Assembly: GCA_001873365.1 (NCBI GenBank)
Contig: MNYZ01000083.1
Location: 1 to 64,000 of the forward strand
DNA length: 64,000 nucleotides
Direction of reading: 5' to 3'
Source: Oscillatoriales cyanobacterium CG2_30_40_61
GTDB taxonomy: Bacteria > Cyanobacteriota > Cyanobacteriia > Cyanobacteriales > Microcoleaceae
The notes below the pieces were generated by a model. The model saw nothing but the letters and a program-made list of their open reading frames with translations. It made no database searches and was not told the DNA's origin. The position numbers were made by a program, and so were the translations under genes. Position 1 is the stretch's first letter; every line of letters starts with the position of its first letter. Positions 1 through 64,000 of this stretch are shown here, one piece after another.

Positions 1-2
1 AG

Positions 3-452
3 AAAGTTTTAGGTTCTAGAAATTGGGAAAAACTACAACATCGTATAGCGTTATTACACGAAGCAGTAGCAAACAGACGTAAAGATTATCATTTCAAATT
101 AGCTCATCAACTTTGTAGAGATGTGGGAATGATCTTTGTAGAAGATATCAATTTTATGTCATGGAGTCAGGGTTTGTTTTGCCAGCAATCTTTAGATATG
201 GGATTAGGACAGTTTTTCACAATCCTAGAATATGTTTGCAGCCAAACTGACACTTATTTTTGCAAAGTAGATAAAAATTACACCTCACAGATTTGTCCTA
301 ATTGTGGGACAAACACAGGTAAAAAAGAGTTGAGTGAAAGAGTCCATCATTGTCAAGAATGTGGATTTGAAATTGATAGGGATATTGCTGCTTCTATGGT
401 AATTCGAGATAGAGGTTTAAATATTGTGGCGGCTGGTGCATCCGTGACTTAA
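3..452 (+). CDS. tnpB: TnpB (OrfB) of an IS200/IS605-family element, partial (5' end outside window)
   Basis: C-terminal part of an RNA-guided TnpB nuclease. The frame is open from the first bases of the window, so the N-terminus lies outside it; the listed 109-aa ORF is only an internal start. Visible are the RuvC Glu motif (FVEDINF), a four-cysteine zinc ribbon (CPNCG...CQECG) and the final RuvC Asp motif (DRDIAAS). The protein stops a few residues after INIVAAG-like sequence, usual for this family. TnpB proteins cut DNA guided by an RNA made from the element's right end. A matching right-end hairpin lies just downstream. Whether the catalytic Asp of RuvC-I is intact cannot be seen here. 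Confidence 0.93.
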   Translation, partial: KVLGSRNWEKLQHRIALLHEAVANRRKDYHFKLAHQLCRDVGMIFVEDINFMSWSQGLFCQQSLDMGLGQFFTILEYVCSQTDTYFCKVDKNYTSQICPNCGTNTGKKELSERVHHCQECGFEIDRDIAASMVIRDRGLNIVAAGASVT

Positions 453-510
453 ATTGCTTTTGGAGGCGGTCTGACGGGGGATACATCCTAGTTAAGAGCC
501 TGTGAAAAAA

Positions 511-544
511 GAATCCACTCGGCTTTAGCCAGGGTCGGTTCAAC
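511..544 (+). ncRNA. Right end / omega-RNA 3' hairpin of the TnpB element
   Basis: A stem-loop with stem arms actcggc and gccagggt around a ttta loop (one bulged A, one G-U pair) is followed by ggttcaac. This resembles the right ends of cyanobacterial IS200/IS605 elements, which end in a hairpin plus a TCAA-like tail. In this family the right end forms the 3' scaffold of the omega RNA, and flanking DNA supplies the guide. The boundary at about 544 is supported by coding sequence of another gene beginning immediately after it. The exact cleavage base is inferred. Confidence 0.6.
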
Positions 545-840
545 GGGATGGGTTTTGTTATACTGGAGGGCAGGACTTTGGCGTTCATGTCATCTGCGCC
601 CAAGTTACTACAGAATTTCTGGAATATACAAAAGCCCAAGGAAATGACCTTAGCACCCCCGTGCCCGCCTTTGGGTTTCCGGGGTTAAAATCGGGGGATC
701 GGTGGTGTTTGTGTGCCTCCCGTTGGCAAGAGGCCCTGGATGCGGGAGTTGCGCCCCCGGTGGTGCTAGAATCAACCCATGTTAGAGCCTTGGAAGTGGT
801 TGATCTCGATCAGTTGCAACAATATGCCGTTCAGGGTTAG
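545..840 (+). pseudogene. DUF2237 family protein, 5' part removed by IS insertion
   Basis: An open frame absent from the ORF track because it lacks a start. It reads RDGFCYTGGQDFGVH, then CAQVTTEFLEYTKAQGNDLST, GFPGLKSGDRWCLCASRWQE and APPVVLESTHVRALEVV before a TAG stop. This is the conserved body of DUF2237 proteins, small proteins of unknown function common in bacteria and cyanobacteria. About 25-30 N-terminal residues are missing. The frame is blocked by a TAG inside the IS right end and there is no plausible start before the conserved core. The upstream gene piece may survive left of the element, outside the window. The rest has no internal stop, so disruption looks recent. Confidence 0.8.
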
Positions 841-891
841 CTGAAAACGATATAGTAAGAAATTGAAATTATTAACGGTTTTTGAGATCCT

Positions 892-1161
892 ATGTTCACC
901 GTAGACATTATTGTTAAATACACTCCCACTCCCTTATCCATTCAAAAAAAATCGGCTGAGGATGCCCAAGGAGCTTACAATCAGATTTTAGACGCACTCC
1001 GGGGAGGAAATGCCCAGGTCTTAGAATTTACTTGCGATAAAATTACAGATAAAAAACTGGCAATTCTCAGTAGTGAGATTTCTGCGGTACAAATTTCCGA
1101 TAAAACCGGAGGAGCTGCCGCAGGAAGATCTCCGGGTTTTGTCAGTGCCAAGGCAGAATAG
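892..1161 (+). CDS. UPF0367 family protein
   Basis: An 89-aa protein matching the small cyanobacterial UPF0367 family as I recall it: FTVDIIVKYTPTPLSIQKKS near the N-terminus, VLEFTCDKITDKKLA in the middle and EISAVQI near the end. No signal peptide or membrane segment is visible. Function is unknown. It ends six bases before the ABC ATPase start, so the two are probably cotranscribed. Length agrees with the family. Confidence 0.8.
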   Translation: MFTVDIIVKYTPTPLSIQKKSAEDAQGAYNQILDALRGGNAQVLEFTCDKITDKKLAILSSEISAVQISDKTGGAAAGRSPGFVSAKAE

Positions 1162-1166
1162 AGGGA

Positions 1167-1859
1167 ATGACAACGAGCATGGAATCTTCAAGTCCAGCGA
1201 TACGGGTAAAAGAACTATGCTTTAGTTGGCCAAGCGGGGCGCAGGTGTTAAAATCCTGTTCCCTGGATGTTCCTCAAGGTGAGTTTTGGATGCTTTTAGG
1301 AACTAATGGTAGTGGAAAATCCACCTTATTGAGATTATTAGCCGGGTTATTACAGTCGAAATCGGGAGAAATTCAACTCCAAGGACGGGTGGGGTTTGTG
1401 TTTCAAAATCCTGATCATCAGTTAGTCATGCCAACGGTGGGGGCGGATGTGGCCTTTGGATTAGTTGAGGATAAGTTACCCTGGGTTGAAGTCAAACAAC
1501 GGGTAGAAGATGCCTTAACGGCGGTGAAATTATTGGATTTACAGCGACGTCCGATTTATGCCTTAAGTGGGGGCCAAAAACAAAGAATTGCGATCGCTGG
1601 AGCCCTAGCCCGACATTGCCAGGTATTATTATTAGATGAACCTACAGCATTATTAGATCCTGATAGTCAAAATGATTTAGTTATTGAAGTGCAACGGTTA
1701 GTAAAAACCCGTGGCATTACAGCCCTATGGGTAACACACCGTTTAGAGGAATTAAACTATAGTGATGGGGCGTTTTTATTAGAAAATGGTCAAGTAGTTG
1801 GTCGGGGTGATCCTGAACCTTTGAAACAGCGATTAATGCAAAAAGAGTTAAAGATTTAA
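1167..1859 (+). CDS. Energy-coupling-factor type ABC transporter ATP-binding protein (CbiO/EcfA-like)
   Basis: A complete 230-aa ABC ATPase with Walker A (GTNGSGKST, about residue 45), Q-loop region GFVFQNPDHQLV, signature LSGGQKQR (about 133), Walker B VLLLDEPTA and H-loop WVTHR. The FQNPDHQ(L/I)V Q-loop is typical of ECF/cobalt-type ATPases that power vitamin or metal uptake through an integral T component and a substrate-binding S component. Neither partner gene is adjacent, so the substrate cannot be assigned. ATG follows AGGGA very closely; a second ATG four codons in is an alternative start. Confidence 0.88.
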   Translation: MTTSMESSSPAIRVKELCFSWPSGAQVLKSCSLDVPQGEFWMLLGTNGSGKSTLLRLLAGLLQSKSGEIQLQGRVGFVFQNPDHQLVMPTVGADVAFGLVEDKLPWVEVKQRVEDALTAVKLLDLQRRPIYALSGGQKQRIAIAGALARHCQVLLLDEPTALLDPDSQNDLVIEVQRLVKTRGITALWVTHRLEELNYSDGAFLLENGQVVGRGDPEPLKQRLMQKELKI

Positions 1860-1917
1860 CCAGTATAAATCAATTTTAGTTAATTTAACCACAAAGACAC
1901 AAAGACACAAAGGAATT

Positions 1918-2598
1918 CTAAGATGGAGACACACCGATAAAATCGATCATTTGATGTAATGATCCCGGTTTAGTTACAATTAATACAGTAGACCCAGGTG
2001 CTAAAACCGTACTGCCATTGGGAATCACCAAATCATCGTGGGGGTGGGGTTGATAACCTACAATTAGAGAATTATCGGGAAACTGTGCATCCTGAGCAAT
2101 TGCCGCCACACTCCGACCCGCCACACGACAACGGTCAGGAATGGGCAGCTTGAGCACCTCAATTTGTCCTTGCTCAAAGTGCATCATGGATTCTACTTGC
2201 GGATACTCAATGGCATTTACCATGGTAGATACTCCTAATTCCACGGTACTTACAATATGATTAGCCCCGGACAAACGCAACGGCTGGGCAAAATCAGGGT
2301 GGCGCATCCGACTTAGAATATGGGGAACTCCGTAATGTTTCGCGAGAGTTACCATGGCTAAATTCAGGGCATCACTTCTGAGCATCGCCGCCAAGGAAGT
2401 CGCTTTCCGAATTCCAGCTTCTAACAACACATCCGTACTCACCGCACTGCCTTCAAAGGCCATGGCTCCAATTTTTTCCCGGGCGTAGCGACAGGCGGTG
2501 GGGTCAACATCAATCACGGCTACCGTGTGCCCAAGTTCTAGTAACTTTTGGGCTAAACTCAACCCCACTAATCCCCCGCCACCAATCAGAACATACAT
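1918..2598 (-). CDS. TrkA-like NAD-binding (RCK) potassium transport regulator
   Basis: A 226-aa protein with an N-terminal Rossmann RCK_N domain (IGGGGLVGLSLAQ, then acidic IDVDP ending strand 2) and a C-terminal TrkA_C domain from about residue 140. Such proteins form cytoplasmic rings that gate K+ channels or cation/proton antiporters in response to nucleotides. It is a single-unit RCK protein without a fused pore. It is divergently transcribed from a CPA1 antiporter with under 100 bp between them, which suggests co-regulation or direct control of that antiporter (inference). Confidence 0.85.
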   Translation of the reverse strand: MYVLIGGGGLVGLSLAQKLLELGHTVAVIDVDPTACRYAREKIGAMAFEGSAVSTDVLLEAGIRKATSLAAMLRSDALNLAMVTLAKHYGVPHILSRMRHPDFAQPLRLSGANHIVSTVELGVSTMVNAIEYPQVESMMHFEQGQIEVLKLPIPDRCRVAGRSVAAIAQDAQFPDNSLIVGYQPHPHDDLVIPNGSTVLAPGSTVLIVTKPGSLHQMIDFIGVSPS

Positions 2599-2685
2599 AG
2601 CAATATCTTAATTTTGGGTTGACAATTAATCTTAGCGTCTGGCAAGGTTAATTGTTAATATTTAAAGACTCATTATTGAGCAGTA

Positions 2686-4248
2686 TTGAGAGTGGATGTT
2701 ACCGAATTAGTCAGAATTTCAATTATTCTCCTACTGGTTTCAACGGGTGTGGCGCTATTCTCCCGCAAGATCGGGATTCCTTACGTTACAGGTTTAGTGC
2801 TGGCCGGTTTGCCATTCTCGGAATTTCTCTCCCAATCGGTGGGTTTAGATCCGGTTTTAGTTTTGAATCTATTTTTACCTATTCTTATCTTTGAAGCCGG
2901 GATTAATACCGATGTCAGTCGTCTCCGCAGCACCTTTAAACCCATTGCCCTGTTAGCTGGCCCCGGGGCGATTTGTTCCAGTGGAATTATTGCGGTTTTA
3001 TTAAAGTTTGGCCTAGGACTTGATTGGATACCTGCGCTCTTTATGGGGGTGATTTTAGCCAATACGGATACGGTTTCCATGATTGCGGTATTTAAGGAAA
3101 TTCCAGTCCCGTCGAGACTCTCAACTATTGTGGAAGGGGAAACCCTGTTCAACGATGCGGCGGCTTTGGTTTGTTTTAATCTGATTGCACAATTTTATGC
3201 CACCGGTTCCCTCACTGTCCTAGAAGGTGTCCAACAACTGCTGTTTACCTCCGTTGGCGGGGTTCTTGTGGGGTTGGTCTTGGGCTACTTAACTATCCCT
3301 ATCTTTGCCCGGTTAGATGATCCCCTCAATAGTCTATTACTCACGGTAGCCGTGGCCCTAGGAACCTTTCAGGTCGGGCAGTTGCTAGGGGTATCCGGTG
3401 CGGTGGCGGTAGTCGTAGCGGGATTAATTTTCGGAAATCTGGGACTGTCTCGCCAAACCACGGCCTCCAGTCGGATTACCCTATTGAGTTTCTGGGAATA
3501 TGCGGGTTTTACCGTTAATACCTTTATTTTTCTATTAATTGGGGTAGAAATCAACTTATTCACCTTTTGGCAAACCTTACCTGCGGTTTTGTTAGCGGTT
3601 TTAGTTTACCAAATCGCCCGGGGTTTAACGGTTTATCCTCTGTTAGCAATGGCGAGTAAGTTTGACCGGGTAATTCCTCTACGTTGGCAACATTTGTTAT
3701 TTTTTGGCAATATTAAAGGCTCCCTATCCATGGCCTTAGCTTTAAGTTTACCGACCACACTCCCAGGACGGGATATTCTAATTACCTTGATTTTTGGTAG
3801 TGTTTTAGTCTCCTTAGTTGGACAGGGTTTAAGTTTACCTTGGGTGGTGAAAAATTTGAATTTATCAACGGTTTCTTTAACACAGCAACGGGTGGAAGAA
3901 TGGCAAGCGGAATTAATTACCGCTAAAGCCGCCCAGGACGAACTAGATAGTTTATTAAACTCTGGAATTTTACCTAAATCTGTCTATGAAGAAATGCGTT
4001 CTACTTATCAAGTAAAAATAGCCCGAGCCGAAAAGTCTTTGCGAGAATTTTATAATCGGCGTCCGGTAGATTTTGAACAGTATAAGGGAGATTATATTAG
4101 TAAATTGGATGCAATTCGGCGGCGTTTATTGTTAGCGGAAAAAGGGGTTCTTAATGAAGCAATGCGAAAGCGAATTTTATCGGAAACCGTTGTCCAAAAG
4201 CGTATCCAAATCCTTGACCAACAATTACTACAACTAGAGGATGATTAA
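2686..4248 (+). CDS. CPA1-family cation:proton antiporter
   Basis: A 520-aa membrane protein with about 12 hydrophobic segments over residues 5-390, matching the Na_H_Exchanger domain. It contains the conserved stretches FLPILIFEAGINTD and EGETLFNDAAALVCF, the latter holding the essential acidic residue of transmembrane helix 5. The C-terminal 120 residues are hydrophilic and helical and may be regulatory. The listed start is TTG; a GTG two codons later is equally possible. It would exchange Na+ or K+ for H+ at the cytoplasmic or thylakoid membrane. The divergent TrkA-like neighbour fits ligand-gated control. Confidence 0.9.
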   Translation: MRVDVTELVRISIILLLVSTGVALFSRKIGIPYVTGLVLAGLPFSEFLSQSVGLDPVLVLNLFLPILIFEAGINTDVSRLRSTFKPIALLAGPGAICSSGIIAVLLKFGLGLDWIPALFMGVILANTDTVSMIAVFKEIPVPSRLSTIVEGETLFNDAAALVCFNLIAQFYATGSLTVLEGVQQLLFTSVGGVLVGLVLGYLTIPIFARLDDPLNSLLLTVAVALGTFQVGQLLGVSGAVAVVVAGLIFGNLGLSRQTTASSRITLLSFWEYAGFTVNTFIFLLIGVEINLFTFWQTLPAVLLAVLVYQIARGLTVYPLLAMASKFDRVIPLRWQHLLFFGNIKGSLSMALALSLPTTLPGRDILITLIFGSVLVSLVGQGLSLPWVVKNLNLSTVSLTQQRVEEWQAELITAKAAQDELDSLLNSGILPKSVYEEMRSTYQVKIARAEKSLREFYNRRPVDFEQYKGDYISKLDAIRRRLLLAEKGVLNEAMRKRILSETVVQKRIQILDQQLLQLEDD

Positions 4249-4265
4249 AGCAGACTTGTGAATAC

Positions 4266-4874
4266 TTACCCACCATTAAAAATCTGCCCGGCGGTCAGAT
4301 TAAATTCTGGAAAAACTACGGATTCCACTGTTTCATTTTCTCGAAATAGCTGAATTTGATACTCACCATCAATCAACTTATATACTGATAAAATTGGCTG
4401 TTTTGGAGAACCAATATAACGGCTACCTCCTAACCCTAAATAATCAACAATCCAATATTCAGCAATGCCTAAATCTTCATAATCAATCATTTTGTGTGCG
4501 TAATCATCCCGCCAATTTGTGCTGACAACTTCAACCACTAACTTAATAGAATTTCCTTGAGTAATAACTGATTCTCTTTCCCATCGAGATTCATTGGCTG
4601 CTAAGGCTTGTTTATCTAATATAATCAAATCTGGATTGTAGCCAGAGTTATTGCTATATTTAATTGTGCATTCTTTGGGAATTAAGTAAGGAAGTTTTAA
4701 TCGTCTAATTTTTAAACCTAACTCAATAGTCAGAAAACCGGCGATCGCTGAATGTTTACCCGTTGGATTTGGCATTTCAACCACAACTCCGTTATGCAAT
4801 TCGTATTTTCCGTTTTCCGGTTTCCAGTCCAGAAACTGATCAAAATTGATTAACTTCGATATAGTTTGAATCAT
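4266..4874 (-). CDS. Uma2 family endonuclease-like protein (DUF820)
   Basis: A 202-aa protein with the PD-(D/E)xK fold signature of the Uma2 family: GYNPDLIILDK, then IKLVVEVVSTNWRDDYAHKMIDYEDLGIAEYWIVDY. Both conserved acidic positions and the YW(I/V)VD motif are present. Cyanobacterial genomes carry dozens of these proteins and their role is unproven. It ends 17 bp from the convergent antiporter gene. A second, distinct Uma2 gene lies about 5 kb away. Confidence 0.9.
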   Translation of the reverse strand: MIQTISKLINFDQFLDWKPENGKYELHNGVVVEMPNPTGKHSAIAGFLTIELGLKIRRLKLPYLIPKECTIKYSNNSGYNPDLIILDKQALAANESRWERESVITQGNSIKLVVEVVSTNWRDDYAHKMIDYEDLGIAEYWIVDYLGLGGSRYIGSPKQPILSVYKLIDGEYQIQLFRENETVESVVFPEFNLTAGQIFNGG

Positions 4875-5121
4875 ATAAAAACCTTGATTAAAAACGTTAA
4901 CTTATTATATTATAAAAATAGATATAGCAGTCGCCATAACGCTATTGACATGGATTACCGCACTAAGGCGGTAATGACAGCCGATAAGTAGTCTTTAAGG
5001 GGGATTTAGGGGGATCTAATCTCGGCTATAATCAGAGGTTTTCGGCTTAAGTTGACACCCATGACGGCCGTTCGCCCCTACAGATGGTGTATAATTGGGT
5101 ATTCTGCGTAAGTTCTATTAA
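4875..5121. other. Intergenic region with dispersed repeat fragments
   Basis: No ORF is supported. It holds pieces recognisable elsewhere: atagcagtcgcca (reverse complement seen near 14571), a purine run tctttaagggggatttaggg, and ggccgttcgcccctac, half of a palindromic GGGCGAxxxxTCGCCC-type repeat related to the one at about 62000. These look like decayed repeat elements between Uma2 and the tRNA. Confidence 0.5.
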
Positions 5122-5194
5122 TGGAGAATAGGGGATTCGAACCCCTGACCTCTGCGGTGCGATCGCAGCACTCTACCAACTGAGCTAATTCCCC
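5122..5194 (-). tRNA. tRNA-Ala (anticodon CGC)
   Basis: Folds as a 73-nt cloverleaf: acceptor GGGGAAT/ATTCTCC, D stem GCTC/GAGT, anticodon stem CTGCG/CGCAG with loop ATCGCAC, and T arm with GTTCGAATC. The anticodon CGC reads GCG. The acceptor carries G3:U70, the alanine identity pair. The 3' CCA is not encoded. The anticodon arm contains the HIP1 octamer GCGATCGC. No rRNA or other tRNA lies in the window. Confidence 0.95.
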
Positions 5195-5258
5195 TTCCGA
5201 GTCAAAGGATCAACCTGTGATCAATAATCTTTGACTGCAATTTACTATTGTAACACAA

Positions 5259-5978
5259 CTAAACCTGAGATTGCAAAGGTTCTTGTAAAAAATTTTTTTG
5301 AATCCGGTCTAATTCCAGATCGGAGAATCGATCAACGGCCCAATTTGCCCACCGTTGCAGGATATGGAGGGGATAGGTATGGGCAACACCCGCGACCTGA
5401 ATTCCGGCCCGCCCGGCGGCAATTATGCCCACACAGGTATCCTCTACGGCCAGACATTCCGATGGCTGTAAATTCAGGTAGGGGTAAGCCTCGTTTAAGC
5501 GTTGTAGGCCTAACAAATAGCCTTCGGGTTCGGGTTTGCTCAGGGTAATATCATCCCCAGCCACAATAATCGGAAAATAGTCTTTCAGCCCACTGCGAGT
5601 TAACACCAATTCCACTTCCGCCCCTAACGCCCCGGTGACAATTCCTAACTTTAAATCGGCCAGTTGTAACTGTTGCAGCAAATTCTCCAAACCCGGATAT
5701 AGGGGAAGTGGTTCTAATTGTTCTAAATAATTGCGATAACTAATTGATTTCCGTTCAATTAACTGATTCAAATAGGTATTACTAACAACCCGACCCCGAT
5801 AGGTTAAGAGGTCTGTTAAACAGGCGCGATCGCTCCGCCCTAAAGAAAATTTGCGAATTTCTTCGGGTTTAGAACGGAGGTTTTCACTCAACAAAAGTTC
5901 AGCAATGAGTTGTTCATGGATCGACTCATCGTTAATAATAATGCCATTAAAATCAAATAGAACTGCCTTTAAACCCAT
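5259..5978 (-). CDS. HAD-superfamily hydrolase, beta-phosphoglucomutase-like
   Basis: A 239-aa subfamily-I HAD protein with cap domain. Motif I is DFNGIIINDE, motif II IVTGA, motif III K in LSKPEPEGY and motif IV AVEDTCVGIIAAGRAG, all in normal order. The nucleophile Asp is present, but the second Asp of DxD (general acid/base) is Asn. Relatives in cyanobacteria have the same DFNG form, so it may be a subfamily trait. It sits next to glycogen-degrading genes on the same strand, which fits a sugar-phosphate role such as phosphoglucomutase or sugar phosphatase, but the substrate is unknown. Confidence 0.85.
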   Translation of the reverse strand: MGLKAVLFDFNGIIINDESIHEQLIAELLLSENLRSKPEEIRKFSLGRSDRACLTDLLTYRGRVVSNTYLNQLIERKSISYRNYLEQLEPLPLYPGLENLLQQLQLADLKLGIVTGALGAEVELVLTRSGLKDYFPIIVAGDDITLSKPEPEGYLLGLQRLNEAYPYLNLQPSECLAVEDTCVGIIAAGRAGIQVAGVAHTYPLHILQRWANWAVDRFSDLELDRIQKNFLQEPLQSQV

Positions 5979-5999
5979 GGTTATTCACAAATCCTTGAT

Positions 6000-7988
6000 C
6001 TAACGTTCTGTGGCTAACCAAGCCCGCAGAACCTCTCCCACTGACCAGGCTTGGGCAATACAACCCCGGGGGTGCATGGGGGCATTACCATCAAAAATTT
6101 CACTGATTGTTCCTAGTCCCCCGGTGGTTAGATGGTTGCTAATCGGTTCTAGGAAACTACGGGCCACCGTAGGATTTTGAAACACCCGTAAATGAGCGAT
6201 CACAAAGGGCCCCAACAGCCAAGCCCAAACGGTTCCCTGATGATAGGCACTATCCCGTTGTACCGGATTTCCCTCATAATATCCCCGATAGTGGCAATGA
6301 TTCGGAGCCAGCGATCGCAATCCTGATGATGTTAACAAAAACCGTCCGCAGGTTTCAACCACGGCCTTTTGTTGGTCAGGAGATAGGGCGCTGTGGGGGA
6401 GGGAAACGGCAAAAATTTGATTGGGTCGCAGGGAAGCATCATCACCATAAATCCCATCAATCACATCGTAACAATAGCCCAATTCTGGATTCCAGAACCG
6501 TTCAAACCGAGCTAGGGCGCGATCGGCTAAGGCGTCATATTCTTGATAGGGTCTGCCAATTTGACGGGCAAATTTTCCCATAATTCGTAGGGCGTTATAC
6601 CACAGGGCGTTAATTTCCACGGGTTTACCGATGCGCGGAGTCACCACCCAATCCCCAATTTTGGCATCCATCCAGGTTAACTGTGATCCCTGTTCTCCGG
6701 CGTAGAGTAAACCATCGCCCGGATCGAGGTGAATATTATAGCGAGTTCCCCGACAATGATATTGAATAATATCAGCTAACACCGGGAATAAATTCTCGAC
6801 AATATCAATATCTTCGGTGAGGTCATAATATTGACGGATCGCCTCAAAATACCATAGGGTGGCATCAACCGTATTGTAGTCTGGGTTTTCTCCGGCGTCG
6901 GTGAAACGGTTGGGTAACATTCCTTCCTCGACACACTTGGAGTAGGTATAGAGAATGGCGCGGGTAATTTGCAGGCGTCCGGTGGTCATGGTAATCCCGG
7001 GTAAACTGATCATCGTGTCCCGTCCCCAATCCCCAAACCAGGGATATCCGGCGATAATAGTTTTACCAATAGGATTTTCAGGAATAGCACGATTGACCAC
7101 AAATTGATCGGCGGCAAATACCAACTGTTGTACCCATGCGGGTACTTCCCTAATATTGCTCGGACAGCTATCTTGCCAGTATCCTAATAATTTGCGTTCG
7201 TAGGTACGACGGAGTTCTAGGGCGGCTTCTGCATTTAAATTGGGGTTGGGTTCGGTACTCGCAACAAAACAGAGGGACTCCCCCGGATGCAAGGTGGCGC
7301 TGAAGGTGGCAATATGAAGATGATCCTCGTGATCCATGAGGCCGCGATCGCGTTCCCTAGCTAAATCAAAGTTATAACACCATTGATGGGTGGGTTGTAC
7401 TGTTCCGCGATCAGTGAATAAATAAATCGGGGTAGCCTGGGGAAAGGCGGTAACACATAGCCCGTTTTCCACCGCTTCCGCCTGCATTTTCCAATTCCCA
7501 GCATGGGTATCGCTATGATAGTCTCGATAATTCACCAATGCTTTTAGGGTCAGGGTGATTGGCCCTGAAGCCCGAGTTAAGCTATAACGAACATAGGTAA
7601 TATTAGCCTCGGGCTGCATCCAAATCCGTTTTTCTAAGAGGGCGTCCGCGCAGGCAAATTTCCAAGTCGGTATGGTGCGGTCTAAGTGAAATTTTTCAAT
7701 ATGATGATGTCCATAACCATTAACTGCACCCCCACTCCAACAATTCGTATAAAGGGGATAAACTTGTTCGTGATATTCTACAATTTCGTCTACTTTTGTA
7801 ACTAATAAAGTCCGTCCTAATGGGGGGTTTAAAGCCGCTACTAATAAACCATGATAACGGCGTGTCAGTAAGCCTGCTATTGTTCCCGAAGCATAGCCAC
7901 CGATGCCATTAGTCACTAACCATTCCCGTGTTTGGGCACTGGGCAAATCACCACAAATTTCTCGTCCGAAATTAATACTCATACCCAA
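6000..7988 (-). CDS. Amylo-alpha-1,6-glucosidase, archaeal-type glycogen debranching enzyme
   Basis: A 662-aa protein with the GDE N-terminal beta domain (EWLVTNGIGGYASGTIAGL, RRYHGLLVAAL, residues 20-55) and a C-terminal (alpha/alpha)6 glucosidase domain (GYPWFGDWGRDTMISLPG; PNRFTDAGENPDYNTVDATLW; DGLLYAGEQGSQLTWMDAKIGDW). These are the conserved GDE_C blocks with catalytic acidic residues. It removes alpha-1,6 branches from glycogen in the cytoplasm. It lies 20 bp upstream of the HAD gene on the same strand and is divergent from the GH57 gene, forming a small glucan-metabolism group. M3 is an alternative start. Confidence 0.93.
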   Translation of the reverse strand: MGMSINFGREICGDLPSAQTREWLVTNGIGGYASGTIAGLLTRRYHGLLVAALNPPLGRTLLVTKVDEIVEYHEQVYPLYTNCWSGGAVNGYGHHHIEKFHLDRTIPTWKFACADALLEKRIWMQPEANITYVRYSLTRASGPITLTLKALVNYRDYHSDTHAGNWKMQAEAVENGLCVTAFPQATPIYLFTDRGTVQPTHQWCYNFDLARERDRGLMDHEDHLHIATFSATLHPGESLCFVASTEPNPNLNAEAALELRRTYERKLLGYWQDSCPSNIREVPAWVQQLVFAADQFVVNRAIPENPIGKTIIAGYPWFGDWGRDTMISLPGITMTTGRLQITRAILYTYSKCVEEGMLPNRFTDAGENPDYNTVDATLWYFEAIRQYYDLTEDIDIVENLFPVLADIIQYHCRGTRYNIHLDPGDGLLYAGEQGSQLTWMDAKIGDWVVTPRIGKPVEINALWYNALRIMGKFARQIGRPYQEYDALADRALARFERFWNPELGYCYDVIDGIYGDDASLRPNQIFAVSLPHSALSPDQQKAVVETCGRFLLTSSGLRSLAPNHCHYRGYYEGNPVQRDSAYHQGTVWAWLLGPFVIAHLRVFQNPTVARSFLEPISNHLTTGGLGTISEIFDGNAPMHPRGCIAQAWSVGEVLRAWLATER

Positions 7989-8300
7989 TCAGTTATCAGT
8001 TATCAGTTATCAGTTATCAGTTATTAGTTAAGGAGTATACAGTTAATTTATTAATTCTTAAACTGCTAACTGGCAACTGGTGACTGAATTATAGCGTTTT
8101 ATTGTCAAAATTAAAACCCCCACTTTGTTAGGTTGAATCCGGATTAAACAGATTACTCCAGTCTGACGGAATATTGCCCAGCATTAAAATCAGTAATCAG
8201 TTAAAGAGTATACAGTTAATTTATTAATTTTTAAACTGCTAACTGGAGTATAATTAAATTTGTATTTTTATTGTCTGGCAATTGCTCAAGATTTAGTTCA
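7989..8300. repeat. Gap with tandem CAGTTAT heptamers and a 48-bp direct repeat
   Basis: Starts with about five consecutive CAGTTAT units (7990-8030). A 48-bp segment beginning agttaaggagtatacagtt at 8026 recurs at 8199 with two mismatches. No ORF is supported. It separates two divergent glucan genes, so their promoters should lie here. The heptamers match arrays elsewhere in the window and resemble the short tandemly repeated repetitive sequences reported for filamentous cyanobacteria. Confidence 0.7.
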
Positions 8301-9788
8301 ATGATCAAATCTAACCTTTTGACACCTTTCCCTATTTTAGAAGACTTACGTTTTGGTCTGCCTAATTTTTGTGGCTGGGAAGCTGAAATCCCAGCCTTAG
8401 TTAATCATAATTCTCCTATATTTTTATCTCAAACTAATTTAAAGTTAGATAAAATCAAAGCTGGTTTTGCCTGTGCATTACATTTTCATCAACCAACAAT
8501 TCCCGGGGGAGTTAATGGGGAATTAATTAGTAATCTCCAATATATGTTTGAACATTCCCAAGAGGGAGACAACCATAATGCGGAAGTTTTTGCCTGGTGT
8601 TATCGTCGGATGGGAGAGTTTATTCCTCAATTAATTTCCCAAGGTTGTAATCCTCGAATTATGTTAGATTATTCGGGGAATTTGTTATGGGGTTTCCGCC
8701 AAATGGGACGGGATGATATTCTCAATGATTTGAAAAAAATCACCTGTGATTCTAACTATCAACCCTATGTAGAATGGTTGGGAACAATGTGGAGCCATGC
8801 GGTAATTCCTTCCACACCTATTCCTGATATTTTACTACAAATTCAAGCCTGGCAACATCATTTTGCCTCTATTTTTGGAGAAGATGCTTTAAAACGAGTT
8901 AAGGGTTTTTCTCCTCCTGAAATGCACTTACCCAACCATCCTGATACTTTATATGAATATATTAAAGCCTTGAAAGCCTGCGGTTATCGTTGGTTATTAG
9001 TTCAGGAACATTCTGTTGAAACCTTAGAAGGTTTAGGATTACCCCACGACCAAAAATATATTCCAAATCGTTTAATTGCCCGCAATTCTAATGGCGAAAC
9101 CTTGAGTATGATTGCTTTAATTAAAACCCAGGGATCGGATACTAAATTAGTCGCTCAAATGCAGCCCTATTTTGAAGCAAAAACTAAAGAAAAACAATCA
9201 ATTTCGGGGATACAAGTTCCACCTTTAGTATCACAAATTGCCGATGGCGAAAATGGCGGGGTAATGATGAATGAATACCCTCGGGATTTCCTGCGGATTT
9301 TCTATGAATTGCGGGATCAAAATAATGGGGTGGTGGCGATGAATGGTACGGAATATTTAGAATTATTAGAAACATCGGGAGTTAACCCGGAAGATTACCC
9401 CGCTTGTCAAGCAGTTAATCAGCATAAAATTTGGCAAAAAGTTGATCCAAATCAAGCCACACCGGAAACTGTGGAAACGGCGATCGCTAGTTTAAAACAA
9501 ACCGATGATCAATTTCAAATGGAGGGCGCATCTTGGACAAATAATTTAAGTTGGGTACAGGGTTATGAAAATGTTTTGGAACCCATGAAAGAATTAAGTA
9601 TTGCTTTTCATAAAAAGTATGATTCCCTAGTAAAAGAAAACCCCAATATTACTCAGGAATCTGATTATCAACAAGCATTATTATATAACTTGTTATTACA
9701 AACCAGTTGTTTTCGCTATTGGGGACAAGGAACCTGGACAGATTATGCTCGGGAGATCTATCGTCGGGGGATGGAAGTTTTAAATTAA
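8301..9788 (+). CDS. Glycoside hydrolase family 57 protein
   Basis: A GH57 retaining glucanohydrolase-like protein, about 495 aa. GH57 motifs are visible: ALHFHQPTIPGG (HxHQP), MLDYSGNLLWGF, MWSHAVIP and GFSPPEMHLPNH, with the candidate nucleophile Glu in SPPEMH. Families of this type act on alpha-1,4 or 1,6 glucans (amylase, 4-alpha-glucanotransferase or branching enzyme); specificity cannot be assigned. The ORF track starts at a TTG 30 bp upstream. I chose the first ATG because homology only begins well inside. Divergence from the debranching enzyme supports glycogen metabolism. Confidence 0.87.
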   Translation: MIKSNLLTPFPILEDLRFGLPNFCGWEAEIPALVNHNSPIFLSQTNLKLDKIKAGFACALHFHQPTIPGGVNGELISNLQYMFEHSQEGDNHNAEVFAWCYRRMGEFIPQLISQGCNPRIMLDYSGNLLWGFRQMGRDDILNDLKKITCDSNYQPYVEWLGTMWSHAVIPSTPIPDILLQIQAWQHHFASIFGEDALKRVKGFSPPEMHLPNHPDTLYEYIKALKACGYRWLLVQEHSVETLEGLGLPHDQKYIPNRLIARNSNGETLSMIALIKTQGSDTKLVAQMQPYFEAKTKEKQSISGIQVPPLVSQIADGENGGVMMNEYPRDFLRIFYELRDQNNGVVAMNGTEYLELLETSGVNPEDYPACQAVNQHKIWQKVDPNQATPETVETAIASLKQTDDQFQMEGASWTNNLSWVQGYENVLEPMKELSIAFHKKYDSLVKENPNITQESDYQQALLYNLLLQTSCFRYWGQGTWTDYAREIYRRGMEVLN

Positions 9789-9804
9789 TCGGTGGGGTTT
9801 GAGA

Positions 9805-10476
9805 TTAAGGGTGTTGTAAATGAGCAATTTGTTGGGAAAACCAAAAAGCCGCATTAAAATTATTGGTTTTTTCTAATTGTTCTAAGGTTAATTCTAATAG
9901 GGCGATCGGCAATCCATTCAAAGCAATAGAAGTATTGATTTCTTGATACTTTCCATGGTCTTGTAAACGAAAGGCGATCGCCCGTTTTCCCCTAATATCA
10001 ATCACCCAATATTCCGGTATTCCTAACCCAGCATAGAGTTGTTTTTTCTCATCTAAATCTATGGCTAAAGTAGTATCAGAAATTTCTCCAACTAAATCAG
10101 GAACTCGCCATTGTTCTAAATTAATTCTGCGGGGTTCTCCTTCTTGCCATTTGGGGGAATTTTCACCAATATATAATACTTTATCCGGTGAAGCTGCCCT
10201 TTGATTGGGTTTTTCGATCACACATCCACTAAAGGAGTTTGCTAATACCCCAGGTTCCCGGGAAAACCAGACATAAAATAAAAAACTCAACAAATCATTC
10301 ACATTAGAGTGATTAATTCCTTCGTTACCCATATCAATCCACAAATAGCCTTGATTAAAACTAATATTAAAGTCCTGGGAATGAGGATTATTCACAAAAT
10401 CCAAATAATCCTCCCAGGTCGCTGGTTGCCATGGAGTTTTTTGAGCAGATTCAGGAATAGAAACTAGAGTTGTCAT
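9805..10476 (-). CDS. Uma2 family endonuclease-like protein (DUF820)
   Basis: A 223-aa member of the Uma2/DUF820 family with a PD-(D/E)xK-like core: WRVPDLVGEISDTTLAIDLDEKKQLYAGLGIPEYWVIDIRGKRAIAF. The acidic and YW(V/I)ID positions are conserved. It differs clearly in sequence from the other Uma2 protein in this window, so the two are not a local duplication. It is convergent with the GH57 gene. Function is unproven and no partner gene is adjacent. Confidence 0.9.
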   Translation of the reverse strand: MTTLVSIPESAQKTPWQPATWEDYLDFVNNPHSQDFNISFNQGYLWIDMGNEGINHSNVNDLLSFLFYVWFSREPGVLANSFSGCVIEKPNQRAASPDKVLYIGENSPKWQEGEPRRINLEQWRVPDLVGEISDTTLAIDLDEKKQLYAGLGIPEYWVIDIRGKRAIAFRLQDHGKYQEINTSIALNGLPIALLELTLEQLEKTNNFNAAFWFSQQIAHLQHP

Positions 10477-10564
10477 GGTTTCATCCTAACTGAGAAACAA
10501 AGTATAGACTATTTTAACATAGGATTAAAGATGGTGCGTAAGCCAAGCACACGCACCCTAAACA

Positions 10565-11428
10565 TTAGAACTGTAGTTCTTGTAATAACCAAAATCCCGC
10601 AAAAGATTCAGAATTAGGATTAGATTGAACTGCTAAAAAATGTACATTTTGGGCTTTTTGTTTGGTGAGTTCAAAATTTTGGGCTTCTGCTTGGGTTTTA
10701 CTATCGGGTAAATTAGCTAAAATCCAACTTTCATTTTCCCCGGTTTCTAATAATAAATTAGGACGAGAATTAGTATCTAAACGTAAATAAGCTAACTCTA
10801 ATCCCGACATCCAAGCCGCTAAAGGTGTAGCGCGAGAAGAATAAATAATTAACCCCGGAATTGGAGTTTCTGGTGTTAACCCAACCATCACTAATCCGAA
10901 GGCTTCACCAAAGCTAATATCCCATTCTGACAGGTCGGAAAAAGCCCCCGCTTCTAAAGTTACAAAAGCCCATTTATCCCCCTGCAAAGCATCAGGAAGG
11001 GGCTGGGGTTGAGAGTCCATAAATTGAACCGAAGGATTAGCCCCCGCTTGATAATTTTCCAGGGTGGGATAATAGGTTTCTAGGCGTTGGTTTAACCATT
11101 GATAAAGGGCATAGGTGCGCCGACTTGCCGAGGCAGGAATGGCTAATTCTTTACAGGATTTAGAAATCATATTCGCCATCGGACGACGGAAAAAGCGAAT
11201 CCGAGAAGGGGGTGTGGGGGCAGTGGCGATCGCATTTTCAATCGCCTCTTTTAACCAAATCGAGTTGACTTGGTTACTCGGGCAAAACTGGGTGTAGCGA
11301 AACATCGTCTCGGCGCTATCTTCAATATTGAGCGGGGTTTCACAGATTAAGACTTCCCAAACTTTTTTCCCTTCTTCGTCCCGCAGGGGGCGGCTATAAA
11401 AATCGAGTTCCCAAATAGTTGATTTCAT
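10565..11428 (-). CDS. Tab2/Atab2 family RNA-binding protein (DUF1092)
   Basis: About 287 aa, beginning MKSTIWELDFYSRPLRDEEGKKVWEVLIC, the hallmark start of the Tab2 family. It also has the C-terminal GFWLLQELQF. In Chlamydomonas Tab2 and Arabidopsis ATAB2 are needed for translation of photosystem I mRNA; the cyanobacterial role is thought related but is less clear. The ORF track starts 10 codons earlier (MLISNKIQSL), which is not part of the family, so the internal ATG is preferred. No membrane segment; cytoplasmic. Confidence 0.88.
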   Translation of the reverse strand: MKSTIWELDFYSRPLRDEEGKKVWEVLICETPLNIEDSAETMFRYTQFCPSNQVNSIWLKEAIENAIATAPTPPSRIRFFRRPMANMISKSCKELAIPASASRRTYALYQWLNQRLETYYPTLENYQAGANPSVQFMDSQPQPLPDALQGDKWAFVTLEAGAFSDLSEWDISFGEAFGLVMVGLTPETPIPGLIIYSSRATPLAAWMSGLELAYLRLDTNSRPNLLLETGENESWILANLPDSKTQAEAQNFELTKQKAQNVHFLAVQSNPNSESFAGFWLLQELQF

Positions 11429-11529
11429 CAATGACTGGATTTTGTTGGAAATTAACATCTAATCATAAATCCTACCAGCAATTTGGGTTAAGCTGGGGCT
11501 AAGGATTGATTTTTTAGCGATTAACTCAC

Positions 11530-13353
11530 TTATTCAATCGTTAAATTAAACGGTAAACGGGTATAAATTCCTTTCGGATCATTCATTTCTTTAATCATTA
11601 ATAATTCCTCTTGAAGTCTGAGAAATTCACGGGTGAGGGGATCAACGGGGGTTGGTATTTTTGTTAGGTTATCTCCGGCTAAATTCTCTAAAATTCGTTC
11701 TTCTAATGTTCGAGGTTTAGGTGGTTGTTTAAGTGTCCAATCCTCTCCTAAATTGGCTTTTTTAGCCGCTGCCGCGATCGCCGCATCTAAACCGCCAATT
11801 TCATCGACTAACCCTAACTTTTTAGCCTGTGCACCCGACCAAACTCGCCCTTGAGCAATTTCTTGAACTTGATTTTTAGGTAACTTACGACGGGTAGCCA
11901 CATTAGAAATAAAGCGATCATAAATTAAGTTAACTACCTTTTGTAACCGAGCTAATTCCTCGGGACTTTTCGGCCGACTATTGGTTTGAATATCCGCAAA
12001 CTTACTGGTTTTAACAATATCCCAGGTAATCCCATTTTTACTAGCAATATCTTGAATATTAAACAGTAATCCAAACACCCCAATTGATCCGGTTACAGTA
12101 TTAGCTTGGGCAAAAATTTTATCCCCACCCATGGCAATCCAATATCCCCCGGAAGCGGCAAAATTCCCCATAGAAACTATCACAGGTTTTTGTTTTCTGA
12201 TCAGATCTACTTCCCGTCCAATCACCTCCGAAGCGGTGGCACTACCCCCCGGACTATTAACCCTTAAAACCACTGCTTTTACCTTTTCATCTAAGCGTAA
12301 TTTTCTTAATTCTTTAGCTAACCGATCGCCTCCAATTTGGCTAGAAGTTCCCATTCCATCGACAATTTCACCTTCAGCATAGACGATAGCAATTTTATTT
12401 GTACTATTTTTATTTCCACTATTAATATTAGCAACTTCAGGAATTTTGGCATAGGAATTGATACTAATTTGTCGAAATTGTTGGCTTTTTTCCTTAGATT
12501 CTCCGGTCATTTTTTTGAAGTCTGTAATCACTTCATCACCATAGGCAACTTGATCAACTAATTTTCCTTTTAAAGCCTGATCTGCTAATAGAATACCTTC
12601 AGTATTAGAAAAAGCCTGTAACTGTTGGGGTGTTAATTTGCGGCTAGGTGCAATAGTTCTTAACCATTCTCCCCATAAATCTCCTAAGAGTTTTTGAGTT
12701 TGTTCTCGATTTTCTGGACTTAATTTTTTCAGTAAAAATGGTTCAACGGCCGCCTTATATTTACCCACCCGAATCACCTGCACCCCAATCCCATATTTTT
12801 CTAAAGCTCCGGTTAAAAACATCACTTGGGAACTCAACCCTTTAATATCTAAAGATCCCAAGGGATTAATTACTACTTGATTAGCAACGGAAGCTAAATA
12901 ATATTCGGGTGCTGTCCAATCAATATCATAGGCAATAATAGTTTTTCCGCTATTTTTAAATCGTTGTAGGGCTTGGCGAATTTCTTTTAAATTAGCTAAT
13001 CCTGTGGAAGTTGGGGTATTAGTTCCTTGTAAATAAATGGCGACAATTTTATCATCTTTACTAGCTTGATCAATTGTTTGAACTAAGGTTCTTAACTGAA
13101 TTGAAGTCGGACTATCTTCTGATAAAATTTCCTGTAAGGCTTCAGAGGTTGAGGGATTTGGCCCCGTATCACTTACACTTAATGCTAAATCAAAAACTAA
13201 TACGGATTTATCCTTAACTAAGGGCTCAGATTCTTGATTTGCCATTAGAATTACTAGGAAAATTAATCCTCCAATCCCTAGGGTGGTAGTTAAGACCAGT
13301 CCAATTAGGTTTCCTAATAAACTAGCAAATGTAAATTTGAGAAAATCTTTCAT
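11530..13353 (-). CDS. sppA: Signal peptide peptidase SppA, 67K type
   Basis: A 607-aa two-repeat SppA. An N-terminal membrane anchor (residues about 10-38) precedes an S49 repeat with the catalytic Lys region VGKYKAAVEPFL and a second repeat with the nucleophile region SMGNFAASGGYWIAMGGD. Length matches the full bacterial/chloroplast long form. The enzyme degrades cleaved signal peptides in the membrane; the cyanobacterial homologue has been linked to light acclimation and phycobilisome turnover. It stands alone, followed by the isoprenoid isomerase gene on the same strand. Confidence 0.95.
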   Translation of the reverse strand: MKDFLKFTFASLLGNLIGLVLTTTLGIGGLIFLVILMANQESEPLVKDKSVLVFDLALSVSDTGPNPSTSEALQEILSEDSPTSIQLRTLVQTIDQASKDDKIVAIYLQGTNTPTSTGLANLKEIRQALQRFKNSGKTIIAYDIDWTAPEYYLASVANQVVINPLGSLDIKGLSSQVMFLTGALEKYGIGVQVIRVGKYKAAVEPFLLKKLSPENREQTQKLLGDLWGEWLRTIAPSRKLTPQQLQAFSNTEGILLADQALKGKLVDQVAYGDEVITDFKKMTGESKEKSQQFRQISINSYAKIPEVANINSGNKNSTNKIAIVYAEGEIVDGMGTSSQIGGDRLAKELRKLRLDEKVKAVVLRVNSPGGSATASEVIGREVDLIRKQKPVIVSMGNFAASGGYWIAMGGDKIFAQANTVTGSIGVFGLLFNIQDIASKNGITWDIVKTSKFADIQTNSRPKSPEELARLQKVVNLIYDRFISNVATRRKLPKNQVQEIAQGRVWSGAQAKKLGLVDEIGGLDAAIAAAAKKANLGEDWTLKQPPKPRTLEERILENLAGDNLTKIPTPVDPLTREFLRLQEELLMIKEMNDPKGIYTRLPFNLTIE

Positions 13354-13395
13354 ATTATTAATAAATGGGATAATCTAATTTAATCGGGCACGGGT

Positions 13396-14433
13396 TTAGG
13401 GTTTGGGTTTCAAGGCTCCTGATGTTTGCAAGTGATTTAGGGTACGATTATTTGTACAAAATAGCACGGTGATCAATTCTGCTGTTAAAATCTCTACTAA
13501 AGTATAGACTGCTGCTTCCGATTCGGCCGCGGCTTGCAAAAATGGCCAGGCAAACCCAGTTAGATTCGCACCCAGGGCGATGGCTTTGGCCGCATCTAAA
13601 CCACTGCGTAACCCCCCCGAAGCAATTAAGGGAATATCGGCAGACACTTGCCGAATACTGGTAATACAATCGGCCGTGGGTATGCCCCAATTGGCAAAGG
13701 TTTCCCCTAGACGACGCTGTAGGGGGTCTTGGGCGCGTTCTCCTTCGATTTTAGCCCAGGAGGTTCCCCCCGCCCCTGCCACGTCAATAGCGGCCACTCC
13801 GGCCTCAATTAATCGTTTGGCCATCACGGCATTAATCCCATTTCCGACCTCTTTGGCAATTACCGGAACCCGAAGTTGAGTACATAATTGTTCTATTTTA
13901 TGAAATAATCCTTTAAAATTAGTATCTCCTTCGGTTTGAATACATTCTTGTAAAGGATTTAGGTGTAAAATTAGGGCATCGGCTTCTAATAAATCTATGG
14001 TTTTTAAACATTGTTCTAAACCATATTCATAGTTTAATTGAACGGCTCCTAAATTAGCAAATAGTAAGATATTGGGGGCGAGCGATCGCACCGCAAAAGT
14101 ATCAGCTACATCGGGATTTTCTACTGCTACGCGTTGGGAACCGACTCCCATAGCTATATGATAATGTTCAGCCACGGCGGCTAACCGATAATTAATTAAT
14201 TTTGCCTGTTCCGTGCCTCCGGTCATGGAGGAAATTAATAAAGGTGCTCCTAATATTTTACCTAAAAATGATGTGGTCAGATCAATTTCACTACGGTTTA
14301 AATCGGGTAAACAACAATGGGTAAAATCATAACGTTCTAACCCCGTTTTTGTTTGTCGAAACTGCACATCTTCTTCTAAACAAATGCGTAGGTGATCGGC
14401 TTTGCGGTTTTGAATTTGATTAGAAAATACCAT
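13396..14433 (-). CDS. fni: Type 2 isopentenyl-diphosphate delta-isomerase
   Basis: A 345-aa FMN enzyme that interconverts isopentenyl and dimethylallyl diphosphate for carotenoid, phytol and quinone synthesis. Characteristic are [16 protein letters not shown] at the N-terminus, [46 protein letters not shown] and [20 protein letters not shown], the flavin phosphate site. Length is normal. It is upstream of sppA on the same strand with a 42-bp gap. Tandem repeats fill the upstream intergenic region. Confidence 0.96.
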
Positions 14434-14708
14434 ATCAGTAATCAGTAATCAGTTAACAGTTAACAGTTATCAGTTATAGCAAGAGGCAATAGGGAATAGG
14501 GAATAGGCAATGGGCAATAGGTAAATACTTACTGTGAGCAGCTTTTAGCTTTCAAGAATGTCCTAATAGATGTGGCGACTGCTATCTCAGTTTCTAGTTA
14601 TCAGTTATTAGTTATTCGTTATTCGTTATTAGTTGAGAAGTTAATAAATTAACTGTAAACTGTAAACTTACCAACTGTTAACTGATAACTGTTAACTGTT
14701 AACTGAAT
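14434..14708. repeat. Tandem heptamer-like repeats around a GGCAATAGGGAATA low-complexity core
   Basis: Both ends carry CAGTTA(T/A)C-type units (for example taacagttatcagttat, and aactgttaactgataact in inverted sense near 14680). The middle has repeated gcaatagggaatagg units and a cggactgctat-like repeat fragment, gtggcgactgctat, also found inverted at about 4923. No ORF is supported. The opposite orientation of units at the two ends gives a large inverted repeat. Confidence 0.65.
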
Positions 14709-15605
14709 TCAGGATCGTCGAATATTAAAACAACACCAATCTTGACGACGCCAGAGGGTAGCAACGACCCAGCCCTGTTGTTCTAAAGTATCTGCAATTG
14801 GTTTAGCTTGATCCATTAAAATTCCGCTTAAAATCGCCCAAGTATTTTTCTTGGCTATAGCATTAAATTGAGGAATTAAATCGATAATTACTTCTGCTAA
14901 AATATTACAAACAATTCCATCTACAGGTTGCTCTACTGCTTGAATTACTTGCTGAATACTGCCATCTTGAATATTAATTCTTTCCGGTGCAATTTGATTT
15001 AATTCGCAATTTTCGTAAGTTGAACGAGTTGCTAACGGATCATTATCAACAGCATAAACCTTAGAAGCCCCTAATAAAATTGCCCCAATTGATAAAATAC
15101 CAGAACCGCAACCAATATCTGCAATCACCCCCTGGTTGTGTTCTCCACCTAATCGCATTTCCAAGGATTCTAAACACAGTTGAGTTGTGGCGTGGGTTCC
15201 GGTTCCAAAGGCAACGCCGGGGTCTAAACGTAATAGAATCCGATCGGGATTTTCGGGTAATTCTAACCAAGCCGGGTAAACTAAAAAGCGATCGCCAATG
15301 GGTGTCGGTTCCCAATATTGTTTCCAACTACTTGACCAGTCCTGTTCATCAATTAAATCCCAAGTCACCGCCGGAATTGGCATTTCTAAACACAAAGCAT
15401 CTTGACGTAATAATAAAGCCAGGGCTGCTAAATCGAGCAAATGGGCTTTTTCTTCGGGGAGATAGGCTGATAACAAGCAGGAATTATTTTTAATTTGACT
15501 CGCTGTTCCTCGACAACCAAATGCTTCCATACGCCAAAAAACAGCATCTTCTAGCATCGGATCACATAATACTTTAATTTCCCACCAACTATTAGCCATA
15601 ATCAT
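14709..15605 (-). CDS. prmA: Ribosomal protein L11 methyltransferase
   Basis: A 298-aa SAM-dependent methyltransferase. The N-terminal substrate-recognition domain contains [18 protein letters not shown]. The catalytic domain contains [19 protein letters not shown] (PrmA signature), SAM-binding [19 protein letters not shown] and [14 protein letters not shown]. It trimethylates L11 of the large ribosomal subunit. Length is normal. In many cyanobacteria prmA lies next to serA, as here. Confidence 0.96.
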
Positions 15606-15881
15606 TAATCAGTTATCAGTAATCAGTTATCATTCATCAGTGTAAGAGTTATTAGTCATCAGTTAACAGTGTAAGAGTTATCAGTTATTAGTTGACAGTA
15701 AAGAGTTCATTGTTAATATTTGTGGGCTAAAAACAGTTAACTGGTACGGGCGAGTTCATCGAGATGCGTGGTGATTAACAAAGATCTAAAAGAACCCGCC
15801 CCTACGACTAATAACTGTTAACTTATGACTGATGACTGTTAACTAATAACTGTTAACTGATGACTGTTAACTGATAACTGA
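15606..15881. repeat. Tandem CAGTTAT/AACTGTT repeat block between prmA and serA
   Basis: Runs of (C/A)AGTTA(T/A)C units at both edges, direct near prmA and inverted near serA (actgttaactgatgactgtt). In the middle lies gtacgggcgag...cccgcccctac, a decayed GGGCG-type palindrome. No ORF. The layout is the same as in the fni-prmA gap. Confidence 0.65.
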
Positions 15882-17465
15882 TTAAAGCGTTACGGTATAG
15901 GCATCGCGGATGCCAGAGACCTTAATAATTTCTGCCAAAATACCTTCAGGTAAGGGATCATCGAGACTTAATACCATGACAGCTTCGCCGCGAACAATTT
16001 TACGTCCGACCTGCATACTGGCAATATTGACATTAAAGCTGCCCAAAAGGGAGCCAATTTTACCAATAATTCCTGGTACATCCCGATGGAGGGTAAACAA
16101 CATATAGCGGGTAGGCGGAACGTTAATGGGGAAATCGTCCACACTGGTGATCCGAATTTCCTGCTCGCCTAATAGGGCTCCGGTCACTGAATGAGTGCCT
16201 AAACTCCCCTTAGCTTCTAAATGCAGCGATCCCGTATAGTCCATCAAGGAGGCATCCCGGGTTTCAATCACTCGGATACCCCGTTCCTTGGCTTCAATAC
16301 TGGCATTAACATAGTTAACTCGCTCCCGTAAAGCTTCGGACAGTAACCCTTTCAGGGAAGCCACAACCACCGCTTGGCTTTTAGTTCCAGCTAGTTCACC
16401 TTGCAAACGGACATCGAGAAAATCGATCCGTCCCCCAGCTAACTGACCCACCATGTTCCCCAAGGTTTCCGCCAATTGCAGATAGGGTTTGAGTTTTTCC
16501 AAGACATCGGGATATAACCCCGGAATATTCACCGCAGAGCGGGCTGGGAGGCCGAGTAACACATCGCGAATTTGTTCAGCCACATCCAGCGCCACATTGA
16601 CTTGAGCTTCCTCTGTAGAGGCTCCCAGGTGGGGTGTGAGAACAATTTTAGATCCCAATTCCCGCAGGGGAGAATCTGCTTCTAGGGGTTCATTTTCAAA
16701 GACATCTAGGGCAGCCCCGGCAATTTGGCCAGTTCGTAGAGCATCGGCTAGGGCTGCTTCATCAATCACACCACCTCTAGCGCAGTTAATTAGGCGGGCG
16801 GTGGGCTTCATCTTGGCGAAGACTTCCGCATTAAAAAGATGGTGGGTTTCTTTGGTTTTGGGGATATGCAGCGTAATATAATCGGACTCTTGAACCAACA
16901 GATCCAAGTCCACTAACCGACAACCAATTTGATCCGCCCGTTCTTGGGATATAAATGGATCATAGGCCAAAAGTTTCATCCCCATTGCCTTGGCGGCGGC
17001 GGCAAAGTGGGAACCAATTTTACCTAAACCCACAATTCCGAGGGTTTTCTTATAAACTTCTACGCCCACGAAGCTTTTGCGATCCCATTTGCCACTTTTC
17101 ACCGATTGGTTAGCCTCGGGGATATAACGAGACATCGATAACATCATCGCCAGGGCGTGTTCAGCCGCGGCAATGGTATTTCCTTCGGGGGAGTTGACCA
17201 CAACGATCCCTTTCCGGGTAGCGGCGGGAATATCTACGTTATCCACACCGACACCCGCCCGACCAATAATTTTTAAGTTATCGGCGGCTTGAATAATTTC
17301 TTGGGTTACACGAGTTCCAGACCGGATCATCAAAGCATCATACTCTGGAATAATCCGCACCAGTTCTTCTGGGGGTAAACCTATTTTGACATCCACCTGA
17401 GCGACTTGAGACAGGATGTCTATACCAACTTGATCAATAGAATCGGATACGAGAACCTTAGACAT
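15882..17465 (-). CDS. serA: D-3-phosphoglycerate dehydrogenase
   Basis: A 527-aa long-form SerA catalysing the first step of serine synthesis. N-terminal substrate domain; NAD-binding LGIVGLGKIGSHFAAAAKAMG (about residues 143-163); catalytic region ARGGVIDEAALADAL and the final histidine in LTPHLGASTEEAQ; then an intervening domain and a C-terminal ACT domain (YMLFTLHRDVPGIIGKIGSLL) that usually binds serine for feedback control. Cytoplasmic homotetramer in known relatives. Complete and normal in length. Confidence 0.97.
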   Translation of the reverse strand: MSKVLVSDSIDQVGIDILSQVAQVDVKIGLPPEELVRIIPEYDALMIRSGTRVTQEIIQAADNLKIIGRAGVGVDNVDIPAATRKGIVVVNSPEGNTIAAAEHALAMMLSMSRYIPEANQSVKSGKWDRKSFVGVEVYKKTLGIVGLGKIGSHFAAAAKAMGMKLLAYDPFISQERADQIGCRLVDLDLLVQESDYITLHIPKTKETHHLFNAEVFAKMKPTARLINCARGGVIDEAALADALRTGQIAGAALDVFENEPLEADSPLRELGSKIVLTPHLGASTEEAQVNVALDVAEQIRDVLLGLPARSAVNIPGLYPDVLEKLKPYLQLAETLGNMVGQLAGGRIDFLDVRLQGELAGTKSQAVVVASLKGLLSEALRERVNYVNASIEAKERGIRVIETRDASLMDYTGSLHLEAKGSLGTHSVTGALLGEQEIRITSVDDFPINVPPTRYMLFTLHRDVPGIIGKIGSLLGSFNVNIASMQVGRKIVRGEAVMVLSLDDPLPEGILAEIIKVSGIRDAYTVTL

Positions 17466-17739
17466 GATTTAGGAAAATGGGTTGCAATTTTTCTGAAAAC
17501 GAAACATTACCCCCCGACAAAATCAGCTAGGGGGAAGTCTGGGAGAGTTTGCATTAGTTATTTTCTCTCCCCAATTAACGGTCTATATTAATACCGTAGT
17601 AGGTTATTTTAACTCTTAATGGGTATATTCACTGCGAATTATTGGAAAAAATTTAACTTCGCGGGGACGGCGAAGAAAAGATGGGCACCGGAGAAGTGTA
17701 GACTAAGAATAGATTGATTGCCTATTCCCAACGATAATT

Positions 17740-18255
17740 ATGAACTATCTGGTCACTGTCCTGGCCGATCGCTTTCAAGCAGAAACGGCCTATGTTGAAT
17801 TAGAAAAAGAAGGTGTACCGACCACTCAAATCAGTATTCTAGGAAAAGGTTATAAAACCGCCGATGAATTTGGCTTAATTGACCCGAATGAAAGCGCCAT
17901 TAAACAAGTGAAATTAATGGCAACTTGGTTAATTCCCTTTGGATTTGTTTCTGGTTTTGGCTTTAGTTTAATTACGGGATTAGATACCTTTGCCTGGGCG
18001 GGAGTTTTGGGAAATCATTTAATCGGTGCGGTTCTCGGTGGCATTTCCGGGGGGTTAGGGAGTATCTTAGCCGGGGGTGGGGTCGGATTAATTGTTGGTG
18101 GCGGCGATGCCTTACCCTACCGTAACCGCCTGAATGCTGGAAAATATTTAGTCGTGGTCACGGGTTCGGAAACCCTGATGCGCAAAGCCAATCGGATTTT
18201 AAGGGACTTAGAACCGGAAAATATTCAAGGTTATACCGTCGGTGAGAACGAATAA
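17740..18255 (+). CDS. Conserved membrane protein of unknown function
   Basis: A 171-aa protein. The first 55 residues are soluble and resemble heat/general-stress 17M-like domains (VLADRFQAETAYVELEKEGV). Two hydrophobic, glycine-rich membrane segments follow (about 66-85 and 90-125, GAVLGGISGGLGSILAGGGVGLIVGG). The C-terminal soluble tail YLVVVTGSETLMRKANRIL looks like a second copy of the N-terminal alpha/beta unit. I know this as a conserved cyanobacterial type without assigned function. It stands alone after serA on the opposite strand. Confidence 0.75.
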   Translation: MNYLVTVLADRFQAETAYVELEKEGVPTTQISILGKGYKTADEFGLIDPNESAIKQVKLMATWLIPFGFVSGFGFSLITGLDTFAWAGVLGNHLIGAVLGGISGGLGSILAGGGVGLIVGGGDALPYRNRLNAGKYLVVVTGSETLMRKANRILRDLEPENIQGYTVGENE

Positions 18256-18257
18256 TT

Positions 18258-18297
18258 GAAAGGGGGGGAATTGATCATGGAATCTGTCCCTTTTCTT
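18258..18297 (+). terminator. Possible terminator after the membrane protein gene
   Basis: gaaaggg pairs with cccttttc across about 25 bases shortly after the stop codon and is followed by a T/C-rich stretch. The long loop and G-rich arm make this a weak call. Confidence 0.3.
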
Positions 18298-18414
18298 CCT
18301 AGGTATTTTTAATCATTTAGAGATCAAATTCCTCAAAATTAACCGCATTTCTTATTAAAAATGTTATCATAATAATAGCATAAATTTTCATCTTCCTTCA
18401 CCTAAAATCCCCTA

Positions 18415-19194
18415 ATGTTACCAAGAGAAGAAATCCTAAAAGGTATCGAAAATCGAGATAGTATAGCCCGGGTGATCGACTTGGCAGAACAAGCCCTGAA
18501 AACCTGGGAAATCACCCTAACCGATTTCCTTTCTCCCCCGGAACTCGCTGAATCTGAAAAGGTGTTTAGCCGATTAACAGAAGTACAAATGCTCCCCTGG
18601 GGAGGCTACCCCCAAGCGGAACGCCAACGGTTAGGAATTGCCCGATCTGAACTTCCTCTTGATACTTCCCAAGTCAGCGTTGTAGTTTTAGAAATATCGG
18701 GTAATTTTCTCTTTGACCCGGCTACCCATCGGGACTTTTTAGGGTCGATGTTAGGGACGGGAATTGTCAGAGATAAAACCGGGGATATTATTGTTTTAGG
18801 AGAACGGGGAGCCCAAACTATTGTTACTCCCGAATTGGCAGATTTTCTTGAGTTAAATCTGACTCAAGTCCGCTCTGTTCCGGTGAAAACTAGACGGATT
18901 GATCCGGGGGAATTAAAAGTTAGAGAACCCAAGAAGAAAGAGTTAACAACCGTAGAAGCTTCCATGCGTTTAGATGCGATCGCTTCTGCTGGATTTGGGA
19001 TGTCTCGCAGTAAGATGGTGAGTTTAATTGATGGGGGAGATGTGCGGGTTAATTGGAAGGAAATTACCCAAGCGAGTTATCAATTGAAATCGGGGGATTT
19101 AATTGCCATTCGGGGAAAAGGACGTTTAGAAGTTAAAGATATGGCTATTACTAAAAAACAAAGATATCGGGTTGAATTAACCCGATATCAATAA
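18415..19194 (+). CDS. Photosystem II S4 domain protein
   Basis: A 259-aa RNA-binding protein of the YlmH-like family, conserved in cyanobacteria and chloroplasts and named PSII S4 protein. An N-terminal RNA-binding-like region (EREILKGIENRD-type start, LPWGGYPQAERQRLGIAR) is followed by a C-terminal S4 domain from about residue 180 (MRLDAIASAGFGMSRSKMVSLIDGGDVRVNWKE). The exact job is unproven; the homologue in plants affects photosystem assembly. It is followed after 30-40 bp by an unknown membrane protein gene on the same strand. Confidence 0.9.
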   Translation: MLPREEILKGIENRDSIARVIDLAEQALKTWEITLTDFLSPPELAESEKVFSRLTEVQMLPWGGYPQAERQRLGIARSELPLDTSQVSVVVLEISGNFLFDPATHRDFLGSMLGTGIVRDKTGDIIVLGERGAQTIVTPELADFLELNLTQVRSVPVKTRRIDPGELKVREPKKKELTTVEASMRLDAIASAGFGMSRSKMVSLIDGGDVRVNWKEITQASYQLKSGDLIAIRGKGRLEVKDMAITKKQRYRVELTRYQ

Positions 19195-19231
19195 TCAGTT
19201 TATACTAGATAATTTAAGGAGAATGTTAGTA

Positions 19232-20569
19232 ATGGTAAGACTTTATGATCAATCGTTTGAAATTTTAAAAAGAGAATTACAAAAAAATGCTAAGAAAGAT
19301 TTAGTCGGGGAAGTTGGGGCGGGAATTATTCTGAGACGTTTAGAAAAAATGCGGTTACAATCGGGTGAACCTCTGAGTTTAGATGAATTACAAAACTTGG
19401 TTGCCGATCAATTTCCTGACTTTAATCAATCGGTTTTAAAGCAAGCTGCAAAAGCAAATCATCCCATCGGAATTGGGTCTAAAATACTTTTAGGTACAGC
19501 CGTTTTAGGGGGATTTGTAGGAATTGTGGCTGTGGCTAATTTGCCCTATCCGATGATTCGTTTTCCCGTTTCAAAAACCGTACCTATTTTATTAATTCCC
19601 AGTTATATTAGTATGGATTATAACTATCGACAAGCCGTGTCCTTAGTCGAACAATCCGATCAATTAATTAATCAAGCTACAGCAATTACAGATATTGAAT
19701 TAGGGGTTGAAAAAGTTGGCAAAGCTCAAAAACATCTGGATAAACTCCCAGTTTGGTTTTTAGGTTATTATCCTCAAGCCTACTGTTCTTTTATGGGTTG
19801 TATTTGGCGATTTACCTTCGATGAATATGAAGGAGCTAGAAAGAATATTGGCCGGATGGAATCTAAAATTTTTCAAGAACAAAATGCTTATCAAGAATAT
19901 ACAAAAGCTGAACAATTAATTAAAGAATCTCAAAACAACTTCCCCAAACTTCCCCCCGGAAATGAACAACAACAGATGATTACCCTTTGGCAAAAAGCCA
20001 TTGATCAATTAGATAAAATCCCCTCCGAAACCTTAGCCGGAAAATTAGCTGAAAAAGAGTTAGAAACCGCGCAACGGGATTTTAAACAACAACTGGGATT
20101 TGTCGCGGGAGCAATTAAAGGAAATACCTTAATTGATGCCGGGATGCAGTTTGGAATTCAGGCTGCAAAAGCCGCTCAAAATCCACCTCACACCGCCAAA
20201 GAATGGGAAAAAGTAATAAAACTATGGCAAGAAGCAATTCGTCGTTTAGAAGAAGTTCCGACGGATAATCCTAGTTATTTAGATGCTCAGAAAAAATTAG
20301 CTGAATATCAATCAAATTTGGGGAGTTCCGAAAGTCGTTTACAAGCGGAAAAAGACGCGGTAGAATCAGTTAAACAGGCAAAAGCTGCCATTGCTCAATG
20401 GCAAACCTCAGCCCGTTCTAAAGATCCTGATATTGCTTCCTTAATTGGTCAATTAACTGATATTATTAGTATGTTAGAACAGGTTCCCGCCGGGACGACG
20501 GTTAGCGCCCAAGCCCAAAATTTATTAAGATCAGCAGCACATACTCGTGATAAATTGTATATAAACTAA
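19232..20569 (+). CDS. Unknown membrane-anchored helical protein
   Basis: About 445 aa, not assigned to a family with confidence. One or two hydrophobic segments lie near residues 87-125 (ILLGTAVLGGFVGIVAVANL and PILLIPSYISM). The rest is alpha-helical with repeated WxKAIxQLxxIP motifs (ITLWQKAIDQLDKIPSE, IKLWQEAIRRLEEVPTD, IGQLTDIISMLEQVPAG), so the C-terminal half looks like a repeat array for protein contacts. AAGGAG lies only 1 base before the ORF-track ATG but 10 bases before the next ATG, so the latter is chosen. It precedes raf1 in the same direction. Confidence 0.7.
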   Translation: MVRLYDQSFEILKRELQKNAKKDLVGEVGAGIILRRLEKMRLQSGEPLSLDELQNLVADQFPDFNQSVLKQAAKANHPIGIGSKILLGTAVLGGFVGIVAVANLPYPMIRFPVSKTVPILLIPSYISMDYNYRQAVSLVEQSDQLINQATAITDIELGVEKVGKAQKHLDKLPVWFLGYYPQAYCSFMGCIWRFTFDEYEGARKNIGRMESKIFQEQNAYQEYTKAEQLIKESQNNFPKLPPGNEQQQMITLWQKAIDQLDKIPSETLAGKLAEKELETAQRDFKQQLGFVAGAIKGNTLIDAGMQFGIQAAKAAQNPPHTAKEWEKVIKLWQEAIRRLEEVPTDNPSYLDAQKKLAEYQSNLGSSESRLQAEKDAVESVKQAKAAIAQWQTSARSKDPDIASLIGQLTDIISMLEQVPAGTTVSAQAQNLLRSAAHTRDKLYIN

Positions 20570-20621
20570 CTTGATATTTTGAACCCATTCTGTCCTTGAG
20601 ACCGATTAATTCTCTATAATT

Positions 20622-21716
20622 ATGAATCAAACACCACAAGATCCTTCTGCTTCTATTTCCTCGACACCAGACCCGGTGATCGATACTGCTAAATTAGTGC
20701 AATTATTACGTCGAAAAGAAAGAAATTGGGTAGAGTGGGGGGAGGCCTGTGCTACACTACAAAAATCCGGTTATAATCCCCAACAAATTTTTGAAGAAAC
20801 CGGTTTTGAACCGATTCAACAAAATCAAGTGATTGTAGCATCGCAAGTCTTTACTTCCTTAGTTAAGGGCAATTTATCCGAAGAAATTCAATCCCGTTTT
20901 CAACAACGAGGTAGTGATATTTTGTATGAATTTCGTATCCTAAATCAAGCCCAAAGGGTAATTGCTACGGAATTTACAGATCAACACAAATTAGATGCAG
21001 ATGAAGCCAAAGAATTAGCGAAAGCCATCAAAGAATTCTCACGGTTTTCGATTCTCCCCCAAGGTTTTTCTAATCATCCTGGGGATGCTTTAGCCTATCA
21101 ATCTTGGAAATCCGCACGACAACAGCATGATTTACAACAGCGATCGCGTTTAATTGCTCAAGGATTAAAATATGCTAACTCCCAAACTGCCAGACAAAAA
21201 ATAGAACAACTGTTAACAGATTTTTCTGTTACAGCCAAAAAAACCGCTCCTCGTTTACCTGTTTATCGTTTAGAAACCGAGGAAGATTTACCTCGTTTAA
21301 TTCCTGTAGCGGGGGAATTTCCTTTAAGATTATCCGACTTTAATCTAGTTCCTTTAATTGAAGAATTAGGAGCATTTCTAATTGTTAAATCATCTGGAAA
21401 CGCCGCTTGGGTGGCAGTTCCAGGGTGGCAAGTTATTAGAAAGGCAGAAGATCCCGTTGCTGTTTTAGGAAATAGTGCTAATTTACCTAATCCCTTACCC
21501 GGTAAATCAGAACCAGTTTTAATCATAATTGATCGCTCTCAACGAGAATGGGATATTGATTCTTATTTCTTAGTTGAAGAATCCGAGAATTTGGAGTTGC
21601 AATGGTTTGATGAAACTCCCTCAATTGATTTACTGGGAAAAATGATTTTGATTATGCGTCCTAAGAAGGTATTAGATCAGGATCAAATTCATGATGTTTG
21701 GCAAATTGATGAATAG
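20622..21716 (+). CDS. raf1: RuBisCO accumulation factor 1
   Basis: A 364-aa Raf1 chaperone. The N-terminal helix-turn-helix/alpha region (LLRRKERNWVEWGEACATLQKSGYNPQQIFEETGFEPIQQNQ) and the C-terminal beta dimerisation domain (PVYRLETEEDLPRLIPVAGEFPLRL; LILI-type IIIDRSQREWDIDSYF) are both present. It clamps RbcL dimers and helps RbcL8 assembly in the cytoplasm or carboxysome. Length is normal. No rbc genes are in the window. Its 3' end overlaps the helicase start. Confidence 0.95.
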   Translation: MNQTPQDPSASISSTPDPVIDTAKLVQLLRRKERNWVEWGEACATLQKSGYNPQQIFEETGFEPIQQNQVIVASQVFTSLVKGNLSEEIQSRFQQRGSDILYEFRILNQAQRVIATEFTDQHKLDADEAKELAKAIKEFSRFSILPQGFSNHPGDALAYQSWKSARQQHDLQQRSRLIAQGLKYANSQTARQKIEQLLTDFSVTAKKTAPRLPVYRLETEEDLPRLIPVAGEFPLRLSDFNLVPLIEELGAFLIVKSSGNAAWVAVPGWQVIRKAEDPVAVLGNSANLPNPLPGKSEPVLIIIDRSQREWDIDSYFLVEESENLELQWFDETPSIDLLGKMILIMRPKKVLDQDQIHDVWQIDE

Positions 21717-24039
21717 GAAAAATAATATTGATCAAGTTCATGAATTCCGAGAGCAAAAAATCAAAGAAATTTATCAAAGTTTACGTCCTGGTCAACAACA
21801 AATGGCGGATTGGAATGGGGGGCCCCTAGCCATTTCTGCGGTTCCAGGGGCCGGGAAATCAACGGGAATGGCCTTTGCTGCGGCATTAGCGATCGCCCGT
21901 CATCAACTGCATTCCCAGCATCAATTAGTGATTGTCACCTTCACCCGTTCCGCCGCCGCTAATATTCGCGCCAAAGTCAGTCAAGAACTCAAACAAATGC
22001 GATTACCTTTAGGGGGATTTGTTGTTTATACATTGCATGGTTTAGCGTTGAATATTGCCTTAAAATATCCAGAATTATCAGAATTAAATTTAGAAAATTT
22101 TACTTTGATTTTACCCACTCCCAGCAATAGAATTACCCGCAGTTGTGTAGAACAGTGGATCATGGCTAATCCTCGCCATTATCAACGATTAATTGAAGGA
22201 GTTAAATTTGATGGAGAAGAAACAGAAAGATTAAGACGTCAATCGGTTTTAAGAACAGAAGTTTTACCAAATTTAGCTTGGAAAGTGATTCAAGAAGCCA
22301 AAAGTTCAGGACTACAACCACAAGATTTAACGAACATTTCCGAACAAATTCCTGATGATTATGAAATCTTAAAAATAGCCGCCGGATTATATGAAAATTA
22401 TCAAAATATATTGCGATCACTGAATTTAATTGATTATGATCAGATGATTTTAGCGGCATTGCGAGTTTTAGAAAATCAAGCCATTCGTCAAGTTTTGCAA
22501 AATCAAGTGTTTGCTATTTTTGAAGATGAAGCTCAAGATTCCACTCCTCTGCAAAGTAGACTATTGAGAATTTTAGCCAGTGCTTCTGAATCAATTACTG
22601 ATGATTTGGAAACTTTAAATTTAGTCCGAGTTGGTGATCCGAATCAAGCAATTAACTCCACCTTTACCACGGCTGATCCCATTTATTTTCGTCGTTTTTG
22701 TAATGATTGTGAACAGTTAGAACGATTAGCTACCATGGATCAAGCTGGACGCAGTAGTTGTATTATTATTGATGCTGCTAACTATATGTTATCCTGGGTT
22801 AATCGTTCAAAATTAGCTGGAAATGAGCAACCATTTAGGGAGCAAATGATTCGATTAGTAGAATTTAATGATCACCAAACTAATGCCAATCCTCCTGCAT
22901 ACGGTCGAGGTTTAGAACTGTGGGAAATGGCGGACATTTATCAGACCGTTGAGTCAATTATTCAAAAAATTGTTAATATTATTGAAGATGATCCTCAAGG
23001 AAAATTTGCGATTTTACTTAGAGAGAATAAACAGGGAGAATTTATTTCTAATGTTTTCAATAATCCCCAATTATATAATATTAAAATTCCTGAATCTTTT
23101 CAAACCAAAATTAGAATTTATGATGCCTCCCAACAAGCACGAAACTCTAAAATCCCAGCAGAAATTTTATCTTTATTACAATTTTTAGATCGTCCCCATT
23201 CCCCGGATTACTTAAAATTAGCATTAAAAGTATTAGGTGATCGCAATTTAATTCCGAATTTAGATTATAATAAAATTGCCATTCATCCCGAAGAATTTAT
23301 TTATCCCGGCCCCCTTGACCCGCCACAATCGGAAGAAATTCGCCAATGTCGTTATTTTTGTTGTCAATTATTACAAGCCCGTTTAGAGCTTCCTCCCTAT
23401 CAATTAATTTCCTTTTTAGCGTTATCTTTAAAATATGAAAAAACCGAATTAGCCACGGCGGATAAATTAGCAGAACGCATCGGTAAAAAAACCTTTGGTA
23501 ACCATTCCATGGGAACAATTTTAGATGTTTTAAATGATATTGTCAGTTCAGAAAAGTTTGAACCCGTTGATATTGATGACGAAGAAACCTCTAAAGAAAG
23601 TCCCTACACTCGGGAAGGTCAATTAACATTAATTACCATGCACAAAGCCAAAGGATTAGATTGGGATTATGTGTTTATTCCCTTCTTACAGGAGTCTACA
23701 ATTCCTGGGAGTTTAAGAGTTTTACCCCAAGCCAAATTTTTAGGAGAATTTACCCTTTCGGAAGTCGCCCGCGCCCAAATTCGAGCCGCTGCTCACGGGG
23801 AAGAATTAATTCCTGATATAGCCACCGCTTGGGAGCAAGCCAAGGATTTAAAAACCGCAGAGGAATATCGATTACTCTATGTCGCCATGACCCGGGCTAA
23901 ACGCTTTTTGTGGATGTCTGCGTCGCGTTTTTCTCCCTACAGTTGGCACAAACCTGAAAATCAGCAAGAACAAAAACCCTGTCCGGTTTTTATTGCATTA
24001 AAACAACAATTTCCTCAACATTTTTTAGAGAAATTTTAG
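21709..24039 (+). CDS. UvrD/PcrA-type ATP-dependent DNA helicase (SF1)
   Basis: About 776 aa with the SF1A motifs: motif I VPGAGKSTGMAFA, Ia VTFTRSAAANI, II FEDEAQDSTPLQ (DEAQD form), III/IV region VRVGDPNQAINSTF, V LTLITMHKAKGLDWDYVF and VI YRLLYVAMTRAKRFL. It is a 3'-5' translocase-type repair helicase; no nuclease domain is evident. Several ATGs lie at the start inside raf1; the one giving an 8-bp ATG...TAG overlap with raf1 was chosen, and the ORF-track start is 18 bp earlier. Overlap implies translational coupling with raf1. Confidence 0.9.
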   Translation: MNRKNNIDQVHEFREQKIKEIYQSLRPGQQQMADWNGGPLAISAVPGAGKSTGMAFAAALAIARHQLHSQHQLVIVTFTRSAAANIRAKVSQELKQMRLPLGGFVVYTLHGLALNIALKYPELSELNLENFTLILPTPSNRITRSCVEQWIMANPRHYQRLIEGVKFDGEETERLRRQSVLRTEVLPNLAWKVIQEAKSSGLQPQDLTNISEQIPDDYEILKIAAGLYENYQNILRSLNLIDYDQMILAALRVLENQAIRQVLQNQVFAIFEDEAQDSTPLQSRLLRILASASESITDDLETLNLVRVGDPNQAINSTFTTADPIYFRRFCNDCEQLERLATMDQAGRSSCIIIDAANYMLSWVNRSKLAGNEQPFREQMIRLVEFNDHQTNANPPAYGRGLELWEMADIYQTVESIIQKIVNIIEDDPQGKFAILLRENKQGEFISNVFNNPQLYNIKIPESFQTKIRIYDASQQARNSKIPAEILSLLQFLDRPHSPDYLKLALKVLGDRNLIPNLDYNKIAIHPEEFIYPGPLDPPQSEEIRQCRYFCCQLLQARLELPPYQLISFLALSLKYEKTELATADKLAERIGKKTFGNHSMGTILDVLNDIVSSEKFEPVDIDDEETSKESPYTREGQLTLITMHKAKGLDWDYVFIPFLQESTIPGSLRVLPQAKFLGEFTLSEVARAQIRAAAHGEELIPDIATAWEQAKDLKTAEEYRLLYVAMTRAKRFLWMSASRFSPYSWHKPENQQEQKPCPVFIALKQQFPQHFLEKF

Positions 24040-24085
24040 TTGTTGGGCTGTAGCCCTTTAGATTGGGAAGCTAAAGCCTAACAAC
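24039..24085. repeat. GTTGTTGGGCT...AGCCTAACAAC inverted repeat between convergent genes
   Basis: Outer arms gttgttgggct and agcctaacaac enclose gtagccctttag...ctaaag. It begins at the last base of the helicase stop codon and ends just beside the dnaE stop, so it could end transcription from both sides. It belongs to the GTTGTTG-hairpin group also seen at about 35380, 37500 and 61290. Confidence 0.55.
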
Positions 24086-24093
24086 GAACTTTT

Positions 24094-27000
24094 TTAGCTT
24101 TGACTTGATCTTAATAGCTCTAATTTAGGTTTAATTTCAGCATCAAATCCAGCATTTTTTAAGGAATCAATGGTTGCTTGGGCATCCTGTATCCAGAAAT
24201 CACGACCTAAACAAATGCCTTTATGACTGGGCTTAAATTCTCCTTTAACCGTAGCCACAATAGGAATATTGGCTTGTTGTTGATTACCCGAAGATTGTTC
24301 TTTCAACAGTGCATGAAGTTTTTGGAGTTTGGATAAATCATAAACTTCCTCAAGTTTTAGGTGTAAAAGTACCATCAATTCTGATTCTTCTATTGGTAAA
24401 TCTTCTAATAAAAGAGGCGGAATTTTATCAATCCGAGGGAGAGTATCCGCCGACTGTAATTCATCAATAATAAACTGAGTTTTATCTTCCTTTTTTTCAC
24501 TTTTACCCATGATTAAAACTATATCATTTTCCTTCGGAAAATCCTTAATTTTTTGATGAGTTGTTGGGAAAATAATGGCTTCCATTTGTCCGGTTAAGTC
24601 CTCAATTTGTAAAAATGCCATCCGATCACCTTTTTTGGTGGTATGTAGTTTAATAGCGGTAACTACAACAACTACTTTAACTTTAGATTTTTTATCCGTT
24701 AATTCTGATAAAGTCACTCTTTCTTCTACAGAAATCGATCTTAAGATAGATTTTAAAGGATGTTCAGAAACATAAAATCCCAGTAACTCTTTTTCAAATT
24801 GGAGTTTTTCTTGAACTTTAAAATCTTCAAGTTTTGCGGGTTTGGGTGCATCTTCATGGGTATTTTTTGTATTTGTTCCACCCCCTAAAATATCAAAGAT
24901 ACTTTGTTGACCAACGGCTCGATCTTTGGCTTTACTTTGCGCCCAAGAAATTAATTTATCTAAATGATCAATAGCTTGCTTACGGTTGGGGTTAAGCTTA
25001 TCTAAAGCTCCACATTTAATTAACGCGTCTAGGGCGCGACTATTAACCATTTGTAAATTAATGCGATCGCATAAATCGGGAAAACTCTTAAATTCTCCTC
25101 CTTGTTGACGAATTTCTAATAAATGTTCGATCGCACCTTCCCCGACATTTTTAATTGCAGAAAGTCCGAAAATAATACTCTGATCTGAAGGCTTAAAATC
25201 CATTTCCGAAAGGTTTATATCGGGCGGGATCACATTAATTCCCAAGGATTTCTGACAGGATTCAATATATTTTTGAATTTTATCCGTATCCCCACTATTA
25301 GCACTTAATAATGCTGCCATATATTCCACGGGATAATTAGCTTTTAAATAGGCGGTTTCATAGGTAACATAGGCATAGGCCATGGAATGGGATTTATTAA
25401 AACAATTAGAAGCAACTAAACCCTTGCTGAGTAGAAAGTTATGATCTTGTTCTACACCAATATCATAAACGGGTTGGTTCCCTAAAGATTTTCGGCTAAT
25501 AATTTTAACATGAGATTTTGAGTTAATTTGTTGTAATTCTAACCCATTTTCAAAAATTTCATCAATAGGTAACATTTGACCATCAACGGTCATAAATTTA
25601 TGATCTTTTGTTGCCTGAATAACCGAACCATCTTCTAGGCAATATTCAAAAACTTCTTGTTCTCCTCGATTATGCCATTGAGCAATCGGTTGAGTATAGA
25701 CATAACCATGATTATTAACAGTATAAACTGTACATTCTATTTTTTCCTCAACAATTTTACCGATGGGCATTGACCCATATTCAACAGTCAAAATTTCCGT
25801 ATCATAACTCAAACAATATTCAGCGAATTGAAGCATCTGTTCAAACAGTTTTTCAGCGATTTTTTGCCCAACTCCATTTTTAGTTGCCCCATCAATAAAT
25901 GTCTCCCGTTGCTTATTCATTTCTTCGGCTTTTTTCTTTCCCATGGCGCGGCGTAATAAGTCCGCTTGACCTAAAGAATAGCCCGCTAAATCTTGAGCTA
26001 ATCTCATAATTTGTTCCTGAAAACATAAAATTCCGTAGGTTTCTTTTAAAATTGGCTCTAACAGAGGATGGTCATAGCTAATTTGATCCCGTCCATGTTT
26101 GCGATCAATAAATTGGGGAATTAAACCCGCATCTAAGGGCCCCGGACGATACAGTGCTAAAATAGAAGAAATATCATCTAAACAGGAAGGTTCGAGTTTT
26201 TTAACAATATCTATCATCCCAGAAGATTCTAACTGAAAAATACCATCTAAATCCCCTCTTTTCAGTAAATTATAAAGTTTTTCCACATCTTCAGGTAGCT
26301 TTTTCTGGGTTTTATAAGCTTCTTGGGCTTTTCTTTCAATATCAGAGGGAAGTTTTTCCGGATCAATTTTATAGCCATGTATTTCTTCAATATAATTAAC
26401 GGCTTTTTGAATCATGGTTAAATTTTTTAAGCCCAAAAAATCCATTTTTAATAATCCAACTGCCTCTAAATCCTCCATATAATATTGAGTAATGACCGCC
26501 CCATCATTATTGCGTTGCAGGGGAACAATTTCGTCTAAAGACTGTTTAGAAATCACCACACCCGCCGCATGAACTCCGAAGGTTTTGTTAGTACCTTCGA
26601 TGCGAATTGCCATATCTAACCATTGTTTAACTGTAATTGTTCCAACTTCATCCCCAGCATCATTATGAATAGGCACATCTTCATTATCATAAGCTTCTTT
26701 AAATTCCGGCGCGGGACTTTGATCGGAAATCATCACTTTCAAACGAGCGGGTTTTCCCCGTGAAACCGGAATTAATTTAGCCATTTTATCCGAATTTTTA
26801 TAGGAAATTCCTAACACCCGGGCGACATCTTTTAATACCGCTTTTGATGTCATGCGGTTAAAAGTAATAATTTGAGCTACCTTATCCTCTCCATATTTAT
26901 CAGTGACATATTTAATCATTTCATCTCGTCTTTCAATACAGAAATCCGTGTCAATATCAGGCATAGATTTCCGTTCAGGGTTTAAAAATCTTTCAAATAA

Positions 27001-28191
27001 TAAACCATGATAAACCGGATCAATATTGGTAATTTTTAGGGCATAAGCTACTAATGATCCCGCAGCCGAACCCCGTCCCGGCCCGACGGCAATATTGTGA
27101 TCTCTGGCAAATTTAATATAATCCCAAACCACTAAAAAGTAAGTAGAAAACCCCATCTGTTGCATCATTTTTAGTTCATATTCTAAGCGCTCTTTATAGA
27201 CAGGTTTAATCTCGCTTCTAGTCTTAGCATTCATTCTTTCTAGTAACCCTTTCCAGGTAACTTCTTCTAAGTAAGTATCCGCCGTATGATCGGGGGGAAT
27301 GGGATAGTCAGGGATACGAGGTTCTCCCAAAATACCTTTATAGGGTTCAACTTTATTGGCAACTTCTACGGTATTATTAATCGCTTCTTGAATGATCTCA
27401 TTAGGTAGGTGATCAATAAATAATTGCGCCATTTCTTCGGCGGATTTTAAATATTCTGTGCCGCTATAGCGCATCCGTTTTTCTTCACTAATTAATTTTT
27501 GAGTGTTAATACAAAGTAAAGCATCATGGGCTTCCACATCGTTACATGAGATAAAATGGGAATCATTTGTTGCAATAATTTTAATATTTAATTCTTGACT
27601 AATTTTAACAATTTCAACGTTGACCATCCGATCTTCTGGAGAACCATGGTCTTGAATTTCTAAATAAAAATCTTCTCCAAATACCCTTTGATACCATTTC
27701 GCGACTTCCCGCGCCACCTCATAACGTCCTTGTAAAATCGCTTGGGGAATTTCTCCCCCTAAACAAGCACTGGTAACAATTAACCCTTCGTGATATTGTT
27801 CTAATAGTTCTTTATTGATACAGGGACGTGCAAAAATGCCTTTTCCTTGAAACCCTTGGAGGTGTGAAATGGTGGTTAATTTAACTAAGTTTTTATAGCC
27901 TTGGGTGTTTTTAGCTAAGACCACTTGATGATATTTTCTTCGTTTCTCACCCTTCTGATCTTGAATTGTAACATCCCCATTAATCACATACATCTCATTG
28001 CCAATAATGGGTTTTATTCCTTTATTTCGGCAGGTTTTAATTAACTCAATGGCTCCATACATAACACCGTGATCGGTAACAGCGATCGCCGGCATTCCTA
28101 ACTCTAAGGCTCGGTCAATTAATTGGGGTAATTGGGATGCCCCATCCAGTAAACTATAATCACTATGAATATGTAAACCTACAAAAGACAT
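24094..28191 (-). CDS. dnaE: DNA polymerase III alpha subunit with an in-frame contiguous intein
   Basis: A 1365-aa precursor: 792-aa N-extein, 137-aa intein and 436-aa C-extein. The N-extein has the PHP domain ([14 protein letters not shown]) and the catalytic core ([23 protein letters not shown] with two metal Asp, about 410-416; MDFLGLKNL). The C-extein has helix-hairpin-helix and OB domains ([18 protein letters not shown]). In most cyanobacteria dnaE is split into two distant genes at exactly this site, each ending or beginning with half of a trans-splicing intein. Here both halves are one reading frame. After splicing the polymerase would be about 1228 aa. It diverges from menD. Confidence 0.97.
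25405..25815 (-). other. DnaE mini-intein, unsplit (cis-splicing)
   Basis: Begins [14 protein letters not shown] after extein AEY and ends [14 protein letters not shown] before extein CFN. Block A Cys1, block B ATKDHKF, block [13 protein letters not shown] and block G terminal Ser-Asn plus +1 Cys are all present, so it should be splicing competent. It is 137 residues, the size of the joined halves of the known split DnaE intein (about 102 + 36), with no homing endonuclease. The join falls in the short linker [13 protein letters not shown]. Coordinates come from codon-by-codon placement on the minus strand. Confidence 0.95.
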
Positions 28192-28237
28192 GGTTAAGTT
28201 CCTTAGTTAAATTAAACTTTAGATTAATTGAGATAAA

Positions 28238-29986
28238 ATGATTGACTTCCGTAATATTAACACAATTTGGGCTTCTGTATTAGTAGAGACTTTAGCCAAA
28301 TTAGGATTAACAACTGCTATTCTTTGTCCAGGTTCCCGTTCTACTCCTTTAACTATCGCTTTTGCTCAACATTCTAGCATTGAAACTATCCCAATTTTAG
28401 ATGAACGTTCCGCCGCTTTTTTTGCTTTAGGAATTGCTAAAAAATCCGGTTTACCTACGGTTTTAGTTTGTACTTCTGGAACCGCAGGAGCTAATTTTTA
28501 TCCTGCTATTATAGAGGCTAAAGAAAGTAGAGTTCCCCTGTTAATTTTAACCGCAGATCGCCCCCCTGAATTAAGAGATTGTCATGGGGGACAAACTATT
28601 GATCAAGTTAAATTATATGGCAATTATCCCAATTTTCAAACAGAATTAACGGTTCCTAGTTTGGATTTAGGATTGTTACGTTATTTGCGACAAACCTTAA
28701 TTTATGCTTGGGAGCGATCGCAGTTTCCTATTTCCGGCGTTGTTCATCTTAATATTCCCTTTCGTGATCCTTTACATCCCGTCTATCAACCCGAAACCGA
28801 AGCATTAAAAGCGATATTTCCTGATAATTTTTTCAGTACAATAAATCCAGTAAAAACTTATATTTTCTCTAGTTTTGATGTTGAAAATTATTTCAAACTG
28901 TGGTATAATTATTCTCAAGGAATTATTATTGCAGGAGTAGCTCAACCTCAAAATTCAGAGCATTATTGTCAAGCGATCGCCCAACTTGCCAAACACTTAA
29001 ATTATCCCGTTTTAGCCGAGGGATTATCCCCGGTCAGGAACTATTCTAACCTGAATCCCTATTTAATTTCAACCTATGATTTAATTCTGAGAAATTCCAC
29101 CTTAGCTGAAAAACTAGCCCCGGAAGTTGTGATTCAAGTTGGAGATTTACCCACCAGTAAAACCCTAAGAAATTGGTTAGAAAAACAACAGCCAGATTAT
29201 TTTATTCTAGATCCTAGTTATCAAAACTTAGATGGGTTACATGGAAAAACTACCCATATTAGGATATCAATAGAACAACTCTCAAAAGCAATTAATCAAG
29301 CTAACAATTCAGATAAATCTAAATTATATTGTAATTTTTGGTATGAATTAGAAGCTCAATCCAGAAAAGTGATTGACGAAAAACTAAGTCTAATTGACTC
29401 ATTAATAGAACCTAAAGTTGCCTGGTTACTCTCTCAAATTTTACCTCAGAATACCCCTATTTTTATTGCCAATAGTATGCCCGTGAGGGATGTAGAATTT
29501 TTTTGGTGCCCGAACAATTTAAACATTCAACCCTTTTTTAATCGCGGTGCAAATGGGATTGATGGAACCCTATCAACCGCTTTAGGAATCTCCCATCATC
29601 AGCAAAGTAGTATTTTATTAACTGGGGATTTAGCCTTACTTCATGATACCAATGGATTTTTAATTAGAAATAAATTTATCGGACATTTAACCATTGTTTT
29701 AATTAATAATAATGGGGGTGGGATTTTTGAAATGTTGCCCATTTCTCAATTTGATCCTCCCTTTGAGGAATATTTTACCACTCCTCAAAATATTAACTTT
29801 ACTCAGTTAGCAGCTACCTATAATATTAATTATGAACAAATTCAATCTTGGGAACAACTGCAACAAAAATTAAATCCCCTTCCAAAAACAGGAATTAGAA
29901 TCTTAGAAATTCCAACAAATCGTAAAACCGATTCCGAATGGCGACACCACAACTTAAAACAACTTGCAGAAGGGTTAACTTTTTAG
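28238..29986 (+). CDS. menD: SEPHCHC synthase MenD (phylloquinone/menaquinone pathway)
   Basis: A 582-aa thiamine-diphosphate enzyme adding 2-oxoglutarate to isochorismate, needed for phylloquinone of photosystem I. Visible: N-terminal Pyr domain ILCPGSRSTPLTIAFA, DERSAAFFALGIAK, GTAGANFYPAIIEA and LTADRPPELRDCHGGQTIDQ; C-terminal PP domain ANSMPVRDVEFF, NRGANGIDGTLSTALG, LTGDLALLHDTNGF and INNNGGGIFEMLP (metal/ThDP binding GDL...NNNGGGIF). Length is normal. Divergent from dnaE with a 46-bp gap. Confidence 0.96.
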   Translation: MIDFRNINTIWASVLVETLAKLGLTTAILCPGSRSTPLTIAFAQHSSIETIPILDERSAAFFALGIAKKSGLPTVLVCTSGTAGANFYPAIIEAKESRVPLLILTADRPPELRDCHGGQTIDQVKLYGNYPNFQTELTVPSLDLGLLRYLRQTLIYAWERSQFPISGVVHLNIPFRDPLHPVYQPETEALKAIFPDNFFSTINPVKTYIFSSFDVENYFKLWYNYSQGIIIAGVAQPQNSEHYCQAIAQLAKHLNYPVLAEGLSPVRNYSNLNPYLISTYDLILRNSTLAEKLAPEVVIQVGDLPTSKTLRNWLEKQQPDYFILDPSYQNLDGLHGKTTHIRISIEQLSKAINQANNSDKSKLYCNFWYELEAQSRKVIDEKLSLIDSLIEPKVAWLLSQILPQNTPIFIANSMPVRDVEFFWCPNNLNIQPFFNRGANGIDGTLSTALGISHHQQSSILLTGDLALLHDTNGFLIRNKFIGHLTIVLINNNGGGIFEMLPISQFDPPFEEYFTTPQNINFTQLAATYNINYEQIQSWEQLQQKLNPLPKTGIRILEIPTNRKTDSEWRHHNLKQLAEGLTF

Positions 29987-30098
29987 AAACCGGGCTTCTT
30001 CGAGAAACCAAGTTGATAAATACAATCACACCATGCTATAATCCTGCTATGCTATATTTAGAAAATAAAATTAATCTCCCCTAGTAATTAATAAAGTC

Positions 30099-31166
30099 AT
30101 GCTTGAAAATATAGAAATTAATAATTTTAGATGTTTTGAAAGCACTAAAATTTCTGGATTTAAAAAAGTGAATCTAATTGGAGGTAAAAATAACGCTGGA
30201 AAGACAGCTTTTTTAGAAGCTTTACTGTTGCATAACTTTCCCCGGCCTAAAAGCATAATTGAACTTAAGAGAATTAGGAGAGAGTCTTCAGAGATTTCAA
30301 AATCCAGACCCGAACGCACTTGGGATAATTTTTTTTTAGATCAAAAACATCAAGAAAAAATAAAAATTATTGGCAAGTATTCAGAAGATTGGAAAACCGT
30401 AGATATTTATGTTTCTGATACAATTAACTCTGATTTTTTTGAAGATCAAAAAGACATTAAAAAATTGATTGAATTTATTTCTCAAAATGAATCAGTAACA
30501 TCACTTAATATTAAAGTTACTCAAAATCAAGACCATATATCTGAATCTTCGGTAATTGCAAGCTCAAACGGAATAATTTCAGTAAGTGGTTCAGACTCAA
30601 GTGACATACCTATTATTCCATCCGGTTTAAGAATGTCAAACACAGAGTTAGCTGAATCCTATGATAAAGCCCGTCTGGATGAAAAAGATGGTGAAGTTTT
30701 AAAGTTGTTAAAAATTCTTGATTCATCAATTCAAGAGGTAGATAGTTTTTCGATTGGTGAACCTACTTTATATTTAAGGAGCATCAATAAACGTCGCTTA
30801 CCTATTTCATTGTATGGAGATGCTATTATTAGGGCTACAACTATTATCTTAAAATTAATCAATAATAACAATAAAATTTTGTTAATTGATGAAATTGAAA
30901 ATGGCATCCACTATACTAATCAAAGAGAATTTTGGCGAACCTTATTTCGACTATCAAAAGAACTAGATACTCAAATCTTTGCCACAACCCACAGTTTAGA
31001 AATGATTCAATCTTTTGGAGATGTAGGCTTAGAAACAAATGAAGAAATCAGTGCTTATTTTGAACTAGCAAGACATCCTAAAACCAACGACATTATAGGA
31101 ATTAAAAGGGATGTAGAAACCTTAAAATATGATTTAGAACATAAAAAAGGAGTTAGAGGTGAGTAA
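30099..31166 (+). CDS. AAA family ATPase (AAA15/OLD-like), first gene of a two-gene module
   Basis: A 355-aa ABC/SMC-type ATPase of the AAA_15/AAA_21 type. It starts with IEINNFRCFESTKISGF, Walker A GGKNNAGKT (28-36) follows, then Walker B KILLIDEIENGIHY (about 259) and a switch THS motif (FATTHSLEM, about 295). The middle portion is helical and divergent. No TOPRIM domain is fused; instead the next gene, overlapping by 8 bp, encodes a separate DUF3226/TOPRIM-like protein. AAA plus TOPRIM-like pairs include OLD, Gabija and PARIS-type phage defence proteins, so a defence role is a reasonable inference but not shown. Confidence 0.88.
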   Translation: MLENIEINNFRCFESTKISGFKKVNLIGGKNNAGKTAFLEALLLHNFPRPKSIIELKRIRRESSEISKSRPERTWDNFFLDQKHQEKIKIIGKYSEDWKTVDIYVSDTINSDFFEDQKDIKKLIEFISQNESVTSLNIKVTQNQDHISESSVIASSNGIISVSGSDSSDIPIIPSGLRMSNTELAESYDKARLDEKDGEVLKLLKILDSSIQEVDSFSIGEPTLYLRSINKRRLPISLYGDAIIRATTIILKLINNNNKILLIDEIENGIHYTNQREFWRTLFRLSKELDTQIFATTHSLEMIQSFGDVGLETNEEISAYFELARHPKTNDIIGIKRDVETLKYDLEHKKGVRGE

Positions 31167-31857
31167 TCTTTTAATTGTAGAAAGTAAAAATGATAAATTT
31201 TTTCTTGAAGCTCTAATTAAGGAACTAAATTATGATATTGAGATCGATGCTCCTATTTGTATTGATGACTATGAATGTTTAGAAGGATTAAGTAAAAAAA
31301 GGCTAGTAGGAGCTTTCAAGTCCCTGTTAGCTGATATTCAAAAAAGACAAATTAGTAAAATTGGAATTGTGATCGATATTGATCAAGACTCTCAGCAAGA
31401 GCGTTTGCAATTTATTAATCAATGTTTACAGCAGGTTTTTACTCTAAATAATGAATTTTCTGATATATCACAATTAATAACTGTTAATATCCCTGGCTAT
31501 GATGCTATTGAAATAGCTTGTTATTTTACCCATGTAGAAGGTAAAGGAGAGTTGGAAACTGTGTTAAAACTTATTAAAACTAAAGAATCTCCTTATGCAG
31601 ATTGTTTAGACAGTTGGAGAAACTGTTTAGAAAATAAGAATAAATTGATTAGTGATAAAGAATATGATAAATTTTGGATTAGTAATTATATTCGATTCGA
31701 TACTTGTTCTAGTTCAGAGAGCAAGCAAGCAGAACGAAAATGCAGCATGAAAAATTTTGAATATATTATGGAAAATAAAAAAGCTATCTGGAATTTTAAT
31801 CACCCTGTTCTCGATGAGATCAAAGAATTTTTGCACCTTTTTGTTGCTGAGAGTTGA
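31159..31857 (+). CDS. DUF3226 (TOPRIM-like) protein, second gene of the AAA module
   Basis: A 232-aa protein starting at GTG inside the AAA gene's last codons. TOPRIM-like features: LLIVESKNDKFFLEAL with the conserved Glu near the N-terminus, and IGIVIDIDQDS giving a DxD pair (about residues 73 and 75). These acidic residues form the metal site in TOPRIM nucleases. The rest matches DUF3226 in general layout. Translational overlap indicates tight stoichiometry with the ATPase. Candidate effector or nuclease; function is inferred only. Confidence 0.82.
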   Translation: MSNLLIVESKNDKFFLEALIKELNYDIEIDAPICIDDYECLEGLSKKRLVGAFKSLLADIQKRQISKIGIVIDIDQDSQQERLQFINQCLQQVFTLNNEFSDISQLITVNIPGYDAIEIACYFTHVEGKGELETVLKLIKTKESPYADCLDSWRNCLENKNKLISDKEYDKFWISNYIRFDTCSSSESKQAERKCSMKNFEYIMENKKAIWNFNHPVLDEIKEFLHLFVAES

Positions 31858-31907
31858 TCAAAATCTAAAATCGATTATCCTATTAAGAATGGTTTATCAT
31901 AACTGCT

Positions 31908-33500
31908 ATGTCTCTCACCGAAGAAATTTTATCTCAAATCCCTGGAAACCCTTTAAACGGTCTGCGAAAAGCCGATGAACTTTGGGCGGGTTTGAAAAAT
32001 AATACTCTCCCCCTGGCTAATACGGTTACACAGGAGAGTCAACTTTTAGGAAATGTAGATTATGATCTGGTAATTTGTGGCGGAACTTTAGGAATTTTAA
32101 TTGGCGCAACCTTAGCGATAAAAGGGTGGCGAGTCGCATTAATTGAACGGGGAAAACTGCAAGGACGGGAACAGGAATGGAATATTTCTCGACAGGAATT
32201 AAAGGTTTTTGTAGAATTAAATTTACTATCTGAGGTAGAATTAAAAACAGCGATCGCCACGGAATATAACCCCGCCCGTTTAAGCTTTCCCAATAGTGCT
32301 GATATTTGGGTAAAAGACGTTCTGAATATTGGAGTTGACCCAGTTTATTTATTAGAAACTCTCAAAATTAAATTTTTAGAATCCGGTGGAATATTATTAG
32401 AAAATACGGCTTATCAGGCGGCTATTATTCATCCTGATGGTGTGGCGGTAAATGTCACCGAAATTCATTCCCCTCGCCTTGCAGGAGAGGGGTTAGGGGA
32501 GAGGTCAGAAACAATCAAAACCCGTTTATTAATTGATGCAATGGGGCATTTTTCCCCCTTAGTTCGACAGGCGAGAAACGCAGAAAAACCCGACGCGGTT
32601 TGTTTGGTGGTAGGAACCTGCGCGACGGGATATCCTAATAATCAAACGGGGGATATTTTTGCCTCCTTTACTCCCTTAAAAAATCAATGTCAATATTTTT
32701 GGGAAGCGTTTCCGGCTAGGGATGGAAGAACAACCTATTTATTTACCTATTTAGATGCTGACCCCCAACGGTTTAGTTTAGAATCTTTGTTTGAAGATTA
32801 TTTGAAACTCTTACCAGACTATCAACAAATTGAGTTAAATCAATTAACCTTTAAACGGGCATTATTTGGCTTCTTTCCCTGTTATAAAAATAGCCCATTA
32901 AAAATGCCCTGGGATCGGGTTTTTGCCGTGGGAGATAGTAGCGGAAATCAATCTCCGTTAAGTTTTGGGGGATTTGGGGCGATGGTGCGTCATTTACAAC
33001 GGTTAACAACTGGAATTGATCAGGCCTTAACTACCGATCAATTAAGTCAAAATGCCTTATCTTTATTACAACCCTATCAACCGAGTTTGTCGGTGACATG
33101 GTTATTTCAACGGTCGATGAGTGTGGGAGTTCAACAAACAATTAACCCCGAACAAATTAATCAATTATTAACTACCGTATTTCAAGGTATGGAACAATTG
33201 GGAGAACCGATTTTAAAGCCTTTTTTGCAAGATGTGGTACAGTTTTCGGCTTTAACTAAAACCCTATCAAAAACGGCGATAACTCATCCAGGTTTGATTT
33301 TTAAAATTATTCCCCAGATGGGGTTAATGAGTTTAATTAATTGGACAATTCACTACTGGAATTTAGGACTATATACGGGTTTATATCCGGTTGCAAAAAC
33401 CCTAGAACCGATGTTTAATAAATTACCCCCTGCTTCCCAATACTATTATTATCGTTGGTTAGAAGCGTGGAAATATGGTTCAGGACAGGATTATAATTAG
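31908..33500 (+). CDS. cruP: CruP-like lycopene cyclase family FAD-dependent protein
   Basis: A 530-aa flavoprotein with Rossmann motif YDLVICGGTLGILIGATLAIKGWRVALIERG (about 50-81), a mid-domain FFPCYKNSPLKMPWDRVFAVGDSSGNQSPLSFGGFGAMVRHL with the FAD GD motif, and the long C-terminal helical part of the CruA/CruP group. CruA relatives cyclise lycopene; CruP itself is linked to carotenoid and oxidative-stress functions and its direct activity is uncertain. Residues IHSPRLAGEGLGERSE are encoded by a repeat-like insertion kept in frame. CruA versus CruP was judged from overall resemblance. Confidence 0.75.
   Translation: MSLTEEILSQIPGNPLNGLRKADELWAGLKNNTLPLANTVTQESQLLGNVDYDLVICGGTLGILIGATLAIKGWRVALIERGKLQGREQEWNISRQELKVFVELNLLSEVELKTAIATEYNPARLSFPNSADIWVKDVLNIGVDPVYLLETLKIKFLESGGILLENTAYQAAIIHPDGVAVNVTEIHSPRLAGEGLGERSETIKTRLLIDAMGHFSPLVRQARNAEKPDAVCLVVGTCATGYPNNQTGDIFASFTPLKNQCQYFWEAFPARDGRTTYLFTYLDADPQRFSLESLFEDYLKLLPDYQQIELNQLTFKRALFGFFPCYKNSPLKMPWDRVFAVGDSSGNQSPLSFGGFGAMVRHLQRLTTGIDQALTTDQLSQNALSLLQPYQPSLSVTWLFQRSMSVGVQQTINPEQINQLLTTVFQGMEQLGEPILKPFLQDVVQFSALTKTLSKTAITHPGLIFKIIPQMGLMSLINWTIHYWNLGLYTGLYPVAKTLEPMFNKLPPASQYYYYRWLEAWKYGSGQDYN
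32470..32513. repeat. Palindromic repeat inserted in frame within cruP
   Basis: ccccTCgCCTtgcAGGaGAgggg followed by ttaggggagaggtc matches the ccctctcc...gagagggg family found inside the gene at about 42900. It is translated as SPRLAGEGLGER, a loop-like stretch. The length (about 45 bp) keeps the frame. Confidence 0.6.
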
Positions 33501-33540
33501 TAGGGATAATTCATGAATTACCCCTACTTAATAAAATGAG

Positions 33541-33801
33541 TTAAATAACTCCTAAACTGGATAATCCTAAAATCACACCCGCCCCTAAAACATGACCAAA
33601 ACTGGTGGTGGCTAAAACCGCAGGTAAGCCAAACCCACCGAACATATTAGGTGAGGGTAATTGAGGGCCAGCATTAGGCTGTTGGATGGAGAATTTACCA
33701 ATGGCGATCGCGACAATATTACACACAATCATCACAATAGCGATGGTAGGGCTCCAGGCGTGGGTGACGGGAGTGGCGACGGTCGCGGCTAAAAGCATCA
33801 T
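33541..33801 (-). CDS. psaK: Photosystem I reaction centre subunit PsaK
   Basis: An 86-aa thylakoid protein with two transmembrane segments (SPTIAIVMIVCNIVAIAIG and SFGHVLGAGVILGL) and the PsaK motif GFGLPAVLATTSFGHVLGAG. It sits at the edge of PSI, helping bind antenna. AGGAGA lies 7 bases before the first of two adjacent ATGs. The gene is single and convergent with cruP; its upstream region contains a MITE-like element. Confidence 0.95.
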   Translation of the reverse strand: MMLLAATVATPVTHAWSPTIAIVMIVCNIVAIAIGKFSIQQPNAGPQLPSPNMFGGFGLPAVLATTSFGHVLGAGVILGLSSLGVI

Positions 33802-33943
33802 GGAATTATCTCCTAAAATTTTTTAAAATGTACTCAAGGGAAATTAATCGTTATAGTTAAGATGTTTTACCAAACAAAGGCAATTGATTTTCGTCCTTGT
33901 AGCAATACTTAACATTTTCTGACTAAAATTGCTATCCTAGTTG

Positions 33944-34110
33944 AATAGGACTTACGCATGGTGCCCTAGAAACCGGGTTTTTTAGAAAATATCTGGGTAA
34001 GAACGAAGTATTTTTGTAAAAAAAACCGAGAAACCGGGTTTTTTAGATAATATATGGGTCACACGAAGTATTTTCACAAAAAAACCCGGTTTCTGTGCGT
34101 AAGTCCTATT
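33944..34110. mobile_element. MITE-like element with 15-bp perfect terminal inverted repeats
   Basis: aataggacttacgca at the left end and tgcgtaagtcctatt at the right end are exact inverse complements. Inside are two diverged copies of a unit starting gaaaccgggttttttaga and ending cgaagtattttt, then a final aaacccggtttct. No ORF. It lies between psaK and the NDH-2 gene and may affect their expression. The TIR is reminiscent of dispersed cyanobacterial miniature elements. Confidence 0.7.
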
Positions 34111-34148
34111 GAAAGAAACAGCCCAACTCACCAAACCCCAATTTTAAT

Positions 34149-35369
34149 ATGACTGAACCACAAACCCGTATCTGTATTCTTGGTGGAGGCTTTGGTGGAC
34201 TCTACACCGCCTTACGTTTGAGTCAACTTCCTTGGCAAAAATCGGAACAACCGGAAATTGTTCTGGTGGATCAAAATGACCATTTTTTGTTTTTACCCCT
34301 GCTGTATGAATTACTAACTAATGAACTGCAAAGCTGGGAAATTGCGCCCGCCTTTGAAGACCTATTAAAAGATACTAAGGTGCGTTTTTGTCAAGCAGTA
34401 GTGAGTGAAATTGAGATTAATAGTAAACAGGTTAAACTAGCAGATAATACCGTAATTTCCTATGATTATTTAGTTTTAGCATTGGGGGGAGAAACACCTT
34501 TAGATTTAGTTCCGGGGGCGAAAGACTATGCAATTCCTTTCCGAACTATTACCGACGCCTATCGATTAGAAGAACAGTTACGAAGATTAGAAACCCTAGA
34601 GCAAGATAAAGTTAGAATAGCAATTGTAGGCGGTGGTTATAGTGGGGTAGAACTTGCTTGTAAATTAGCTGATCGCTTAGGAACAAAAGGACGAATTAGA
34701 ATTGTAGAACAAGCGGAGGAAATTCTAAAAAACTCTCCCGAATTTAATCGAGAAGCCGCTAAAAGTGCCCTATCTAATCGTCAAGTTTGGCTAGATTTAG
34801 AAACCAAGGTAGAATCAATTGCCGCCGATGAAATTTCCTTAGAATATCGCGGGAAAATTGATACTATTCCTGTGGATCTTGTGTTGTGGACGGTGGGAAC
34901 CCAGGTTTGTCCGGTGGTGCGATCATTACCTTTAAAACACAATCAACGGGGTCAAATCACGACTAAAACTACCTTACAAGTGATTGATCATCCTGAAATT
35001 TTTGCATTAGGAGATTTAGCAGATACTCAAGACGCCGACGGTCAAAAAATTCCCAGCACGGCCCAAGCCGCTTTTCAAAAAGCTGATTACACCGGATGGA
35101 ATCTTTGGGCATTATTAACAGGAAGACCCTTATTACCCTTCAGATATATTAATTTAGGGGAAATGATGACATTAGGAACAGATAACGCCACCCTAACAGG
35201 TTTAGGGATAAAATTAGACGGTCAATTTGCCCATTTAACCCGGCGTTTAATCTATTTATATCGCTTCCCCACCTTTGACCATCAAATTCGGGTAGGGTTT
35301 AATTGGATGACCCGACCCTTGCAGGATTTATTAATCTCAATGGAGCCAAAAATGGGAGATAGAGAATAA
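34149..35369 (+). CDS. Type 2 NAD(P)H dehydrogenase (NDH-2-like, Ndb family)
   Basis: A 406-aa two-dinucleotide-fold flavoprotein. FAD motif ICILGGGFGGLYTALRL at the N-terminus; second Rossmann motif IAIVGGGYSGVELACKLADR (about 157-176) for NAD(P)H; FALGDLADTQ near the C-terminal FAD site. It oxidises NAD(P)H and reduces quinone without proton pumping, peripheral to the membrane. One cyanobacterial Ndb protein is instead tied to phylloquinone synthesis; which subtype this is cannot be decided. Complete in length. Confidence 0.87.
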   Translation: MTEPQTRICILGGGFGGLYTALRLSQLPWQKSEQPEIVLVDQNDHFLFLPLLYELLTNELQSWEIAPAFEDLLKDTKVRFCQAVVSEIEINSKQVKLADNTVISYDYLVLALGGETPLDLVPGAKDYAIPFRTITDAYRLEEQLRRLETLEQDKVRIAIVGGGYSGVELACKLADRLGTKGRIRIVEQAEEILKNSPEFNREAAKSALSNRQVWLDLETKVESIAADEISLEYRGKIDTIPVDLVLWTVGTQVCPVVRSLPLKHNQRGQITTKTTLQVIDHPEIFALGDLADTQDADGQKIPSTAQAAFQKADYTGWNLWALLTGRPLLPFRYINLGEMMTLGTDNATLTGLGIKLDGQFAHLTRRLIYLYRFPTFDHQIRVGFNWMTRPLQDLLISMEPKMGDRE

Positions 35370-35428
35370 CTCCTATTCCGTTGTTGCGCTTCAGCGCATC
35401 TTAAAATTTAATATTCTAAACCAACAAA

Positions 35429-35448
35429 CCGGGTTTATATAAACCCGG
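35429..35448. terminator. Perfect 20-bp palindrome, likely terminator or repeat
   Basis: ccgggtttatataaacccgg is a perfect palindrome between the NDH-2 and HAD genes, about 60 bp after the stop and 20 bp before the HAD GTG. The core relates to the GAAACCGGG repeat family in this genome. A T-run is not clear, so function as terminator is tentative. Confidence 0.45.
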
Positions 35449-35469
35449 CTTATCCCTAATTATTAATCC

Positions 35470-36180
35470 GTGATGGTAATGGAAAAACCCCGTGTTATTT
35501 TTTTAGATGCCGTTGGAACATTATTTGGTGTGCGTCATAGTGTGGGGGAAGCCTACAGAATTATTGCAGAACAATTTGGGGTAAATGCTGAAGCGGAAAT
35601 TTTGGATAAAGTGTTTTTTAACTGTTTTTTAGCCGCTCCAAGTATGGCATTTCCCGGGGTCGATCCCAGTGAAGTTCCTCAATTAGAATTTGAATGGTGG
35701 AAAGCGATCGCCGAACAAACCTTTAAAACCCTTGGACTCTATGATAATTTTACGGATTTTCCCGCCTTTTTTCAAGCCCTATATGGTTATTTTGAAACCG
35801 AAAAACCCTGGTTTGTTTATCCCGATGTTCCGCCTAAGTTAAAATCTTGGCAAGAGCAGGGAATAGAATTAGGAGTATTATCTAACTTTGACTCCCGATT
35901 ATATCCGGTTTTAGACGCTTTAAATTTAGCTGAATTTTTTCAAACCGTGACCATTTCCACCGAAGCAGGAGCAGCCAAACCCAGTGCGGAAATATTCCAA
36001 ATTGCCTTAAATAAACATCAATGTTCACCGCCGGAAGTTTGGCACATTGGTGATAGTTTTAAAGCCGATTATCAAGGTGCAAAAGCCCTAGGAATACGTG
36101 GTATTTTATTGCATCGAGATGAACCACCCAAAGGGATTTTAGATGAATTTGAAACTTTAGAACAAATTCCGATATCCTAA
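35470..36180 (+). CDS. HAD-superfamily hydrolase (HAD-IA, REG-2-like)
   Basis: A 236-aa HAD protein: motif I FLDAVGTLF, motif II LSNFDSR, motif III AAKPSAEIF and motif IV HIGDSFKADYQGAKALG. The second motif-I Asp is replaced (DAVGT), as in the REG-2/HDHD3-like branch, so phosphatase activity is uncertain. Starts at GTG; an in-frame ATG follows directly. Substrate unknown. Confidence 0.85.
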   Translation: MMVMEKPRVIFLDAVGTLFGVRHSVGEAYRIIAEQFGVNAEAEILDKVFFNCFLAAPSMAFPGVDPSEVPQLEFEWWKAIAEQTFKTLGLYDNFTDFPAFFQALYGYFETEKPWFVYPDVPPKLKSWQEQGIELGVLSNFDSRLYPVLDALNLAEFFQTVTISTEAGAAKPSAEIFQIALNKHQCSPPEVWHIGDSFKADYQGAKALGIRGILLHRDEPPKGILDEFETLEQIPIS

Positions 36181-36234
36181 AGTAGAGACGAGCCACGGCG
36201 CGTCTATCTATAGGAGTTAGGAGTTACAAAAAGA

Positions 36235-37437
36235 GTGGAGTACCCTCGGAAACCCCCAGAAGAACCCGGTTCATTGCCGGACTGTTCATGGCCCCTGTGG
36301 CCAATTGTCCCGATTTATCCTTATGGTCAGCGGCGCACCCTCCGCCGGGAAGTCGTACCTCATACCCTTTGGACATTTGAGCAGGTACAGGGGATTCTGT
36401 ATGTCGTGGTGCCCATTCGGATGACCGTGGTAAAACTGGAACAGGGGGGTTTGTTGGTGTACGCTCCCGTAGCTCCTACCTCTGAATGCCTAGATTTAAT
36501 GAGAGAATTAATCAGAGAACATGGGCAGATAAAATATATTATTTTACCAACAATTTCAGGAGTTGAACATAAGGTTTTTGTTGGCCCCTTTGCCCGAAAA
36601 TTTCCCAACGCCCAAGTTTTTGTCGCCCCCGGACAGTGGAGTTTTCCGATTAATTTACCCCTAAGTTGGTTAGGTTTACCCGCAAAACGCACCCATATTC
36701 TGCCCCAGGACAGTCGAAATACACCCTTTGCCGATGAATTTGACTATAAAATTTTAGGGCCCTTAGCATTAGGAATTGGACGGTTTGCCGAGGTAGTTTT
36801 TTTTCATAAGCGATCGCAAACCCTATTAGTAACTGATACTATTGTTTCTATTCCTGACACTCCTCCCGCCATTGTACAACTCGATCCCTATCCATTACTA
36901 TTCCATGCCAAAGATGATACCTTTCATAAAGTAGAAGATACAGAAACCACCCGTCGCCGAGGATGGCACAGAATTTCATTATTTTCCTTTTATTTTCGTC
37001 CCAGTGTTTTAGATACCATAGAATTGAGGGATGCGGTGCGGGAATCTTGGCAAGCGCCCGACCGTTCAAAAAAAGCCTATTTTGGGATTTATCCGTTTAA
37101 ATGGAAACCGAATTGGCAAGAAACCTTTGCAGCATTAAGCAGAAATGGACAGTTATTTGTTGCACCAATTTTACAAACTTTAATTTTAAATCGCGCCCCG
37201 GAAGAAACCTTAAATTGGGCAAATCAAGTTTCTAAATGGGATTTTAACCGGATTATTCCCTGTCATTTTGATTCCCCAATTATGGCAACACCGGAGCAAT
37301 TTCGGCAGGCATTTAGTTTTTTAGAACAAAATACTAATAATAATTTATTACCTGAAAAAGAATTTGAGTTATTATTAGAAATTAACGATATTTTAAACAA
37401 ATTCAAGATTACACCCCCATCTAAACCTAAAGTTTAA
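36235..37437 (+). CDS. DUF4336 domain-containing protein
   Basis: A 400-aa protein with a DUF4336 core from about residue 50: GILYVVVPIRMTVVKLEQGGLLVYAPVAPT, IKYIILPTISGVEHKVFVGPFARKFPNAQVFVAPGQWSFP, and a C-terminal RIIPCHFDSP. The fold is related to metallo-beta-lactamases, but the usual HxHxDH set is absent. Conserved in cyanobacteria and chloroplast-bearing eukaryotes; function unknown. Starts at GTG about 15 bp after two AGGAG-like sequences. No signal peptide. Confidence 0.82.
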   Translation: MEYPRKPPEEPGSLPDCSWPLWPIVPIYPYGQRRTLRREVVPHTLWTFEQVQGILYVVVPIRMTVVKLEQGGLLVYAPVAPTSECLDLMRELIREHGQIKYIILPTISGVEHKVFVGPFARKFPNAQVFVAPGQWSFPINLPLSWLGLPAKRTHILPQDSRNTPFADEFDYKILGPLALGIGRFAEVVFFHKRSQTLLVTDTIVSIPDTPPAIVQLDPYPLLFHAKDDTFHKVEDTETTRRRGWHRISLFSFYFRPSVLDTIELRDAVRESWQAPDRSKKAYFGIYPFKWKPNWQETFAALSRNGQLFVAPILQTLILNRAPEETLNWANQVSKWDFNRIIPCHFDSPIMATPEQFRQAFSFLEQNTNNNLLPEKEFELLLEINDILNKFKITPPSKPKV

Positions 37438-37453
37438 AAAAATATAAAGTAGT

Positions 37454-37475
37454 AAGCCCTTTAGGGCTTTCTCCA
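37454..37475 (+). terminator. Hairpin terminator after DUF4336 gene
   Basis: aagccc and gggctt form a 6-bp stem with a ttta loop, followed by tctcc. Located 17 bp after the stop. Short stem and poor T-run limit confidence. A GTTG-type gcgctcaagcgc hairpin follows at about 37502. Confidence 0.4.
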
Positions 37476-37525
37476 TTAAAAATTATTTTCAAGAGTAAGA
37501 GTGCGCTCAAGCGCAACAACGGGGG

Positions 37526-39757
37526 TTAGGGGAGAATTTCTAAATTAAAACTTTTTCCAATTTGAGTGAGTTGATTGTTTTTAGCGTCATAACTCCAGAC
37601 TTTCATCTGATTGTTTCCAGGGGGTAAAATTGCTATAGGAACTCGAATTATCCAGCCGGATTTTTCATATTTAGGATTAGATAAAACCTGAACTACATCG
37701 GGTCTATTAATATTAACTTGACCAACCGCAATTAATTGATTATTTTCCCCTAAACTTAGATAAACTGCATCCGCAGGTTTTAATTGTTGGGGAAGAATTG
37801 ACCACCCACCAATGGATAAATTATCACTTTGATGAACATTTTGGGTAGGAAATGATTCTATATTACCATTAAAAGATTGAGTTTGAGTAAATTTTAACGG
37901 TTGATTATTACGTTTCCAAAACCAATGAGATTGCACGGTTTTATAGGGTCTATAATTCCTTAACACATTCTGATAAATCAAAGAAGCGGATTCAGATTTT
38001 AACACCTCATCCCAAGGATTTTGATACCAGATTTCATTAGTTAATAATAAAATATTGGGTTTAGTTTGATTCAATTCTTGAATAACTTGCTCCTGTGCAA
38101 CGGTAGGTTTAGCATAGAGAACATAACCATATTTAGAACAGGAGGGTTTATCAAATAAATAATACCATAATCCCTCGGAAGTTAAGGTGAAAAAGCAAGA
38201 TTGTTGATCAATTTCGGGTTTAAGAGTATTCCATGCTTCTAAATAATCTGCTTTTAAAATTTGAGAGTCTGAAATTGATAAAAATTCAGGTATTTGCGTC
38301 ATTTTTTGCATACCTTTAAAAACATTAAAATTTGGTTCTGTTAAAATAATTACAATTAAGATCATAACAGTTAAACTCCGTTGAATGGGAGTTAAATTAA
38401 ATTGGGGTAATTGCGGTTCTATTTGATATTTATATCCCAAATAAATTAGGTAAAATCCTAAAAATGTGGTAATTAATGCGCCCTGATAGGAGTGTCCTAA
38501 ATCGCTTCTATCGAGGGTAATTCTCATATAAATTGATGCAGAAACCAGTAATAAAATAATCAGATAATTGTTGTGGATAAAGAGACGTAGTTTTAAGCCA
38601 TAATTTTTAAAGTCTAAAATTAGGTAGCCTAAAACCACACTTTGAACAAACATGGATAACCAAAAGGTTTGAGAAGTCCAGGTTAATTCTAGGGGAGGAA
38701 GGGGAATAAAGGAAATATAGCGTCCATATTTTCCCCAATATAAAACTTGAGAGATAATGGCGTTTATTTGCTCAAAACCCAGGAATATTAGGCTAAAAAC
38801 AAAAGTAACAATAATCCCAATTAATGATCCTTTTAGCCATAAAATAGTTATTTTTTTAGGTAAAAATAATGCTAAAATAGAAGCACAAAGATAAACGGCG
38901 ATAAAATAAATTGCTCGGTCATAAATATAGAAAAAACTACTAGGAATTGAAGCACCAATTAACACCGATAACCATTGCGCTTGATTTGGTTGACTTTCAG
39001 CTATTCTAAAAAACCGTAAGGTTAAGGCTAATTGAATCATAAAACTGGTTCCCCTACGGCCATCAAATTTATAGAAAATTCCATCAAAGACGCAAAATAA
39101 AATACAAGAAATTAAGAATATTTTTAATCTATTTTTATTGATTTTTGCTAAATTAATTAATTCCCATAATATCCAAAAATAGCCTAAACAGGTGATCACA
39201 TTTTCTAGGTTTACGAATAACCGAGTTAAAGCAATTCCATTATTCTGAGTAGCAATATTTTTAGCTAACCAACTGGGAAGCACATCAACGCCATACCCAT
39301 GAATTAAAACGGTATTGATGAAAGGTTGGGGTAGTTGGAGAAAGTTCGGTAAAAACCCTAAAAATTCGCCTTCATGGAAAGAATCAATTAAAGTTGAATT
39401 AATTCTAAACTGGTTAAAGGGAGTATTAATTAACCAAGTTAGTAGTAGAATAGAACTAATTCCTATCCAAGTATAACGGTGGTTAATAACCCTTAAAATT
39501 ATTCCTAGGGGTTTTTGATTTAGGTTTAAAACCAGAGTCGCAATTAAGGGAGGAGTTAGGAGTAAAATAATATATTTGAGATAGTCTGTATAGGGACTAA
39601 TATTCTCAATACTGGCTAAAGAAATTACCCCATTTATATTTTCTCCAAAGGGAATTTTAATCGAATTAACGAAGGGAACTAGAATTAACCAAGTAGCTAA
39701 AGTAATCGTAAAAATAGTGATTAAATTCACTTTAGCTTGTTGTTTTTGTTCGGACAT
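37526..39757 (-). CDS. Large polytopic membrane protein, possible GT-C glycosyltransferase
   Basis: A 743-aa protein with at least 11 hydrophobic helices over residues 15-460 and a soluble C-terminal domain of about 280 residues. The first external loop contains SFHEGEFLGF, an acidic motif reminiscent of GT-C enzymes. The C-terminal part has beta-rich sequence (SIGGWSILPQQLKPADAVYLSLG) and resembles carbohydrate-binding or exported domains. I do not recognise a named family. It ends a three-gene minus-strand group with an oxidoreductase-GtrA fusion and a GT39-like protein, pointing to envelope glycan synthesis. Confidence 0.7.
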   Translation of the reverse strand: MSEQKQQAKVNLITIFTITLATWLILVPFVNSIKIPFGENINGVISLASIENISPYTDYLKYIILLLTPPLIATLVLNLNQKPLGIILRVINHRYTWIGISSILLLTWLINTPFNQFRINSTLIDSFHEGEFLGFLPNFLQLPQPFINTVLIHGYGVDVLPSWLAKNIATQNNGIALTRLFVNLENVITCLGYFWILWELINLAKINKNRLKIFLISCILFCVFDGIFYKFDGRRGTSFMIQLALTLRFFRIAESQPNQAQWLSVLIGASIPSSFFYIYDRAIYFIAVYLCASILALFLPKKITILWLKGSLIGIIVTFVFSLIFLGFEQINAIISQVLYWGKYGRYISFIPLPPLELTWTSQTFWLSMFVQSVVLGYLILDFKNYGLKLRLFIHNNYLIILLLVSASIYMRITLDRSDLGHSYQGALITTFLGFYLIYLGYKYQIEPQLPQFNLTPIQRSLTVMILIVIILTEPNFNVFKGMQKMTQIPEFLSISDSQILKADYLEAWNTLKPEIDQQSCFFTLTSEGLWYYLFDKPSCSKYGYVLYAKPTVAQEQVIQELNQTKPNILLLTNEIWYQNPWDEVLKSESASLIYQNVLRNYRPYKTVQSHWFWKRNNQPLKFTQTQSFNGNIESFPTQNVHQSDNLSIGGWSILPQQLKPADAVYLSLGENNQLIAVGQVNINRPDVVQVLSNPKYEKSGWIIRVPIAILPPGNNQMKVWSYDAKNNQLTQIGKSFNLEILP

Positions 39758-39763
39758 TGTTAG

Positions 39764-41641
39764 TTAAGATTGCAGTTCAGAAACTTGATTATTAGATTGA
39801 TTTGAGGATGAGAAGGAATACAACTTATGTCCGGTAAAACTAATCGTGGCGACACAAGCCGCACTAACTAAACGGGATAGGGTAGGATGCCATCCTACTT
39901 CATTAATTAACAGTTGTAATAACCCTAAATTAGCGAGTAAACTGTTTAAAGCAACGGTCGCAAACACGCCATATTGAACAAACCAGTTTTTCCAATAAAT
40001 CCCAAATACAAACCGACGACTCAGCCAAAAATTGGTACTTAATCCGATAAAATAACTAATTCCTAATGCAAAAACATACCATAATCCTGAATGGATGAGA
40101 ATAGAAAAAATGAGAACATCAATAATAGTAGCCGCGCCCCCGGTAAATAAATATCCGCCAAATTCCCGGAGGGTTTTTAAGGTTTGGCGACGGCGGGATA
40201 GACGAGTATTTGTGGCGGCGGTTGTGGCGGCTTCTGCGTGAGCTTCTTCCACATATTCGCTATCACTATTAACATTCCAGAGGTCATGTTTACCTGGAGT
40301 TAAAACGTTCTCCGCCGCAAAAATTCCCATTAATAAACTATGGTCTTGATTATTATACTTAAATGCCCCATAACGTCCGACTAATTGCAAGTTTTGGAAG
40401 GTTTCTAAATAGCCTTGAATTTCCGATAACGCCGCTTGATAATTTCCCGCATAGATAGGATAAGTTCGGGGTAAACGAACAATAAACCCATCGGAAACCG
40501 CTTGATTTTTTAATAATCCAATTTTGCGTAACTCTTTTTCGGCTAATATTCTCAATTCATCCTCTGGATATTGCCATAAATCATCGCCAAAATTGCACCA
40601 ATATTCACAACAAAGGGGAGTTTGTTCATTATTAGCTAACATTTCCGGCGACCAGTTGGCGAAATTTGTTACCCGTCCCACTTGCACTCGGGGGTCATTA
40701 ATATATAACCAATTATCGGGGAAAAGATTACCTCCTTCTACAATTAAATAGACTAAAATTGTATTTCTAAATTTCAGCGATTTTGCCGCATTAATAACGG
40801 TTTCTGGGGGAGAAGATTGCAATTGTTGCACAAAATGGGTTAGAGGAATAGAGGAAATAACACCCCCACAAGCTACGGTATTTTCCTCTTTAGTGATACG
40901 ATTTCTCAGGGTAATCTGGGAAACTTGAGAATTATGATGATGAACTTGAATAACTTCCGTATTTAATAAAATTGGTTGTTGATGTTGTTGTAAATAGTCG
41001 GCGATTTTTTCATACAGTTGACCCGAACCTAAACGGGGAAATTGAAACTGGTCAATCAGATTTTTAACTTTGCCATCATTGCCTAAAATAGCATTTTTAA
41101 TTGCTTTTGATAAGGATAATCCTTTAATTCGTTGGGCGGCCCAATCGGGACTAATTTCTGTACAAGGAATACCCCATAATTTTTCGGTATAACCTTCAAA
41201 AAATATCTCTGATAGTCGTTTACCAAATTTATTTTCTACCCATTCTGCAAAGTTATTAGCTTCGGGTTTAGGAAATAATCTTACGGCTAAATAGGATAGC
41301 ACAATTCTTAAACTTTCAACTAATCCTAACGCCGATAAAACTTGTTTGGCTTTCAGGGGATAACTAAAATATTTTCCCCCATAATAAATCCGAGTCAGAC
41401 GATTAACTGTAACTTGTTCATCTCCTAAAACTTCATCCCAAAGTTGCAAAACCGGAGCAATTTTTGTATAAAATCGATGGGGGCCGTAATCTAAGATAAA
41501 GCCTTGATATTCTATACTTTTGGCTAGTCCTCCGACTTGACCATCCCGTTCAACCACCACCACGGACTGACCTTGCTTGGTTAAAGTATAGGCCGCCGCC
41601 AGACCAGCCGGGCCAGCACCTAAAATATAAATGGGTTCCAT
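39764..41641 (-). CDS. Amine-oxidase-like FAD protein (UDP-galactopyranose-mutase-like) fused to GtrA
   Basis: About 625 aa. Residues 1-460 form an FAD amine-oxidase/UGM-like domain: PIYILGAGPAGLAAAYTL, VVVERDGQVGGLAKSIEYQGF, DYGPHRFY and VGRYGAFKYNNQDHSLLMG near the C-terminal FAD site. A linker leads to a GtrA domain with four membrane helices (GGYLFTGGAATIIDVLIF, SYFIGLSTNFWLSRRFVF and others). GtrA proteins help move lipid-linked sugars across the membrane. The ORF-track start is a TTG five codons earlier; ATG is preferred. It starts within 20 bp of the upstream GT39-like gene. Confidence 0.85.
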   Translation of the reverse strand: MEPIYILGAGPAGLAAAYTLTKQGQSVVVVERDGQVGGLAKSIEYQGFILDYGPHRFYTKIAPVLQLWDEVLGDEQVTVNRLTRIYYGGKYFSYPLKAKQVLSALGLVESLRIVLSYLAVRLFPKPEANNFAEWVENKFGKRLSEIFFEGYTEKLWGIPCTEISPDWAAQRIKGLSLSKAIKNAILGNDGKVKNLIDQFQFPRLGSGQLYEKIADYLQQHQQPILLNTEVIQVHHHNSQVSQITLRNRITKEENTVACGGVISSIPLTHFVQQLQSSPPETVINAAKSLKFRNTILVYLIVEGGNLFPDNWLYINDPRVQVGRVTNFANWSPEMLANNEQTPLCCEYWCNFGDDLWQYPEDELRILAEKELRKIGLLKNQAVSDGFIVRLPRTYPIYAGNYQAALSEIQGYLETFQNLQLVGRYGAFKYNNQDHSLLMGIFAAENVLTPGKHDLWNVNSDSEYVEEAHAEAATTAATNTRLSRRRQTLKTLREFGGYLFTGGAATIIDVLIFSILIHSGLWYVFALGISYFIGLSTNFWLSRRFVFGIYWKNWFVQYGVFATVALNSLLANLGLLQLLINEVGWHPTLSRLVSAACVATISFTGHKLYSFSSSNQSNNQVSELQS

Positions 41642-41658
41642 CACACCTAAATACAAGA

Positions 41659-43608
41659 TTAATTCGATAGTTTAACAAACTCCCCTGACGAATACAATAA
41701 TAAATCCTGAAAACGGTTAGAATTGTTGAGGGTGAGGGTATAGCTTTGGGATTGTACATCACTAACTTGATAGTCTTTAGTGACTAATGTATTTTTAGGG
41801 GTGGGGAAAAATAGGGTTTGGGGATTGAATAATTTAAATTTATATTGGTTGGGCTGGGGGGAATTAACAATAATTTTATCACTGGGTTCTCGCAGGGTAT
41901 TCATCATCACTAATAAAATATTATTGCTATAAAATCTCACGGTTTCAAAGGGTTTATCCGTGGATTTCTGTTCAAATTGAACATTAAAACGATTATCAAG
42001 GTCAAAAAGATAAAGTCCTTGAATTAATCCGGTTCTGTATAGATAAGCTCCTCTAAAATTATCGGGAATAGTGGTAATAATCGGGGATTCTATGGGCATT
42101 TTTTGTAAACTAGATAACAGACTTGCAGAAATTTCCCCAGCAAATTTCCAGTTTTGGTTAGCGGTATTGAGAGATAATCCTAAACTGACTAATAAAATTG
42201 AAGATAGAATTAAACATAGTTGAAAATGACTAACTAGAATGGTAAAAATTAAAGCGATATAAATAGAAGTAAAACTAGACGCCCAATATAAATATCTTTC
42301 TCCTTGACTATCAAAGGGGGAGACGGAAACATTAATGGCGGGTAACACACAAATCCAAAATCCTACAATAATTAAAATTAGGGTTTGGGGGATATTAGAT
42401 TGGAATTGATTTCGATAATAACTGACAATTATGGCAAATATAGAGATTAAAACTAAACCGAGAAATGCTATAATCCAAAAGTTTAAATTAGAGTTAAATT
42501 GAGCCGATAGGAAACTCCGTGAGGGATAAATAATTATATTATATAAAATTTGTATAGGATTAAATTTAAGATGAATTCCTTCTCCATAACCTCCAACTAA
42601 GGTTCCTAATTTGAGATATCGCCAAATAAAATAAAACCCTAAAACTGCTATATAAAGCAGACAATTTGTTAAGATTTTTTTGATGTTCTTCGGCTTTGCT
42701 TGGGAATATTGATATAATTCATAAGCGATAATTAACCCCGGAAAACTAACAATAGATTCCTTGCATAATAAGGCGGCTAAAAAGGCAATTAAAGAGATTA
42801 ATAATTGTAGGGGTTGATGAAATTGTTTAAAGGTTTTACTTCCCCTAACCCCCCCTTGGTAATGGGGGGCTGTTTCATTCTCGGCGGAAACTTGTGTGAC
42901 CTCTCCCCCAGCCCCTCTCCTGCGAGGAGAGGGGAGAACAATTCTGAATATTAAATCTCTTAGAGATTTAAAAATATTAATTACTCCCCCTTCCCTCGCA
43001 GGGAAGGGGGCTGGGGGGTTAGGTCTTAGGGTTGACAATAGAAAATGAAACCCCCTACTTTGGTAAGGGGGGGAACTGGAAAGGGTCAAGTTGGGATAAT
43101 TAATGGGTATTAAATAGATAGAAAAGGATAGTAATGCAAAAAAAGTGGCGATAACATCTGTTCGGGCGGAAATCCAAGAAACAGCTTCCGAATGGGAGGG
43201 TAATAATAGAAAAATAAATCCGGCGAAATAGGGAATAAACCGTTTTAATTTTGAATCTAATCTTAAATTTAAACTGAATAAAAATGCTATACTTCCCACT
43301 AAAAAAGAATTAGCTAAATGAAACCCAAAATTTGTCAAATGATAACCCAAAGGGTTCAAACCCCAGATTTTATAGTCTAAAAAACTAATTATTCCCAAGA
43401 GAGGACGAAAAAATAACGATTTACCATGCTGTTGATTGAACCATAACCCAAACGGCCCTAATTTAGATAATAGTGCAATTAAAACAAAATCATCCGAGAG
43501 AAAAAAACTATTCAGGATACTACAATAAGCAATAAATCCAGTTAGGGCAATAATTCCGATTAAAATAATTGAATAAAAATATATTTTTGGGAAAGATTTT
43601 GTGTTCAT
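41659..43608 (-). CDS. GT39/PMT-like polytopic glycosyltransferase with repeat insertion
   Basis: A 649-aa membrane protein with about 10 helices. It contains FFLSDDFVLIALL (DD in the first external loop, as in protein O-mannosyltransferase-like GT-C enzymes) and SHSEAVSWISARTDVIATFFALLSF, resembling TMTC-type proteins. Residues about 177-255 (RPNPPAPFPAREGG, LPSPRRRGAGGEV) are not family sequence; they are translated palindromic repeats. It probably transfers sugar from a polyprenyl donor at the outer face of the plasma membrane. Acceptor unknown. First gene of the three-gene minus-strand group. Confidence 0.72.
   Translation of the reverse strand: MNTKSFPKIYFYSIILIGIIALTGFIAYCSILNSFFLSDDFVLIALLSKLGPFGLWFNQQHGKSLFFRPLLGIISFLDYKIWGLNPLGYHLTNFGFHLANSFLVGSIAFLFSLNLRLDSKLKRFIPYFAGFIFLLLPSHSEAVSWISARTDVIATFFALLSFSIYLIPINYPNLTLSSSPPYQSRGFHFLLSTLRPNPPAPFPAREGGVINIFKSLRDLIFRIVLPSPRRRGAGGEVTQVSAENETAPHYQGGVRGSKTFKQFHQPLQLLISLIAFLAALLCKESIVSFPGLIIAYELYQYSQAKPKNIKKILTNCLLYIAVLGFYFIWRYLKLGTLVGGYGEGIHLKFNPIQILYNIIIYPSRSFLSAQFNSNLNFWIIAFLGLVLISIFAIIVSYYRNQFQSNIPQTLILIIVGFWICVLPAINVSVSPFDSQGERYLYWASSFTSIYIALIFTILVSHFQLCLILSSILLVSLGLSLNTANQNWKFAGEISASLLSSLQKMPIESPIITTIPDNFRGAYLYRTGLIQGLYLFDLDNRFNVQFEQKSTDKPFETVRFYSNNILLVMMNTLREPSDKIIVNSPQPNQYKFKLFNPQTLFFPTPKNTLVTKDYQVSDVQSQSYTLTLNNSNRFQDLLLYSSGEFVKLSN
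42838..43078. repeat. Cluster of palindromic repeats kept in frame within a coding sequence
   Basis: About 240 bp with at least four hairpins: cccccc-ttggtaat-gggggg type, cccctctcctgcgaggagagggg, aaatctcttagagattt and ccccttccctcgcagggaagggg. The whole stretch stays open in the frame of the surrounding gene and adds about 80 residues between membrane helices. Confidence 0.75.
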
Positions 43609-43754
43609 TATCGTGTTAAAACTTAAATAATATAAAATCAGTCAATTTTCACCCTTGTAATTTACATAACCTCGGTCAAGATATTTGACCTATGTTCCCG
43701 ACGTGCTATGCTCCACATTGAGTGTGTGAATATATATTAAGAGGAGTGAATTTT

Positions 43755-45230
43755 ATGGTCGCAACACCCGCTCGGACTCAGAACTTTAGTTCGCCGCAAA
43801 AAGAAGCCCATACCGCTCAGACTCGAAGCATATCCCATTTTGGCTTTATCGATCAAGTTGGGGAACTGCCCACCACCCCCCTATTTGGAACCGATGGTAT
43901 CCGGGGACGGGTAGGGGGACTGCTGAATGCACCTCTGGCTTTACAAGTGGGCTTCTGGGCGGGCCAAGTTCTCCGACAACAAGCCAACCATCCTGGCCCA
44001 GTAATATTAGGCCAAGATACCCGCACCTCCGGCAATATGTTAGCCATGGCCCTCTCCGCCGGATTAATTGCTGCGGGGTTGGAAGTTTGGCATATTGGGG
44101 TTTGTCCCACCCCCGGAGTTTCCTATTTAACCCTAACCTCCGAAGCCATTGGCGGAGTGATGATTTCCGCCAGCCATAACCCCCCGGAAGACAACGGAAT
44201 CAAGTTTTTTGGCAAAGATGGTACAAAATTATCCACCGCCTTACAAGGGCAAATAGAGGCGGGTATTCGAGGAAATGCGGATTTTCCAATTGTCTATAGT
44301 GACTGTGGCCAACACTATTATCGGCCAGAACTGATTCACAATTATGCCCAATCTCTGCACGGGCTATTAGTTCCGGCCGTTAATTTAAACGGAATGCGGG
44401 TGGTTTTAGATTTAGCTTGGGGGGCAGCCGTTGCCCTGGGGGCTAAGGTTTTTACGGATTTGGGGGCCGAGGTGATTTGTCTCCATGATCAACCCAATGG
44501 CGATCAAATTAATGTAAATTGCGGTTCTACCCATCTACAGCAACTACAACAGGCCGTATTAGCCCACAATGCCGATCTGGGATTTGCCTTTGATGGGGAT
44601 GCGGATCGGGTTTTGGCCGTCGATGGCCAAGGTCGGACGGTAGATGGGGATTATATTCTCTATTTTTGGGGTCAAAGCCTGAGTAAAGCGGGACAGTTAC
44701 CGAAAAATTTAATTATTTCAACGGTGATGGCTAACCTAGGTTTTGAGCGGGCTTGGCAAAAGTTCGGGGGCCAAATGATTCGCACGGCCGTAGGCGACCA
44801 GCACGTTCACGCCGAAATGGAACGCACAGGGGCGATGTTAGGCGGCGAACAGTCGGGACATATTCTCTGTCACCATTATGGAATTAGTGGGGATGGGTTA
44901 CTGACGGCCTTACATTTGGCTACATTAGTTAAACGTTCCGGTCATTCTCTAGCAGAATTAGTTAATAATAGTTTCCAAACCTATCCCCAACTGTTAAAAA
45001 ATATTCGGGTGGAAGACGTTTATCAACGGCGTCATTGGCAAGAGTGCGAACCCGTGGTTAAAGCGATTGAAACCGCAGAAGCCGCCATGGGAGATCAGGG
45101 ACGAATTTTAGTTAGGGCGTCAGGAACAGAACCTTTAATTAGGGTGATGGTAGAAGCCAAAAGCACCGATTTAGCCAACTATTGGGCGGAACAATTAGTA
45201 TTAGTGGTTCAGCAATATTTAGCCGTTTAA
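43755..45230 (+). CDS. glmM: Phosphoglucosamine mutase
   Basis: About 491 aa. Converts glucosamine-6-phosphate to glucosamine-1-phosphate for UDP-GlcNAc, cell wall and glycan synthesis. Motifs: [20 protein letters not shown], active serine loop [18 protein letters not shown], metal loop [14 protein letters not shown], sugar-binding GGEQSGHI and phosphate-binding [13 protein letters not shown]. The start is the ATG preceded by GAGGAG (8-base spacing), 11 codons inside the ORF-track start, which would be a GTG with no ribosome site. Confidence 0.95.
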
Positions 45231-45259
45231 TAGTTAATATTGTTTTAAATAAATGATTG

Positions 45260-45306
45260 ATCGCTGGTGGGAAAGGGTTCGATTTAATCCCTATCCCCCA
45301 GCGATT
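45260..45306 (+). terminator. Terminator after glmM
   Basis: atcgctgg...gggaaaggg pairs with ccctatccccc...agcgat, a long GC-rich stem with small internal mismatches, then ttatttggctttt. It lies 30 bp after the glmM stop. Confidence 0.55.
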
Positions 45307-45374
45307 TATTTGGCTTTTATTAACAGCCCCTTAAAACTTGATCTATAATGGGGCTAAATTCACACCATATTCCC

Positions 45375-46988
45375 ATGGTTATCAAAGCTAAAAAAAAGCG
45401 AAAACCCACTAAAAAAAAATCCAAATCCCAGAAACCTACATTAAGCAAACAAGAAATTAAACTTCGGCAAAAGCAACGGTCAAAAGCGATTAAGAAAGTT
45501 ATATCTTCATCGTCAGGAATTATTACTGCTGCTGTTGTGATTGGAGCGATTTTATTTGTGGTTGCTGGCCCGAAATTAGCGATCGCCGGGGGAGGCGGAA
45601 TTTTAATTGTAGCCCTATCCTATCTTTACCCTGATATGGCATTATGGGGGTTTTTAATTTATTTACCATTTAGTGGCACAGTCACCTACTGGATTGGTGG
45701 CGGCAGCCCCATATTTCAACTTGCAAAAGATGGCTTTTATTTTCCCGCCTTATTGGCAAAATATAAGCAATGGAAAAGCAAGCGAATGCCGATGATTGTT
45801 CCCAAACAATTAAAGCAACCTTTGATGGTACTTCTGGCAATTTGTGGTCTAACTTTATTGTTAGTTAATGGATTACAACAACTCAAACCCGCAGGCGAAA
45901 AACCGATTTTACTAGGACTCATGGGGTTAAAATCTTTTATTGGATACCTGCCCTTAATTACCTGTGCCTATTATCAAATTAAAGGCAAAAAAGAACTATT
46001 ATTTTTAACTCGTTTAACCCTGGTTTTAGCCATAATTTGTTGTGTTTTAGGAGTCATACAATATCAATTTCTAGTAAGTGGTCGTTGTAAAGGAACCGAT
46101 CACCTCACCGGGGATGATTTATTCAAAGCCACTCTCGATGCTAAATGTTTCGTCGGCGGGTCTTTAGTATTTAGCCCATCTCAAAATATGATCCGTTTAC
46201 CCGGAACCTTTGTGGCCCCTTGGCAATGGGCTTGGTTTTTAATTGCTAATGCCTTTTTTACCTTTGCTAGTGCTTTTAGTGACCCTTCTCCCCTCTGGCG
46301 AATGACAGGTTTAATCGGAATGGTAATGGTATTTGTAAATGCCGTAATTTCCGGTCAACGAATTGCCTTAGCATTGGTTCCCATTGTGACTATTATTCTA
46401 TTAGTTTTAACCGGACAAGTTGCCAACTTAAAACGATTTCTTCCCATTCTCGCCGGACTTGGTTTAATATTAGGAATTGCCGCCGCCGCCAGCCCGGAAT
46501 TTTTACAAGAACGGGTTGATAGTTTTGTCAGTCGTTGGAATGCTTCCCCCCCCACGGATTTCATTTCCGAACAGTTTGGACAAAGTAGCGGCGGGCAAAA
46601 AGGGATTTTAGGAAAAGGACTAGGACGAGCTACTAATGCGGCTAGGATCTTTGGGAAAACCGCCTTAATTGAAACCTACTATCCCAAAATGATTTTTGAA
46701 ATTGGGCCAATTGGAGTCGCAGGTTTTCTCTATTTAGTTACTACCATGGTAATTATTGGGTTTAAATCCTATCGTTCCGTTAAAGATAAAAATTTACGTA
46801 GTTTTGGGGCATCTTTTTGGGTTTTTGTGTTAATTATTAGTTACAATACCTACTATTACCCCCTAGATGTTGATCCGGTTACGGTTTATTATTGGTATTT
46901 TGCTGGGGTACTCTTTAAACTCCCCGAAATTGATCGGGAAGAACGAAAAAAACTGATCGAAGCTGGAGAAATCGATCCCGATACTTAA
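45375..46988 (+). CDS. hpsL: HpsL-like hormogonium polysaccharide biosynthesis membrane protein
   Basis: About 537 aa with a lysine-rich cytoplasmic N-terminus (KAKKKRKPTKKKSK) and about 10 membrane helices, related to the Wzy/O-antigen ligase class (PGTFVAPWQWAWFL; NAVISGQRIALAL; GKGLGRATNAARIFG in the large loop). Genes of this type sit in the hps locus for the hormogonium/motility polysaccharide of filamentous cyanobacteria. Next gene is an HpsN-type GT2, supporting the call. The ORF-track start is 9 codons earlier; family proteins begin with the basic stretch. Confidence 0.68.
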   Translation: MVIKAKKKRKPTKKKSKSQKPTLSKQEIKLRQKQRSKAIKKVISSSSGIITAAVVIGAILFVVAGPKLAIAGGGGILIVALSYLYPDMALWGFLIYLPFSGTVTYWIGGGSPIFQLAKDGFYFPALLAKYKQWKSKRMPMIVPKQLKQPLMVLLAICGLTLLLVNGLQQLKPAGEKPILLGLMGLKSFIGYLPLITCAYYQIKGKKELLFLTRLTLVLAIICCVLGVIQYQFLVSGRCKGTDHLTGDDLFKATLDAKCFVGGSLVFSPSQNMIRLPGTFVAPWQWAWFLIANAFFTFASAFSDPSPLWRMTGLIGMVMVFVNAVISGQRIALALVPIVTIILLVLTGQVANLKRFLPILAGLGLILGIAAAASPEFLQERVDSFVSRWNASPPTDFISEQFGQSSGGQKGILGKGLGRATNAARIFGKTALIETYYPKMIFEIGPIGVAGFLYLVTTMVIIGFKSYRSVKDKNLRSFGASFWVFVLIISYNTYYYPLDVDPVTVYYWYFAGVLFKLPEIDREERKKLIEAGEIDPDT

Positions 46989-47069
46989 GTGATTAGCTGG
47001 GTGCATTGAGATCAATTTTTTAGAAAAACTATCCCATAAATATTTAACTAATATTAGGAGCAAAGATTA

Positions 47070-48056
47070 ATGAATTTACCGCTAATTTCTGTAATTATTC
47101 CCACCTATAACCGCGAACAAGTGTTACGGGAAACCTTAGCAGAAGTATTACAACAAACCTATCCCAATTTTGAAGTTTTAGTAGTTGATCAAACCTCAAC
47201 CCATGAACCAGAAACCCAAGCCTATTTAGAACAGTTAACCCAAGCCGGAAAAATTCAATGGTATCGTTTAGATTGGGCGAGTTTACCCGGCGCTAGAAAT
47301 TACGCTGTTCGACGTTCTCAAGGCGATATTCTATTATTTATTGATGATGATGTGCAACTCCCAGAAGGATTTTTAATCGCCCATGCTCGTAATTATATCC
47401 CAGGAGAAACCGCCGCCCCCGAGAAAATTGGCGCCGTTGCGGGACGAGTTTTTGATCGGATGAAATTAAGTGATTCGGGCGGAGGATTAACCATTGAAAA
47501 CTTACCCACGGAAGCTCAAGACCCTGCTATTGCTTGGTATCATATTGATTTAGTTCATACTATTAAACCCCAACAAGTAATTTCCGCCAGAGGATGTAAT
47601 ATGTCCTTCCGGCGAGAAATTTTTGAACAATTTGGTTTAACCTTTGATGAACGATTTAAAGGGAGTGCAGTGCGAGAAGAATCAGATTTTTGTTTAAGAA
47701 TAAGACAAACAGGTTATGTTATTTGGTATGATCCAGAAGCCCATTTAATTCATTTAGGAGAAGAAGCCGGAGGCTGTCATGATATGAGTACCCGTTCTGT
47801 ACAATATCAGATCACATTTTACCATAATCACTTCTTGATGGGGTTAAAAAACCTAACTCCCGGTCAATGTTTCCGCTTTTTTGCTAAACTATTTGACTGT
47901 CATGTTTTAGGACATCCTCCCTGTAATAAAAGTGGTTCTCCTCTAAAAATTATTAGTCGTTTATTTTTCTATAAATTAGGCTTAATTAAGGCTATGGGAA
48001 CCTGGATTACCTCCCTTTGGGATCAAGGACAAATCTACACCCAAAAAGATCAATGA
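47070..48056 (+). CDS. hpsN: HpsN-like family 2 glycosyltransferase
   Basis: A 328-aa GT-A glycosyltransferase: SVIIPTYNREQVLRETLAEVLQQ at the N-terminus, donor/metal motif LLFIDDDVQLPEGF (DDD), and NMSFRREIFEQFGLTFDERF with the acceptor-side E-E-S-D-F motif (REESDFCLRI). It contains the (H/D)-rich C-terminal region seen in HpsN-type proteins. Cytoplasmic or membrane-associated. A SD-like TAGGAG lies 8 bases upstream. Assignment to HpsN rests on neighbourhood plus resemblance. Confidence 0.7.
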   Translation: MNLPLISVIIPTYNREQVLRETLAEVLQQTYPNFEVLVVDQTSTHEPETQAYLEQLTQAGKIQWYRLDWASLPGARNYAVRRSQGDILLFIDDDVQLPEGFLIAHARNYIPGETAAPEKIGAVAGRVFDRMKLSDSGGGLTIENLPTEAQDPAIAWYHIDLVHTIKPQQVISARGCNMSFRREIFEQFGLTFDERFKGSAVREESDFCLRIRQTGYVIWYDPEAHLIHLGEEAGGCHDMSTRSVQYQITFYHNHFLMGLKNLTPGQCFRFFAKLFDCHVLGHPPCNKSGSPLKIISRLFFYKLGLIKAMGTWITSLWDQGQIYTQKDQ

Positions 48057-48127
48057 TCTTTATGATAAAATGAGTAAGAAGTAAATTTGAAGTTTCACAT
48101 TTTTTTAAATTAAAAGGATAAATAGAA

Positions 48128-49288
48128 ATGACTAATGTTGTTCTGGTTGGATTTTCTCACTTGATTAATCAAACGGCCCCTTTCAATTCTAAGTTCAACC
48201 TAATTCGACCCAAAGAGTTTCCGTTTGGTAGATTTCCTCTGCATAAACTATGGTCACCTTTAGTTAGTTTAGCTCTCTGGCAACCCGTCAGAAACACTCA
48301 AATTATTCACTCCTTTAATGCAATTCCTTACACCCGCAAACCTTTTCTTGTTTCTTATGAAATATTTCTCCCTCATATCATGTCTGGTCAGTCAGATTAT
48401 GCCACTGAAAAGATGAAAATTATTCTCAGAGATAGATTGTTACTAGAGAATTGTATTGCTTTACTTCCCACATCAAATTTTGCCAAGAAAAAATTTATAT
48501 TGAAACATCAAGGATGGGAGTATTTAGATCAGATATTAGAAAAAACTATAGTCATTCCTTCCAATACTAAGCTGAAAGTATCTCAACCTAAGCAATATTC
48601 CGAAAATAATGGCCTTATTCTCACATTTGTTGGTAATCATATTGCTCGAAAGGGAGGCATTGTTGCCTTAAGAACTGCTAAAAAAGCTCAAAAATTAGGT
48701 CTTCCTGTCACCTTTCGCATTATTTCCAACTTAACCTATGGTACTGGAATCCCAACAGACTGTCCTGAGCGTTCTCGCTATCAAGAAGATTTAAAATTAC
48801 TAGATTTAGAGAATGTTAAATTTTATAAATCTATCCCCAACCCACAAGTGATTGATTTTCTAAAAAATAGCCACTTTCAACTTTTACCTACGCTACAAGA
48901 TACTAATGCCTTTAGCCTTATTGAAGGATGTTCTGTTGCTACACCAGCGATTACAACACCTATTTTTGCAATTCCTGAATCGATTCGAGATGGAGATAGT
49001 GGATACTTATTAAACCTGGAAATGGATGGCGTTGGTGAATGGAAATGGAGAGAAGCTTTGTGTAGTTATAGTCTTAGCGTAGATGAACATTGGGATATTT
49101 TAAATCGAACTTATGAAGATTTAGCAGAACAAACAATCCAACGTATACAAGTTTTTTTAGATCAAACCAATCGTGCAGAACATTATGAACAGTTAAGTAC
49201 AGGAGCTTTGGAACAAGGAAAAATTCATGACACTGAACGAATTAGTCAATTGATTGATGCAATTTATGAAAAAGATTTAGCTAAATAA
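48128..49288 (+). CDS. GT4-type glycosyltransferase
   Basis: A 386-aa GT-B protein. The C-terminal half has LTFVGNHIARKGGIVALRTAKKA and HFQLLPTLQDTNAFSLIEGCSVATPAITTPIFAIPE, the sugar-nucleotide binding region with the E...E-like motif of family 4. The N-terminal half is divergent. It lies between HpsN-like and HpsO-like genes with short gaps (about 70 and 13 bp), so probably the same operon and polysaccharide. Sugar specificity unknown. Confidence 0.82.
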   Translation: MTNVVLVGFSHLINQTAPFNSKFNLIRPKEFPFGRFPLHKLWSPLVSLALWQPVRNTQIIHSFNAIPYTRKPFLVSYEIFLPHIMSGQSDYATEKMKIILRDRLLLENCIALLPTSNFAKKKFILKHQGWEYLDQILEKTIVIPSNTKLKVSQPKQYSENNGLILTFVGNHIARKGGIVALRTAKKAQKLGLPVTFRIISNLTYGTGIPTDCPERSRYQEDLKLLDLENVKFYKSIPNPQVIDFLKNSHFQLLPTLQDTNAFSLIEGCSVATPAITTPIFAIPESIRDGDSGYLLNLEMDGVGEWKWREALCSYSLSVDEHWDILNRTYEDLAEQTIQRIQVFLDQTNRAEHYEQLSTGALEQGKIHDTERISQLIDAIYEKDLAK

Positions 49289-49301
49289 GGAGTTGTTTGA
49301 T

Positions 49302-50468
49302 ATGAAAATTTTAGTAGCCAGCCATACCTATATTGTTGACTTAAACCGAGAAAAATTTCGAGCCTTAGCCCGTTTACAACCCAATATAGAAGTAACAATA
49401 GTTGTCCCCAAACGTTGGCGACCCGGAGGAGTTCAGAATAAAATTATTGAATCTCAATATTTAGATGAAGGTAACTTTAAAGTAGTGCCGATTTCTAATT
49501 TTAGTGAAAATAATCAAGGTTTACTAACCTTTGGTTTAGATTTAGTCTCTCTTTTGAAAACCTTTAAACCCGATATTATTCAAGTTGAACAGGGTTCTAA
49601 AGCCCTCACTTATAGTCAATTTATCACCTTAAATAATCTTTTGGGTTTAAAAGCAAAAAACGTCTTTTTTACTTGGTGGAATTTACCTTATGATTTAAAA
49701 TTTCCCGTTTCTCTCCTAGAAGGATATAACCTAAAAAATACCGATGGAATTGTAGTTGGAAATCAAGATGGAAAAGATATTTTACGCCAAAAAGGATATC
49801 ATAAACCCATTGAAGTTATGCCCCAATTAGGCATTGATGAACATTTATTTAAACCCGAACCTCAGCCGGAATTAAAAGCCGAATTAGGAATTAAACCCGA
49901 TGAATTTGTGGTGGGATTTGTGGGGCGTTTTGTTGAAGAAAAAGGATTAATTACCTTAGCCAAAGCTTTATCTGGATTAAAAGAATATCCTTGGAAATGG
50001 GTATTATTAGGCAGGGGAGAATTGCGATCGCAACTCCTAGAAATAGCTGAAAAGTTTGGATTTCAAGATCGATTAATCTTAATCGAAAGTGTTCCCCATG
50101 ATCAAGTACAACGCTATATTAATCTAATGAATACCCTAGTTTTACCCTCCGAAACCACCTACAAATTTAAAACCCTAACCGCCGCCGGATGGAAAGAACA
50201 ATTTGGTCATGTTTTAATTGAAGCCATGGCTTGTAAAGTTCCCGTAATTGGTTCCGACTCCGGTGAAATTCCCCACGTTATTGCTGATACGGGATTAATA
50301 TTTCCTGAAGCAAATGATCAAGCCTTACAAAACAGCCTAAAACAGTTAATAACAAATCCAGAATTAGCCAAACAATTAGGAGAAAAAGGTTATCAACGAG
50401 CCATGAGCCACTATACCAATAGGGCACTGGCTCAAGAATTATTAATTTTCTATCAACAATTAATGTAG
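49302..50468 (+). CDS. hpsO: HpsO-like GT4 glycosyltransferase
   Basis: About 388 aa, GT-B fold. MKILVASHTYIVDLNREKFRALA at the N-terminus, then VVGFVGRFVEEKGLITLAKAL and WKEQFGHVLIEAMACKVPVIGSDSGEIPHVI, the GT4 EX7E-type donor site. The SD taaggag is 9 bases before the ATG, which is three codons inside the ORF-track start (TTG). Third glycosyltransferase of the hps-like run; the HpsO name is based on resemblance and position. Confidence 0.65.
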   Translation: MKILVASHTYIVDLNREKFRALARLQPNIEVTIVVPKRWRPGGVQNKIIESQYLDEGNFKVVPISNFSENNQGLLTFGLDLVSLLKTFKPDIIQVEQGSKALTYSQFITLNNLLGLKAKNVFFTWWNLPYDLKFPVSLLEGYNLKNTDGIVVGNQDGKDILRQKGYHKPIEVMPQLGIDEHLFKPEPQPELKAELGIKPDEFVVGFVGRFVEEKGLITLAKALSGLKEYPWKWVLLGRGELRSQLLEIAEKFGFQDRLILIESVPHDQVQRYINLMNTLVLPSETTYKFKTLTAAGWKEQFGHVLIEAMACKVPVIGSDSGEIPHVIADTGLIFPEANDQALQNSLKQLITNPELAKQLGEKGYQRAMSHYTNRALAQELLIFYQQLM

Positions 50469-50490
50469 AATCAATAAATTAGTAATAAAT

Positions 50491-52101
50491 ATGACTAAAA
50501 CTAGATTTTTTTCCCCGACAAACCTATTCAGTCTCTTGTCCTTTTTGCTCCTGTTCCCCCTTCCCACCCTCGCCCAAGAACAACAACCCCAAGCTCCAGA
50601 CCTCAACCCTAAATTAAACATCGGTGTAGTACAGCATTTTGGGGACAAACCCACCGACCAACTGATTCTCAAAGCCCAACCCGGAGATCACCTAACCCTG
50701 AAATTTCCCACACCCGAAGACGAAAAACAAATCGATACAGAAACAGTGATCCTGAAAATGGGAGTTGAACCCCTCCCGGAACCGGAAGTTTCAGAACGAG
50801 TGGTTTTGAGTACCCACCGTAGCTATGAAAATGCCGCAGAAGATGCTGAAAAATGGCGATCGCTTGGTTTAGAAGTGGAACTGGCCCAACCCGATCGCTG
50901 GCAAGTTTGGGCCAAACGCAGTGTTTATCATACCCCCCTGTTACGTCGCTGGTTAATCGATAGTTTACAGGCCCAAGGCCATAAAATTCCCCGGCTGGAA
51001 ACCCAAGTTCTCACCCAGAAACGGACTCCCTATTGGATGGCGGCGGGATATCGCTACAACCGCAATCAACTAGAGATTACCAGTACCGAGAATGTGATTC
51101 AAGTCAGTCAAAAAACCAATGACCCCGAACCTTTGGTTTATGGGGGAAGTTTGCGACTCCAGCCCGACGCCTACGGAACCTACACCCTGGTTAATAACGT
51201 ACCGTTAGAGACCTATTTGCGGGGCGTCGTCCCCCATGAAATCGGAGCTTGGCCCCCGGCAGCCTCCATCGAAGCCCAGGCGGTTCTAGCGCGAACCTAC
51301 GCCTTGCGAAATCTGCAACGGTTTGAAGCCGACAACTATCATCTTTGTGCCAATACGGACTGTCAAGTTTATAAAGGATTAACGGAAGTTTATCCCAGTA
51401 CGGATCAAGCCATTGATGTGACTAAAGGTTTAGTTTTAACCCATAATAATCAACTCACCGATGCGGTGTATTTTTCCACCAGTGGGGGAGTCACGGCAAA
51501 TTATAATGATATTTGGAATGGAGAACCCCGGCCCTATTTACAAGGGGTGATTGATGCCCCGAACAAAATTTGGGATTTATCGCAACAAAATTTAGCTTTA
51601 GAACCGAATTTTAGAAAGTTTATCAATCTGAAAACTGGATTTAATGAAACCGGACAATTAGATTTTCGTTGGCGGGAAGAAACTTCTCTAGAAGCCATTG
51701 CCCAACAGCTACGATATTACTTAAAACGGCGTAATCTTCCCAATGCTAATTTTAAGACCGTTAAAAAGGTTGAGGTGGTGGAGCGATCGCCAACGGGCCG
51801 AATTTTGAAAATGACAGTAACCACGGATCAAGGAGTTTTAGAAATTGCCAAGGATGAAATTCAAAGTGCTTTTTTACCCCCAATTAGCACCCTATTTTAT
51901 ATTGATCCGGTTTACAATCCTAATAAAACCCTCAAAGCTTATGTTTTTGTGGGCGGAGGGTTTGGACATGGAGTGGGAATGAGTCAGACGGGATCATATC
52001 ACCTGTCAAAATTAGGATGGTCAAGTGAACAAATTTTAAACTTTTACTTCCCAGGAACCCAACTACAACCTTTAAATTCATCCATGCTATCGGGGAATTA
52101 A
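50491..52101 (+). CDS. SpoIID/LytB domain-containing exported protein
   Basis: A 536-aa protein with a signal peptide (LFSLLSFLLLFPLPTLAQ, cleavage after ALAQ-like site near residue 29), a SPOR-like SERVVLSTHRSYENAAEDAEKW region and the SpoIID domain: LETYLRGVVPHEIGAWPPAASIEAQAVLARTYALRN, YFSTSGGVTANYNDIW and GFGHGVGMSQTGSYHL. SpoIID-type proteins are peptidoglycan-acting lytic transglycosylases or amidase enhancers. It follows hpsO closely (22 bp) and may act on the wall during export. Confidence 0.9.
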   Translation: MTKTRFFSPTNLFSLLSFLLLFPLPTLAQEQQPQAPDLNPKLNIGVVQHFGDKPTDQLILKAQPGDHLTLKFPTPEDEKQIDTETVILKMGVEPLPEPEVSERVVLSTHRSYENAAEDAEKWRSLGLEVELAQPDRWQVWAKRSVYHTPLLRRWLIDSLQAQGHKIPRLETQVLTQKRTPYWMAAGYRYNRNQLEITSTENVIQVSQKTNDPEPLVYGGSLRLQPDAYGTYTLVNNVPLETYLRGVVPHEIGAWPPAASIEAQAVLARTYALRNLQRFEADNYHLCANTDCQVYKGLTEVYPSTDQAIDVTKGLVLTHNNQLTDAVYFSTSGGVTANYNDIWNGEPRPYLQGVIDAPNKIWDLSQQNLALEPNFRKFINLKTGFNETGQLDFRWREETSLEAIAQQLRYYLKRRNLPNANFKTVKKVEVVERSPTGRILKMTVTTDQGVLEIAKDEIQSAFLPPISTLFYIDPVYNPNKTLKAYVFVGGGFGHGVGMSQTGSYHLSKLGWSSEQILNFYFPGTQLQPLNSSMLSGN

Positions 52102-52215
52102 TTATATTTCTGGGGAATTTAGACAAAAAATCCAAAAAGATCACCATCGCTGCTAATCCAGTAAGGGTTGGGCAGGGATGGGATCAACAAAATTGAACTT
52201 CAAATCGAGAACAAA

Positions 52216-52524
<309 letters not shown>

Positions 52525-52565
52525 TTATGAATTTCGATAGAAACTCCAAAAATCCCTGATCCTCA

Positions 52566-52740
52566 ACCAAAGTTTTGATTATCTTTGGTGGGGATTGTAG
52601 ATTTTCTTCGCCCTCTGATATTACGAGAAAAAGCCTAGGTTGTAAAACCCAATTCGGTTAGGTTTTGAATGGGATTTGTTATAACTTCTGAGGATTACAT
52701 CTTAATTACTTATATTTAGTTCGAGTTTGGCTCCGATCAG
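52566..52740 (-). promoter_or_regulatory. Structured 5' leader of ferredoxin 1
   Basis: Two hairpins in the mRNA: stem B (TTTTCT/AGAAAA plus CG/CG) 90 nt before the ATG and stem A (ACCAAAG/CTTTGGT) 54 nt before. The outer segment AAATCCCATTC...GGTTTTACAAC and ATATAAGTAATTAAGATG is shared with the second ferredoxin gene. A promoter probably lies within the shared part; the exact boxes are not certain. Confidence 0.5.
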
Positions 52741-52759
52741 TTATTTTAGGCAAAATTAA

Positions 52760-52795
52760 CCCCACCTCTAACAGGGCAAAGGTTTAGGGGTGGGG
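52760..52795 (-). terminator. Terminator after ferredoxin 2
   Basis: On the minus strand CCCCACC and GGTGGGG form a GC stem with a loop of about 22 nt, followed by TTAATTTTG. About 30 bp past the stop codon of the upstream ferredoxin, consistent with the two ferredoxins being separate transcripts. Confidence 0.5.
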
Positions 52796-52827
52796 GTACT
52801 CAAAAAACGCTAAAACTTTAACCTAGA

Positions 52828-53121
52828 TTATAGTTCTTCTTCTTGATGAGTGATAATCGTGCAATCAGAAGTCGGGTAAGCTACGCAAGTTAAAACGAAT
52901 CCATCCTTGATTTGGTCATCATCTAAGAAGTTCTGATCATCTTGGTTGACTGTACCTGAAACCAGTTTACCTGCACAGGAGGAGCAAGAACCGGCACGAC
53001 AGGAATAGGGCAGATCCATACCTTCGTCATCTACCGCCGCGTCCAAAATATAGACATCATCAGCGACAGAAATGGTTTTGTCGCCATCTGGGGTTTTCAG
53101 TGTGACTTTATAAGTGGCCAT
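52828..53121 (-). CDS. [2Fe-2S] plant-type ferredoxin, paralogue of neighbour
   Basis: A 97-aa ferredoxin, same spacing of cluster cysteines (C41, C46, C49, C79; [11 protein letters not shown]). About two-thirds identical to the downstream ferredoxin, with the main changes in the helix after DAA (DDEGMD) and at the C-terminus (THQEEEL). The tandem copy with its own leader points to gene duplication followed by divergence, possibly for different partners or conditions. Which of the two is the main photosynthetic form cannot be decided. Confidence 0.95.
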
Positions 53122-53174
53122 TTAGTGTTCCTCTGGGAAATTTTGATAAAAATATAAAAATCCCTTATACAAGT

Positions 53175-53320
53175 CAAAAGCATTAATCGGCTTTTGGCTG
53201 CATCACAGATTTTTTCTCCTCTTGATATTAGGAGAAAAAGCGGAAGTTGTAAAACCTTGTCAACCTAGATTTAGAATGGGATTTATTATAAATTTTTCTA
53301 ATTGCATCTTGATTACTTAT
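53175..53320 (-). promoter_or_regulatory. Structured 5' leader of ferredoxin 2
   Basis: Two hairpins: stem B TTTTCTCCT/AGGAGAAAA (9 bp, 53212-53238, 91 nt before ATG) and stem A CAAAAGC/GCTTTTG (53175-53196, 54 nt before ATG). Positions equal those of the downstream ferredoxin leader, while stem sequences differ but still pair. TTGACA occurs just upstream of TTTTACAAC and could be a -35 element. The divergent bvdR start is 230 bp away. Confidence 0.55.
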
Positions 53321-53351
53321 ATCTAGCACCCTTGTCCCTAACCCTGATATC

Positions 53352-54362
53352 ATGAGTCGATTTTTATTTTCCTCTGTTGGTAAGGTTTCCCCACCTCTAC
53401 GGGTGGGAATTGTCGGTACTGGATATGTGGCTAAAATGCGGGCGGCGGCCTTAAAAACGGATTCGCGATCGCAACTGGTGGCCATTGCTGGTAATACCCC
53501 CTCCTCTACCATTGCCTTTAGTCAAGAATTTGATGTGACGGTATCTGCATCCTGGGTGGACTTAATACAACGGCCAGATCTTGATTTGGTGATGATTTCT
53601 ACAGTTAATCGAGATCATGGCAAGATTGCTCGTTATGCCTTAGAACAGGATAAACACGTTGTCGTTGAATATCCCCTGAGTTTAGATCCCCTGGACGCCG
53701 AATCTTTAATTACCCTGGCGCAAGAGAAAAATAAACTCCTCCATGTCGAACATATTGAACTCTTGGGGGGACTGCATAATGCGATTAAAGCGTCCCTGGA
53801 GGCTATTGGTCAAGTCTTTTATCTTCGTTATGTCACGATTAACCCCCAACATCCAGCCCCGGCTAAATGGACATATCAACCGTCTTTATTTGGTTTTCCT
53901 ATCACTGGAGCGTTGTCCCGTTTACATCGATTTACGGATTTATTTGGAACAGTAACCAGTGTCAATTGTCAAGCCCAATATTGGAATATTGAACCGGATC
54001 TCTATAAAGCCTGTTTATGTAATGCTAGGTTAACTTTTAATAATGGTATTCTCGGAGAATCTGTTTATGGGAAAGGGGAAGTTTTTTGGCAGTCTGATAA
54101 TACTTTTACCATCTATGGTGAACAGGGAACTTTAATTTTTACTCCCGAAAAGGGTCAACTAATTCAAAACGATATTATTCAAGATATTCAGGTATCTTCC
54201 CGTCGGGGATTATTTGTTAAAGATACTCAAATGGTTTTAGATTGTCTCTATGAAGGAAAACCCCTTTATGTTACGCCAGAAGCCAGTTTATATACCCTAA
54301 AAGTTGCTGAGGCGGCGCGACAGTCGAGTTTATTGGGGGAAACCGTCAAGATTGATATTTAG
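53352..54362 (+). CDS. bvdR: Biliverdin reductase (Gfo/Idh/MocA family)
   Basis: A 336-aa NAD(P)H-dependent oxidoreductase resembling the cyanobacterial BvdR as I recall it. Rossmann motif VGIVGTGYVAKMRAAAL, then HVVVEYPLSL, HVEHIELLGGLHNAIKASL, RFTDLFGTVTSV, YGKGEVFWQ, GEQGTLIF and SSRRGLFVKDTQ all match. It would reduce biliverdin IXalpha to bilirubin and has been tied to phycobiliprotein content. Length is normal. It diverges from ferredoxin 2, a possible electron partner of the bilin pathway. Confidence 0.8.
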   Translation: MSRFLFSSVGKVSPPLRVGIVGTGYVAKMRAAALKTDSRSQLVAIAGNTPSSTIAFSQEFDVTVSASWVDLIQRPDLDLVMISTVNRDHGKIARYALEQDKHVVVEYPLSLDPLDAESLITLAQEKNKLLHVEHIELLGGLHNAIKASLEAIGQVFYLRYVTINPQHPAPAKWTYQPSLFGFPITGALSRLHRFTDLFGTVTSVNCQAQYWNIEPDLYKACLCNARLTFNNGILGESVYGKGEVFWQSDNTFTIYGEQGTLIFTPEKGQLIQNDIIQDIQVSSRRGLFVKDTQMVLDCLYEGKPLYVTPEASLYTLKVAEAARQSSLLGETVKIDI

Positions 54363-54380
54363 ATTATTTCCTACTGATAC

Positions 54381-54515
54381 AGAAACCGGGTTTCTGAAAT
54401 CCTATAGATTTTCTATCTAAATCAATGGTAGAAACCCGGTTTCTACAGCAAAGAAACCGGGTTTCTGAAATCCTATAGATTTTCTATCTAAATCAATGGT
54501 AGAAACCCGGTTTCT
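54381..54515. repeat. Two exact tandem copies of a 64-bp palindromic unit (71-bp period)
   Basis: Copies at 54381-54444 and 54452-54515 are identical, separated by acagcaa. Each begins agaaaccgggtttct and ends agaaacccggtttct; each end is itself an inverted repeat (AGAAACC/GGTTTCT) and the two ends are complementary. Located between bvdR and a convergent gene, so may also act as terminator. Confidence 0.85.
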
Positions 54516-54526
54516 TGAGTCTTTGG

Positions 54527-55051
54527 TTATTTATTTTTTTCCAAGTATTTTTGTACTCCTTTCCCCATATCAATTAAATTGGGTTCGAGTTTACTTGCTA
54601 GAATTTGTTCAAATAAATTGGCTAATTGAGTCTTGAGAAAATCGGGAATTCCATCTATTTTATTTGGGTCTAGTTGAATTTCGCCTCTGGTTTGAATTAG
54701 GGTATTATTTTTATCCTCTAAAAAGGTGTTTTTCCCTGAACATTGGAAGGATTCTGTAAAAATTTGGGTTTTAATTTGCCAATCTAAGGTAAAGTCTTGA
54801 TTATTCCAAGTGTCGTATTCTGTCCAACGCAGTTTATCCTGTTTTAATATATTTTCAATCAGGGCGGGAATATCTTCATCCGATTGCCAATCATAAACAG
54901 TATAAACCTTATCGGCTTCTACTCGACGAGAGACTAATTTAAGATCATTTTTATTCGGTAATGAGTTGACCACATCCATTAAATTGTCTCTGTAGGTACT
55001 AAAAACCAGGGGACGAGGGAAGGGAATTTTGATGTCGGTGGCAAGTTTCAT
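54527..55051 (-). CDS. START/SRPBCC-like protein of unknown function
   Basis: About 174 aa with the sequence pattern of a START-like (SRPBCC) lipid/ligand-binding fold: DIKIPFPRPLVFSTYRDNLMDVVNSLP at the N-terminus, a long beta region and a C-terminal helix (FLKTQLANLFEQILASKLEPNLIDMGKGVQKYL). The ORF-track start is a GTG 13 codons earlier; the ATG gives the usual N-terminus. No signal peptide. It starts close after the FHA-cyclase gene on the same strand. No named function recognised. Confidence 0.7.
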   Translation of the reverse strand: MKLATDIKIPFPRPLVFSTYRDNLMDVVNSLPNKNDLKLVSRRVEADKVYTVYDWQSDEDIPALIENILKQDKLRWTEYDTWNNQDFTLDWQIKTQIFTESFQCSGKNTFLEDKNNTLIQTRGEIQLDPNKIDGIPDFLKTQLANLFEQILASKLEPNLIDMGKGVQKYLEKNK

Positions 55052-55099
55052 AATTAATTCGGTAAAATATTCTAATTTGATATTATACACTTGAAAAGA

Positions 55100-56062
55100 T
55101 TAGGATTTCGGTTTCAAAAACTCATTTAAGTTATCAAAAGTTCCGCCATAGGTAATTGTAGGGGTATCATAGCCCTTAAGATTAACAATATATTGTTTAA
55201 AATTTTGTTCAGGACAGGCGTGAGTTAGATATTTATAGGTCGTTTCTCCTAATGCAATATCCATACCAATTTCTTTAGTCGAAGATTCTAAACGAAATGC
55301 TGCATTTACCGTATCTCCCAAGGCTGTATAATCAGCAGTACCGCCGCTTCCAGTATTTCCGACCATAGCATATCCAGTATTGATTCCAGCACCCACTCGC
55401 AGAGGAAATGGTAAGGGATAATGATTACTAAGTTCTATGGTAATTTTATGTAATTGACTTAAGGCGTTAGCAATTTTTAACATTTCTTGGGGAGTAACTC
55501 CTTGAGTTCCATGAAACCAAACGGCCATAATTGCATCGCCAATATATTTATCTACCCAACTGCCATTTTCCCTAATAATTTGTCCGGCGTGACGAAACCA
55601 ACGACCAATGACTTCGGATAAAATCCGTTCATCTAATTGTCGAGTTAATACCGTAAAATCCCGAATATCCATAACCATAACCGATATCAAACGGCGAACT
55701 GTTAAAGTAGCGGTAAAATCTTCAGATTCGGGTTCGGAAGGGTCAGTTTCTTGGGTGACATCAGGACAATAAAATTCTAATTCCATTTGTCCGAAAACAA
55801 TATGGTCTCCATTATGTAGGGTAATAGGAATAGTCACCCGCCGACCATTGACAAAAGAACCATTCCGACTTCCTAAATCAATTAAAAAAAACTCTCCATT
55901 TTCCATGCGTTGTAACATGGCGTGGTTACGAGACATCCATCGGTCTTTGATGACAAAAGTATTGTCCTCACTGCGACCAAATGTCCAGTAATTTTTACCC
56001 ATCAGTGGTAAATAGCGATTACCACCTTCGGTATGTAAGACTAAATGGGGAGTTGGTTGCAA
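55100..56062 (-). CDS. FHA domain-class III adenylate/guanylate cyclase
   Basis: A 320-aa signalling protein. FHA domain residues about 5-95 (FGRSEDN, SRNHAML, GSRNGSFVNGRRV) binds phosphothreonine peptides. Class III cyclase from about 120: metal Asp D132 in MVMDIRDF and D176 in DKYIGDAIMAVW (with K172), then YTALGDTVNAAFRLES with N253 and R257. The full metal and transition-state set is present, so activity is likely. The residue pattern favours cAMP, with some uncertainty. No membrane segment. FHA coupling suggests control by a Ser/Thr kinase. Confidence 0.88.
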   Translation of the reverse strand: MQPTPHLVLHTEGGNRYLPLMGKNYWTFGRSEDNTFVIKDRWMSRNHAMLQRMENGEFFLIDLGSRNGSFVNGRRVTIPITLHNGDHIVFGQMELEFYCPDVTQETDPSEPESEDFTATLTVRRLISVMVMDIRDFTVLTRQLDERILSEVIGRWFRHAGQIIRENGSWVDKYIGDAIMAVWFHGTQGVTPQEMLKIANALSQLHKITIELSNHYPLPFPLRVGAGINTGYAMVGNTGSGGTADYTALGDTVNAAFRLESSTKEIGMDIALGETTYKYLTHACPEQNFKQYIVNLKGYDTPTITYGGTFDNLNEFLKPKS

Positions 56063-56178
56063 GGTTGTACAGCGATCGATAGAGAGGATTGAGGGATTAA
56101 AAAGCCACAGCTAAATATTGCCAAAGATTTTGAGGGGCTGGGTGCGGAAACCAAGTCCGCACGTTTGAGGGTTTAGAA

Positions 56179-56739
56179 CTAAGTCACCGAAAGCTCCGAT
56201 TCTGACAAAATTGCTCCCTGCTGTTGGAGGTAACTGAGTAAATCTAAACCTATATTAATTGCACCCGTAAAATCGGCATCCTGAACCGTTGAATCCGTTA
56301 AATTAGCATCTTTCAAATTAGCTCCTCTGAAATTCCCATGATTCAAATTCGCTTCCACGAAATCAGCTTTTAATAAAGTGGCTCGACTCAGATCAGCATA
56401 ACTCAAATTTGCCAAGGATAATGTCGCCCCACTCAAGTCCGCCCCACTCAAGTCGGCTCCACTCAAGTCAACCCCGGTTAAATCTGCCCGGGTCAAATTA
56501 GCCCCACTTAAATTAGCCCCACTTAAATTGGCACAATATAGGTTAGCACCAACGAGATCGGCATTGTATAAATTCACCCCAATTAAGTTAGCCCGAAATA
56601 AGTTAGCCCGAAACAGGTGACATCGAAATAGGCTGGCTCCACTCAAGTCAGCATTATTAAAATCCGCCCGGAATAGGTCTGTATCTCGAAAATCCCGCTT
56701 TCCTGCTGCATAAGCATTCAAAACTTCTTCATTAGTCAT
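56179..56739 (-). CDS. Pentapeptide repeat protein
   Basis: A 186-aa protein made almost entirely of A(D/N)LxxA-type repeats (for example DLSGADLSGADLSGATLSLAN) from about residue 25, after a short N-terminus (MTNEEVLNAYAAGKRDFRDTDLF). The repeats form a right-handed quadrilateral beta-helix. Roles are diverse and mostly unknown. No signal peptide, so probably cytoplasmic. About 25 repeats are usual for proteins of this size. Confidence 0.92.
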   Translation of the reverse strand: MTNEEVLNAYAAGKRDFRDTDLFRADFNNADLSGASLFRCHLFRANLFRANLIGVNLYNADLVGANLYCANLSGANLSGANLTRADLTGVDLSGADLSGADLSGATLSLANLSYADLSRATLLKADFVEANLNHGNFRGANLKDANLTDSTVQDADFTGAINIGLDLLSYLQQQGAILSESELSVT

Positions 56740-57078
56740 ATTTTATTTTCCCAAGTCTAGGATCTATTCTATTGTCGCCCAAAAATAGGTGATCAAGCCC
56801 TGTCCTTGTGCTTGGGCGTAAATTCTAGGGCGGTGAGTGTCAAAACTCCCTCAAATCAATGCTAATCTCTACAAAAGCGGTAAATTGGTGTTTGGTTAGG
56901 ATGACTCCCCATCATCCACTTCAGCCTTACCGATGGATAACCCAAAAACCCCAACTTTACTTAGGGTTAAGGTGGTTGAGGCAATAGGGCTTGCCAATTG
57001 CTGATCAGGTTGTACCAGAACTGCCATCGGCTTTAATATTTGCAGACTTGCTCACATAATTTACGAGGTTCAGATCAG
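56740..57078. other. Intergenic region upstream of HU gene
   Basis: 339 bp without a supported ORF. It holds some short inverted stretches (ccctgtccttgtgcttggg) but no known RNA or clear repeat. Promoters of the pentapeptide gene and of HU should lie here; I see no confident -35/-10 pair. Confidence 0.5.
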
Positions 57079-57372
57079 ATGAATAAAGAACAACTGGTTC
57101 AAAACACAGCGATTAAAGCTGGTGTCACCAAAAAACAAGCGGATCTAATTGTTTCCGCTATTTGCGAATCCATCATGGAAGCGGTGGCCGATGGGGAAAA
57201 AGTGACTTTGGTGGGTTTTGGGTCATTTGAAGCCAGAGAACGTAAAGCCCGCGAAGGTCGTAATCCTAGCACCGGCGCGCCCATGACTATCCCAGCAACC
57301 ACTGTTCCGGTATTCTCTGCGGGTAAGGCTTTCAAAGAGCTAGTTTCAGGGGTTTCTGATGAAGTGGCTTAG
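57079..57372 (+). CDS. HU-family DNA-binding protein
   Basis: A 97-aa histone-like protein: MNKEQLVQNTAIKAGVTKKQADLIVSAICESIMEAVADG, then the DNA-arm signature VGFGSFEARERKAREGRNPSTGAPMTIPATTVPVFSAGKAFK. It compacts and bends DNA as a dimer. The ATG preceded by ACGAGG (10-base spacing) gives the normal length; the ORF track begins 13 codons earlier. Confidence 0.95.
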   Translation: MNKEQLVQNTAIKAGVTKKQADLIVSAICESIMEAVADGEKVTLVGFGSFEARERKAREGRNPSTGAPMTIPATTVPVFSAGKAFKELVSGVSDEVA

Positions 57373-57488
57373 GCCTTAATTAGTGATTAGTCTGGAGACG
57401 TGCCATGGATGAGTTAATTCGGCTCTTGGTATTGGCGCGTCTCTATGGATGAGTTAATTGTTGATATTCCTAGATTGCTATAAATTAA

Positions 57489-58055
57489 TTAACGGGGGGT
57501 TGGTTGTTGCCCTCCCATCCATCGAGGATAACCATTTTCATCGCGTAATTGTAAGGTTTGATTTTCTTTTTTAATCTCTCCAACCATTAGAATCGGTTGT
57601 CCTCCTCTGTCAATTCGCATTCCTGTCACTTCTACGCTGTCATTTGGCTGAATTTGAAAGTTTTGTTGTTCTAAATACCACTGGGGGCCAAGATGAAGTT
57701 CCAGGGTTTCTGTATTCGTTTTCATCAATAAATGAGCCCTTTGAGACGTTCGATTCCACCGATTTATGGTTTGTATTTCTGTTATTGTTCCCTGAACTGT
57801 TTCTACACGACTTGGATCATACATTGACCCTGAATATTGCCCTTTTCCCCGCGATTTCCCCCCCATCATCGGACGGTTTTGACCCATGAGTTCTTGGCAG
57901 GGTGGCTCAAAATCATTGTCATTATTAGGAATTGGTTGGGGAGAATTTGAGTTAGATTGTGCAAATAAAGGCGGAGAATGAGTCAGGGAAAGAAAAGCAA
58001 TTCCTGTGACTATTAAAACACCTATAATCTGAGTTTTAGATAAATTCATTTTCAT
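57489..58055 (-). CDS. Exported small protein, possible OB-fold, next to RppAB-like genes
   Basis: A 188-aa protein with a signal peptide (residues 1-33, IIGVLIVTGIAFLSLTHSPPLFAQS). The mature part is Met/Gly/Arg-rich at first (MGQNRPMMGGKSRGKGQYSGSMY), then a beta-type domain VETVQGTITEIQTI...LMKTNTETLELHLGPQWYLEQQ...VEVTGMRI, which reads like an OB-like fold seen in small periplasmic proteins. The Met-rich stretch could bind metal (inference). It is downstream of a histidine kinase gene on the same strand, with a 131-bp gap. Confidence 0.65.
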   Translation of the reverse strand: MKMNLSKTQIIGVLIVTGIAFLSLTHSPPLFAQSNSNSPQPIPNNDNDFEPPCQELMGQNRPMMGGKSRGKGQYSGSMYDPSRVETVQGTITEIQTINRWNRTSQRAHLLMKTNTETLELHLGPQWYLEQQNFQIQPNDSVEVTGMRIDRGGQPILMVGEIKKENQTLQLRDENGYPRWMGGQQPTPR

Positions 58056-58186
58056 AATTCAGTCCTCCTAATCAGTTAACCAATTTTACTGACAGTTATA
58101 TGATAAAGTATCCCCTAGGGGGAGAGTCTAGTTAAGTTGATAAAACTTTAAAAAAAATAGCAAAACTTCATCTGATTAAGAATAGA

Positions 58187-59614
58187 TTAGTTTGTTCTTT
58201 TCCCTTGGGAATAACTTATAAAAGTCGGGGTCGGTTTTAGGGGAAATCTAACGGTAAAAATACTACCCATTCCGGGTTGACTTTCTACTTCAATACTACC
58301 ACGATGAGCGATAACAATTGCTTTAACAATGGCTAATCCTAAACCTGAACCTCCGGTTTTTCGAGAGCGATCGCTATGTACTCGATAAAACCGATCAAAG
58401 ATGCGATTTTGTTCACTTAAAGAAATACCAATTCCGGTATCTTTAACTTGAATTATTGCCTGTTGATGACGGCTATCTAAAGATAAAATAATCTGACCCC
58501 CGGGGGGAGTATATTGAATTGCATTAATCACTAAATTAAAAATAACTCGATAAATTTGTTCTTCATTTCCTATTATATAAATGGGTTCTACACCTCTAAT
58601 TTCTGTTTTTAAAAGGAGTTCGGCATTTAGTACCATTGCCGCTAATTCTTCGTGAGTATCATTAATTAAATCATTTAAACAGCATGATTTTTTAGATAAC
58701 AATACGGTTGCTTGATCCATCCGAGATAATAATAATAAATCCTTGACTAATTCGGAAAGTCGATAATTTTGTCTTTCGATGGTTTTCAAGGTTTCCTTAG
58801 CCTCAGTTTCCCTCAAAGATTCAAGTCTAATTGTGGATTCTACGGTGGCACGAATGGCGGCTAAAGGTGTTCTTAATTCATGGGCTGCATCGGCGGTAAA
58901 TTGTTGAATTTGTTGATAGGAATAATAAATCGGTTCCATGGCAATTCCCGATAATTTCCAACTAGCAAAACCTACTAAAATTAAAGCTAGGGGTAAACCA
59001 ATAACCAAAATTAATGTTACAATAGTCATATATTGATCAAAATCTTGGAGCGATCGCCCTAATTGTAAAGTTCCCCAATTCTGTTGATTACGAGTATGTA
59101 AAATTAAAGCATATTGACGATAGCGAATGCTATTTTTATCCCTGAAAGTTTGCCAAATTTCTCCTTGAGAATGGGAGAATAAATCGAGGTGATTGGTTCG
59201 GGTAAAAGCGACTAAATCCCCGGAGTTATTTAATAAACGAATTAAATAATAGTTGTTATGATAGGGAGCTAATCGATGAAACTCTTGCCCATATTTATCA
59301 ACAATAGGTAAACAATTTAATTCGGAATTAAAATGATTTAAAGGACTATTTTTATGAGATTTTATCAAACATAAATCTGGAATAATTCTTAACACATCAG
59401 GTTCTAACTTTCCTGGTTGTTGTAAAACCGTTTCTAGGCTATCATGTAAAGCTCCCGCCACGGATTCTATTTCACGATCTAGGGTCATCCAATGGGCGTG
59501 AGCGATCGCTTCATAAACCCCCAAACCGCAAATACTTAGAATCACTCCCATTACCCCCGCATAGTAACAGGTTAACCGTAACTTTGTATTTTGAAACAGT
59601 GAATTTTGATTCAT
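58187..59614 (-). CDS. rppB: RppB-like sensor histidine kinase
   Basis: A 475-aa membrane kinase. TM1 near residues 14-35 (YYAGVMGVILSICGLGVYEA) and TM2 near 197-220, with an extracytoplasmic sensor of about 160 residues. H-box HELRTPLAAIRATVES, N-box NLVINAIQYTPPG, G1 DTGIGIS, F and G2 GGSGLGLAIVKAI follow. The N-terminus AGVMGVILSICGLGVYEAIAHAHW matches RppB-type kinases as I recall them, linked to nickel or redox sensing (NrsS). Its ATG overlaps the regulator stop as TAATG, so the pair is translated together. Confidence 0.85.
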   Translation of the reverse strand: MNQNSLFQNTKLRLTCYYAGVMGVILSICGLGVYEAIAHAHWMTLDREIESVAGALHDSLETVLQQPGKLEPDVLRIIPDLCLIKSHKNSPLNHFNSELNCLPIVDKYGQEFHRLAPYHNNYYLIRLLNNSGDLVAFTRTNHLDLFSHSQGEIWQTFRDKNSIRYRQYALILHTRNQQNWGTLQLGRSLQDFDQYMTIVTLILVIGLPLALILVGFASWKLSGIAMEPIYYSYQQIQQFTADAAHELRTPLAAIRATVESTIRLESLRETEAKETLKTIERQNYRLSELVKDLLLLSRMDQATVLLSKKSCCLNDLINDTHEELAAMVLNAELLLKTEIRGVEPIYIIGNEEQIYRVIFNLVINAIQYTPPGGQIILSLDSRHQQAIIQVKDTGIGISLSEQNRIFDRFYRVHSDRSRKTGGSGLGLAIVKAIVIAHRGSIEVESQPGMGSIFTVRFPLKPTPTFISYSQGKRTN

Positions 59615-60312
59615 TAATTATTATCTATAATAAAACGATATCCCAAACCATAAACCGTTTCAATTAAATGATCACAACCAATGTCAGAAAGTTTCCGCCT
59701 GAGTAAACGAATTTGAGCCGCCACCACATTACTTTCCGGTTCCAAACCCACTTCCCAAAGTTGACTTAAAAGTTGATCTCGGGTAACAATTTGGTTAGGA
59801 TGTCTCATAAAATAATCTAATAGTTGAAACTCTTTATTGGTTAAACTAATAGTTAAAGGATTATTACTGGCTTTTTGAGAAGAAAAGGTATATAATTGAT
59901 AATCTAACATCAGATAATTTAGCTTTAATTGTTGGGGTTGCAGTTGAGGAGAACGCCGTTGTAAAGCCCGTAAACGGGCTAACAATTCCCCCATCCCAAA
60001 GGGTTTAACTAAATAATCATCCGCCCCGGCATCTAACCCCATAATTTTATCGGCTTCGGTGTCTTTTGCTGTTAACATTAAAATCGGAATCAAACTGCCT
60101 TGGCGTCGTAGTTTTTGACAAAGTTGAATTCCCGATAACCCAGGTAATAACCAATCAAAAATCGCCAAAGTGTATTCCGTCCAGCGATTTTCCAGATAAT
60201 TCCAAGCCTCTATCCCATCCTGAACCCAATCTACAATATAGGCTTTTTGGGTTAATATCCGTTTAATAGCTTCCCCTAAATCGGGTTCATCTTCAACTAA
60301 TAAAATTCTCAT
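59614..60312 (-). CDS. rppA: RppA-like OmpR-family response regulator
   Basis: A 232-aa regulator: receiver domain with acidic pocket VEDEPDLGE, phosphoacceptor Asp in IFDWLLPGLSG, Thr/Lys positions in LMLTAKDT and LVKPFGMGEL; C-terminal winged-helix DNA-binding domain (LTNKEFQLLDYFMRHPNQIVTRDQLLSQLW...VYGLGYRF). First gene of the pair with the kinase. Targets unknown; RppA/NrsR has been tied to PSI/PSII stoichiometry and metal response. Confidence 0.88.
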   Translation of the reverse strand: MRILLVEDEPDLGEAIKRILTQKAYIVDWVQDGIEAWNYLENRWTEYTLAIFDWLLPGLSGIQLCQKLRRQGSLIPILMLTAKDTEADKIMGLDAGADDYLVKPFGMGELLARLRALQRRSPQLQPQQLKLNYLMLDYQLYTFSSQKASNNPLTISLTNKEFQLLDYFMRHPNQIVTRDQLLSQLWEVGLEPESNVVAAQIRLLRRKLSDIGCDHLIETVYGLGYRFIIDNN

Positions 60313-60372
60313 GGGTTAAAATGTCTAAAATGATCTAAAATTCTTTCCTGTATAAACGACTAAAATAGTGCT

Positions 60373-61275
60373 ATGATTCGCCGACGTTCAACTCCTTGGA
60401 TTCATCAGAAATCGAGATTTATCATTGCTAGTATAGCTGCTTTTGGTGCAGTGATTGCCACCTATTTAACCTTTGTCAAACTGACAGGAGGAAGTGCGGC
60501 TTGTCCGACAACAGGTTGTGATCAAGTTTTGTCAAGTCCCTATGGGATTGTTTTTGGTTTACCTCTGCCTTTGTTTGGGTTGGTGGCTTATATTATCATG
60601 GCGGGGATGGCAGTTTCTCCTTGGTTAATTAACACAGAAACCCAAAAAAGTTTAAGAACAAAAACAGAAGATTGGACATGGCTATTGATGTTTGCTCAAG
60701 CATCTGCCATGATGATTTTCAGTTTTTATCTGATGTATATAATGGCATTTGTCATTAAAGCATTGTGTATTTATTGTACTGCTTCTGCAATTTGTTCTAT
60801 CAGTTTATTCGTTTTAGCTTTATTAGGTAAAGATTGGGAAGATCGGGGTCAACTATTTTTTATTGCGGTAGTAGTAGCAATGATCACATTAATTGGAACC
60901 TTAGCGGTATATGCTCCAATTAATAGCCCTCGTGCCGAAAAAAATACCTTTCAAATTACAACTACCTCTGATCCCGCTAATATTGAACTGGCTGAATATT
61001 TAACCCAGTCTGGGGCTAAAATGTATGGAGCTTTTTGGTGTGGTCACTGCCATGATCAAAAGCAATTATTTGGTCAACAAGCAGTGGATAAAATGCCTTA
61101 TATTGAGTGTGACAAAGAAGGTAAAAATCCTCAGCCTGATTTGTGTAAAGCCAAGAATATTGAAGGTTATCCCACCTGGGAAGTTCAAGGTAAAATGTAT
61201 ACAGGAGTTCAAAGTTTAGAAAAGTTATCAGAGGTTTCAGGATATAAGGGATCTCGGGCTTTTGGCGCTCGTTAA
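60373..61275 (+). CDS. VKOR-thioredoxin fusion protein (LTO1-like)
   Basis: A 300-aa membrane protein. Vitamin K epoxide reductase domain with four or five helices, loop cysteines (SAACPTTGCDQVL) and the active CxxC ALCIYCTASAIC. C-terminal thioredoxin-like domain with MYGAFWCGHCHDQKQLF (CGHC), then IEGYPTWEVQG with cis-Pro. It forms disulfides in exported proteins using quinone; the homologue is required for PSII assembly in plants. Upstream gene RppA is divergent. Complete. Confidence 0.93.
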   Translation: MIRRRSTPWIHQKSRFIIASIAAFGAVIATYLTFVKLTGGSAACPTTGCDQVLSSPYGIVFGLPLPLFGLVAYIIMAGMAVSPWLINTETQKSLRTKTEDWTWLLMFAQASAMMIFSFYLMYIMAFVIKALCIYCTASAICSISLFVLALLGKDWEDRGQLFFIAVVVAMITLIGTLAVYAPINSPRAEKNTFQITTTSDPANIELAEYLTQSGAKMYGAFWCGHCHDQKQLFGQQAVDKMPYIECDKEGKNPQPDLCKAKNIEGYPTWEVQGKMYTGVQSLEKLSEVSGYKGSRAFGAR

Positions 61276-61284
61276 TATCAATCA

Positions 61285-61342
61285 TTTCGTTGTTGCACTT
61301 TAGTGCCAATTCCTATGGGGATGCGCTAAAGCGCAACAACTT
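61285..61342. repeat. GTTGTTG-type hairpin repeats
   Basis: cgttgttgcactttagtgccaa and, inverted, atgcgctaaagcgcaacaac form two hairpins facing each other after the VKOR stop. Similar ccgttgttgcgcttcagcgcatc occurs near 35380 and cgctcaagcgcaacaacg near 37505. May serve as terminators. Confidence 0.55.
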
Positions 61343-61365
61343 TTTATGAATTGATTTGACTTCTC

Positions 61366-61449
61366 CTATTTAACTGATTTAGGATAATTTAAAGAATTCC
61401 TAATATCCGTAATCCGATTTTCACCTTTACGATTTTTGCGACATTCCAT
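61366..61449 (-). CDS. Possible 27-aa small protein
   Basis: Too short for the ORF track. ATG is preceded by AGGAGG four bases earlier, the best ribosome site in the area. Reads MECRKNRKGENRITDIRNSL then NYPKSVK and a stop. Positively charged. It starts 12 bases after the stop of the 165-aa gene on the same strand, so probably cotranscribed. No known family recognised; the short spacing and small size keep confidence low. Confidence 0.4.
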   Translation of the reverse strand: MECRKNRKGENRITDIRNSLNYPKSVK

Positions 61450-61461
61450 AAAACCTCCTGT

Positions 61462-61959
61462 TTAGCTTTCAATAGAAACTAATAACAAAACACTTCCTAA
61501 GGCAAAAACACTAAGCTCAATAGCGATTTCTTCTTGTTGGCTCATTTTTCCCCAATAGTGAATACTAGCTAATAGTTTTTCCCAGTTATTAACTAAGTTT
61601 TTAACTTGGGTAAAAGACTTAATCAAAACCAATTGATCAGGGATAATTTCACCGTTTTGGTTTTTCCACCATCCCTTGAAATCGGGTAAAACTGTTGCAC
61701 CGCCTAAACTGTCCGCAACATCGCTTGATAACCCTTGAATTTGATTAGAATACTGTTGAGGAAAAGGAATAGCAATACAGGATTCACAACAGCCAATATT
61801 AGGGGATGAAGACTGGATAATCTCTAAAATGGGGGGAACAATAACGGAGTTTTGGGGAAAGGCGATCGCATTTTGATTTAATTGTTCAAATGCTGTTTTT
61901 AAGGTGGAATTATCTTGTGCCATTTCTCGCATAATCTCTTGAATGTGTTGCAGTGTCAT
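61462..61959 (-). CDS. Unknown 165-aa protein
   Basis: Starts MTLQHIQEIMREMAQDNSTLKTAFEQL, a helical N-terminus. A cysteine cluster GCCESC lies near residues 57-62, and the C-terminus is hydrophobic (LSVFALGSVLLLVS). No family is recognised. AGGAGG-like sequence (TTAGGAGGAAG) precedes the ATG with normal spacing, supporting expression. Neighbours are a small unknown peptide gene and, upstream, another unknown protein and an FGE-family gene. Confidence 0.6.
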   Translation of the reverse strand: MTLQHIQEIMREMAQDNSTLKTAFEQLNQNAIAFPQNSVIVPPILEIIQSSSPNIGCCESCIAIPFPQQYSNQIQGLSSDVADSLGGATVLPDFKGWWKNQNGEIIPDQLVLIKSFTQVKNLVNNWEKLLASIHYWGKMSQQEEIAIELSVFALGSVLLLVSIES

Positions 61960-61996
61960 ACTTCCTCCTAATTCAATTTACCGATAGCTTGTGTAA

Positions 61997-62016
61997 GGGC
62001 GAGGCGCGCCTCGCCC
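61997..62016. repeat. Perfect 20-bp GC palindrome
   Basis: gggcgaggcgcgcctcgccc is perfectly self-complementary, followed by ctac. Related to the ggccgttcgcccctac fragment near 5070 and gcccctacgac near 15797. Between two minus-strand genes; may be a mobile palindromic repeat or terminator. Confidence 0.7.
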
Positions 62017-62030
62017 CTACGGATTTGGGT

Positions 62031-62375
62031 TTAATAAGGTAGCGTTAAAACAAGCTTTTGTTCGGGAAAATCCCCCAAGTAAAAATAACTTGCTGCCTGA
62101 AGAATTAGTTCAGAAAACAGGATTCTGTGATACAATGGATTGTTAGTTAGAGTACAGAAATATTGACACGCTGCCAACTCCCCTTCCCAAGAAAAATCCC
62201 ACCCTCCTAAGATGTGATGAGTGTCATGAATGGCCCGGTAAAAAAGGTTATATTCAGGACACAAAACTACGGGATTGTTAAAATCAGTGCTAATCTTTAA
62301 CACTCCTGTTTGACGCACATCTTCATTCATTTCAGCAGCCGTTTTATAGGGTTGTCCTGCAACATAATTCGCCAA
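62031..62375 (-). CDS. Unknown 114-aa protein, possibly 5'-truncated
   Basis: Reading frame of 114 residues. The listed start is a TTG; the frame reaches a stop 12 bases further upstream, so no better start exists. It contains YRAIHDTHHILGGWDFSWEGELAACQYF, a His-rich conserved-looking block, and a structured C-terminus. The N-terminal half VAGQPYKTAAEMNEDVRQTGVLKIS begins abruptly. It meets head-to-head a second gene that also lacks its start, so it may be the C-terminal part of a longer protein. No family recognised with confidence. Confidence 0.5.
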   Translation of the reverse strand: MANYVAGQPYKTAAEMNEDVRQTGVLKISTDFNNPVVLCPEYNLFYRAIHDTHHILGGWDFSWEGELAACQYFCTLTNNPLYHRILFSELILQAASYFYLGDFPEQKLVLTLPY

Positions 62376-64000
62376 GGAGTTTATTTAGAACCTGTTCTAC
62401 AACCCAAGCGAGTTAATCAAATTGAATTATTACTTTTAATTGATCATCGGGGTGCAATGATTCCCTTTGAAGCATTAACTGAACGCTTGCGAGAAACATT
62501 ACTCCCAGGAAAAAATCTTAGTAAAATTAATCTTTACTATTTTGAGCAATATCCTAATGAACACCTCTATCGTGATCCTTATCATCGCCAAGGTGAACGA
62601 ATTAGCGAGATATTGTCTCAACTCAATCCTCAAAAAACGGTGGTTTTAATTATTAGTGATGCAGGTGCAGGAGGAAGAAGTAAAAACCGTCAACAACTAG
62701 CAGAAATTCAAACGTTTTTACATCAATTAGTTCCTAGTATTGCTTTATCTGACTTTACAGGTGTAGATGCTTCTATTCTTCTAAAAGGTCAAAATCAACA
62801 ACCGCGAGTGCGTCAAATTGTTTGGTTAAACCCATTACCTGAATATCAATGGCGGGGAACAATTGCAGAAAAAATAGCTACTATTGTCCCTATGTTTGAG
62901 TTAAGTTATCAAGGGTTAAAAGATACTATTCGGGTACTTAGAGGAGAAAAAATTAAGAGGTTATATAGCCGTTATCGACTTTTAAAAAAAGGTCAAGAAA
63001 ATGGAAGAAAGTTAAATCTAATTAAATCTGATTTACGAGAAAATTCAGTAAAAAAACAGATACAATCTTTTTGTGAAATCTATGGTCAATCCCATCTCTA
63101 TTTTGCTTATCACGCTGCTTTCCCTTTAACTTTAACCCCAGATTTGGCTTACTGCTTATGGAAAAATTTCACATTAGATTGCCAAAATAATCCCTTAGAG
63201 ATTCCTTGGGAAGCGGTTGCTAATTTATTGCTTTCGAGTTTATGTAAATCCGTTGATGATGGCTTATATCAAATAGATCGAGAAGTCAGGAATGAGTTGC
63301 TCATGCAGTTAAAAACCGATGATAATTTTCGGATAAAACGCTTTTATCAGTTATCGGATTTTCTCTTAACTTATGTCGAAAAAAAGCTGCAACCCAGTCT
63401 TAACCCCATTCAGCAAGATTTAGCAAAATCCCAACGGTGGTTAGCGCTCAGTTATGCACGAAACCCTCAACCTGCTGCTCAGGAAATTGCTCAAGCTTTG
63501 CAAGCAGCTTATGAAAATAAAACGGAACAAATGTGGTTAATTTCAGTTGTCGAGTCTTTAGCAGAAACCCTGATTGATAATGGTTTTGAACCCTTGTTAA
63601 CTTATGGTCGAAACATCAAAAAATATAACCAAAGTAACTCAGAAGAAAAGCTAGAAGTGGCTAGGGAATTGCATCGTCAAGCTCCTATTGTGGTTGAGGG
63701 AATTTCATTACCGCTTCCCGAACTTCCGACACCAGAACCCGATGTCGATCTTCTTGAAAGTTTGCTAACCTTCTCCTTTGAAACCGTTACTGTTAATAAC
63801 CGAGGGGAAATTATCAAACGGGAACCCAAACAAGCCCGATATTTCACCGAAGACCTGGGAAATGGAGTCACGTTAGACATGGTTTATATTCCTGGGGGGA
63901 CATTCCTCATGGGTTCACTGGAAACGGAAAAAAACAGCTACGAGCGTGAACGTCCCCAACATCAAGTTACAGTCCCTCCCTTGTTCATGGCCAAATATCC
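62370..64000 (+). CDS. SAV_2336/FGE-sulfatase family protein, 5'-truncated and running off the window
   Basis: Open from about 62290 to the window end with no stop, but missing from the ORF track. Starts within family sequence RQGVYLEPVLQPKRVNQIELLLLIDHRGAMIPF; related proteins have about 150-200 residues before this. The middle (residues about 60-470) is a VWA-like/SAV_2336 region. The end has NGVTLDMVYIPGGTFLMGS, the start of a formylglycine-generating-enzyme-like domain. The first ATG (62457) lies inside the conserved core. Gene is therefore either a pseudogene remnant or uses an unusual start. FGE-like domains here often serve in conflict systems. Confidence 0.7.

Follow-up and report, generated by a model that had tools for sequence, protein, structure and literature searches.

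A MITE nested in a palindromic repeat as a 92-codon in-frame insertion in a Planktothrix membrane-protein gene

The window analysed here (64,000 nucleotides of contig MNYZ01000083.1) comes from a draft genome of 119 contigs (G000) that belongs to Planktothrix, a genus of bloom-forming cyanobacteria. It carries a gene for a multi-pass membrane protein in which repetitive DNA forms an insertion of 92 codons (Table 1). We consider it very likely that a MITE landed in an older palindrome that was already inside the gene, and that both are in frame and persist as tolerated selfish DNA. According to this scheme, a REP-like palindrome would have sat in frame in the gene, a non-autonomous MITE of the ISPlr1 type would have transposed into the loop of the palindrome, adding 204 bp together with its target duplication and keeping the frame, and the nested insert, with a total length that is again a multiple of 3, would have remained as a protein-coding segment. 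Members of the same palindrome family would have entered many further Planktothrix genes without breaking the frame, much as Rickettsia palindromic elements (RPEs) do. Since ISPlr1 prefers such palindromes, a gene that contains one would carry a landing pad.

Table 1. Host gene, insertion and component parts, in window coordinates
Feature	Position	Strand	Evidence
Host gene, multi-pass membrane protein of predicted GT-C fold	41659..43608	-	ORF, homologues, AlphaFold, Foldseek
Whole insertion, 276 bp (92 codons), missing from 7 Planktothrix homologues	42835..43110	-	Homologue alignment
Outer palindrome (RR/REP-like), part at lower coordinates than the MITE, + strand CCCCTAACCCCCCCTTGGTAATGGGG	42838..42867	-	Also without MITE in P. 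rubescens PCC 7821 (L035/L061); 33 sites in G000
Outer palindrome, high-coordinate side, TACTTTGGTAAGGGGGGGAACTGG on the + strand	43053..43085	-	
Imperfect 10-bp target-site duplication, low-side copy CTTGGTAATG	42855..42864	.	Sister copies have intact 10-bp duplications
Imperfect 10-bp target-site duplication, high-side copy CTTTGGTAAG	43058..43067	.	
ISPlr1-type MITE, ~193 bp	42865..43057	.	8 G000 sites; copies in 10/10 Planktothrix genomes searched
Terminal inverted repeat of the MITE on its low side, GGGGGCTGTTTCATTCTC (consensus CAGGGCTGTTTCATTCTC)	42865..42882	+	Matches ISPlr1 IRL CAGGGCTGTTTCA
Degenerate terminal inverted repeat of the MITE on its high side, + strand AGAAAATGAAACCCCCTA	43040..43057	-	
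Inner core GACCTCTCCCCC...GGGGGGTTAGGTC, encoding PNPPAPFPAREGG...PSPRRRGAGGEV on the - strand	42898..43025	-	Also occurs without MITE ends
Small core palindrome CCCCTCTCCTGCGAGGAGAGGGG	42912..42934	.	
Small core palindrome CCCCTTCCCTCGCAGGGAAGGGG	42987..43009	.	
25-bp segment forming the 5' edge of the insertion, reading AATACCCATTAATTATCCCAACTTG on the coding strand	43086..43110	-	Common to G001, partly to G005

A reading made earlier from the sequence alone had described an insertion of ~240 bp and ~80 residues at 42838-43078; the insertion is real, but its limits had to be redrawn as in Table 1. Alignment with homologues that lack it, as that reading had proposed, revealed an exact 276-bp gap at the insert site in 7 of the 10 Planktothrix genomes; residues 166 and 259 are adjacent or nearly so in these seven and in four more distant relatives, and in the aligned DNA the clean insertion corresponds to nucleotides 499-774 of the host gene. 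Distant homologues with the same residues encoded by different DNA were looked for and none was found, which leaves the repeat origin of the segment unrefuted. The mechanically called host ORF has 649 aa, and homologues without the insert ~557 aa. On the gene strand the frame is open through the whole insert, as had been claimed, and each of the other five frames contains 4-8 stops. The insert would be translated, into peptides predicted to include PNPPAPFPAR and GAGGEVTQVSAENETAPHYQGGVR, and the earlier statement that the repeats create a new protein segment holds at the level of the reading frame.

The host protein had been called GT39-like. Neither Pfam nor NCBIfam names it or gives a GT39 profile match, and a sequence search of solved structures found no match. 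An AlphaFold model of the insert-free homologue from another Planktothrix genome (G009), built from 14 sequences, has a pTM of 0.86, and its best Foldseek matches are PglB, ArnT, STT3 and Pmt4 (E-values 8e-5 to 8e-4), with modest TM-scores of 0.31-0.44 to these GT-C enzymes. The protein is thus predicted to be a member of the GT-C fold superfamily, the glycosyltransferase label following from the predicted fold alone, and "GT39-like" is correct only at the fold level. The insert lies between the predicted membrane segments 151-169 and 269-287, which agrees with its placement in a loop by the sequence-only reading, and in the model the site is found at the end of helix 146-171, directly before helix 174-190. 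We suggest three reasons why the gene is open and the insertion tolerated: 204 bp is a multiple of 3, most copies of the core leave one frame open, and the site lies in a turn between membrane helices; the insert is probably harmless to the protein. The host gene of this strain could instead be a pseudogene in decay and the insertion never have faced selection, which would suit a 92-residue insertion in a non-universal gene and the split of hypF at a similar repeat in G009 (see below). We regard this as highly improbable, given that there is no stop or frameshift across the 649 codons, that outside the insert the protein is 93% identical to the insert-free G009 homologue, that the lengths of both the MITE step and the whole insertion are divisible by 3, and that the palindrome-only allele of P. 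rubescens has an intact frame.

As a single strand, the insert folds into one nested hairpin with an MFE of -125.4 kcal/mol, compared with -84.6 +/- 5.6 kcal/mol for shuffled versions (z = -7.3; none of 200 shuffles as good). The cluster of four or more palindromes reported earlier, if these are taken as independent, is rejected in favor of one nested structure with orthologous strata, in which an ISPlr1-type MITE occupies the loop of a palindromic RR. Other candidates were rejected as well. In Rfam the insert scores far below the gathering scores and the sub-threshold matches reflect just the hairpin, which argues against a structured RNA family; a conserved protein domain is contradicted by the lack of the segment in homologues, and an origin from a phage or plasmid by the lack of matches in two collections (phage and plasmid).

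ISPlr1 is described as a 1423-bp element of the ISAs1 family with ends CAGGGCTGTTTCA and TGAAACAGCCCTG and a 10-bp duplication (PMC4766695, Chen et al. 2016); it was reported from no sites other than palindromic RRs, including RRs within mcyD and mcyA (PMC4766695). The consensus ends of the MITE family match those of ISPlr1 exactly. Searches with the CAGGGCTGTTTCATTCTC ends returned 47 matches in G000 at <=2 mismatches and 0 for the reversed control; the terminal inverted repeats of the window copy have 2 mismatches on one side and are degenerate on the other. Five sister copies examined (L125, L126, L127, L129 and L133) are flanked by exact 10-bp duplications; exact duplications of sister copies read ccaaaaaccc, cccattaccc, ccctttatcc, ccttaaaaag and cttaaaaatg. 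The two TTACCAA copies on either side of the window MITE are 204 bp, i.e. 68 codons, apart. By these ends and duplications, we assign the ~193-bp element as a putative ISPlr1-derived MITE. Insertion into palindromic RRs is seen not only for the window copy but also for L006 and L002 elsewhere in the same genome (duplications ccttaaaaag, cttaaaaatg), and such nesting is explained by the target preference of ISPlr1. A 1423-bp element with ISPlr1 ends, adjoining an ISAs1-type transposase match, is present in P. rubescens PCC 7821 (G001, L263), and the ISPlr1 transposase presumably mobilised the MITE. In G000 and G009 no ISPlr1-like transposase was found at E<=1e-15, so the MITE may now be immobile there.

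Several related arrangements were observed. A second MITE of ~144 bp has the same ISPlr1-type ends and another interior (L125, L126, L128-L130), and several ends of this type are located at contig ends of G000. A MITE copy at ~1470-1710 of L004 (G000:C3), with one end truncated, is flanked by a duplication of ~25 bp (aaacaacaatatcctctattttccc) instead of the usual 10 bp. In G009, L135 (G009:C1:4264210-4264471) consists of five tandem 61-bp units, each with a solo MITE end and a CCGTGCACGG palindrome, an array apparently derived from an element-target junction.

Comparison of alleles revealed the order of the strata. P. rubescens PCC 7821 has at this site only the outer palindrome (pattern CCCCCC..TTACCAA..GGGGGG), in tandem form and in frame, and represents a surviving intermediate; G000 has the MITE with one palindrome; and in a metagenome assembly (G005) the MITE sits in the first of two palindrome units, Ns upstream obscuring the frame. 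Homologous recombination may have carried the insert-bearing allele between Planktothrix strains, in which case the insertion would not have been made in this lineage; this is compatible with the nested origin proposed above and is a possibility of some weight, short of being probable. Over most of the gene G000 is closest to the insert-free G009 (96-97% at the start and 93-94% at the end), while just before the insert it is closest to the insert-bearing G001 (94% vs 87%), although the windows compared beside the insert are short (56-68 bp). Near the junction, the likeness of the G000 allele to G001 and G005 exceeds that of its overall nearest relatives, so it may have moved by recombination.

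The inner core (GACCT...AGGTC, ~128-134 bp) lies in frame in a 5-oxoprolinase gene of G003 (L144), and a MITE-like copy in a CHAT/TPR gene of G007 (L165). Together with the host gene these make three genes, in all of which the second half of the core (PSPRRRGAGGEV) has the same reading frame, the first half sharing it in two. In-frame inserts that vary among genomes occupy four positions of the 5-oxoprolinase gene, and every ORF is open. Of 42 core copies, 35 have an open frame on the coding strand (PNPPxPFPxREGG...PSPRRRGxGGEV or a close variant). The segment might be useful, i.e. a basic loop rich in Pro, Gly and Arg might be kept by selection, for instance to bind a partner or adjust the enzyme; the survival of the open core frame, the positive net charge of the segment (11 K+R vs 5 D+E) and the persistence of the MITE allele in two genomes (G000 and G005) and of the palindrome-only allele in a third would agree with this. 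However, the copies with an open core frame are mostly intergenic, and most homologues manage without the segment. Moreover, codon position 3 of the core linker is less variable (0.207) than positions 1 and 2 (0.338 and 0.415), the reverse of coding constraint, so the copies give no indication that the peptide is under selection; the MITE DNA of G000 and G005 is 99% identical, too little divergence for dN/dS to be tested. We therefore regard a useful segment as improbable and retain the reading of tolerated selfish DNA, in which the segment probably has no function. Of the ~45 core or MITE copies examined, only 3 are situated deep within long ORFs, which indicates that genes do not usually tolerate the MITE. 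In G000 the repeats recur at 8 MITE sites and 33 palindrome sites, for the most part between genes.

The window contains further small repeats. At 32469-32507 the small core palindrome occurs once on its own (CCCTCTCCTGCAAGGCGAGGGG). Two identical 64-bp copies with starts 71 bp apart, bounded by AGAAACCGGGTTTCT palindromes, occupy 54381-54515, and a related pair lies at 33965-34059. Tandem arrays of 7-bp units (AGTTATC and AACTGTT types), which resemble cyanobacterial STRR sequences, are found at 7973-8050, 14419-14641 and 15586-15881.

The outer palindrome is found inside genes across the genus. In a census with one 22-base pattern (<=3 mismatches) plus flanks, which misses diverged copies, sites were classed from sequence alone, a site being counted as coding if spanned by an ORF of >=200 aa with 20 codons to spare; 27 of 41 sites were coding in G001, 18 of 30 in G009 and 4 of 33 in G000, where 29 lie outside ORFs, in line with the earlier claim that the repeat families are also intergenic. 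Flanking background positions pass the same test in 74%, 79% and 73% of cases in G001, G009 and G000, so that relative to this background there is no depletion in G001 (p = 0.29), a mild one in G009 (p = 0.02) and a strong one in G000 (4e-13). After merging of orthologous sites, 32 coding, 43 intergenic and 3 partial clusters remain. Among the genes that carry it, some of them for housekeeping enzymes, are those for PurL, NadE, CobN, HypF, a ketoacyl synthase, Lnt, a PFOR, an NRPS and a protein with an FGE-sulfatase domain. PurL has ~40 extra residues at the repeat (query 463-503 vs residue 437 of 3viu), and NadE also has extra residues there in comparison with the solved structure 4f4h. Unlike the core, the outer palindrome is read in several frames. 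Most intergenic copies of G000 have arms of the type G6-TTA-G6-ATC and many coding copies G7-TTA-G7-T, which, read by eye, may define two subfamilies; by eye, no GTAG or CGTC tag stands out at the palindrome ends in the listed copies.

One of these genes, hypF, is a single ORF in G001 (L253) and two ORFs in G009 (L307 2523-2581), where the repeat has one C fewer in its C7 run and lacks some of the tandem units present in G001. The split is either real slippage or a homopolymer sequencing error. This one-C difference suggested to us that C7/G7 tracts could act as slippage on/off switches. That they do so, and that coding palindromes serve throughout the genus as in-gene landing pads to which ISPlr1-type elements home and through which proteins, housekeeping enzymes included, grow in frame by nesting, is a speculation that we hold to be rather doubtful.

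In-frame palindromic inserts are best known from the obligate intracellular bacteria Rickettsia and Wolbachia, and the route of their mobility there is unclear. Planktothrix is free-living and culturable and offers many in-frame palindromes, ordered strata, surviving intermediates and empty alleles. With an identified IS at hand in such a genus, the seeding of protein segments by selfish palindromes becomes testable. For annotators, segments of the PPxPPLxxGG type in Planktothrix proteins should be regarded as repeat-borne, and their homopolymer tracts can break genes.

Small non-autonomous repeats are familiar in cyanobacteria from the Nezha MITE and the small dispersed repeats of Nostoc, which the elements described here resemble in being small, non-autonomous and cyanobacterial, a likeness of description, not of sequence. 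REPs are likewise short GC-rich palindromes, single or grouped, some of them in genes of known function, and intragenic REPs of the GTAG/CGTC families occur in many species (PMC3733652); the RR palindrome of G001 and G009 differs from them in lying inside genes nearly as often as expected by chance. A close relative is ISPlr1 with RR1-7 of the Planktothrix mcy genes, for which two reports describe the same ends and 10-bp duplication, insertion into palindromic RRs of 43-45 bp, and RRs inside coding genes (mcyD, mcyA) (PMC4766695, PMC9366434). The window element differs from it in being a ~193-bp MITE without transposase, and the frame survives here, whereas published ISPlr1 insertions inactivate. 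The parts of these reports that were consulted do not discuss an in-frame state of RRs in many genes, and the literature covered by our partial search yielded no account of nested in-frame growth or of cyanobacteria with in-frame palindromes in such numbers. RPEs are palindromic elements found in intergenic regions and, in frame, in unrelated and often conserved genes, with a preferred open frame, and reviews describe other MITE-gene fusions (PMC2229807, PMC10969869). The resemblance to RPEs proposed by the sequence-only reading is borne out in effect: as with RPEs and their Wolbachia equivalents, palindromes lie in frame in unrelated genes, the core or MITE in three genes and the palindrome in the 32 coding clusters. 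The differences are a different phylum and two nested elements, the comparison being one of descriptions and not of sequences, and the ISPlr1-type ends and duplications, which give the Planktothrix elements a clear mobilisation route. By analogy, the Planktothrix repeats would work like RPEs via a different, IS-linked route.
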